Shown piece by piece: positions 1 to 34,215 of a DNA stretch of 34,215 bases. The position numbers and the translations under genes are program-made. The notes beneath the pieces are model-generated. The model worked only from the letters and a program-made list of their open reading frames with translations. It made no database searches and was not told the origin of the DNA. Where the stretch lies: contig JAKAKG010000163.1 in the NCBI GenBank assembly GCA_021813555.1, positions 1-34,215 of the forward strand, in the 5' to 3' direction. Origin of the DNA: Acidobacteriota bacterium. Lineage in GTDB: Bacteria; Acidobacteriota; UBA4820; DSQY01. Numbering within the stretch: the first letter of the stretch is position 1; each line of letters begins with the position of its first letter.

Positions 1-2291
1 CCGAGGCCGTCGAGCACGCCCGCAACAAAGCGCGCCCGCCTCTGGCGCCGAACTTCATCCGCTGCCCCACCCTTGAAGACGAGGCGGATTCTGTTGTCCC
101 CTCGGCGCGGGCCCACGAAAGCCTCCGCCGTCGTGAAGTGATAACCCATGCGAAGGCTCATGTGGAGGTAGCGGTCCGAAACAAGCGCCCATCCGGGCTG
201 GCCCAGCCCCGAGTCTCCGGCCATGGCGCCCGACACGACGGACAAGAAGCCCGAGGCATCCACGGGCCGGGGACCCTCACGCCGAAGGGCGGGGTCCGCC
301 AACCCCGCGAGCAAGGCTCTGGCGGGCGCGGACGTCACCTGGTCGAGAGAGATGCTCGTCCCTTCGGCGCGGGCATCGACTCCTGAGCCCAAAGGAATGA
401 GCCGGAGATCAAAGGGCAGGCGTTCCCGCAGGTGCAGTCCCGCCTCCTCGGTCCCGGCCGCCATGAATTCGGGCAGACGCACCATTTCCGCCAGGGCCTT
501 CTCGTGGATGAACCTAACCACGTCGTGGAGGGAACGGCAGCCCGAGGGAGCGAACTCGGCCGAGGCAGGGTTCAGGAGGTTCAGAGGTACCACGAGGGGG
601 AGGAGCACGCGCAGGGCGTCCTGGACGGGACCGGAGGCGGGAGGAAGGGCGGTGGACGGGCCCTCCGCTTCGAGCAGGGGTGCGACCCTCCCCTCGTAGA
701 TCCTCCGCGCTTCAGCGTCCACCGTGACCACCTCACCCGCCCGCAGGCTCCTCAGGGCGCCCTCCAGGCCGAAGACCGCAGGCACGCCGTACTCCCTCGC
801 CACGGCAGCCAAGTGGCTGGTAACGCCGCCTCGCTCCGTCACCAGCGCGCAGGCGCGGGGCAGGAGGAGGGCCAGGTCGGGTGTGGATTCGGCGGCCACG
901 GCCACGAAGCCGCGGGGGAGGTCCAGCGCATCTTCGGGCCCCCGGACGGAGGCTACTGGCCCCGAAGCCGCACCGCCCGAGGCCGTGATGCCGCCCTCCA
1001 GCAGGATCCTGTGGCCGGAGACGGGCTCGCTCACTCCGTCACAGGTAGGGCGCAGGGCCATGGGCCGGGCCTGAATAAGCCACAGCGCGCCTTCCCCATC
1101 CAACGTCCATTCCACGTCGGAGGGCGTCCCAAGGACCTCTGCGGCGGCCAGCGCGAGGCGGGCGACGCGGGCCAGGTCGCTGGGCGAAAGGAGCGATGAG
1201 CCGGAGGGGCGCGCTGACGTCTTGGGCAGCGGCGCCTGCAAGTCACGCCGGTCGAGCACGTGACTCTCCGGAGAGACGGCGCCCTCCACGAGCTTTCGCC
1301 CCAGCCCCGGGACAGCCTCCACTCGGACCGTCTCCGCGCCTTGCGAGGAAGGATCCCGCGAGTAGGCCACGCCGGAGACACGGCCGTCCACCATGGCCAT
1401 GACCAGCGCGCCCATGCCCAATTCCAGGGCCCCGAATCCGCGCTTGAGCCGCAGCATGACGGCGCCTGGGTTGAAAAATCCGGCGAAGACCCTGATCACC
1501 GCGGAGGGCACGTCGGCGGGGGCCACGCTCAGCACCGTGTCGTACTGGCCGGCGAAAGAGAACGACGAGTCCTCGCCGCTGGCGCTGCTCCGGACCGCGA
1601 AAAGGGTGTCGGCGGGAACGCGGGCCGCCAGTGGGCCGGCAGCCTCTGCGAGGGCCTCCATGACGGCAGGGGGTAGCGTGGAGGCAAGGATCCTTTCCCG
1701 GAGGGTCCGGCACGTGTCGAGGATGTGGGCGAGCTCCTCCGGATCCAGCGTATCCCAAAGGGCCCGCACCGTGCCCTCCATATCGCTGTGCTTCAGAAAC
1801 TCCCGGAACGCGTCCGTGGTCACCACCAGCCCCGGCGGAATGCGTGCCCCTTCAAGGCCCCGCAGGGCCGTGAGATGGGCGGCTTTGCCTCCCGCCGCAT
1901 CCTCGCCAAGCGCCTCCCCCGCCTCGACGGCCAAAACGAGCGGGCCCGGTGGACCTTGGACGGGGCGGCGGTCCAGTTGCTCCTGCATGGCCCGGCCGAG
2001 GCCGGAAAGCACGGGAAGAAGACCATCGTAGCGGCCTCCCGAGAGCGTGCCCAGCATCCGGGCCATGGCGAAAACCTGCACGTTGAGCCGCGTCACGGTG
2101 TTGCGCATGCGGTCCCATCCGCACAGGCCCGAGGAGGCACCCATGGCCTCCATGTCCGACAGCAGATCGAGAAAATCGTTATTGGCGCGCAAGAGTTGGA
2201 GGTAGGCGTCGTAGCGCTTGAGCAGCGCGGCGTAGGCCGCACCACGGCGGCGGCGGGACCCGGCGAAGAGCGACGACAGCCACCGACCCAT
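1..2291 (-). CDS. PEP synthase / pyruvate phosphate dikinase-like protein, 3' end beyond the window
   Basis: An open minus-strand frame runs from an ATG at 2291 to the window edge, 763 codons without a stop, with GGAGGG just upstream. After an unusual helical N-terminus of about 130 residues comes the ATP-grasp PEP/pyruvate-binding domain (about 140-430; it contains VRSSASGEDSSFSFAGQYDT). The swivelling phosphohistidine domain follows, with the motif TERGGVTSHLA and its catalytic His near residue 493. The family moves phosphate between ATP, pyruvate and PEP through that histidine. The C-terminal substrate domain is only partly in view, so PEP synthase cannot be told from a phosphotransferase of other specificity. 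It lies 30 bp after the siroheme gene on the same strand and is probably co-transcribed with it. Confidence 0.85.
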   Translation of the reverse strand, partial: MGRWLSSLFAGSRRRRGAAYAALLKRYDAYLQLLRANNDFLDLLSDMEAMGASSGLCGWDRMRNTVTRLNVQVFAMARMLGTLSGGRYDGLLPVLSGLGRAMQEQLDRRPVQGPPGPLVLAVEAGEALGEDAAGGKAAHLTALRGLEGARIPPGLVVTTDAFREFLKHSDMEGTVRALWDTLDPEELAHILDTCRTLRERILASTLPPAVMEALAEAAGPLAARVPADTLFAVRSSASGEDSSFSFAGQYDTVLSVAPADVPSAVIRVFAGFFNPGAVMLRLKRGFGALELGMGALVMAMVDGRVSGVAYSRDPSSQGAETVRVEAVPGLGRKLVEGAVSPESHVLDRRDLQAPLPKTSARPSGSSLLSPSDLARVARLALAAAEVLGTPSDVEWTLDGEGALWLIQARPMALRPTCDGVSEPVSGHRILLEGGITASGGAASGPVASVRGPEDALDLPRGFVAVAAESTPDLALLLPRACALVTERGGVTSHLAAVAREYGVPAVFGLEGALRSLRAGEVVTVDAEARRIYEGRVAPLLEAEGPSTALPPASGPVQDALRVLLPLVVPLNLLNPASAEFAPSGCRSLHDVVRFIHEKALAEMVRLPEFMAAGTEEAGLHLRERLPFDLRLIPLGSGVDARAEGTSISLDQVTSAPARALLAGLADPALRREGPRPVDASGFLSVVSGAMAGDSGLGQPGWALVSDRYLHMSLRMGYHFTTAEAFVGPRRGDNRIRLVFKGGAADEVRRQRRARFVAGVLDGL

Positions 2292-2321
2292 GGGAGGACC
2301 CTCCGCCTGGGACGCCCAACC

Positions 2322-2966
2322 TCAACGGTCTAAGGGGAACGGCTCGCCCGCCACATCCGTCACGAAGCCTTCGAGTTCCTTGGCGCTGGAGGACGCGAGG
2401 CGCCCCAGGAAGCCCTCGCGGTAGAGGCGCGACAGCGTCTCCTGGATGCGCGGGCTCTCCCATCCACGCTCAAGCATCTGGTCGCGGAGGCGGCCCATGA
2501 TGTCCAGCAGTTCGGCGTACTCCTGGCCGTACTTCGACTCCAGGTCTTCGCGCAGAGCCCGCGCCAGGGCAGGACACCGCCCTTCCGTAGCCACGGCCAA
2601 GGTCAGGTCTCCACGCCGCACCACGGCGGGCAGCGTGAAGGTGCAGACGGCGGGGCGGTCCACCACGTTGACGAGGATGTTCAGCGACCGGGCCTCTTCG
2701 CTGATGCTGACGTTGACGCTTTCGTCAGCCGTGGCGGCGATAACCAGGAAGGCGCCCGCCAGATCCCCGGGGGCGTACTCCCTCTCCACGAGCGCGATGC
2801 GGCCGGCCGAGGCCATGCCGCGGATGTCTTCGCAGGAGCGCGGCGCGATCACGGTCACCCGCGCGCCGGCCGCCAGGAGGCCCGTCACTTTGCGAAGCGC
2901 TACAGAACCCGCTCCCACAACGACGGTGGGCTTGCGGTCCAAGACCAGGTTGACCAGATATCCCAT
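2322..2966 (-). CDS. Precorrin-2 dehydrogenase / sirohydrochlorin ferrochelatase (CysG N-terminal / Met8 type)
   Basis: This 214-residue protein matches the stand-alone Met8/CysG-N family, which oxidises precorrin-2 with NAD+ and may insert iron to give siroheme. The N-terminus carries the Rossmann motif VVVGAGSVALRKVTGLLAAG. The conserved VVDRPAVCTFTLPAVVRRGD segment and an ATEGRCPALARALREDLE-type segment typical of the family follow. A longer frame reaches 3116, but the ATG at 2966 starts exactly where the family does (MGYLVNLVLDRKPTV), so the upstream part is noncoding or overlaps the preceding gene. The start lies 32 bp after the cobA-type stop, which is consistent with one operon for siroheme, the cofactor of sulfite and nitrite reductases. 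Confidence 0.9.
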   Translation of the reverse strand: MGYLVNLVLDRKPTVVVGAGSVALRKVTGLLAAGARVTVIAPRSCEDIRGMASAGRIALVEREYAPGDLAGAFLVIAATADESVNVSISEEARSLNILVNVVDRPAVCTFTLPAVVRRGDLTLAVATEGRCPALARALREDLESKYGQEYAELLDIMGRLRDQMLERGWESPRIQETLSRLYREGFLGRLASSSAKELEGFVTDVAGEPFPLDR

Positions 2967-2998
2967 GGCCGCCCCCCGACCCTCGCCTCCGATCCCGC

Positions 2999-4699
2999 CT
3001 ATCCCTTCCGGGCCGTCACCAGGACGGTCCCCGCGGGAAGGGCTTCCGAGCGAATCGAGGTGAGGCCCAGAGATTCCAGGGCCGTCTCGATGCGCGGAAC
3101 GGACCACGTCCGGCACCCGCCGCGGGCCATATGCCGCGAAAGGGTCCCCAAGGCCACCTCCACGGGCGGCAGGACGCTGATGGGCAGGAACGCGTCATGA
3201 AGGACCGCGAGGCCGCCAGGCTCCAGGGCCGCCACCACGGTTTCGAGGGCCCGCTGCACTTCCCCCTTGCTGCATGAGGCCAGCAGGCCCGAGAGGATGA
3301 CGGTTCCCCAGGGCCCCTCTCGCTCCAACCCCTGAAACGGGTTGCCGGGCTCGAGCCGCGGCCCCGCGAAGGGATTGCGCCAGGAGAACTCGAGGTTGGG
3401 CCAGCGCGCCGAAATAGCCTCGCCGTAGGCCTCCCCGCCCCATCCAAGAAGGCGGACGCGGCTGCTCTTGCCCAGGTCCAGCTTGTCGGTGACAGCCGGT
3501 GCCGCGAAGCGCGCCAGGGCTTCGCACGTTGCATCCATGGGCGGCTCATGGCCCGAGGGCAGAAAATCCCGGCAGCCCTCTCTGGCGTATCTGCCGAGCG
3601 CGTCCCAAGGCGCCGATTCGCGGGCGTACTGCAGGAGGGTCGGGCGCAAGCTTTGCGGGGCATCGGAGCGCAGGTACCGGGAGGCCATGTCGAGGTTCCT
3701 GTAGGTCCCCGCATTTTCCTCCAGAACCCCCAGGCTGACGAGGGCCTCCAGAATTTCCTGGAGGGCGCCCGCGTTGAAACCGAGCGCAGCCGCCAGCTCC
3801 GCCGGAGCCGTGTAGGTTTCGATTTTGTCGAAGATTCCAGCCTCCAGGGCGAGGCCCAGGGCCTGCGTCCCTATGCCCGCCAGCGCCAGGCGGATGAGCT
3901 GGTCGGGCGGAGGAGCGGGCTCAAAACGGGAGCTCCCGTCGGCCCGGCGCCTCAGCTCGCGCTGGCTGTTCCCGATGCGCTCCCGGAGGCGCACCACCTC
4001 GCCCACCACCAGCGTGGCCGGAGGCTTGATCTGAGCCCGTTCGATGTCCTGAGCGATGGTGGCCAGGGTGCCCACGACCACGTGCTCATCGTGCCAGAAC
4101 GCCATCTGGATGGCCGCCGCGGGGGTCTCGGGGCTTCGCCCGTGTTCCATGAGCCTGCCCGCAATCTTCCCCGCGTTCTTGACGCCCATGAGGAAGACCA
4201 CCGTCTCCATCCGGGCGAGGGCGCCCCAATCGAGCCTGCTCTCCCCTTCCTTGGCCTCGTGCCCCGTGGCGATGGTGACGCACGACGACGCGTCGCGGTG
4301 GGTCACGGCGATGCCGGCGCAGAGCGGGGCGGCCAGAGCCGATGAGACGCCGGGCACCACCTCAAAGGCGATACCGTGCTCGGCCAGGTATTCGGCCTCT
4401 TCGCCTCCCCGGCCGAAAAGGAAGGGATCGCCTCCCTTGAGGCGCACCACGCTCTTGCCTTCACGGGCCTTCCGAACGAGCAGCTCGTGAATCTCGTCCT
4501 GGCGGGAGTCGTGCTTGCCCACGGGCTTGCCCATGTAAAGTCGCTCCGCCGAAGGCTTGGCCAGGGACAGGACCTCCTCTTGCACGAGCCGGTCGTAGAC
4601 CACCACGTCCGCGGCCCGCAGAAGCTCGGCGGCCTTAAGGGTCAGCAGTTCCGGGTGGCCGGGACCCGCACCCACGATGTAAACCTTGGCTGGGACCAT
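2999..4699 (-). CDS. cobA: Uroporphyrinogen-III C-methyltransferase fused to an O-methyltransferase-like domain
   Basis: This 566-residue protein has two parts. Residues 1 to about 250 are a full SUMT/CobA enzyme: VYIVGAGPGHPELLTLKA at the N-terminus, VVRLKGGDPFLFGRGGEEAE, and VPGVSSALAAPLCAGIAVTHRD. It methylates uroporphyrinogen III twice with SAM to make precorrin-2. Residues from about 265 to 566 resemble a COMT/hydroxyneurosporene-type methyltransferase, with a winged-helix dimerisation region (PAELAAALGFNAGALQEILEAL) followed by a Rossmann part. Its SAM motif is weak (LLGWGGEAYG near 410-420, without the usual acidic DxGxGxG form), so this half may be inactive or altered. The usual fusion partner of CobA is HemD. 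The ATG at 4699 follows GGGGGGAGA. Confidence 0.88.
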   Translation of the reverse strand: MVPAKVYIVGAGPGHPELLTLKAAELLRAADVVVYDRLVQEEVLSLAKPSAERLYMGKPVGKHDSRQDEIHELLVRKAREGKSVVRLKGGDPFLFGRGGEEAEYLAEHGIAFEVVPGVSSALAAPLCAGIAVTHRDASSCVTIATGHEAKEGESRLDWGALARMETVVFLMGVKNAGKIAGRLMEHGRSPETPAAAIQMAFWHDEHVVVGTLATIAQDIERAQIKPPATLVVGEVVRLRERIGNSQRELRRRADGSSRFEPAPPPDQLIRLALAGIGTQALGLALEAGIFDKIETYTAPAELAAALGFNAGALQEILEALVSLGVLEENAGTYRNLDMASRYLRSDAPQSLRPTLLQYARESAPWDALGRYAREGCRDFLPSGHEPPMDATCEALARFAAPAVTDKLDLGKSSRVRLLGWGGEAYGEAISARWPNLEFSWRNPFAGPRLEPGNPFQGLEREGPWGTVILSGLLASCSKGEVQRALETVVAALEPGGLAVLHDAFLPISVLPPVEVALGTLSRHMARGGCRTWSVPRIETALESLGLTSIRSEALPAGTVLVTARKG

Positions 4700-5095
4700 G
4701 TTCTAAATCTCCCCCCTGGCAGGCTGGCGAATCGCTCCCGCGGACCATGTGAGCTCCCTTCGCAGCCCCCGAAGACGGGGGCCGCGAGGCAGGCTCGCAA
4801 GGGTGAACTATAGTGCCCTGAGACCCGCAAGGGAAGGGCTTTTGTCCCGCCGTCCTCACCTACGGCAAAGCACGCAATTTGCTACAGTGGGCCCCGCTGC
4901 CCCGGCACCAAAGGCCCGGAGCGCGTCCCGAAGGCGCGCCCGCCGTGCATAGGCATATGCCTCCCGTGGCATATGCCCCAAAGAGAACGACTGTTCGCGG
5001 CGGACTCGCACGGACTCGTCTTAAGACCTATTGTAATTAAAGTCGGCCTCGATCTCGGCAGGAACCACGAGGCACCACTCAGGGGAGGAAGAGGA
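4700..5095. other. Divergent intergenic region between the cobA-type and Tmc-like genes
   Basis: I see no convincing gene here. The stretch should hold promoters for both directions. A 7-bp GC hairpin (GCCCCCG/CGGGGGC with an AAGA loop) at about 4765-4782 sits in the likely 5' leader of the cobA-type gene. TATAGT around 4810 on the minus strand is a possible -10 box without a good -35. Two CATATG palindromes lie at 4951-4977. I looked for a cobalamin riboswitch and found no recognisable B12 box. Confidence 0.6.
4951..4977. promoter_or_regulatory. Two CATATG palindromes upstream of the Tmc-like operon
   Basis: AGGCATATGCCT (4951-4962, a perfect 12-bp palindrome) and GGCATATGCC (4968-4977, a perfect 10-bp palindrome) have centres 16 bp apart, about 120-145 bp before the first Tmc-like gene. 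The same core occurs on the -10 boxes of the UPF0251 and NifX-like promoters in this window. No TTGACA-like -35 is visible at the matching distance here, so the position relative to the start of transcription is unknown. It is probably an operator. The binder is inferred, not shown. Confidence 0.55.
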
Positions 5096-6031
5096 ATGAG
5101 CGTTTTGGTCTATTTGGCGCTTTACGCGGGTGCCGCGGTCTTCGTCGCCGCGTCTCTGGTGAGGGCGTGGATGTACGCGCGGGCCCCCCTCCATCTGCGC
5201 TGGGAGCTGTACCCCGTACCCCACGAGGACCCGGCCAAGGTCAAACACGGGGGCTCCTACTTCGAAGACAAAGACTGGTGGACCCACAAGCGCGCCTACA
5301 ATCTGGCGGGCGAGCTGGGCGTCATGGTTCCCGAGATGCTCTTCCTCAAGGCCCTCCACGAGTTCAACAGGAAGCTCTGGTACCGCTCCTTCCCCTTCCA
5401 CTTCGGCCTCTACCTTCTCATCGGGGCCTGCGGCCTCCTTCTCCTGGCGGCCCTCCTGGGCCTCTTCGCTCCCGCGCTGATGGCGGGCGCCCTGGGCATG
5501 GCCTTCCACTGGCTCTACACGGTGGTGGGCGTGGCCGGGGTGGCGCTGGCCCTGGTGGGTGCCGTCGGCCTCCTGCACCGCAGGCTGACGGACGAAGATC
5601 TCAAGACCTACACCACGGCGGGAGACATCTTCAACTTGCTGTTTTTCATCGTGTCCTTCGGCGTGCTCTGCGCCGGATTCCTGCTCAGGGGCCCCGGGGC
5701 CCCGGGCGTCCTGGCCATGGTGCAGGGACTGCTGACGTTTAACAGGACCATAGAAGTGCCGGGACTCCTCGCGGTGGGCATCGTCCTCTGCGCTCTGCTG
5801 GCCGCCTATATTCCCCTGACCCACATGTCGCACTTCGTGGGCAAGTATTTCACCTATCACGACGTGCGGTGGAACGACCAGGTCAACCTCCGGGGCAGCA
5901 AGATCGAAGCGAAGCTCGTGGAGTACCTCACCTACAAGCCCACCTGGTCCGCGCCGCACGTCACCGCCGACGGCAAGAGGACCTGGGCCGACGTGGCCAC
6001 GACCAACCCTTGGGAAGGGGCCAAGAAATGA
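5096..6031 (+). CDS. Cytochrome b / NarI-like membrane subunit of a Tmc-like electron-transfer complex
   Basis: This is a 311-residue membrane protein with about five hydrophobic helices: the N-terminal VLVYLALYAGAAVFVAASLV, then segments near residues 105, 140, 185 and 225. It belongs to the respiratory nitrate reductase gamma/DsrM/TmcC type, which binds b haems through histidines in the helices (for example FHFGLY, FHWLY and HMSHF) and moves electrons between quinone and an HdrD-like partner. The frame is open further upstream, but the ATG at 5096 is preceded by GGGGAGGAAGAGGA and starts with the first helix, so it is preferred. Its stop overlaps the next start as ATGA, which indicates translational coupling with the CCG-domain subunit. 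Confidence 0.85.
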   Translation: MSVLVYLALYAGAAVFVAASLVRAWMYARAPLHLRWELYPVPHEDPAKVKHGGSYFEDKDWWTHKRAYNLAGELGVMVPEMLFLKALHEFNRKLWYRSFPFHFGLYLLIGACGLLLLAALLGLFAPALMAGALGMAFHWLYTVVGVAGVALALVGAVGLLHRRLTDEDLKTYTTAGDIFNLLFFIVSFGVLCAGFLLRGPGAPGVLAMVQGLLTFNRTIEVPGLLAVGIVLCALLAAYIPLTHMSHFVGKYFTYHDVRWNDQVNLRGSKIEAKLVEYLTYKPTWSAPHVTADGKRTWADVATTNPWEGAKK

Positions 6032-7635
6032 CCGACAAGATCAAGCTCACCGATATGTCCCTCCCGGGCAGGAAGCCCCTGGCCCACGTCGAGAACAAGG
6101 ACCTCATGCCCCTGCCCTATCCCCTCGAATCTCCCGAGAAGGACCACGGGTGGACGGCCCTCACGGAGAAGGTGATGGGGGCGGTGGAATGCGGCCTCGA
6201 CGACACCTGCGCCCTCAACATCCCCCAGCCCAAGACCAAGGAGGAGGAGGACGAGCTCGTCAAGAAGTTCCTCGCCGGCCTGGACAAGCTCTTCACCAAG
6301 GAGAACAACTGGACCTTCCTTCAGCCCTTGGTGCTCTCCATGGAGCACTGCGCCAAGTGCCAGACGTGCTCCGACGCCTGCCATATCTATGAGGCGAGCG
6401 GCGGGAACGAACTCTACCGGCCCACATTCAGGTCCGAGATCGTCCGCCGGCTCTACTTCAAGAGCGTCAAGCACGGCGGCGTGCTCTCCGCGTGGCAGCA
6501 CGGCGACATTGAGATCAACTGGCCTCTGGTGGCCCGCCTGGCCGAGCTGGCCTACCGCTGCAACCTCTGCCGCCGGTGCGCCCAGACGTGCCCCATCGGC
6601 GCGGACAACGGCCTGGTGGCCCACGAGCTTCGCAAGCTCTTCAGCATGGAGCTGGGCATCAGCGCCAAGGAGTGCCACGACAACGGCTCCGTCCTCCAGC
6701 TCAAGGTGGGGTCCTCAACGGGCATGAGCTCTCTCGTGGTGAAAGACAACATCGAGTTCATCGACGAGGACATGACGGAGAAAACGGGCATCAAGGTTGA
6801 GACGCCCTGGGACGTGGAGGGGGCCGATGTCCTCCTCATCCACAACGCGGGCGAAATCATGGCCTGGCCCGAGAACCCCGGCGCCTTCGCCGTGATCCTC
6901 AACGCCGCGGGCATCAAGTGGACCCTCTCCTCCGAGCTGGCGGGCTACGACTCCATCAACTACGGGCTCTGGTACGACGACGCGCAGTTCGCCCGGGTGG
7001 CCATCAAACACGCCCAGGCCGCCAAGAAGCTCGGCGTGAAGAAGATCGTCCTTGGCGAGTGCGGCCACGCCCACAAGGCCCTGTCGGTCATCGCCGATCG
7101 AGTCCTGACAGGCGATCTCAACATCCCCCGCGAAAGCTCCATGACCCTCCTGCGCGACATCGTCATGAACGGCCGGCTCAAGCTCGACCCCAGCCGGAAC
7201 GACTTCCCCGTCACCCTCCACGACCCCTGCAACATGGTGCGGCTCATGGGCGTGGTGGAGCCGCAGCGTGAGGTCATCCGCAAGATCTGTCCCCAGTTCC
7301 GGGAGATGTGGCCCCACGGCGTGGACAACTACTGCTGCGGAGGCGGTTCGGGCTTCGCCATCATGAGCGGCAACAACTTCCAGGACTGGCGCTTCCACGT
7401 CTCCGGGCGAAAGAAGATGGAGCAGGTGCTCAATGCCTTCTCCGACTGCATGGACCCCTCCATTCACAAGTACATCTGCGCGCCGTGCAGCAACTGCAAG
7501 GGCCAGTTCCGCGACATGCTCGCCTACTACGACATGTGGGCGAAGCAGAGCATCCTCTACGGCGGGCTGGTGGAGCTCATCGTCAACTGCATGGTGGACG
7601 CCAAGCCGGGCTTCATCGACTGGGAGTGGCACTGA
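6028..7635 (+). CDS. TmcB/DsrK-like iron-sulfur subunit (HdrD family)
   Basis: This 535-residue cytoplasmic protein contains two [4Fe-4S] ferredoxin motifs (Cys108, 111, 114, 118 and Cys178, 181, 184, 188). The HdrD-type CCG half follows, with GECGHAHKA, HDPCN, NYCCGGGSG and CAPCSNC. CCG domains hold special Fe-S clusters used in disulfide or thiol-linked electron transfer. The long N-terminus and overall order look most like TmcB of the transmembrane Tmc complex, rather than the shorter DsrK or HmcF. It overlaps the cytochrome b gene by 4 bp and should form a membrane complex with it. No TmcA-type tetrahaem cytochrome gene is adjacent; a response-regulator gene follows instead. All expected cysteines are present. 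Confidence 0.88.
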   Translation: MTDKIKLTDMSLPGRKPLAHVENKDLMPLPYPLESPEKDHGWTALTEKVMGAVECGLDDTCALNIPQPKTKEEEDELVKKFLAGLDKLFTKENNWTFLQPLVLSMEHCAKCQTCSDACHIYEASGGNELYRPTFRSEIVRRLYFKSVKHGGVLSAWQHGDIEINWPLVARLAELAYRCNLCRRCAQTCPIGADNGLVAHELRKLFSMELGISAKECHDNGSVLQLKVGSSTGMSSLVVKDNIEFIDEDMTEKTGIKVETPWDVEGADVLLIHNAGEIMAWPENPGAFAVILNAAGIKWTLSSELAGYDSINYGLWYDDAQFARVAIKHAQAAKKLGVKKIVLGECGHAHKALSVIADRVLTGDLNIPRESSMTLLRDIVMNGRLKLDPSRNDFPVTLHDPCNMVRLMGVVEPQREVIRKICPQFREMWPHGVDNYCCGGGSGFAIMSGNNFQDWRFHVSGRKKMEQVLNAFSDCMDPSIHKYICAPCSNCKGQFRDMLAYYDMWAKQSILYGGLVELIVNCMVDAKPGFIDWEWH

Positions 7636-7737
7636 CAGGTCGGGAGGGGTGAGCCGGAAGCCGGAAGCGGGAATACAACGAGATCGCGACCCCCTCCCTG
7701 CTCCCTGCTCCCCGCTCCCGTCTATGAGGAGAATCTC

Positions 7738-8112
7738 ATGAGCAAAAAGATCCTGGTCGTGGACGACGAGCCGGACGTGGTGACCTACCTAAGCACGGTG
7801 CTCCGAGACGCGGGCTACGAAACGCTGGAGGCCTCCAACGGTGAGGAGGCCATGGCGCAGATCAAAACGAACCACCCGGACCTCATCACGCTGGACATCA
7901 CCATGCCAGAGATGACGGGTGTGAAAACCTACCGGACCCTGAAGGAAAGCGCTGAGCTTAAGGCCGTGCCGGTGATCATCGTCACGGGGGTGGCCCACGA
8001 CTTCCGGCAGTTTATCTCCACACGGACCCAGGTCCCGCCCCCCGAGGGCTACCTGGAGAAGCCCGTGAAGCCAGAAGATCTCCTCGCCGAGGTGAAGCGC
8101 CTGGTGGGATAA
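7738..8112 (+). CDS. Single-domain response regulator (receiver only)
   Basis: This 124-residue CheY-like receiver has the acidic pair Asp9/Asp10, the phosphoacceptor Asp53 (in LITLDITMPE), a Thr in IVTG and the invariant Lys108 (in GYLEKP). It has no output domain. A GAGGAG Shine-Dalgarno precedes the ATG. An extra loop ending in PPPEGYLEKP is shared with the first receiver of the Hmc-like operon (20504-20947), so the two probably belong to one signalling subfamily. The 102-bp gap after the TmcB-like gene holds only short CT-rich and GGAAGC-type repeats, so co-transcription is plausible. The partner kinase is likely the PAS kinase at 19015-20529 or one outside the window. Confidence 0.9.
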   Translation: MSKKILVVDDEPDVVTYLSTVLRDAGYETLEASNGEEAMAQIKTNHPDLITLDITMPEMTGVKTYRTLKESAELKAVPVIIVTGVAHDFRQFISTRTQVPPPEGYLEKPVKPEDLLAEVKRLVG

Positions 8113-8133
8113 GGCCGTTGCTAATGAAAACAG

Positions 8134-8165
8134 GAGGGCGCGGGATATGCACTGCCCGCGCCCTC
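8134..8165 (+). terminator. Strong hairpin between convergent genes, probable terminator
   Basis: GAGGGCGCGGG (8134-8144) and CCCGCGCCCTC (8155-8165) form a perfect 11-bp stem around a 10-nt loop, 22 bp after the response-regulator stop. The T tract after it is short (TTCAT), so it is an imperfect intrinsic terminator. Its place at the end of the plus-strand operon supports the call. Confidence 0.65.
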
Positions 8166-8222
8166 TTCATGGTCAGCAGTTTGCTAAAGGGATCGAAAGG
8201 ATAGCCGACCCCCGCATTCTGT

Positions 8223-8243
8223 TTTTCACTTTTCACTTTTCAC
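8223..8243. repeat. Three tandem TTTTCAC heptamers
   Basis: TTTTCAC is repeated three times without a break between the convergent response-regulator and OB-fold genes. It stands out against the GC-rich surroundings. It may be a slippage product. No function is evident. Confidence 0.7.
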
Positions 8244-8252
8244 TTGTTTTCC

Positions 8253-8693
8253 TTACTTGCTCCATCCGCCACCGCGGCTCCATAAGGGTACGCCCGTGGC
8301 GGGATCCCTCAGCTTGAGCACCTGGCCGCCCTTGGTGATCTCGGCGGCGATGATGACGGCGCGGCCTCCGCGCATGATCTTGGACCCGGTCACCGTCACC
8401 GCGTCGCCGGCGGCGAGCTTCACGGGCTGGGCGTCCACGTAGAACGAGGGGCCCAGGTCAACTTCCAAAGATCCCTCGGCGGTTTTAACCGTGGCGTGGA
8501 TACCTTGGCCCCGTCCCATCTCAACCATGGCCAAGGACTCCACGGTGCCGGTCACCGTCGCAACCGTCGTGGGATCGTACATGCGCCCCTTGCCCCCGCG
8601 GCCGCCCCATCCTCCACCGGCCTGCGCGATCGCGCCCAAGGACACCGCCATCCCCGCCAGCACCGCCATCACTGCAAATCCTTTTCGATTCAT
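8253..8693 (-). CDS. Small exported protein, probable OB-fold type
   Basis: This 146-residue protein has a clear signal peptide (MNRKGFAVMAVLAGMAVSLG, cleavage probably near AQA-G). A Gly/Arg-rich linker (GGGWGGRGGKGRMYDP) and a beta-rich domain from about residue 40 follow. The repeating VTGTVESL ... VKTAEGSLEVDLGP ... AAGDAVTVTGSKI pattern resembles periplasmic OB-fold proteins (often annotated only as DNA-binding or DUF5666-like). Its partner and ligand are unknown. An in-frame TTG two codons earlier exists, but the spacing from AAGGAGA favours the ATG at 8693. It is the last gene of the minus-strand metal/redox block and is separated from the methyltransferase gene upstream by 72 bp. Confidence 0.7.
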   Translation of the reverse strand: MNRKGFAVMAVLAGMAVSLGAIAQAGGGWGGRGGKGRMYDPTTVATVTGTVESLAMVEMGRGQGIHATVKTAEGSLEVDLGPSFYVDAQPVKLAAGDAVTVTGSKIMRGGRAVIIAAEITKGGQVLKLRDPATGVPLWSRGGGWSK

Positions 8694-8765
8694 GGACAAC
8701 TCTCCTTAAGAACCGTACCGGCTCGTACCCATATTTTCTTTAGACACAACCGGGAGCCGGAAGGT

Positions 8766-9929
8766 TTAATTCGCGCCGCCCGGGGCGGCCCGGGAGAAGC
8801 GGAACTCCCAGCCGCAATGGCCATGGGCCTCCGAGTCGGGGGGGCAATGAAGGCACCGGGCTTCGATGCGCCCGTCCACCGTGCGGGCGAAAGTCTCGAA
8901 CTCCACCTCGCCCACAACCTTGCAGGGAAAATCGGGGAGGCCCTTTCGATGGCGCGTCTCCTGGACGCGGCATGCCTCCATGAAAAACCGCAGCACGCCG
9001 CCATCCTCGCTCCATTCCACCCGGTAGGGATTGATGAAGCTGTACATGCGGTAGGTGAGGGCCTGTTCAAGGGCGCGAAGGCCCCCTCCGTGAGGAATTG
9101 AGAAAGCCTCCATGATGCGCCTCGCCTCGGCGGCGGCAAACAGGCGCCAGGAAGCGGCATCGAGTTCCATGGCGGTCTCCAGGCCGTAGCGCTTCTCCGC
9201 TGCAAGGAACCAGCACCCGTCGTGGGCGAGCCAGTTCTTGGCGAAGACGTCCATGGCCGTGAAGAGGCCCCGCCGGTCCAGCGCCGCGAAGGCGGGAGGC
9301 GCCCCCGCATCGGCGGGGGTTTGGAGGACGGCTGCCCGGTGAAGATGGCCCTCCCGAAGCGCCAACTCTTTCGCGCCCAGGCCAGAGAGAAAACCCCGCG
9401 ACCAATCCAGGGTTACGGGCCCTTCCGGGTGGACCCGTCCCTCCCCCGAGTGCACTTTGGAAACGAGGGCAAAGCCTTCGGCAGAAAATTCACCTAGAAT
9501 AACCAAGCCGCCTGGCCTTACCACCCGCAGCACTTCCTTGAGAACTGCCGCCCCGTCCGCGAGATGATGGAGTACATCCATCGTGACGGCGCACCCAAAA
9601 TATCCGTTGGGAAAGGGAAGGGCCGCACCGTCCGCGAGAGTGAATCGGATGCGCGCCGCGATGGCCGGATCGTCGGTGAGAAAAGCCGCCACCTGCTGGT
9701 CTTCGGCGGCGATGTCCGCGCTCACCACCTCCAGGCCGCGTCGCGACGCCTCCCGCGCCATGAGCCCCATGCCCGTCCCCAGGTCCAGCAGCGGGCCCTC
9801 CAAGGGGCCGGCCGCATCCAGCACGAAGGCAGGCGCCACGAGCCGGTCGTAGCCCAGGCTTTTGTATTGAGCCGTCCGCGTCCAGAAGTGAGCCTTGCGC
9901 CGATCCAATTCCTCGGGCGTGAGCGCCAT
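8766..9929 (-). CDS. SAM methyltransferase fused to a DUF6125-like domain
   Basis: This is a 387-residue protein. Residues about 1-190 form a class I methyltransferase: SAM motif LLDLGTGMGLMAREASRRG, a later DVLHHLADG, and VLRVVRPGGLVILGEFS. From about 225 the sequence changes to a domain I recognise as DUF6125-like: KNWLAHDGCWFLAAEKRYG, EARRIMEAF, RKGLPDFPCKVVGEVEFETF, and a conserved ARCLHCPPD. That family is usually a separate small cytosolic protein of unknown function in anaerobes. The two conserved cysteine segments suggest metal or thiol chemistry. Substrate and product are unknown. GAGAGGA precedes the ATG. It sits after the peroxiredoxin terminator, so it may have its own promoter. 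Confidence 0.78.
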   Translation of the reverse strand: MALTPEELDRRKAHFWTRTAQYKSLGYDRLVAPAFVLDAAGPLEGPLLDLGTGMGLMAREASRRGLEVVSADIAAEDQQVAAFLTDDPAIAARIRFTLADGAALPFPNGYFGCAVTMDVLHHLADGAAVLKEVLRVVRPGGLVILGEFSAEGFALVSKVHSGEGRVHPEGPVTLDWSRGFLSGLGAKELALREGHLHRAAVLQTPADAGAPPAFAALDRRGLFTAMDVFAKNWLAHDGCWFLAAEKRYGLETAMELDAASWRLFAAAEARRIMEAFSIPHGGGLRALEQALTYRMYSFINPYRVEWSEDGGVLRFFMEACRVQETRHRKGLPDFPCKVVGEVEFETFARTVDGRIEARCLHCPPDSEAHGHCGWEFRFSRAAPGGAN

Positions 9930-9957
9930 GTGCCGGTCCTCTCTTTTTCTGTTTAAA

Positions 9958-10018
9958 GAAGGCGGCGAGGCGCAAGGGCATACGCCTTCAGCGCGCGCCT
10001 CGCACCCCCTCCGCCTTC
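9958..10018 (-). terminator. Bulged hairpin downstream of the peroxiredoxin gene
   Basis: GAAGGCGG (9958-9965) pairs with CCGCCTTC (10011-10018), and the adjoining CGAGGCGC (9966-9973) pairs with GCGCCTCG (9995-10002), giving 16 pairs interrupted by one bulge. In the minus direction it ends in TTTAAAC, a weak U run. It lies 36 bp after the peroxiredoxin stop and probably ends that transcript. Confidence 0.6.
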
Positions 10019-10053
10019 TTGTGATCGCTACGCTTAGCCTTTTTTCAATAAGG

Positions 10054-10776
10054 CTAGAAAGCGCTCTTGACCTTCCACTCCTTCCAGACCTTTCCCGTGA
10101 GTTCGGGCCTGGGCGTGAGGGTGGGCCTTCCGGGCTGCCAGCCGGAGGGCGTCACCTCCCCGGTCTTGCGCACGTGCTGGAAAGCTTTGATCTGGCGGAC
10201 CAGCTCCGTTACGTTGCGTCCCACGGGGGGCGTGAGCACCTCCATGGCCTGGATGACCCCGTCGGGATCGATGATGAACCGGCCCCGGATGTCCACCCCG
10301 GCGGCCTCGTCGTAGATGCCGTACGCGGTGCCGATGGCTCCTCCCTGGTCGGAGAGCATCGGAAAAGGCACGCCGCCCTTCACCATCTTGGAGAGTTCCT
10401 CCTCCTGCCAGATGAGGTGGGAGAACCGGCTGTCCGTGGAAACCGAGAGTACCTCGACGCCGAGCTTCTTGAGTTCGGGATGCGTGGCGGCGACCGCCGC
10501 CAGTTCGGTGGGTCAGACGAAGGTGAAGTCACCGGGGTAGAAGCAGAGCAGGACCCACTTCCCCCTGAAGTCCGACAGCTTGAAGTTCTTAAAGGCGCCG
10601 GCGAAGAAGGCGCTCGCTTCGAAATCGGGCGCTGGCTTACCTACCCGAGCCACATCCATCCTCGATGGCTCCATCATCGCCTCCTTGACCGAAGCACCTG
10701 GGGACGTCTTTTTGACGACCCCGCCCGCCGGCTCTACGCAACCCGTCTTCTTGGATACCATCTTTTTTTCCGCCAT
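10054..10776 (-). CDS. Selenocysteine-containing peroxiredoxin (AhpC/Prx family), UGA decoded at 10513-10515
   Basis: Two frames that look separate are one gene read through TGA at 10513-10515. The first part ends in FYPGDFTFV and the second continues [20 protein letters not shown], so the UGA falls exactly on the peroxidatic Cys of the FxPxDFTFxCPTE motif (residue 88 of 240). Conserved sequence carries on in the same frame to SHLIWQEEE and [12 protein letters not shown] hairpin with a GGUC loop lies just 3' of the UGA. The usual resolving-Cys position (GEVCP) is Thr209 here (GEVTPSGW), so a 1-Sec mechanism, perhaps with an external thiol or Cys13/Cys78, is likely. It reduces peroxides in the cytoplasm. 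The ATG at 10776 follows GGGAGGG. A nonsense mutation is the alternative, but is less likely given the hairpin. Confidence 0.88.
10486..10515 (-). promoter_or_regulatory. bSECIS-like element directing UGA-to-selenocysteine
   Basis: Reading the minus strand, the UGA (10515-10513) is followed after 11 nt by GGCGGC (10501-10496), the loop GGUC (10495-10492) and GCCGCC (10491-10486), a perfect 6-bp stem. The loop opens 17 nt after the UGA with GG. The E. coli fdhF SECIS has a GGUCU-containing loop at nearly the same distance. This is what SelB is expected to bind. Confidence 0.75.
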
Positions 10777-10859
10777 GGACCCTCCCTTTCTTTTGGCTAC
10801 ACACCCGGATAGGCCGCATGGTGCTGTTTCTCTGACGGCCTTCCAGTTTCGATTGGTTA

Positions 10860-10868
10860 AGTATATCA
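10860..10868 (-). promoter_or_regulatory. Possible extended -10 promoter of the peroxiredoxin gene
   Basis: The minus strand reads TGATATACT (extended -10, TGn-TATACT) about 85 bp before the peroxiredoxin start, in the 150-bp gap after the cysteine synthase gene. No good -35 box is seen, so this is tentative. Confidence 0.35.
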
Positions 10869-10926
10869 CTCAAGCCCGTCCAGAAGCGCGATCGATCCGC
10901 CTCCAGATACCGGCCGCGGCACCTCC

Positions 10927-11913
10927 TCACACGTCCAAGAATCCGTGCTCTTTCATCCACTGGTCGTTGAAAATGGTGCTGAGGTAGCGAGAGGCGCTGT
11001 CGGGGAACAAGGTCACGATGCGGGCGGGCCTGTCCAACCTCCGGGCCAGGTCCATCGTCACCTTGAGGGCGGCGCCGCTGGATCCGCCCGCGAGGATCGC
11101 TTCCCTGCGCACGAGCTCTCGGCACGCGAGGAAGGCGTCCTTGTCGGAAACCGTCACCACGTCGTCCAGGTTCGTGAAATCGGCGCACCCGATGATGAAC
11201 TCGTCCCCCAGGCCCTCCAGAAGGTAAGGCGAGGGGTGTTTCCGCTCGCCGGTGCGGAAGTAGTGGGCGAAGACCGACCCCTCCGAATCCACGGCCACGA
11301 CCTTGATCTTGGGGTTCTTCTCCTTGAGGTACCGCGCCACGCCGCCGATGGTGCCCCCCGTACCCATGCCCGCCACCAGAACGTCGATGCGGCCTTCCAT
11401 CTGCTCCCAGATTTCCGGACCCGTGGTGAGGTAGTGGGCCTCGTTGTTCTCCCGGTTATTGTGCTGGTCCGGGAAATAGCACCCGGGGGTTTGGGCCGCC
11501 AGGCGGGGCGTGATCTGATTGTAGGAGTCGGGTGACTCGGGAGGCAGGGTGCTGTCCGCCTTGACCACGTCCACTCCCAGCGCCTCGAGTTGGGCCAGTT
11601 TTTCAGGGCTGATGCAGTCTCTCACCACCACCTTCAGGCGGTACCCTCCCTGGATGGCCACCATGGCCAAGCCCACGGCGGTGTTGCCCGAGGAGTTTTC
11701 GAGGATGAGATCGCCGGGGTGGATGCGGCCGTCGCTGGCGGCCTTCCGAATCATGTGGAGGGCCGGCCGGTCCTTGATGCTCCCCATGGGATTGAAGAAC
11801 TCCAGCTTGGCGTAAACCTCTGGGACCAGCCCTTGAGTGATCCGGTGGAGCCGGACCATGGGTGTCTCGCCGACGAGATCCAGGATGCTGTCATAAATTT
11901 TGGAGTGCCGCAT
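10927..11913 (-). CDS. Cysteine synthase / cystathionine beta-synthase-like PLP enzyme
   Basis: This 328-residue fold-type II PLP enzyme has the lysine motif NPMGSIKDRPA (Lys47), the substrate loop ENSSGNTAVGLA, the phosphate-binding GMGTGGTIGGVARYLKE, and the late VTLFPDSASRYLSTIF. These place it in the CysK/CBS group, which makes cysteine from O-acetylserine or a related acceptor plus sulfide. Residues such as YFPDQHNNRENNEAHY lean towards CBS-like enzymes without the regulatory CBS domains. In-frame starts also exist at 11928 (ATG) and 11949 (TTG). The ATG at 11913 begins where homologues do and has GAGAGG close by, though with short spacing. It lies 57 bp after the ferritin-like gene, suggesting sulfur supply within the metal/redox operon. 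Confidence 0.87.
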   Translation of the reverse strand: MRHSKIYDSILDLVGETPMVRLHRITQGLVPEVYAKLEFFNPMGSIKDRPALHMIRKAASDGRIHPGDLILENSSGNTAVGLAMVAIQGGYRLKVVVRDCISPEKLAQLEALGVDVVKADSTLPPESPDSYNQITPRLAAQTPGCYFPDQHNNRENNEAHYLTTGPEIWEQMEGRIDVLVAGMGTGGTIGGVARYLKEKNPKIKVVAVDSEGSVFAHYFRTGERKHPSPYLLEGLGDEFIIGCADFTNLDDVVTVSDKDAFLACRELVRREAILAGGSSGAALKVTMDLARRLDRPARIVTLFPDSASRYLSTIFNDQWMKEHGFLDV

Positions 11914-11970
11914 GGTCCTCTCTTTCATCGATGCCAGGCCTTGACCCAATCGCTCCGCCTTACGCGGCGG

Positions 11971-12474
11971 TCACTTGCTTCCTCTGGCGACCATGAGGTC
12001 CAGATCCTCCTTGAGGCTCTGGAGGTCCTCCTCGTGCTCCACCTCCTGCTGGAGGATCGTGAGGGCGAGGTTGTAGGTCACCATGTCCTTGTCTTTGGTG
12101 ATATCCATGAGGCGTTTGTAAACGCCGATGGCGCACTGCTCGCCGGCGATGTTCTGATCCAGGATCACCGCCACGTAAGGATCATCGGGGGCATCATAGG
12201 CGCACGGGCTCAGGGGGAACCACTGCTTGGGATCGGTGACCGGCGTGCCGCCGAGCTGGACGATGCGCGTCACCAGCAGCGTGGCGTGGTTCAGCTCCTC
12301 CGTGGCGTGCAGGGTAAGCTCCGCGGCCACGGCGTCCTTCATGGGGCCCTTGAGGATCTTGGCGCCAAGCCAGTACTGGTAGTAGGCCAGCCACTCGCTG
12401 GCGTAGGCCGCGTTCAGGAGCCCCAGCAGCTCCTCCACGTCCATCCCGATGATCTGCCGTCCTTTGGTTCCCAT
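11971..12474 (-). CDS. Ferritin-like di-iron protein (bacterioferritin/Dps-like)
   Basis: This 167-residue, all-helical protein has a ferritin-type di-iron pattern: Glu27 in helix 1, Glu60-x-x-His63 (EELNH), Glu112, and Glu144-x-x-His147 (EVEHE). It probably stores iron or detoxifies peroxide with iron in the cytoplasm, next to a peroxiredoxin and a cysteine synthase. It is close to the DPS-like/bacterioferritin group of anaerobes, and I see no haem-binding Met that would mark true bacterioferritin. The ORF extends to 12516, but the ATG at 12474 is preceded by GGAGGG with good spacing. Confidence 0.82.
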   Translation of the reverse strand: MGTKGRQIIGMDVEELLGLLNAAYASEWLAYYQYWLGAKILKGPMKDAVAAELTLHATEELNHATLLVTRIVQLGGTPVTDPKQWFPLSPCAYDAPDDPYVAVILDQNIAGEQCAIGVYKRLMDITKDKDMVTYNLALTILQQEVEHEEDLQSLKEDLDLMVARGSK

Positions 12475-12545
12475 GGAACCCTCCTTCATCGTTTCCCGAA
12501 ATGCCGCACCGCGCACGGGCCGCCGCTTTTTGGTTTGACGCGGTC

Positions 12546-12989
12546 TCAGTCGTAGGATGCCATAACTTGGCGGTTCTCGGCCAGAAGGTCCCCAGCGAGA
12601 TCCTTCATTCCCGTCCTCTCCCAGAAGGGAAGTCTGTCCTGGGTTTCCACGTATCTGAGGGGGATCGGATGGGTGCCCACCACCACGGGAATACCGAACG
12701 CCGCTTCGATAAAGGCCTTGAAATCAGCGATGTAGGGACACGGAGGATATCCGACGATCAGCCCCGTGGCGAGGTGAATGACATCCGCGCCGTTTCGCGC
12801 CATCTCTTCGGGTACGTGCTCCACGTTTCCGCCAGGGCAGCCGCCGCAGGTAGAGTAGCCCACGATCTCGACGGCCTCCTCCGCGGCGTACCGCGAGAAG
12901 GCGCCCCGGCGTTCGCGCAGGGCCCGGAAACACTTTCCGCCGCCGCACTCGCGGTAGCGGTCGCACAGAATGATGCCGATCTTCTTCAT
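12546..12989 (-). CDS. CGGC domain protein
   Basis: This 147-residue protein has the pattern that names the CGGC family: an N-terminal KKIGIILCDRY with Cys9, Cys15 and Cys20, then STCGGCPGGN (Cys48, Cys51). A C-terminal part ends with VVVGTHPIP. The family is putatively metal-binding, common in anaerobes beside NifX/MTH1175 proteins, and has no assigned reaction. The start at 12989 follows GGGAGGG; the frame upstream of it is noncoding. A second, shorter homologue lies at 17448-17801 in the same cluster. Confidence 0.83.
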   Translation of the reverse strand: MKKIGIILCDRYRECGGGKCFRALRERRGAFSRYAAEEAVEIVGYSTCGGCPGGNVEHVPEEMARNGADVIHLATGLIVGYPPCPYIADFKAFIEAAFGIPVVVGTHPIPLRYVETQDRLPFWERTGMKDLAGDLLAENRQVMASYD

Positions 12990-13033
12990 GGGACACCCTC
13001 CCGCCAGGAGGCTTGTACGCCGGCCAGGATCCG

Positions 13034-13228
13034 TCAAGCTTTCTTGCCCTTCTCCTCCTGCTTCTTCAGGTAGAGCAGGTGGTGCTCCGAACCTTCGCGA
13101 ACCATGACCTTGCCGCATTTCGGACAACGCTCGTCCTTGCAAGGCTTGCCCGGCTGGTGCCCCTTGACGGCACCGCAGCTCACGCATACGCAGTTGCCCT
13201 GCGATCCCATTCCACCTTGGTGTTGCAT
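13034..13228 (-). CDS. Small zinc-ribbon-like protein
   Basis: This 64-residue protein has six cysteines in two groups (Cys13, Cys15, Cys18 and Cys30, Cys35, Cys38), ending CPKCGKVMVREGSEHH and a charged lysine-rich tail. The spacing fits a zinc ribbon or small metal site. Similar small proteins accompany MTH1175/NifX and CGGC genes in sulfate reducers and methanogens. GAGGGG precedes the ATG. The role is unknown; metal or cofactor handling is inferred from the neighbours. Confidence 0.75.
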   Translation of the reverse strand: MQHQGGMGSQGNCVCVSCGAVKGHQPGKPCKDERCPKCGKVMVREGSEHHLLYLKKQEEKGKKA

Positions 13229-13243
13229 GGCGATCCCCTCAGG

Positions 13244-14206
13244 TCAGCTCTTCCCGCTCCGCTCTTTGGCCACCTTCTGCAACGCCTCGACGAAATGGTC
13301 GAAAAGGGTGCCGTAGCTCGTCGCGCCGGGCAAATCTCCGATAGACGAGGGAACATCCGCGATGACGGCGTTCCGCACTTCCCGCAGCGCCTTTGCATGC
13401 TTGGGCGAGGTCTGGGGATCCAAGAGAATGGCGTCGACCTTCATTTCCTGCACGTGCTTCACCAGTGCCTCCGGCGTCGGGCAACAGCCGGGCTTCATCT
13501 TGCACACCAGGAACTGGGGACCCCCCAGTTTGGCGAAATTCTCCCAGCCGCATTGGGTGCACAGAACGCGCATCCCCGCCAGGGTCTTCAGCTCATCCTT
13601 CCACCTCGCGATGTCGCTCGCGAGCGCTTTTGAGAAGGCCTCCGCGTTGGACTCGAAGTACGCCTTTTGCGCGGGCCGCAGCTGCGACAACCCTTGGGCG
13701 ACGTCACGTGCCATGAGGGCTCCGTTCTCGGGATTCAGCCTGAAAAAGGGATCGCCGTGCGAAGTAAATTCATTGACGTCGCCCTCACACCAGCCGCCGC
13801 CCGTGGAAACCGCCGGGTCAACTTGGACCGCTCCCTTGGAGAGATTGATCCAAGCGGGATTCCATGACTTCTTCTGCCGGCTTTCTGACAGGCTTCCCAC
13901 GGCCAGCCTGATGGCTCCCGCCTCGGGCAGAAATCCCGTCCAAACCACGACCTGTGCACCCAGCAGTTTCGGCTTCGATCCCGGATCCACGGTGAGGCCT
14001 TTTCTCAGGATACATCCCGTAAACAGGGTGAAGGTGTCAACTTGGGTTCCGCCCACCGCCTTGACGATGGCCTCGATGTCCGGTTCGGACGCCGCCACTA
14101 CGAGCGGCGCTTCCTCCGCGGCCAGGGCCGCCACGCCCCAGCAGGCTAGAAACAGAGCTGCCAAGCCTGCGCCGAACCACCGCTTTCTGTTGATCCTCCC
14201 ATACAT
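13244..14206 (-). CDS. ZnuA/TroA-like periplasmic metal-binding protein, no transporter partner
   Basis: This 320-residue protein has a signal peptide (positively charged start, then GAGLAALFLACWGVAALA) and a TroA/ZnuA-like body: the LVVAASEPDIEAIVKAVGG start, a long central helix around QGLSQLRPAQKAYFESNAEA, and the late PSSIGDLPGATSYGTLFDHF. Family ligand positions look altered. The usual first His loop (GxxPHxYEP) reads FTGCILRKGLTVDPG, and the DPHxWLDPxN motif is DPFFRLNPEN. Two Cys clusters (VLCTQCGW and CKMKPGCCPT) may supply ligands instead. No ABC permease or ATPase is adjacent, so it may be a sensor or chaperone, or work with a distant transporter. GGAGG precedes the ATG at 14206. 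Confidence 0.75.
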   Translation of the reverse strand: MYGRINRKRWFGAGLAALFLACWGVAALAAEEAPLVVAASEPDIEAIVKAVGGTQVDTFTLFTGCILRKGLTVDPGSKPKLLGAQVVVWTGFLPEAGAIRLAVGSLSESRQKKSWNPAWINLSKGAVQVDPAVSTGGGWCEGDVNEFTSHGDPFFRLNPENGALMARDVAQGLSQLRPAQKAYFESNAEAFSKALASDIARWKDELKTLAGMRVLCTQCGWENFAKLGGPQFLVCKMKPGCCPTPEALVKHVQEMKVDAILLDPQTSPKHAKALREVRNAVIADVPSSIGDLPGATSYGTLFDHFVEALQKVAKERSGKS

Positions 14207-14243
14207 GGTCCACCTCCTCTTTCTCAAAAAAAGAGGCGAGGAG

Positions 14244-15935
14244 TTACACCTGCACTCCCGTCTCGTAACCTTCTCGCGTGGCCGCGCCCACGTCTCGCGG
14301 CTGCTTCGCGTCGCCGATGACGTGGATCTCCGGAACGAGGGCCTTGAACGCCTCCGGCAGCATCTCGACGATGGTCACGTCATGGCCGTCCTTGGCAAGC
14401 GTTTCCGCCGCTTCCACGCCCACCATGCCTCCGCCCAACACCATCACACGCGTTCCGGGCAGGCGCCGCCCCTCCAGGTAAAACTCCAGGGAGGATAGCC
14501 TGGAAGCGCGCTCCATCCCTTCGATGGGCGGAATGTGTTGCACGGAACCGGCGGCCCAGATGAGGACCTCGGGGTGAACCCTTTGGAGGAAGGCCTCATC
14601 AACGATCTGGTGGCGCATCACGGGGATTCCCGTCCGTTCCACGAGGCGCAGGAGGCCGCGCAGCGGCCGCTCCATGGCCTCCTTGCCAGGAGAGAGGGGC
14701 GCTGCTCTGAAGGTACCGCCGAGCTCGCCATCCGCCTCGGCCACGATGACACCGTGGCCTCGCTTCCAGAGCGCCAGCGCCGCCGAAAGCCCCGCCGGCC
14801 CTGCCCCGGCAACCAGCACGCGCCGCTTCTTCTCCGCCGGGGTGACGGGCGCCTTTCCCACGGAAGGATTAACGATGCAAGAGAGTCCCTCTCCACTCAC
14901 CACGTTGCGGAGGCAGCCCTGGAGACACGAACCACAGGCGACCACATCGTCGTAGGCGCCCTGCTGCCACTTGGCCGGCAAGGCCGGATCGGCCACCAGC
15001 GGGCGGCCCAAAGCCACCGCGTCCAGCAGGCCTTGCTCCAAAAGCCTCCTCACGCGCTCCCTGTCTCCCATGCGGCCCGCCGCGATGAGCGGCAGATGGC
15101 TGGCGGCGCCGAAAAAGCGCAGCGCTTCCTCCTGAGGCCTCTCGGGTAAGGAACCGTGGTGGTAATACCACGGCGGCGCCGTGCACGGGTCGCCCATGCC
15201 CACGTGGAGTGCCATGGCACCCATCTCCTCGGCCAGGACAACCAGCGCTCTCAGCCTCTCGTCCACCAGGGCGTGGGCGTCGGGGGGCCTGGTCACGCGC
15301 ACCAAGAATGGAAGCATGCTGACGGAACGGACGGCTTGAAAGACCTCCCGTGCGAAGCGAAGGGGATCTTCGCCGTAGGCGTCCCGCCTCCGGTTTGTTT
15401 CGGGCAGAAGAAATTGCTGCATGAGGTAGCCGTGCCCCGCCTGAATCTCGATGGCGTCGAAGCCCGCCTCCTCGGCTTTGTGGGCCGCCTGGCCGTAAGC
15501 CCGGACGATGGCCACGATTTCCTTGTCGGTCAGCGCCCTGGCCTGCGTGCCTTTGGCGGGACAGGGGTCCGCAGAAGGTGCCACGGGCGGCGCCCCCGTC
15601 ACCTTGGGGTTGGCGGCCCGGCCGGCGTGGTTCAGGTTGAGGCACGCCTTGGCGCCCCGCTCATGGAGCACCGCGGTGATCTTGGATAGCTCTTTGACGC
15701 TGTAGGAATGGTGGATCGTAAGTTGCTTGGGGTGTTCCCGGCCCTCCCCGGTCACCGAGACCGGCTCCAGGATGACGAGCCCCACGCCCCCCTCCGCTAC
15801 CGCCCGGTAGAAGTGGAGATGGCGCTCCGTTACGCGTCCTTCGGGCGTTCCGTAGGCCGTCTTCACGGGAGCCATGACCAGACGGTTGCGGAGAACCATC
15901 CCGCCCAAGGACCACGGCTTCAAAAGCCATTCCAT
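14244..15935 (-). CDS. Old-yellow-enzyme/2,4-dienoyl-CoA reductase-type NADH:flavin oxidoreductase with a shortened C-terminus
   Basis: This 563-residue protein starts with an FMN TIM barrel (RLVMAPVKTAYGTPEGRVTE; LNLNHAGRA; AGHGYLMQQFLLPETN). The four-cysteine Fe-S motif (CGSCLQGC ... LSC) and a Rossmann domain (VLVAGAGPAGLSAALALWKRG) follow. A second nucleotide motif is VMVLGGGMVGVEAAETLAKDG. In relatives of about 640-670 residues, some 80-90 residues lie between VTIVEMLPE and VPEIHVIGDA. Here only AFKAL separates them, so most of the NAD(P)H domain is deleted in frame. It may use a different electron donor or be on the way to decay; the reading frame is otherwise intact. The substrate is unknown. 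Confidence 0.85.
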   Translation of the reverse strand: MEWLLKPWSLGGMVLRNRLVMAPVKTAYGTPEGRVTERHLHFYRAVAEGGVGLVILEPVSVTGEGREHPKQLTIHHSYSVKELSKITAVLHERGAKACLNLNHAGRAANPKVTGAPPVAPSADPCPAKGTQARALTDKEIVAIVRAYGQAAHKAEEAGFDAIEIQAGHGYLMQQFLLPETNRRRDAYGEDPLRFAREVFQAVRSVSMLPFLVRVTRPPDAHALVDERLRALVVLAEEMGAMALHVGMGDPCTAPPWYYHHGSLPERPQEEALRFFGAASHLPLIAAGRMGDRERVRRLLEQGLLDAVALGRPLVADPALPAKWQQGAYDDVVACGSCLQGCLRNVVSGEGLSCIVNPSVGKAPVTPAEKKRRVLVAGAGPAGLSAALALWKRGHGVIVAEADGELGGTFRAAPLSPGKEAMERPLRGLLRLVERTGIPVMRHQIVDEAFLQRVHPEVLIWAAGSVQHIPPIEGMERASRLSSLEFYLEGRRLPGTRVMVLGGGMVGVEAAETLAKDGHDVTIVEMLPEAFKALVPEIHVIGDAKQPRDVGAATREGYETGVQV

Positions 15936-15960
15936 GAAAGCCTTCCCTTCTCAGCGGCGA

Positions 15961-16260
15961 TCAGGGCGCCTTGGGTTCGCGCGTGGCCTCGTGGTTCTGC
16001 GCGGTGCCGGCCAAGCGGTGCTCCAGGGCTTCGACCTTGCGGATCAGCGCTTCCACTCGGGAGCCGAGGGTGGATGTCTGCGGACCTTCCTGAGGCGCCA
16101 GGCTAGCCTGACTCGCGCCCCAGCACCGTCCGCGGCCGCCGCCCCGCGAGATTCCACTGGCCCCCATGCCTTGGATCTCCGGGCCATGGATCGCCTGCCG
16201 CACGCGCTCCCCCCGGCCCGTGCCTCGCCGTCCCCGGTTTTGCTCGCTTCTTCCGTTCAT
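15961..16260 (-). CDS. DUF5320-like small Gly/Arg-rich protein
   Basis: This 99-residue protein has a low-complexity Gly/Arg-rich front (RRGTGRGERVRQ, ISRGGGRGRCWG) and a predicted coiled coil at the end (LGSRVEALIRKVEALEHRLA). It fits the DUF5320 family usually found beside MTH1175/NifX-like and UPF0251 genes. AGGAGGT precedes the ATG at 16260 and overlaps the end of the UPF0251 gene, suggesting coupled translation. The function is unknown. Confidence 0.65.
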   Translation of the reverse strand: MNGRSEQNRGRRGTGRGERVRQAIHGPEIQGMGASGISRGGGRGRCWGASQASLAPQEGPQTSTLGSRVEALIRKVEALEHRLAGTAQNHEATREPKAP

Positions 16261-16270
16261 GGTCCACCTC

Positions 16271-16657
16271 CTATGACGGTGCATCGTGATTCAAATCGTC
16301 GCACCGGCAGGCCCGGCCGCGGCGCCTGGGGCCACCGTGGATGGGGCACGAGTCATCGTGCCGCTTCTGCATCTCGACGGGGCCCTCGCCCACCAGCAGG
16401 GCCTTACCTTCCACCAACGCCTCGGCGACCTTGGCCCGCGCCCGAAGCAAAATGCGCCCGAAGGTCACCCGCGAGATACCCATGCGCTCAGCCGCTCCTT
16501 CGTGGTAGAGCCCTTCCCGGTCCGCCAGCCTCAGCGCTTCGAACTCGTCGAGCTGCAGGGTCAAGACTTCCAGCTCGGTCATGGGAATGCCCAGCGGCTT
16601 GAGCCCGCGGACTTTGGGCGCGGCGTTGACGAACCGGATTTGCGTGGGTCTCGGCAT
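16271..16657 (-). CDS. UPF0251 (DUF134) helix-turn-helix protein, probable regulator
   Basis: This 128-residue protein has the UPF0251 pattern: an N-terminal PRPTQIRFVNAAPKVRGLKP, the conserved ELEVLTLQLDEFEALRLAD, and a helix-turn-helix YHEGAAERMGISRVTFGRIL. A Cys-containing tail follows (CPIHGG, ACRCDD) that could bind a metal. The family resembles sigma-region-4 type DNA-binding proteins and sits in MTH1175 gene clusters. Its own promoter carries a CATATG site, shared with the NifX-like promoter, so autoregulation is a reasonable guess. GGAG lies upstream of the ATG at 16657. Confidence 0.85.
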   Translation of the reverse strand: MPRPTQIRFVNAAPKVRGLKPLGIPMTELEVLTLQLDEFEALRLADREGLYHEGAAERMGISRVTFGRILLRARAKVAEALVEGKALLVGEGPVEMQKRHDDSCPIHGGPRRRGRACRCDDLNHDAPS

Positions 16658-16714
16658 GGACGCTTCTCCTTCGCCATCCGAGCATCTTCAGGGAAATCCG
16701 ATGGCGCTCTAGAG

Positions 16715-16743
16715 AACATATGCCCATTACCTGCGCTTGTCAA
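16715..16743 (-). promoter_or_regulatory. Sigma-70-type promoter of the UPF0251 gene with a CATATG operator
   Basis: On the minus strand TTGACA (16743-16738) and TATGTT (16720-16715) are separated by exactly 17 bp, about 58 bp before the start codon. The bases TAATGGGCATATGTT span the end of the spacer and the -10. The NifX-like promoter has TAATGAGCATATGCT at the same place, so 13 of 15 bases are shared. Confidence 0.7.
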
Positions 16744-16805
16744 GGAGCGGAATGTTGTGCGCGCCGGGGTTTTCGCGGCTGGTTTTCGCCAAGATCCGGA
16801 CGGAT

Positions 16806-17435
16806 TCAGATCCAGCAGATCCAGACCTTGGACCGCCCTTCGGGGACTGGGAGGTTTTCCACGAGGCCGAAGTAGCGGCTCAGGAGGTCCTGTTCGTGGC
16901 GCAAGATGGAAAAGGCCCGTCCCGCGCCCATGGAGGCGAGCCGAACGTAGAAGAGCATCCTTACGAGCGGATTGAGAGGCACGTCGTGTTCCATCATGAG
17001 GAAAGCTCCCGCGGGGTTGAGTACCCTGCGAACCTCGCGCAGCGCCTCGTCTTGGGCTTTGCCCGCGAGTTCGTAAAACGCGTGTGAACAGGTGACCGCC
17101 TCGAAGGTACCGTCGCCAAAAGGCAGATGCTCAGCCTCGGCTTCTATCAAATAGAGGTTGGGGACGTCCCTCGTTTTGGCCCGGGCCACCTTCAACATGC
17201 CCATGGAAACATCTACGCCGGCCACGCGCCCCTGAGGGCCAACTCTTCCTTGCAGGGACGGAAGCAAGGTGGCCGTGCCGGTGCAAAGATCTAGCACCGA
17301 GCCACCCGCCGTCACGGGCACGTGGTCCGCGAGAAATTTCCTGGCCGCACCCTGCTTGTCGCGGGAGTGGAGGGCGACGAAGCCGTCGTAGCGCTTCGAA
17401 AACCAGTCGTAGTAAGCCCGTCTCAATCGTCCCAT
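16806..17435 (-). CDS. UbiE-like SAM methyltransferase
   Basis: This 209-residue class I methyltransferase has motif I as VLDLCTGTATLLPSL, the acidic VAGVDVSMGML, HLPFGDGTFEAVTCSHAFYEL and the LREVRRVLNPAGAFLMMEHD loop. It resembles ubiquinone/menaquinone or small-molecule methyltransferases. The substrate is not predictable from context. There are 12 bp between it and the upstream CGGC gene stop, and no strong Shine-Dalgarno, so it may depend on coupling. It belongs to the transcript that begins at the NifX-like gene; the UPF0251 promoter lies after its stop. Confidence 0.82.
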   Translation of the reverse strand: MGRLRRAYYDWFSKRYDGFVALHSRDKQGAARKFLADHVPVTAGGSVLDLCTGTATLLPSLQGRVGPQGRVAGVDVSMGMLKVARAKTRDVPNLYLIEAEAEHLPFGDGTFEAVTCSHAFYELAGKAQDEALREVRRVLNPAGAFLMMEHDVPLNPLVRMLFYVRLASMGAGRAFSILRHEQDLLSRYFGLVENLPVPEGRSKVWICWI

Positions 17436-17447
17436 GTCGGGGCAAAC

Positions 17448-17801
17448 TCAGTAGGCGTGGGTGCCCAGCACGACCTCGACGCCGAACTTCTTGGTGAGGA
17501 TCGCCTTCGTGGCCTCGAAGTCGATGGGGCACGCCGCGGTCTCCATGGCGAGCTTCATGCAGGTACCAAAGTAGAGTGTGTCAATGGAGGTTTCTAGGGC
17601 CTTGGCCGTTTCCATGAGCTGCTTGACCCTCGGGACGACGAGGCCTGGGCAGTCTCCGCAGTGCGTCATAGCCACGATCTGAACGCCGTCCATCTTGGCA
17701 AACTCGCCGTCCCTTTTATCCACCGCCTTGAAACACTTGGCGCAGGCCACGCAGGACACGTCCTTGATCCGCTTGCAGTAGAGAATCGCGATCTTCGCCA
17801 T
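17448..17801 (-). CDS. CGGC family protein (CGDC variant)
   Basis: This is a 117-residue homologue of the CGGC protein at 12546-12989: MAKIAILYCKRIKDVSCVAC with Cys9, Cys17, Cys20 and Cys23, then MTHCGDCPGL (Cys48, Cys51) and the end VVLGTHAY. The central motif is CGDC instead of CGGC. It is probably metal-binding, with unknown function. GGAGG precedes the ATG. Its pairing with a NifX/MTH1175 gene is typical of the family. Confidence 0.82.
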   Translation of the reverse strand: MAKIAILYCKRIKDVSCVACAKCFKAVDKRDGEFAKMDGVQIVAMTHCGDCPGLVVPRVKQLMETAKALETSIDTLYFGTCMKLAMETAACPIDFEATKAILTKKFGVEVVLGTHAY

Positions 17802-17926
17802 GGTCCGTTCCTCCGTGAAAAGGCGCTACACCCGCCGTCGATCTCCTCAGATCCCGGTGTCGGCCCCGCTGCAGCACGCGGCTGAGACACTCCCGCCGGG
17901 CCCAGTGCGGGCTTCTTTGCATGCCG

Positions 17927-18310
17927 CTAGGCGTGCTCGTGGCCGTGGTCGCCGCAATGGTGCAAGTGGCCGCCGCTGCACACCTCGCCCGTGGTCACCA
18001 AGGTGCCGGCTAGGAAGGCCTTAACAAGGGTCTCGGGCTCCCCTCCCGCCACGCCGGACACCACCTTGATGCCGAACTGCTCGAACATCTGCACCGCCCT
18101 GGGGCCCATGCCGCCCGCCAGGATCACGCTCGCGCCTTGGTCGCGGAGCCACATGGGAAAAGCGCCCTTCTCGTGGGGCGGCGCCTGGACGATGGATTTG
18201 GAAACCACGGCCTTCTTGATCTCGTCCACCTCGAACAAGCCGAAAGCCTCCGCTCCGCCGAAGTGCTCCGAGAACCTGCCATCAACCATGGGTAGGGCTA
18301 CTTTCATCAT
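17927..18310 (-). CDS. NifX/MTH1175-like dinitrogenase iron-molybdenum cofactor family protein
   Basis: This 127-residue protein starts KVALPMVDGRFSEHFGGAEA and continues LRDQGASVILAGGMGPRAVQ, the two landmark segments of the MTH1175/NifX fold, which binds Fe-S or Fe-Mo-S clusters. The C-terminus is rich in His and Cys (CSGGHLHHCGDHGHEHA), a likely extra metal site. No nif structural genes are present, so a role in metal-cluster handling rather than nitrogen fixation is more likely. Two ATGs lie side by side (18310, 18307) after AGGAGG, and either may start. It is the first gene of the minus-strand cluster. Confidence 0.85.
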   Translation of the reverse strand: MMKVALPMVDGRFSEHFGGAEAFGLFEVDEIKKAVVSKSIVQAPPHEKGAFPMWLRDQGASVILAGGMGPRAVQMFEQFGIKVVSGVAGGEPETLVKAFLAGTLVTTGEVCSGGHLHHCGDHGHEHA

Positions 18311-18421
18311 GTGATCCTCCTGAAAACGCGGACATCGCCGCTGGTTTCTTATCGTTCCTGGCGCATGGGCTCGCCCCTTCGGCTCCGTGCGCCTCAAGGC
18401 CCCACTTGCCCTAACAGTTAC

Positions 18422-18451
18422 GAGCATATGCTCATTATTCGGCGCCGTCAA
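18422..18451 (-). promoter_or_regulatory. Sigma-70-type promoter of the NifX-like gene with a CATATG palindrome
   Basis: On the minus strand TTGACG (18451-18446) and TATGCT (18428-18423) have a 17-bp spacer, about 115 bp before the NifX-like start. The perfect 12-bp palindrome GAGCATATGCTC (18422-18433) overlaps the -10, so a protein bound there would block RNA polymerase or be displaced by it. Confidence 0.72.
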
Positions 18452-18457
18452 ATCCCC

Positions 18458-18473
18458 CTCCACCTTCGTGGAG
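18458..18473 (-). terminator. Short hairpin at the end of the Hmc-like operon
   Basis: CTCCAC and GTGGAG form a 6-bp stem around a 4-nt loop, 22 bp after the response-regulator stop, followed in the minus direction by GGGGATTTG. The T run is short. It may be a weak terminator that separates the operon from the NifX promoter just beyond. Confidence 0.4.
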
Positions 18474-18494
18474 CAGAGGTCCGCCGCGCGGGGT

Positions 18495-19031
18495 TCAGGA
18501 CTTGGACTTGAGCAGCCGGAGCGCCTGCGCGAGGGCCTCCGGATCGGCGCTTCGGATCAGATGTTCCAGCTCGCTCCGCACATCCGCCGGAGAGGGTTCA
18601 CCCAAGGCGCCTTCGGGAAGCTCAACCCCCACCGCCGCCGCCACCGCCTGCACGAACGTTTCGGCGGTGACCGGCTTCTCCAGGTAGGTGGCCGGGCCCG
18701 AAATGGTGCTGTCCGCCAGCGCCGCGGCGGCGTCCAGGTCGCGCTTAACTCGCTCGTCCTTGGCGTGGCCCGTCACGAAGAGAACGGGGATCTTGGACCA
18801 GGCGGCATTCTTGTGCAGCTCGTGGAAGAGAACGATGCCCGACTTGCCAGGCATGACCATGTCCAGGGAGATGCAGTCCGGGGCCGACGCCTTGACCTTG
18901 TCGAGGGCCTCGTCGGCGCTGCGCGCCGAGTCCGTCTGAAAGCCCGCGTCCTCCAAGGCCATGGACAAGAACGTCACCACGTCCTCCTCGTCGTCCACCA
19001 CCAGAATCCGCTTGTCACTGGGCTGCGCCAT
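18495..19031 (-). CDS. Response regulator with a short C-terminal helical tail
   Basis: This 178-residue protein has receiver residues Asp13/Asp14, phosphoacceptor Asp57 (in CISLDMVMPG), Thr in FVTGHA and Lys119 (in YLEKPVT). After the receiver, about 45 residues include ADVRSELEHLIRSADPEALAQ, which looks helical and has no recognisable DNA-binding or enzyme domain. The ATG at 19031 follows GGAGGGG and overlaps the kinase gene end by 17 bp, so the pair is translationally coupled. It is probably the cognate receiver of that kinase. Confidence 0.88.
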   Translation of the reverse strand: MAQPSDKRILVVDDEEDVVTFLSMALEDAGFQTDSARSADEALDKVKASAPDCISLDMVMPGKSGIVLFHELHKNAAWSKIPVLFVTGHAKDERVKRDLDAAAALADSTISGPATYLEKPVTAETFVQAVAAAVGVELPEGALGEPSPADVRSELEHLIRSADPEALAQALRLLKSKS

Positions 19032-20529
19032 GGTTCCCCTCCTCTGTCCGGCTCCCATCCCCCGCCGAAGTCACCGCCGTCACGACGGGAAGCCTGTCGC
19101 GCGGCAACACGATGCGAAACCTGGTGCCCTGTCCTGGATCTGATTCTAGCAGGATTTTGCCTCCGTGTTCCTGAACGATCTTTCGGGTCGTGAGGAGCCC
19201 GAGGCCCGTGCCCCCCGCCCCCTTGGTGGTGAAGAAGGTGGTGAAAATCCTGTTCTTGACCTCGTAGTCCATCCCGCAACCGTTGTCGGCCACCTCGTAG
19301 ATCAGGGCGCCACTGGCCTCGGAGGTGGTGAGGACCACCTTGCAGTCCCCCTTCTCGCTGGCTTGGCAGGCATCCACAGCGTTGGAGACGAGGTTGGCCA
19401 AGCATGTATGGATCCCTTGGACGTCCATGGGGGCTGGGGCGAGTCCTTCCTGAAGAACCCCCTCCAGCGACACCCCCACCTTCCGGGCCATGGCGCCGTA
19501 GAGCTCCAGGATGTCCCTCGCGGGCGCGTTCGGATCCACGAGGGCGACGCTGGGCTGCCGCCCCTTGGAGAAGCTCAGGAGGTTCTTGACCAGGGAGGAG
19601 ATCTTCTCCACGTTGCGCTTGAGCATCTGGACGCCGCGGTCCACCCGGTCCATCTGGCTCTTGCGCATCCCCGATTCCATGACGTAGATGCCGCCCTCCA
19701 CCCCCATGAGGATGTTCTTGATGCCGTGCGCCAGGCCCGCCACGGTCTGGCCCACCGCGGCGAGGCGCTCGGCCTCCAGCTTGTCGCGTTCGAGGGTCCG
19801 AAGGTTGGTCACGTCCGTGGCGATCTCGATGACGAAGTTCACTTTGCCGTTGGGGTCCCCGTGCTCCCGCGTGAGGGGCGACGCGGTGACGATGTAGTGC
19901 GCCTCCTCTCCCGTGGTGGTCACACCGATCTGTTCGGCCGAGTGCTCCTTCCCGTCCTCGAAGACCATGAGAGCGGGGCACTTCCGGCAGGGCCGGTCCC
20001 GCCGCTTGTACACCTGGTAGCACTTCTTGCCCCAGGACTTTCCAAAAGTCTCGCGCATGCGCCGGTTGGCGCGAACCACTTCCAGGTCCCGGTCGAGCAC
20101 TGTCACGTAGCACGGCACCCGCTCGAAGAGGATGTCGTTCTCCCGTTGGAGGCTGCTCGCCTCGTTCACGTTCGAGGCCACCCAGAGGACGTACGGGTTG
20201 GCGATGATGTCCTCGGTGGAGAGGGGCGCCACGCGGACGACGAAGTGCGAGGTGACACCCTTGCTCACGGTGAGACGGTCGTCGCACAGCCTGGACTTGC
20301 CGTCAGCGAAAGTCCAGGTGGCCTGGCAGCGCTCGCATGGAGCCGCCTCGCCCTTGAGCATCTCATAGCAGTGCCGCCCCTCCCACGGCCCGAACACGTT
20401 GCGGAAGGCGGCATTCGCCTCCACGATCTGAAATTCGGGGTCCAGCACCGCCATCATGATGGGGGCGAGGTCGAAGAGGTGGTCGTCGAGAAGCTTTCGG
20501 ACTTCAGGGGGTGACGGTTCTGGGCTCAT
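19015..20529 (-). CDS. Hybrid-free histidine kinase with two Cys-containing PAS-like domains
   Basis: This 504-residue protein contains two PAS-like units, each with a Cys pattern: Cys54/65/68 (CYEMLKG then PCERC) and Cys170/181/184 (CYQVYKR then PCRKCP). A dimerisation/phosphoacceptor segment follows, AGLAHGIKNI, with His268. The HATPase domain has NLVSNAVDAC, ADNGCGMD and GTGLGLLTTRKIV. No transmembrane segment is seen, so it senses in the cytoplasm. The repeated cysteine trios suggest redox or metal/Fe-S sensing. It lies between two receiver genes and overlaps both. GGAG is close to the ATG. Confidence 0.9.
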   Translation of the reverse strand: MSPEPSPPEVRKLLDDHLFDLAPIMMAVLDPEFQIVEANAAFRNVFGPWEGRHCYEMLKGEAAPCERCQATWTFADGKSRLCDDRLTVSKGVTSHFVVRVAPLSTEDIIANPYVLWVASNVNEASSLQRENDILFERVPCYVTVLDRDLEVVRANRRMRETFGKSWGKKCYQVYKRRDRPCRKCPALMVFEDGKEHSAEQIGVTTTGEEAHYIVTASPLTREHGDPNGKVNFVIEIATDVTNLRTLERDKLEAERLAAVGQTVAGLAHGIKNILMGVEGGIYVMESGMRKSQMDRVDRGVQMLKRNVEKISSLVKNLLSFSKGRQPSVALVDPNAPARDILELYGAMARKVGVSLEGVLQEGLAPAPMDVQGIHTCLANLVSNAVDACQASEKGDCKVVLTTSEASGALIYEVADNGCGMDYEVKNRIFTTFFTTKGAGGTGLGLLTTRKIVQEHGGKILLESDPGQGTRFRIVLPRDRLPVVTAVTSAGDGSRTEEGNHGAAQ

Positions 20530-20947
20530 GGGGCTCCAGGATCCTCTTCAAAGTGGCGAGGAGAATGGAAACAGCGATGGGTTTCTCCAGGTATCCTTCC
20601 GGAGGCGGAAGGCTGCCCGTCTCCAGTTCGCTCAGTTCCATTTTGGCGAAATCCTCCTGGCGTGCATAGCCGCTGATAATGAGAACAGGGATGGCCCGGG
20701 TGGATTCGTCCTCCCGCATGGCCCTGTACAGGGAAAGGCCCGTGTGGCCGGGCATCATGACGTCCAGCAGCACGAGATCGGGCCTTTCCTTCTTGATGCG
20801 CTCCAGCGCTCCTTCCGTCTCCGTCAGCCCTTGTGCGACGAAGCCCTCGTCCTCCAGAACCATGGAGAGGTAGTCAACGATGTCGCGCTCGTCGTCCACG
20901 ATGAGGACTTTGGGCGCTCGCTTTGGGGACGTCGAATGCTCGCTCAT
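20504..20947 (-). CDS. Single-domain response regulator
   Basis: This 147-residue receiver has Asp18/Asp19, phosphoacceptor Asp62 (LVLLDVMMPG), Ser in IISGYA and Lys122 (GYLEKP), with no output domain. Its loop PPPEGYLEKP matches the receiver downstream of the Tmc-like genes (7738-8112). The start at 20947 overlaps the stop of the NrfD-cytochrome gene as ATGA, and the end overlaps the kinase start by 26 bp, so all three are translationally coupled. Confidence 0.9.
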   Translation of the reverse strand: MSEHSTSPKRAPKVLIVDDERDIVDYLSMVLEDEGFVAQGLTETEGALERIKKERPDLVLLDVMMPGHTGLSLYRAMREDESTRAIPVLIISGYARQEDFAKMELSELETGSLPPPEGYLEKPIAVSILLATLKRILEPHEPRTVTP

Positions 20948-22785
20948 GTGCGGCCGATGCCCTCCTGCCCCGGTGGAACCTCGGTCTTGTACGCCTTTTC
21001 CGATTGCGTGCCGCTGTCGTGACAGGCACCGCACCGGCCCAAGTTGGGAAGGTTGACCTTGGGATCGGCGGCCTTGGTGACGTGGCACGGGATGCACATC
21101 TTGTGCATGGCGTCCTTGTAACTGGCCGCCGAAGGGTTCTTGAAGGCCGTGACCACCGTGTTTCCAGCCGCCATCATGTCCTTCTGGTGGCAGTCCTGGC
21201 AGGTTTTTACCACCGTCAGCGACTGGGGCTCGCCGGGCCCGTGGCACTTGGCGCACGACTCCCGGCCGCCCGCGCGCTCCACGTGGCGGTCGTGATCGAA
21301 CACGTTGGTAGGGACGAACAGGCGGCGATGGCACTCGCTGCACGGCGTGCCCACGTCTCCCGCCAGGTGCAGGTGGTGGCAGGTGCCGCAGGATTTTTCC
21401 TTCCCGGCCTCATCCTGGTGGCGCTTGTGGTCGAAGTACACGTAGCGCGGGCCGTCGCCCACCCGCAGCACGTTGGCGCCCCGTGCCCTGTCGGCCTTCC
21501 GCGTGACGGCCGGTTCGGTCTTGGGCGCCAGGGTCAGGCCGAGGGCCATGGCCACGACGAAACATATGGAGTAGACCCGCGCCGATTTGCGCCATCCTTC
21601 CCCGAGCCAGACCTGGGTGAAGGGGGCGAAAGCCGGCGAGCTCTTGTCCGCGAGCTCCCGCTGCTCCTCGATGTCGTTGAGGCCGTGAGGATCCACGGGG
21701 AAATGTTCCTGGACGAAGAAGAAGATGAGGCCGCACGCGGAGACGATGCCGAGGCTGATGGCGAACTCCGTCCAGGCGGGGAAGTAGAACGACCGGGTGG
21801 CCCAGATTTGGCTCAAGCCCGAGGCGTTCACGCGGTTGAGCACGAAGCCCAGCACCGAACCCATGGAGATGAGCCAGAGGCCCGTGGGGGAGCGGCGGAC
21901 GGCGGGGAGGGTGTAGAGGACCATGGGCAGGATCGTGGAGAGGAGCATCTCGAGGATGAAGAGGTTGCCCTCCCAGGTCCCCGCGAAGATCAAGCCCAGC
22001 TTGTGCTGGTACGCGAGATCGGCGATCCGCACCACGAAGTAGAACGCGAGAGCCGCGGAGGCCAGCTTGGCGAGGCCGCCCAGCATCTTGGTTTCCGGTT
22101 CCCGCCGGTACAGCCATGAGGTGACGGAGGACTCGAACATGACCATGTTGAGCCCCAGGCAGATGGCCGAGATGAAGAAGAGCTCGGGAAGGAGGTGCGT
22201 GTACCAGAGAGGATAGATCCTGAAGGGCATGATGAGGAGGAGGGAGCCCAGGGACGATTGGTGCAACGTCGAGAGCATGATGCCCAGGATCATGATGGGG
22301 AGCGCCAGCCTGGACAGGAACCGGTAGGCCTTCTGGAAGGGCGTGCGCTCGAGGATCACGGGCGCCACCTCCAGGGCCAGCACCGTGAGGTAGAGCATGA
22401 CGCACCACGCCACCTCGAAGAGGGGCGAGTGGATGTTCCAGAAGATCATGGGATGCCAGATGTTCCAAGGAAGGCCGAGGTCGAAGAGGAGCCCCACCGC
22501 CACGGCTCCGTAGCCGAGGAAAGCCGTGAGGATGGCGGGGCGCGCCGCCGCGTGGTACGTCTCCCGGTGAAAGACGTGGACCGCCGCGGCGATGACGAAG
22601 CCGCCCGCGGCCAGGGCCACGCCGCCCATGACGTCGAATCCGATCCAGAGGCCCCAGGGCGTGGTGTCCGAGAGGGCCGTGGCCACGCCGAGGCCGAGGG
22701 CGAAGCGCAGGACCGCCACGGCCGCCGCGAGGCCCGCCACGCACCAGAGGATCGCCTTGAACACGAACATGCGGTTATTTCTCAT
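20944..22785 (-). CDS. NrfD/HmcC-type membrane subunit fused to a hexahaem cytochrome c
   Basis: This 613-residue protein has two parts. Residues 1 to about 360 are a multi-helix NrfD/PsrC/HmcC-like quinone-interacting membrane domain (DTTPWGLWIGFDVMGG, WNIHSPLFEVAWCVMLYL, LHQSSLGSLLLIMP). After a single helix near 401-421 comes a periplasmic-side domain with six CxxCH haem sites, first cysteines at 466, 482, 511, 529, 564 and 585, plus DHKRH and DHDRH axial-ligand type His pairs. In Hmc complexes the cytochrome is a separate 16-haem HmcA. Here the covalent c-type domain could replace it as electron inlet. The gene overlaps the ferredoxin gene by 11 bp. Confidence 0.9.
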   Translation of the reverse strand: MRNNRMFVFKAILWCVAGLAAAVAVLRFALGLGVATALSDTTPWGLWIGFDVMGGVALAAGGFVIAAAVHVFHRETYHAAARPAILTAFLGYGAVAVGLLFDLGLPWNIWHPMIFWNIHSPLFEVAWCVMLYLTVLALEVAPVILERTPFQKAYRFLSRLALPIMILGIMLSTLHQSSLGSLLLIMPFRIYPLWYTHLLPELFFISAICLGLNMVMFESSVTSWLYRREPETKMLGGLAKLASAALAFYFVVRIADLAYQHKLGLIFAGTWEGNLFILEMLLSTILPMVLYTLPAVRRSPTGLWLISMGSVLGFVLNRVNASGLSQIWATRSFYFPAWTEFAISLGIVSACGLIFFFVQEHFPVDPHGLNDIEEQRELADKSSPAFAPFTQVWLGEGWRKSARVYSICFVVAMALGLTLAPKTEPAVTRKADRARGANVLRVGDGPRYVYFDHKRHQDEAGKEKSCGTCHHLHLAGDVGTPCSECHRRLFVPTNVFDHDRHVERAGGRESCAKCHGPGEPQSLTVVKTCQDCHQKDMMAAGNTVVTAFKNPSAASYKDAMHKMCIPCHVTKAADPKVNLPNLGRCGACHDSGTQSEKAYKTEVPPGQEGIGRT

Positions 22786-23590
22786 GGCCGGCCTCCCCCC
22801 TGGTGTCCTTGGCGGCTGCGCCGCCCGCTTCGAGGGCGAGCTTCTTGCGACGCTCGATGATCCAGTAGACGCCGCCCATCAGGAGCCCCATCCCCACGAA
22901 CTCGAAGGGGACGGGTTTCAGAGCCGCCCACGTCCGTTCGGGCAGCGGTTTGTCGCCGAGGGGATGTCCCTGGTTCAGGGCGAGGAATTCGAGGGGGATG
23001 TCCGCGATGAGAAGGACCGACGTCCCTCCCACCTCGTGCTCGCCCCAGATGGTCTGGACGTATTTGCCGGGCTCCGCCTGGAGGCGCTCGCGAGCCTCGG
23101 CGAGCATGGCGTCGCGGGTTCCGAAGAGGGTGGCCTTCTGGGGGCACGCGGTGACGCAAGCGGGCTCGGAGATCTTGCCCGATTTCAGGTTGCCGTAGCA
23201 CATGATGCACTTGCGGACCGAGGGCGCCGCGGAGTTCCACTCGTAGTGGGGAATGCCGTAGGGGCAGCTCATCATGCAGTACCGGCAGCCCATGCAGATG
23301 CTCTTGTCGTAGATCACCGGCCCCTCGGGGGTTTTCTGAAGGGCGCCCACGGGGCACACGGAGACGCACGCCGGCTCCGCGCAGTGGCGGCACTGCTTTC
23401 GGACGAAGTGGTTGTCCGGCCTCCGGATGATGGTGGTCCACCGGTCCGCCGAAAGGCCGTCCACGGAGTTGCCGGGGCGGGGCGGCGCGTCCTCTGCCGG
23501 CAGGCCGTTGATCTTCTTGCAGGCGGCCACGCATTGCTCGCAGCCGATGCACTTGGTGACGTCCGTGAGGATGCAGGGATTCTGGATCAT
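22775..23590 (-). CDS. HmcB/HybA-like ferredoxin subunit with a C-terminal membrane anchor
   Basis: This 271-residue protein has four ferredoxin-type cysteine sets for [4Fe-4S] clusters: CIGCEQCVAACK, CRHCAEPACVSVCP, CMGCRYCMMSCP and CIMC ... CVTACP. A single hydrophobic segment near the end (EFVGMGLLMGGVYWIIE) likely anchors it to the membrane. No Tat signal is seen at the N-terminus, unlike many HybA proteins. It should carry electrons between the haem/NrfD subunit and the other subunits. The start overlaps the previous stop as ATGA and its end overlaps the next start. Confidence 0.9.
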   Translation of the reverse strand: MIQNPCILTDVTKCIGCEQCVAACKKINGLPAEDAPPRPGNSVDGLSADRWTTIIRRPDNHFVRKQCRHCAEPACVSVCPVGALQKTPEGPVIYDKSICMGCRYCMMSCPYGIPHYEWNSAAPSVRKCIMCYGNLKSGKISEPACVTACPQKATLFGTRDAMLAEARERLQAEPGKYVQTIWGEHEVGGTSVLLIADIPLEFLALNQGHPLGDKPLPERTWAALKPVPFEFVGMGLLMGGVYWIIERRKKLALEAGGAAAKDTRGEAGHEK

Positions 23591-24291
23591 ACGGGCTCCC
23601 CCTCCTTTCCGAGGGCGATCCTGATGCGATCACCGGCCCCGGGGACGAAGTGCCAGCCCATTTCCCACGAGGCCCTGGTGAGGGGAAAGAGAATCACGTG
23701 GCCCAGCTTGGAGAAGGGAACCAGGACCAGCAGCAGTTCCGCGCTCAGCAGGTGGACGATGTAGACGAAGGTGAAGGGAAGCGGATTGGCCAGGGGATGG
23801 GCCACGCCGTACCCCGTCAGGAAGGCCGCCATGCACAGGGCCAGAAGGAACCAGTCCTGAAACGTGGACAGGAAGCGGGAGGCCCGGCTCGCCACGCGCA
23901 GGACGAAGAGGGCCAGGAGGGCGGCCATGGTGGCCAGCGTCAGGGCATCGGCGGCCCCGGGACCCAAGGAAGGCCAGGCCAGGCCCACGCCCTTCCGGAT
24001 CAGTTCGATGTGTCCGGCGAGGAAGAGAGGCACGAGCAGCATCCCGGCGTGGAACACGACCGACGCGGCGGTGTAGACCCATCGGGTACCGCGCAGGCCG
24101 TTGACGGGAATGATCCAGCCAAGGCTCCGCTTGAAGATGAACTTCAAGTTCACGGCCTGGTCCCCGGCACGCCTGTAGGCCCGCCCCAGCTCCACGAAGG
24201 TGAGCGCCACCTGCCGCGCCGCGCCCAGGAAGAACACCGAGAACGCCAGTAGCAGCAGCGGCCCCCGGCAGAAGGTCAAGAACGATTCCAT
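23587..24291 (-). CDS. HmcE/NarI-like cytochrome b membrane subunit
   Basis: This 234-residue protein has about five hydrophobic helices (first LLLLAFSVFFLGAARQVALT) and histidines in the helices (VVFHAGMLL, YIVHLLSAE), the pattern of the nitrate reductase gamma/DsrM group that binds b haems. It is the likely quinone-side partner of the HdrD-like subunit. The gap to the upstream HdrD-like gene is 12 bp, and its stop overlaps the next start as ATGA. Confidence 0.85.
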   Translation of the reverse strand: MESFLTFCRGPLLLLAFSVFFLGAARQVALTFVELGRAYRRAGDQAVNLKFIFKRSLGWIIPVNGLRGTRWVYTAASVVFHAGMLLVPLFLAGHIELIRKGVGLAWPSLGPGAADALTLATMAALLALFVLRVASRASRFLSTFQDWFLLALCMAAFLTGYGVAHPLANPLPFTFVYIVHLLSAELLLVLVPFSKLGHVILFPLTRASWEMGWHFVPGAGDRIRIALGKEGEPV

Positions 24292-24303
24292 GGCGTCATC
24301 CCC

Positions 24304-25755
24304 CTACAGCACGATGGCCTTGTAGATGAGGTCGTGGAGTCCCACCACCTCCACGTCCGCGAGCCCGTTGTCCTCGCATACTTCCCTGAGCTGCTTCTTG
24401 CAGTTGGCGCAGGGGGCCACCACGTAGTGCGCCCCCGTGGCCCGGATCTGGTCCGCTTTCACCTTTCCGGTCACCTTCGTGCGGTAAGACCGGATCTCGT
24501 CGATGGAGACCGTTCCGCCCCCGCCGCCGCAGCAGTAGTTCTTGGCGCCCTTGGGCTCCATGTCCACGTAGTTCTTGCAGAAGCTGCGCAGGATCTCCCG
24601 CGGCTGGTCAACGATCCAGCCCGTCCTGGCGATATTGCAGGGGTCGTGGTAGGTGACGCGCTCCTTGATGACGTCGGGGTTCAGCTTCAGCTTTCCCCTG
24701 CGGAGCATGTCCACCGTCACTTCCATGATGTTCATCACGGGCAGGGCGTCCTTGCCGCCGCCGAAGGTGGGCACGAAGAGCTTGGCGCTGCGCGAGGCGT
24801 GGCCGCACTCGCCGATGAGGATCTTCTTGCCCTTGAGGCGCATGGTCTCGCCGATCTCCTTCTGGATGATCCGCTCCGCGCACCAGTCGCTGTAAAAAAG
24901 GCCGTAGTTGATGCCGTCGAAGTAGCCCGTGCCGATGGTCCACCGGTCCGTCTCTCCGGCGGCGTGGAAGGTCACCGCGATGCCCTTGAGGGTCTCCGCC
25001 TCCAGCAGGTAGTCGCTCACGGCGGGGAAAAACACGAACTCGCGGCCTTCCTGATCTATGGGGAAGGAGACGTCGATGCCCTTCTCGTCCTTGATGTCGT
25101 CCTGGAGGAACTCGAGGGTGTCGAGGAGGGCCGGGACGGGGATGGCGGAGGTGTTGCCGCTCTTGCCTTCAAGCTGTTCGCGGGTGGCCACGACCAGCGC
25201 TTTGGGGGTGATGTCCATCTCGGCGAGGATGTAGCGGCTCAAGTGGGTTATGAGGCCGTGGTCCATACCCATGGGGCATTCGAAGGAGCACCGGCGGCAG
25301 CCCGTGCAGTGGTAGACCGACTCGGCCAGCTCGCGGATGCGCTCCTCCGTCAGGTAGACGGTCCCCGTGAGCTTGCTCTGGAGCACGCCGCGGAAGGTGA
25401 AATGGCGCCGGTAGATTTCCAGGAGCAAGTTGGTCCTGTAGCAGGGGATGTCCTTGGGATCCTTGGTGGCCAGGTAGATCTGGCAGGAGGTGGCGCAGTT
25501 CGCGCACTTGGCTCCGACCCTGGCGTACGTGTCCACGAGCTGGGCGTAGTTGCTGTGCTGGAGCACCGCGGCGAAGATCTCCAGGAAGCGCCGCACCTTG
25601 TCGCCGGGGTAGAGGCGTTCCATGTAGTAGCTAAGCCCCATGATCTGGTGCGGCAGAAGTTTCGCTCCGCTCCCCTGCTTCCCGGGCGGTGCCGCTCCCT
25701 GCGGGGCTCCCTTGCCCTTGGTGACTTCTTGGACGTGTGGCTGTTCCGGAACCAT
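24304..25755 (-). CDS. HmcF/HdrD-like iron-sulfur subunit
   Basis: This 483-residue protein has ferredoxin-type cysteines near residues 84-91 (KCANCATSC) with Cys105, and a second set CTGCRRCSFECP. CCG-domain landmarks follow: GECGHASRSA, HDPCNIAR, NYCCGGGGG and CANCKK. It is the cytoplasmic Fe-S subunit of an Hmc-type complex. The first set is not the standard CxxCxxCxxxC, so one cluster may have unusual ligands. The N-terminal 30 residues are low-complexity. The ATG at 25755 follows GGGGGAG. It resembles the TmcB-like protein at 6028-7635 but is shorter. Confidence 0.88.
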   Translation of the reverse strand: MVPEQPHVQEVTKGKGAPQGAAPPGKQGSGAKLLPHQIMGLSYYMERLYPGDKVRRFLEIFAAVLQHSNYAQLVDTYARVGAKCANCATSCQIYLATKDPKDIPCYRTNLLLEIYRRHFTFRGVLQSKLTGTVYLTEERIRELAESVYHCTGCRRCSFECPMGMDHGLITHLSRYILAEMDITPKALVVATREQLEGKSGNTSAIPVPALLDTLEFLQDDIKDEKGIDVSFPIDQEGREFVFFPAVSDYLLEAETLKGIAVTFHAAGETDRWTIGTGYFDGINYGLFYSDWCAERIIQKEIGETMRLKGKKILIGECGHASRSAKLFVPTFGGGKDALPVMNIMEVTVDMLRRGKLKLNPDVIKERVTYHDPCNIARTGWIVDQPREILRSFCKNYVDMEPKGAKNYCCGGGGGTVSIDEIRSYRTKVTGKVKADQIRATGAHYVVAPCANCKKQLREVCEDNGLADVEVVGLHDLIYKAIVL

Positions 25756-25765
25756 GGCTCCCCCT

Positions 25766-26242
25766 TTATGGGTTCTTCGAACCTGGCGGATCCCCTTGAG
25801 GCTCCCCGTCCCCCTCGCGGGAGGAGAGCCCGAACCGCTGAAAGTAGCTACAGTCTTCGCACTGCGAGTAGCGGCGGGCCGTGAGCGGGAGGAGTCCGTG
25901 CAGCTCCCAGCAGTTCCTGGTTCCCGACCGCCGTACGAGACACGTGGCGCAGACCTCCTGCGAGAAGCTCCCGAACCGGGCCGCGATCTGGCCGTGGAAC
26001 TCCCAACAATTGGGCCTTACGTTTTCCTTGTCGTCCAGGACGGCCGTGTCCATCCCGTTCTCCGCCATGAAGGCCCTCAGGTCACGGGCGCGGATGCGGT
26101 ACTGGCCGCCGGCGGTCCGCTGGGCCGCGAGGCGGCCCGCGCGAATCCAGTTCTGGATCGTTTCCGACGTCACATAGCAGAACCGCGCCGCCTCACCGGT
26201 GGAAAAGGCTCGCAGGTTGAGGTGTTTCGGCTCCTCGCCCAT
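25766..26242 (-). CDS. HTH (excisionase/MerR-type) protein with two Cys modules, probable Hmc operon regulator
   Basis: This 158-residue protein starts with a winged-helix excisionase/MerR-type DNA-binding domain (FSTGEAARFCYVTSETIQNW, AQRTAGGQYRIRARDLRAFM). The rest holds an internal repeat: NCWEFHG ... CATC (Cys79, 98, 101) and NCWELHG ... CEDC (Cys111, 128, 131). Each module could bind metal or an Fe-S cluster, so the protein may sense redox state. It is the first gene after the sigma-54 promoter and ends 10 bp before the HdrD-like gene. A weak AGGG lies upstream of its ATG. Confidence 0.78.
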   Translation of the reverse strand: MGEEPKHLNLRAFSTGEAARFCYVTSETIQNWIRAGRLAAQRTAGGQYRIRARDLRAFMAENGMDTAVLDDKENVRPNCWEFHGQIAARFGSFSQEVCATCLVRRSGTRNCWELHGLLPLTARRYSQCEDCSYFQRFGLSSREGDGEPQGDPPGSKNP

Positions 26243-26301
26243 CGTTTAGTCCCTTTTGGGCAACCTGGCCCGTTGCGCCCTTTTTGCCCCCACCCCGACC
26301 A

Positions 26302-26317
26302 AGCATCCCCCGTGCCA
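26302..26317 (-). promoter_or_regulatory. Sigma-54 (-24/-12) promoter of the Hmc-like operon
   Basis: On the minus strand TGGCACG (26317-26311), four bases, then ATGCT (26306-26302) match the consensus TGGCACG-N4-TTGC(A/T), with the invariant GG and GC in place and one mismatch in the -12 box. It lies about 60 bp before the HTH gene. The sigma-54 activator gene diverges from the other side of the same 276-bp gap, where enhancer sites would lie. Confidence 0.65.
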
Positions 26318-26483
26318 AGCCCGCGCACAGGGACGGGCGCGGGACCGGGCCGGCAGCACCGCTTCGTATCATATTGATAACGCTATTTATAAGGCGTCAT
26401 GATCACGCGCACGGGCGGCCGGCGTGACGGAGGGTGGGGACGGGGAAGCCTGGTGCAGGAGCCGACAGTGTAGCGCACACCTG

Positions 26484-26512
26484 TTGCATCATGCGTCGCA
26501 TCGCGCTACACT
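26484..26512 (+). promoter_or_regulatory. Sigma-70-type promoter close to the activator start codon
   Basis: TTGCAT (26484-26489), a 17-bp spacer and TACACT (26507-26512) precede the ATG at 26519 by only 6 bp. Transcription should begin at about the start codon, and no Shine-Dalgarno is present, so the mRNA is probably leaderless. Confidence 0.5.
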
Positions 26513-26518
26513 TGGCCC

Positions 26519-27853
26519 ATGAAGACGCCCCTGGACCCCCGCTATTTTCCCCTCGTGCTCGATGTGGTAGACCAAGGCGTGTTTACGGTGGACCGGGAGG
26601 GACACATCACCTCCTTCAACCGGGCCGCCGAGACGATCACCGGCTACGCGGCCAAGGACGTCATCGGGAGGGAGTGCTCCGCGGTCTTCCAGACGGACAT
26701 CTGCAAGAAGGACTGCCTGCTGCGCCGGAGCATCGCCTCGCGGGAGCACCTGCGCCAGCGCGAGGTGCGGATTCACACCAAGGACGGGAGGCTCATCCCC
26801 ATCTCCATCAGCACGGCGCCGCTGGAGCTGCCCTCGGGCGGGATCATGGGAGGCGTGGAGGCCTTCAAGGACCTCTCCCCCATCCTCGCTCTCAGGCGCA
26901 AGCTCGACGACCAGCACCAGTTCGAGGACATCGTGAGCCGGAACCCGGCCATGCACCGCATCTTCCACATTCTGCCCGCGGTCTCCGAGAGCACGAGCAC
27001 CATCCTCGTCTGCGGCGCGAGCGGTACGGGCAAGGAATTGGTGGCCAAGGCCATCCACAACCACGGGCCCCGGCGGCGCCGTCCCTTCGTGGCGGTGAAC
27101 TGCGCCGCCCTTCCCGAGACGCTCCTGGAATCGGAACTCTTCGGCTATCGCAAGGGCGCCTTCACGGACGCCAAGAGGGACCGCGCGGGGCGCATCGCCC
27201 AGGCGGAGGGCGGCACCTTGTTCCTGGACGAGGTGGGCGATTTGCCCAAGCCCCTCCAGGTGAAGCTCCTGCGGTTCCTCCAGGAGAAAACCTACGAACC
27301 CCTGGGGTCCAACCTGCTCATGAAGGCCGACGTGCGCGTCATCACGGCCACCCACAGGGACCTGGAAGCCATGGTGGCCGAAGGCACCTTCCGCAAGGAC
27401 CTCTACTTCAGGCTCAACGTCCTCCAGATCTGCCTTCCGCCCCTGAGCGAGCGGCCCGAGGACATTCCCCTGCTCACCCGGCACTTCGTCCAGCGCTTCC
27501 AGGAGGCCACGGGCAAGCCTATCCAGGGCGTCACGCCCGAGGCCATGGCGGCGCTCATGGGCTACACCTTCCCGGGCAACATCCGGGAGCTGGAGAACCT
27601 CATCGAGCGGGCCTTCATCTTGTGCACCGAGGATGAAATCCAGATCGAGTGCCTGCCCTCCAACGTGGCCGACTGCGCGGCGCGTACGCCGCACCCCTCC
27701 GGCACCTCCGCCTTGGGGCTGGACCGCCTCGAGGACGAGGCCATCCGCGCCGCCCTTGCCCGCCACGGCGGCAACAAGAGCCACGCCGCCAAGGAGCTCG
27801 GCATCCACCGGACCACCCTGCTGCGGAAAATGCGCCGCTGGGGGCTGAGGTAG
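26519..27853 (+). CDS. Sigma-54-dependent activator: PAS, AAA+, Fis-type HTH
   Basis: This 444-residue protein has three parts. The first is an N-terminal PAS domain with Cys53, Cys62 and Cys66 (REC ... DICKKDC), a likely redox or metal site. The second is an AAA+ domain with Walker A GASGTGKE (166-173), Walker B GTLFLDE and the sigma-54-contacting loop, which reads GAFTDA (213-218) instead of GAFTGA. The third is a Fis-type HTH at the end ([20 protein letters not shown]). It should activate the sigma-54 promoter at 26302-26317. There is no receiver domain, so it senses directly through PAS. The GAFTDA variant occurs in other activators and need not abolish function. Confidence 0.92.
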
Positions 27854-27875
27854 CGGTCTATCGCTTGTTCAAGCC

Positions 27876-28229
27876 TTAGAAATTCATGACCTTGTCGGCC
27901 TGCACGACGATCGCGGCCAGCTGCGGCATGGTGCTCATCTCCACGCCCTCGATGAGATCCAGCTCCATGATGCCCCGGGCCTGGACGCAGGAGCTGCACG
28001 CGGAGACCTTGGCGCCTTTCGCGATGAGTGACTTGAGCATGCGCTCGATGTTGTAGTAGCCCTGCGGGGTCATCTGGCCCGGCATGGCGCAGAAGACGGC
28101 GTCGGCCATGAGGAATAGAGTTAGGCCGGGCTTGGCCTCGTCCGCCTGAAGGGCCATGGCCAGCCGAAGGGCGTTGAAGGTGGTCTCGTTGCCGTACGGC
28201 GCCCCGTTCAGGATCATCAGGATGTTCAT
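27876..28229 (-). CDS. DsrE/DsrF-like sulfur-relay family protein
   Basis: This 117-residue protein of the DsrE-like fold starts MNILMILNGAPYGNETTFNA, and contains ALQADEAKPGLTLFLMADAV, Cys47, and Cys78/Cys81 in SACSSC. DsrE-type proteins pass sulfur atoms on cysteines. The exact partner is unknown, and no DsrF, DsrH or TusA gene is adjacent. The ORF extends to 28289, but the ATG at 28229 is preceded by GGAGGGGG. It is convergent with the sigma-54 activator, with 22 bp between the stops. The 228-bp gap upstream holds the divergent promoter region. Confidence 0.82.
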   Translation of the reverse strand: MNILMILNGAPYGNETTFNALRLAMALQADEAKPGLTLFLMADAVFCAMPGQMTPQGYYNIERMLKSLIAKGAKVSACSSCVQARGIMELDLIEGVEMSTMPQLAAIVVQADKVMNF

Positions 28230-28457
28230 GAACCCCCTCCTCTCGTACCGGAACCCGCCCGCCCAACCGGCGGCGCTCCGGGAGCCCAAGTTTACTCGCT
28301 CCGGGCGCCCTTGGAAACTTGGGCCGGACTTGCTGGCCCGGGGCGTCTCGGCGGCTCGGTCCGGCCCACGAAATGCCTGAAGCGCGGGCCTTGTTATTCT
28401 TAAAGATGCGGGGAAAGGGATGCGAGTGCCGTATCATAGGGTGTAAGGAGATTTCGT

Positions 28458-29492
28458 ATGCAGGCAGGCATGGTCGGACTCGGACGCATGGGCGGAGACA
28501 TGGTTCGGCGGTGGATGAAAGGCGGCCACGAATGCGTCGTGTACGACGTGAACGCGGGCGCCGTGGCGGCCCTTGAGCGTGAGGGCGCCTCGGGAGCACA
28601 CACGGTGGAAGCCTTCGTCGCCAAGCTCTCCAAACCGAGGGTGGTCTGGCTCATGGTGCCCGCGGCCCTGGTGGATGCCGTGCTGGGCACGCTGGCGCCC
28701 CTGCTGGAGGCGGGCGACGTGGTCATCGACGGAGGAAACTCCCACTACCACGACGACATCCGCCGCTCGCGCGAGCTGGGCGCGCGACACATTCACTACC
28801 TGGACGTGGGCACCAGCGGCGGCGTCTGGGGCGCCGAGCGAGGGTACTGTCTCATGATCGGGGGCGACCGGGGCGCCGTCCGGGCCCTCGACCCCCTGTT
28901 CGCAACCCTCGCCCCCGGCATCGGCGCCGCGCCCCCCACGCCGGGACAGGCGGGAACCGGCGGAACGGCCCAGCAGGGCTACCTGCACTGCGGGCCCAGC
29001 GGGGCGGGCCATTTCGTCAAGATGGTCCACAACGGCATCGAGTACGGCCTCATGGCCGCCTACGCGGAGGGCCTGAACATCCTCCGCCACGCGGGCGCGG
29101 GCAGCGCGCCTGCGGCCGCGGACGCCGAGACCACCCCCCTGCGCCATCCCGAGTTCTATCGCTACGACCTGAACCTGGCGGACGTCACGGAGGTCTGGCG
29201 ACGGGGCAGCGTGATCGCCTCCTGGCTCCTGGACCTGGCCGCCTCCGCCCTGGCCAGCGACCCCGAGCTGTCGGGCTTCACGGGCCGGGTGTCGGACTCG
29301 GGCGAGGGCAGGTGGACGATCATGGCGGCCATCGACGAGTCGGTTCCCGCCCCCGTCCTCACGGCGGCCCTTTTCGAGCGCTTCAGCTCGCGGGGCGAGG
29401 ACGTGTTCGCCGGCAAGGTCCTCTCTGCCCTGCGCCACGAGTTCGGCGGCCACGACGAGAAGGCGCCGGGCCGGGAAGGAGGCGGGCGATGA
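28458..29492 (+). CDS. gnd: 6-phosphogluconate dehydrogenase, short GndA type
   Basis: This 344-residue protein has the NAD(P) motif [19 protein letters not shown]. The conserved [13 protein letters not shown], the signature [15 protein letters not shown] and the substrate segment [15 protein letters not shown] also mark 6-phosphogluconate dehydrogenase. The length matches the short bacterial form, not the 470-residue form. A Gly/Ala-rich insertion near residues 155-170 and at 213-228 is unusual and may be a loop. It oxidises and decarboxylates 6-phosphogluconate to ribulose 5-phosphate. AAGGAG precedes the ATG. Its stop overlaps the isomerase start as ATGA, so the two sugar-phosphate enzymes are co-translated. 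Confidence 0.9.
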
Positions 29493-31138
29493 GCTCGGGT
29501 GGCGGCGCGGCGGCTCCCCTCACGAATACGCCCGCATGGCGCGCCCTTGAGGCGCACGCCGACACCATCCGGAACCTCCACCTGCGCCAGCTCTTCGCCG
29601 GAGATCCGGGGCGCGGCGAGCGCTTGGCGGCGGAGGCCGCGGGCCTCTATCTGGACTACTCCAAGAACCGGATCACCGATGAGACCCTCACGCTCCTCCT
29701 GCGATTGGCGGAGGAGGCGGGACTGCGCGCCCGCATGGACGCCATGTTCCGCGGCGATAAGATCAACGTCACGGAGCAGCGGCCCGTCCTGCACGTGGCC
29801 CTGCGCGCGCCCATGGGCGAATCCATCCTCGTGGACGGGCAGAACGTGGTGCCCCAGGTCCATTCCGTCCTTCGCAAGATGGAGGACTTCTGCCTGCGCG
29901 TGCGCGACGGCGCGTGGAAAGGCCACACGGGGAAACCGATCCTCAACGTCGTCAACATCGGCATCGGCGGCTCCGACCTGGGGCCCGTCATGGCCTACGA
30001 AGCCCTCCGCCACTACAGCCGGCGCGACATGACCTTCCGGTTCGTCTCCAACATCGACGGCACGGATTTCACGGAGGCCACCCGCGGCCTGCGCGCGGAG
30101 GAGACCCTCTTCATCATCTCATCCAAGACCTTCACCACCCTGGAGACCATGACCAACGCGCGCACGGCCCGCGACTGGTGCCTGGGCGCCCTGAGAGACG
30201 AATCGGCCGTGGCCAGGCATTTCGTCGCCGTCTCCACCAACGCCGGCGAGGTGGCCAAGTTCGGCATCGACACGGCCAACATGTTCGAGTTCTGGGACTG
30301 GGTCGGAGGCCGCTACTCCATGGACTCGGCCATCGGCCTGTCCACCATGCTCGCCGTGGGGCCCGCCCATTTCAGGGCCATGCTGGCGGGCTTCCACGCC
30401 ATGGACGAGCACTTCCGCACCGCCCCCTTCGAGCGCAACCTTCCCGTGCTCATGGGCCTGCTAGCCCTGTGGTACAATAACTTCCTCGGCGCCCAGACCG
30501 TGGCGGTCCTTCCCTACGACCAGTACCTGAAGCGCTTCCCGGCCTACCTCCAGCAGCTGGCCATGGAAAGCAACGGCAAGGGAACCGCCCTGAGCGGCGA
30601 GCCTGTGAACTACCAGACGGGCCCCGTCTACTGGGGCGAGCCCGGCACCAACGGCCAGCACTCCTTCTACCAGCTCCTCCACCAAGGCACCAAGCTCATC
30701 CCCTGCGACTTCATCGGCTTCTGCGAGCCGCTCAACCCACTGGGGCGCCACCACGACCTGCTCACGGCGAACCTCTTCGCCCAGACCGAAGCCCTCGCCT
30801 TCGGCAAGACCGCCGACGAGGTGAGGGCCGAGGGGGTGCCCGAACGGCTGGTGCCGCACCGCACCTTCCCGGGCAACCGGCCCTCCAATACGATACTCGC
30901 CCAGCGCCTCACGCCCGAGATCCTGGGCAGCCTCGTGGCGCTCTACGAACACAGCGTGTTCACGCAGGGAGCCCTCTGGGCCATCGACTCCTTCGACCAG
31001 TGGGGCGTCCAGCTCGGCAAGGTCCTGGCCGAGCGCATCATCCCGCAGCTGGAGGGCCAGGCATCCCCCGGCCCTTCCCACGACAGCTCCACCAGCGCCC
31101 TCATCCGCCGCTACCGCGCAAGGAGCAAGGGCGGGTAG
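29489..31138 (+). CDS. pgi: Glucose-6-phosphate isomerase
   Basis: This 549-residue enzyme, the length of E. coli Pgi, interconverts glucose 6-phosphate and fructose 6-phosphate. Landmarks are [70 protein letters not shown] and [13 protein letters not shown]. The ORF opens earlier (29312), but the ATG at 29489 overlaps the stop of the upstream dehydrogenase gene and follows GGAGG, so it is the likely start. It links glycolysis with the oxidative pentose phosphate enzyme beside it. Confidence 0.95.
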
Positions 31139-31598
31139 CAGGGCGGAAGGGACGAGATGAGGGGACTGAGGGGATGACGAAATGGTGACGGCGGATTGCG
31201 CGGCAAACCATGGGCGGCGGCCGGCCACCCCTGTGATGATATGTTAGATGTGACCCCGTCTCCCCACGCTGGGAAGGCACCCCCCGTCGCCCCACGTCAC
31301 GGAGTCATTTTAACACGCTGGGAAGGCACCCCCGGCGCGCCTGTTGCCACGAGCCCTTGCGTGGCCCGTCTTTAGAGGCCCACGCCGCCGCTTGGCCGGG
31401 TGAAGAAGACCACCCCCAGGGCAACCCCAGGGGGGAGGCTTGGGGCGAGGGTTTATACCAACACGCCAACACTAAAGACCCCTTTTCTCAGTCACCGTCC
31501 TCGAAACAAACCCGCACAAAACCTGCACCTCCCCTAGCGACGAAGAAGCCACCCAGGCAACCCCTGCGCGTAACTCATTGGTAATTAAGGGGAAAAGA
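31139..31598. other. Intergenic stretch between pgi and tRNA-Arg
   Basis: No gene is supported here. It holds two 20-bp direct repeats (31265-31284, 31314-31333), a GC-rich inverted stretch around 31410-31440 that might end the tRNA transcript, and a more AT-rich part near 31480-31590 next to the tRNA gene. ORFs running through the tRNAs are translations of the tRNA themselves. No integrase or attachment-site repeat was found. Confidence 0.6.
31265..31333. repeat. 20-bp perfect direct repeat, 49 bp apart
   Basis: CACGCTGGGAAGGCACCCCC occurs at 31265-31284 and again at 31314-31333 in the region after pgi. The spacing is 49 bp. Neither copy has a visible gene or hairpin, so it could be a protein-binding pair or a local duplication. 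Confidence 0.75.
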
Positions 31599-31675
<77 letters not shown>

Positions 31676-31693
31676 CCAAGTGATCGGAAAAAT

Positions 31694-31770
31694 TGGGGTG
31701 AGCGACGGGGGTTGAACCCGCGACAACCGGAGCCACAGTCCGGAGCTCTGCCAACTGAGCTACGCTCACC
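31694..31770 (-). tRNA. tRNA-His(GTG)
   Basis: A 77-nt minus-strand tRNA with the extra 5' G(-1) opposite C73 that marks tRNA-His. Acceptor GTGAGCG/CGCTCAC, anticodon stem CCGGA/TCCGG with loop CTGTGGC (anticodon GTG), and an encoded CCA. Followed by tRNA-Arg 18 bp downstream. Confidence 0.93.
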
Positions 31771-31804
31771 ACCCGGGGATGCAGATTCCCGCATCCGCCG
31801 CATT

Positions 31805-31833
31805 ACCTTACACCTTGAGCGCATGAGGGTCAA
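31805..31833 (-). promoter_or_regulatory. Promoter of the tRNA-His/tRNA-Arg pair
   Basis: On the minus strand TTGACC (31833-31828) and TAAGGT (31810-31805) are 17 bp apart, about 35 bp upstream of the tRNA-His 5' end. Position and spacing fit a sigma-70-type promoter. Confidence 0.5.
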
Positions 31834-31956
31834 GAGACGGGGGGCCGCCCTCCGAGAAGGGTCGCGGGGATCGGGGCCTACCCGGCACGGGCCTACCCGA
31901 AGAGGGCTTCCAGGATAATGGCTGTTGTATGATGAGGATCTACGGAGGAGCAAGCC

Positions 31957-32301
31957 ATGGCCGACTGCCTCTTTTGCATGATCGCCGCCGGAAAGATCCC
32001 GAGCAAGAAAGTGTACGCCGACGACCGCTACTACGCGTTCGAGGACATCAATCCCCAAGCGCCCACCCACGTGCTCGTGATCCCCCGCGTGCATATCACC
32101 ACCCTGAACGACCTCACTCCCGCGGATGGGCCGCTCATGGGGGACATGCTTCTCCTGGCGGCGCGCATCGCCAAGGAGCGCGGCCTGGGGGAGCAGGGGT
32201 ACAGGCTCAACTTCAACTGTCTGGAGGACGGCGGCCAGACGGTTCCCCACGTGCACGTGCACGTCATGGGCGGCCGGCGGTTCTCCTGGCCTCCGGGCTA
32301 G
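31957..32301 (+). CDS. HIT family (Hint-like) nucleotide hydrolase
   Basis: This 114-residue protein has the full HIT motif HVHVHVMGG at the C-terminus, and the family start CLFCMIAAGKIPSKKVYADD with a CxxC metal pair. HIT proteins cleave AMP from aminoacyl- or lysyl-type adenylates or AMP-linked amines. GGAGGA precedes the ATG. The next gene starts 4 bp after its stop, which suggests co-translation. Confidence 0.92.
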   Translation: MADCLFCMIAAGKIPSKKVYADDRYYAFEDINPQAPTHVLVIPRVHITTLNDLTPADGPLMGDMLLLAARIAKERGLGEQGYRLNFNCLEDGGQTVPHVHVHVMGGRRFSWPPG

Positions 32302-32305
32302 GCGG

Positions 32306-32869
32306 ATGGCGACCGAACACGGCATCCTTCAGGCCCTTTGGGGAGAGGTCCGGCCCGCCGTGGAGGCACGGGTCGGAACCGACGTGAGGCGCTTCGTGGC
32401 GATCCTCAAGCGCCGCAAAACGGCGGACCTCCTGGCGCTCATGGCAGAGACGCTCGCGGGGCCCGGCGTGCAGGAAGCAGAAGCGTTGCGATCTCTCGCC
32501 AATCGCGCCTTGGGGCCCGACGCGAAGGGGCTCCCCACGGACGCTCCCTCGCTCCGCCGCATCATCTGGAGCGAGCTCAGAGAGCGCTCCGATCCTCGGT
32601 GGGCCAACTGCCGCCTTCTCCTGGACGATCCCCTCCCCGACCGGATCTGGCTCTTCAGGCACGGACGATGGGTCTTCTATCGCTGGCTCGCGGGCCGCTT
32701 CATCGGGGCTACGGCGGCGCAGGTGGAGGAGGAGGTGAACACGGGCAAGCTCTCGGCCGCCGAAGCCATGCTCATCCTTCGGGTGGGCGGGGCCGCCTGT
32801 CCTAATCCGAAACTCCTCCCCGGCTTCGCAGAACCCTCCCCGCCGGAAACCTCCGGATGGACGGATTAA
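32306..32869 (+). CDS. Hypothetical protein, 187 residues
   Basis: I do not recognise this protein. It starts 4 bp after the HIT gene with ATG, and its codon use (GC-rich third positions) favours this frame over the overlapping ones. The sequence is helical and basic, with a Trp/Arg-rich middle (DRIWLFRHGRWVFYRWLAGR) that might contact a nucleic acid or membrane surface. There are no signal peptide or clear motifs. Its place next to the HIT gene suggests a shared transcript only. Confidence 0.55.
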   Translation: MATEHGILQALWGEVRPAVEARVGTDVRRFVAILKRRKTADLLALMAETLAGPGVQEAEALRSLANRALGPDAKGLPTDAPSLRRIIWSELRERSDPRWANCRLLLDDPLPDRIWLFRHGRWVFYRWLAGRFIGATAAQVEEEVNTGKLSAAEAMLILRVGGAACPNPKLLPGFAEPSPPETSGWTD

Positions 32870-32976
32870 TCCTTCCCATGCTAGACTTTAGCTTCGGCTA
32901 GACGGGGCTGGAGGGGCCGCGCGCGGCGAAATAAGGCCCTCCGGCGGCGCGTTGGATTCTCTTGCGGGCAGGTGAT

Positions 32977-33630
32977 ATGGCAGGCGCCTTGAAAGTCCTT
33001 ACGTTCCAAGTGGGTCCCCTGGAAAACAACAGCTATCTGGTCTGGGATCCAGATCGCCACGAGGCCGTGCTCGTGGATCCGGGCATGGGCAGCGAGCCCA
33101 TCGAGGGCGCCATACGGGAAAGAGGCCTCACCCTGACGGCCATCCTCAACACCCACGCCCATTTCGACCACACCTACAACAACGGCCTCTTCAAGGAGGC
33201 CTTCGGGTGCCCTCTCATGCTGCACGAGAGCGACCTGGAACTCCTTCGTGACATGTCGCGGCATGCGGCCCTGTTCGGGTTCCCCGGCCGCACAAGCCCC
33301 GATCCGGACGTTTTCCTGAAGGACGGAGACAACATCCCCGTGGGGGGAGGATCCCTCCGCGTCCTTCACACGCCCGGCCACACGCCCGGCGGCACCTGTT
33401 TCGCCGCCCCCGGGCTGGTCATCAGCGGCGACACCCTCTTCGCCCAGTCCGTGGGCAGGACGGACCTTCCGGGCGGGGACTACGACACGCTCGTCCATTC
33501 CATCCGAACGTCGCTCTACGCCTTGCCCGAATCTACGGAAGTCTACCCGGGCCACGGCCCGGCGACCCTCATCGGCTACGAGAAGCGGCATAACCCGTTC
33601 GTGAAAGGGGCCGCCTCCCATGTGCTCTGA
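32977..33630 (+). CDS. Metallo-beta-lactamase-fold hydrolase (glyoxalase II-like)
   Basis: This 217-residue protein has the metal-binding motif HAHFDH, a second His in HTPGHTPGG, the Asp in ISGDTLF and the final VYPGHGPAT. These are the landmarks of hydroxyacylglutathione hydrolase-type enzymes, which split thioesters such as S-lactoylglutathione. Many proteins of this size have other thioester or sulfur substrates, so specificity is open. An in-frame TTG lies at 32962, but the ATG at 32977 has AGGTGAT near it and is preferred. A small TAGC-TTCG-GCTA hairpin lies in the 107-bp gap before it. Confidence 0.88.
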   Translation: MAGALKVLTFQVGPLENNSYLVWDPDRHEAVLVDPGMGSEPIEGAIRERGLTLTAILNTHAHFDHTYNNGLFKEAFGCPLMLHESDLELLRDMSRHAALFGFPGRTSPDPDVFLKDGDNIPVGGGSLRVLHTPGHTPGGTCFAAPGLVISGDTLFAQSVGRTDLPGGDYDTLVHSIRTSLYALPESTEVYPGHGPATLIGYEKRHNPFVKGAASHVL

Positions 33631-33671
33631 TCTGGGCGCCCGGTGGACGGCCGCTACCCTGGAGGCCCGCC

Positions 33672-34215
33672 GTGTCCACGACCCTTCCTGAAACCATCCC
33701 GCTTCAGCGGGGCATCCTGTACGGACCCGTCCTCTCGCGGCGCCTGGGGCGTTCGCTGGGGCTGAACATCCTGCCCGACGAAGTGAAGGTGTGCTCCATG
33801 AACTGCCGCTACTGCCAGTACTCCTGGACGGGGATGCTGGCCATCCAGCCGGCCCTCTTCGCCGCCTTTCTTCCCTCCCGCGAGGCCGTACGCCGCGCCC
33901 TTGAGGAGGAGCTCAAGCGTCTGGCGGGGGCGGGCACACCTCCCGACACCCTCACCTTCTCGGGCAACGGGGAGGCGACCCTCCACCCCGAGTTTCCGGC
34001 CATCGCCGGAGACGTGGCGGCCCTGAGGGACACCTACGCTCCCGCGTGCCGGACGGCCATCCTCTCCAACAGCACGACGGTGCACCGGCCCTCCATCCGG
34101 GCGGCCCTCGGGCTGCTCGACGACCCCATCCTCAAGCTCGATACGGCCCGGGAGGCCACCTTCCGGTCCCTCAACGGACCCGCCAAGGGGGTAACCCTGG
34201 CGGAGGTGGCCGACG
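33672..34215 (+). CDS. Radical SAM protein (COG0731-like), 3' end beyond the window
   Basis: A GTG start at 33672 follows GGAGG by 6 nt. The 181 visible residues begin with the GPVLSRRLGRSLGLNILP segment typical of COG0731 Fe-S oxidoreductases. The radical SAM cluster motif CSMNCRYCQYSW (CxxxCxxC) follows, then the glycine-rich TFSGNGEATLHPEF SAM-binding loop. It uses a [4Fe-4S] cluster and SAM to start radical chemistry. The substrate is unknown. The gene begins 41 bp after the hydrolase gene. Confidence 0.87.
   Translation, partial: MSTTLPETIPLQRGILYGPVLSRRLGRSLGLNILPDEVKVCSMNCRYCQYSWTGMLAIQPALFAAFLPSREAVRRALEEELKRLAGAGTPPDTLTFSGNGEATLHPEFPAIAGDVAALRDTYAPACRTAILSNSTTVHRPSIRAALGLLDDPILKLDTAREATFRSLNGPAKGVTLAEVAD

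Follow-up and report, generated by a model that had tools for sequence, protein, structure and literature searches.

The window, i.e. the whole stretch of 34,215 nucleotides analyzed here, corresponds to one whole contig of a 3.3-Mb genome. Its minus strand carries a gene coding for a protein of the DUF134/UPF0251 family, present in a single copy in this genome, and a gene coding for a NifX-like protein, each preceded by a promoter of its own (Table 1). The former is a clear member of PF02001 (COG1342), a family without assigned function for which our search of open-access papers did not return any description of a function, an operator or a regulon. A COG1342 domain has also been annotated in gp47 of the haloarchaeal virus PH1 (PMC3622292). 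The DUF134 protein of the window displays a helix-turn-helix (HTH) with the helix ISRVTFGRI and a C-terminal CPIH..CRC tail, and Pfam did not detect in its 128 residues any C-terminal effector-binding domain of the SorC/DeoR type. Weaker matches were obtained below the cut-offs of PF08281 (21.9 bits for a cut-off of 25.7) and TIGR02937 (21.1 for 42.9). Concerning the NifX-like protein, its top NCBIfam match is the C-terminal domain of MrpORP, with a score under the cut-off of that model. The gene of a CGGC-domain protein probably belongs to the same operon, of which the gene of a UbiE-like methyltransferase would probably be the last one, as we infer from strand and spacing. Finally, a small Gly/Arg-rich ORF, for which a Pfam search gave no match, is from its position only a candidate for co-transcription with the DUF134 gene.

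Table 1. Genes, promoter elements and predicted operators of the DUF134 and NifX-like region.
Feature	Position	Strand	Remarks
Small Gly/Arg-rich ORF	15961..16284	-	Overlaps the DUF134 stop; position only
DUF134/UPF0251 gene (putative regulator)	16271..16657	-	128 aa; PF02001, 81.3 bits (cut-off 27), residues 3-93
DUF134-promoter operator TAATGGGCATATGTTCTCTA	16710..16729	-	Predicted; centre 62 bp upstream of the start codon
-10 TATGTT, DUF134 promoter	16715..16720	-	Within the operator
-35 TTGACA, DUF134 promoter	16738..16743	-	17-bp spacer to the -10
UbiE-like methyltransferase	16806..17435	-	PF01209/PF13649; starts 12 bp past the CGGC gene
CGGC-domain protein	17448..17801	-	PF08821, 78.4 bits; 125 bp downstream of the NifX-like gene, same strand
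NifX-like gene (Nitro_FeMo-Co domain)	17927..18310	-	PF02579, 65.4 bits (cut-off 26.3); predicted second target
NifX-like-promoter operator TAATGAGCATATGCTCGTAA	18418..18437	-	Predicted; palindrome nearly perfect
-10 TATGCT, NifX-like promoter	18423..18428	-	Within the operator
-35 TTGACG, NifX-like promoter	18446..18451	-	17-bp spacer to the -10

Both promoters are of the sigma70 type, and TAATG(G/A)GCATATG(T/C)T covers the -10 in each of them. The initial annotation had reported that they share this box together with TTGAC(A/G) and a spacing of 17 bp, which is borne out by exact matches to TAATGRGCATATGYT at 16715-16729 and 18423-18437, both on the minus strand. When up to two mismatches were allowed, the box pattern was found three times in the window for 0.04 expected from shuffles, two of these matches being one palindrome read both ways. 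A looser version of the pattern has only two exact matches in the 3.3-Mb genome, and they are the sites of the DUF134 and NifX-like promoters. The 15-bp shared box actually forms the interior of a larger palindrome of 20 bp, TTATGNNCATATGNNCATAA, matched at 14 of 16 positions by the NifX-like copy (TTACGAGCATATGCTCATTA) and at 12 of 16 by the DUF134 copy, whose outer arm is degenerate and weak. We also scanned the window with a matrix trained on other genera only, the window's genus being left out. The sites at 18418-18437 and 16710-16729 reached scores of 32.7 and 23.6, respectively, for 2.5 at the next-best place of the window and a top score of 13.5 over 100 shuffles. Both operators are unchanged between the genomes G000 and G001, a comparison of little power since the two genomes are nearly identical.

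Two GGCATATGCC palindromes, 16 bp apart (4952-4961 and 4968-4977), are observed elsewhere in the window, between a siroheme-synthase-like gene on the minus strand and a divergent operon for a membrane redox complex on the plus strand. They are also found in G001, a genome too close to be informative. We considered this pair as a possible third target and rejected it, as it is devoid of the TTATG/CATAA arms (8-9 matches of 16) and is not among the top matrix scores. Since the DUF134 arms are absent, it is perhaps a tandem site for another regulator.

The comparison was extended to 70 DUF134 genes found in 58 genomes within this phylum and to 80 genes from named records covering many bacterial phyla. 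For the 145 bacterial genes with enough upstream sequence, the 250 bp upstream contained a site with at least 12 of 16 matches in 103 cases and with at least 14 of 16 in 73 cases, for 1.9 and 0.05 expected, respectively, from dinucleotide shuffles; in control windows taken elsewhere in the same loci, at least 12 matches were reached in 29 of 3200. The palindrome precedes DUF134 genes in phyla ranging from Acidobacteriota to Spirochaetota, Planctomycetota, Nitrospirota and Chloroflexota. On this comparative basis, the box can be identified as an operator associated with DUF134 genes, and the scan of the genome and its relatives that the initial annotation had suggested found the motif to be conserved upstream of them. 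About 30% of the DUF134 genes, notably in family f23, do not have any site within 250 bp upstream; some of them may lie inside operons, and in two genomes of f23 the site precedes the NifX-like gene instead. Moreover, DUF134 genes with an altered core of the TTATGAACAAATGTTCTTTA type, in which CATATG itself drifts, were observed in G125, G211 and G365 (L131, L139 and L161).

The position of the -10 relative to the operator varies among these genes. It starts in the right arm (CATAAT) in 31 genes, in the core as in the window (TATGYT) in 19, 8 bp upstream of the operator in 12 and 2 bp upstream in five, the promoter spacers being ordinary (16-18 bp). The existence of at least four registers across genomes implies that the promoter consensus does not account for the operator. 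Every register observed lies under RNA polymerase, so that repression is the simplest reading. One would also wonder whether DUF134 could bind the site as an activator, or as a promoter-remodelling switch like MerR, given that MerR-type activators also sit over the -10 or the spacer. We consider this unlikely, as ordinary spacers, together with an operator whose register varies from within the spacer to downstream of the -10, fit better with steric blocking than with a single, fixed geometry of activation.

In order to examine the link between the operator and DUF134, we compared 396 genomes from the phylum. With at most one mismatch, the palindrome is present in 22 of the 58 genomes that possess DUF134 and in 5 of the 338 that do not (p 4e-16), while a reversed control pattern is found in 0 of 58 and 4 of 338, respectively. 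In the 58 genomes with DUF134, all 29 sites with at most one mismatch are located just before DUF134 (26) or NifX-like (3) genes, which indicates that the gene pair of the window is the general target set. With two mismatches, seven sites precede DUF134 genes, six precede NifX-like genes and 19 are found in other places, most of which are likely due to chance because the reversed control gave 11 sites in all. These comparisons tie the operator to DUF134 and to a set of two target genes. Furthermore, a NifX-like gene lies within 2 kb of 48 of the 70 DUF134 genes, on the same strand in 45 cases. The gene immediately downstream of DUF134 encodes a Nitro_FeMo-Co domain in 39 of 111 cases; DUF5320 (8), methyltransferases (6), ArsP_2 heavy-metal exporters (4) and Mrp/NUBPL (3) are also encountered at this place. 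At L142:6065-6171 (G231:C34:123064-123170), the DUF134 and NifX-like genes diverge from a common intergenic region, in which each of them has a perfect operator nearby. DUF134 and NifX-like (Nitro_FeMo-Co) sequences are fused into a single protein in L118 (669 onward), L167, L192, L199, L206, L217 and L219; these fusions include Treponema and Mailhella records, and the domain search covered one of them.

The recognition helix of DUF134 co-varies with the bases of the operator. Base 5 is a G in 148 of 172 half-sites associated with an SRxTxxR helix and a T in 29 of 30 associated with SRQTFGN, whereas base 6 is a T in all nine sites of proteins with an SRGT helix (SRGTVQR-type) and in none of the 92 others. 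Proteins with SRPT[FL]SR show a preference for TGAACATATGTTCA. When paralogues coexist in one genome (G010, G011, G012 and G023), each operator fits the helix of its own protein, which removes the genome background as a cause of co-variation. From this we predict a residue-to-base code in which R would read G and N would read T:A (TTATGAGCATATGCTCATAA versus TTATTAGCATATGCTAATAA). However, the tree indicates about one origin each for the N helix and the SRGT helix, so the co-variation p-values overstate the independent support and the value of co-variation as an independent proof is weakened. The choice of P versus Q/A, compared with base 7, involves 11 and 12 changes on the best tree, and well-supported pairs essentially never oppose each other, but they number only four.

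A direct sequence search did not reveal any solved homologue of DUF134, but a profile search reached the DNA-bound DeoR from Bacillus subtilis (PDB ID 7bhy) with an E-value of 4.6e-7. We also used the AlphaFold model of DUF134 (mean pLDDT of 84, above 90 for residues 11-90) in a fold search. The nearest HTH folds were those of sigma region 4 (SigR and SigE among them) and DeoR, with E-values that are weak, as expected for a domain of 45 residues. DUF134 indeed shares its HTH fold with sigma-70 region 4 and ECF sigma factors; unlike them, it scores below the family cut-off, does not contain region 2, and its site is a palindrome and not a -35 element.

A closer parallel can be drawn with DeoR, a member of the SorC/DeoR family with a homeodomain-like HTH and the helix ISRPTVSRL (PDB IDs 7bhy and 8r7y; PMC11229326). 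In DeoR, the helix SR34PTVSR39 faces the half-operator ATTGAACAAAATTTCAAT, and R39 contacts G4 of ATTGAAC (PMC11229326). According to our own alignment of DUF134 residues with those of the published structure, R39 corresponds to the co-varying R/N of DUF134 and G4 to the co-varying G/T, while the inner AA of DeoR aligns with the preference of SRPT[FL]SR proteins and its 6-bp gap with CATATG. The proposed DUF134 model matches DeoR in its half-site, TTGAA(C), its 6-bp gap, its R39-G4 contact, its promoter-overlapping operator and its role as a repressor. On the other hand, DeoR possesses a large effector-binding domain and binds as a tetramer to a 39-bp operator in two parts, whereas DUF134 lacks such a domain and its operator is mostly a single 20-bp palindrome.

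One could assume that the operator belongs to an unlinked regulator controlling both genes, DUF134 being merely one of its targets, and the 30% or so of DUF134 genes without a nearby site would agree with this. Such a regulator appears even less likely than activation, since the operator bases follow the recognition helix of DUF134, even between paralogues of the same genome, since the site is nearly absent from genomes without DUF134, and since DeoR, the best-matching solved HTH, reads the aligned base with the aligned residue. As for a chance or promoter-consensus resemblance between two AT-rich -10 regions in a GC-rich genome, some likeness is to be expected in boxes that overlap -10 hexamers, but the excess of matches in the window, the gap in matrix scores between the two operators and the next place, and the conservation across phyla in differing promoter registers make it hardly conceivable.

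Altogether, these data lead us to propose that the shared box is very probably the operator of the adjacent DUF134 protein, which would be a small dimeric HTH autorepressor also controlling the NifX-like gene. We infer direct binding, dimerisation and repression rather than activation from the comparisons described above. A DUF134 dimer would bind TTATGNNCATATGNNCATAA, with one TTATGNN half read by each of its two recognition helices (SRxTFxR). As the palindrome lies on the -10, or elsewhere in the -35 to +1 zone, the bound protein would block RNA polymerase and thereby repress its own gene and the NifX-like gene, and in the window probably also the CGGC and methyltransferase genes located behind the latter.

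The orp operons of Desulfovibrio vulgaris (MrpORP, orange protein) also comprise proteins with a NifX-like (Di-Nase) domain in a regulated unit, as in the window. In MrpORP, this domain is known to bind Fe-S clusters (PMC6345978). Control of the orp operons depends on sigma54, the activator DVU2106 and IHF (PMC3897727). Unlike these operons, the window displays sigma70 promoters with a palindrome over the -10. A possible lead in D. vulgaris is DVU2107, which may be a DUF134 protein.

The nature of the signal was addressed through the C-terminal tail. The initial annotation had envisaged, as the simplest model, a metal- or redox-responsive autoregulator with an HTH and a Cys-containing tail. 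While the shared DUF134 operator and autoregulation are supported by conservation, co-occurrence, helix co-variation and the gene pair, the Cys tail is not a constant of the family. Among 146 tails, 55 are zinc-ribbon-like, 14 are of the CPxH..CxC type found in the window, 11 are of the RCC type and 32 do not contain any cysteine. In view of this diversity, we rejected the Cys tail as a universal sensor. A 64-residue zinc-ribbon protein encoded elsewhere in the window (13034-13228, minus strand) shares 58% identity with the tail at the C-terminus of a DUF134 protein from another genome, G386, so that the two are fused elsewhere.

Because DUF134 is coupled to NifX-like and other iron-sulphur proteins, a metal-cluster signal is plausible. 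The likeliest candidate would be a metal or an Fe-S cluster, which the tail would detect itself or the NifX-like protein would relay. A signal of cluster supply is attractive owing to the Fe-S binding of the NifX-like domain of MrpORP. A tentative hypothesis, to which we give less weight than to its contrary, would be that DUF134 and the NifX-like protein form a widespread two-protein loop in which the NifX-like protein, carrying a metal cluster or not, communicates this state to the repressor DUF134 (through fusion of the two proteins in some lineages), cluster supply setting the expression of both genes. We did not find in the open-access literature any description of such a repressor system coupled to a cluster carrier.

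This analysis assigns to DUF134/UPF0251, a family widespread in bacteria and archaea, a predicted role together with a precise operator, its targets and a proposed code relating residues to bases. It would also offer a way into the regulation of NifX-like and other Fe-S or metal-cluster proteins of anaerobes, the function of which is poorly known.
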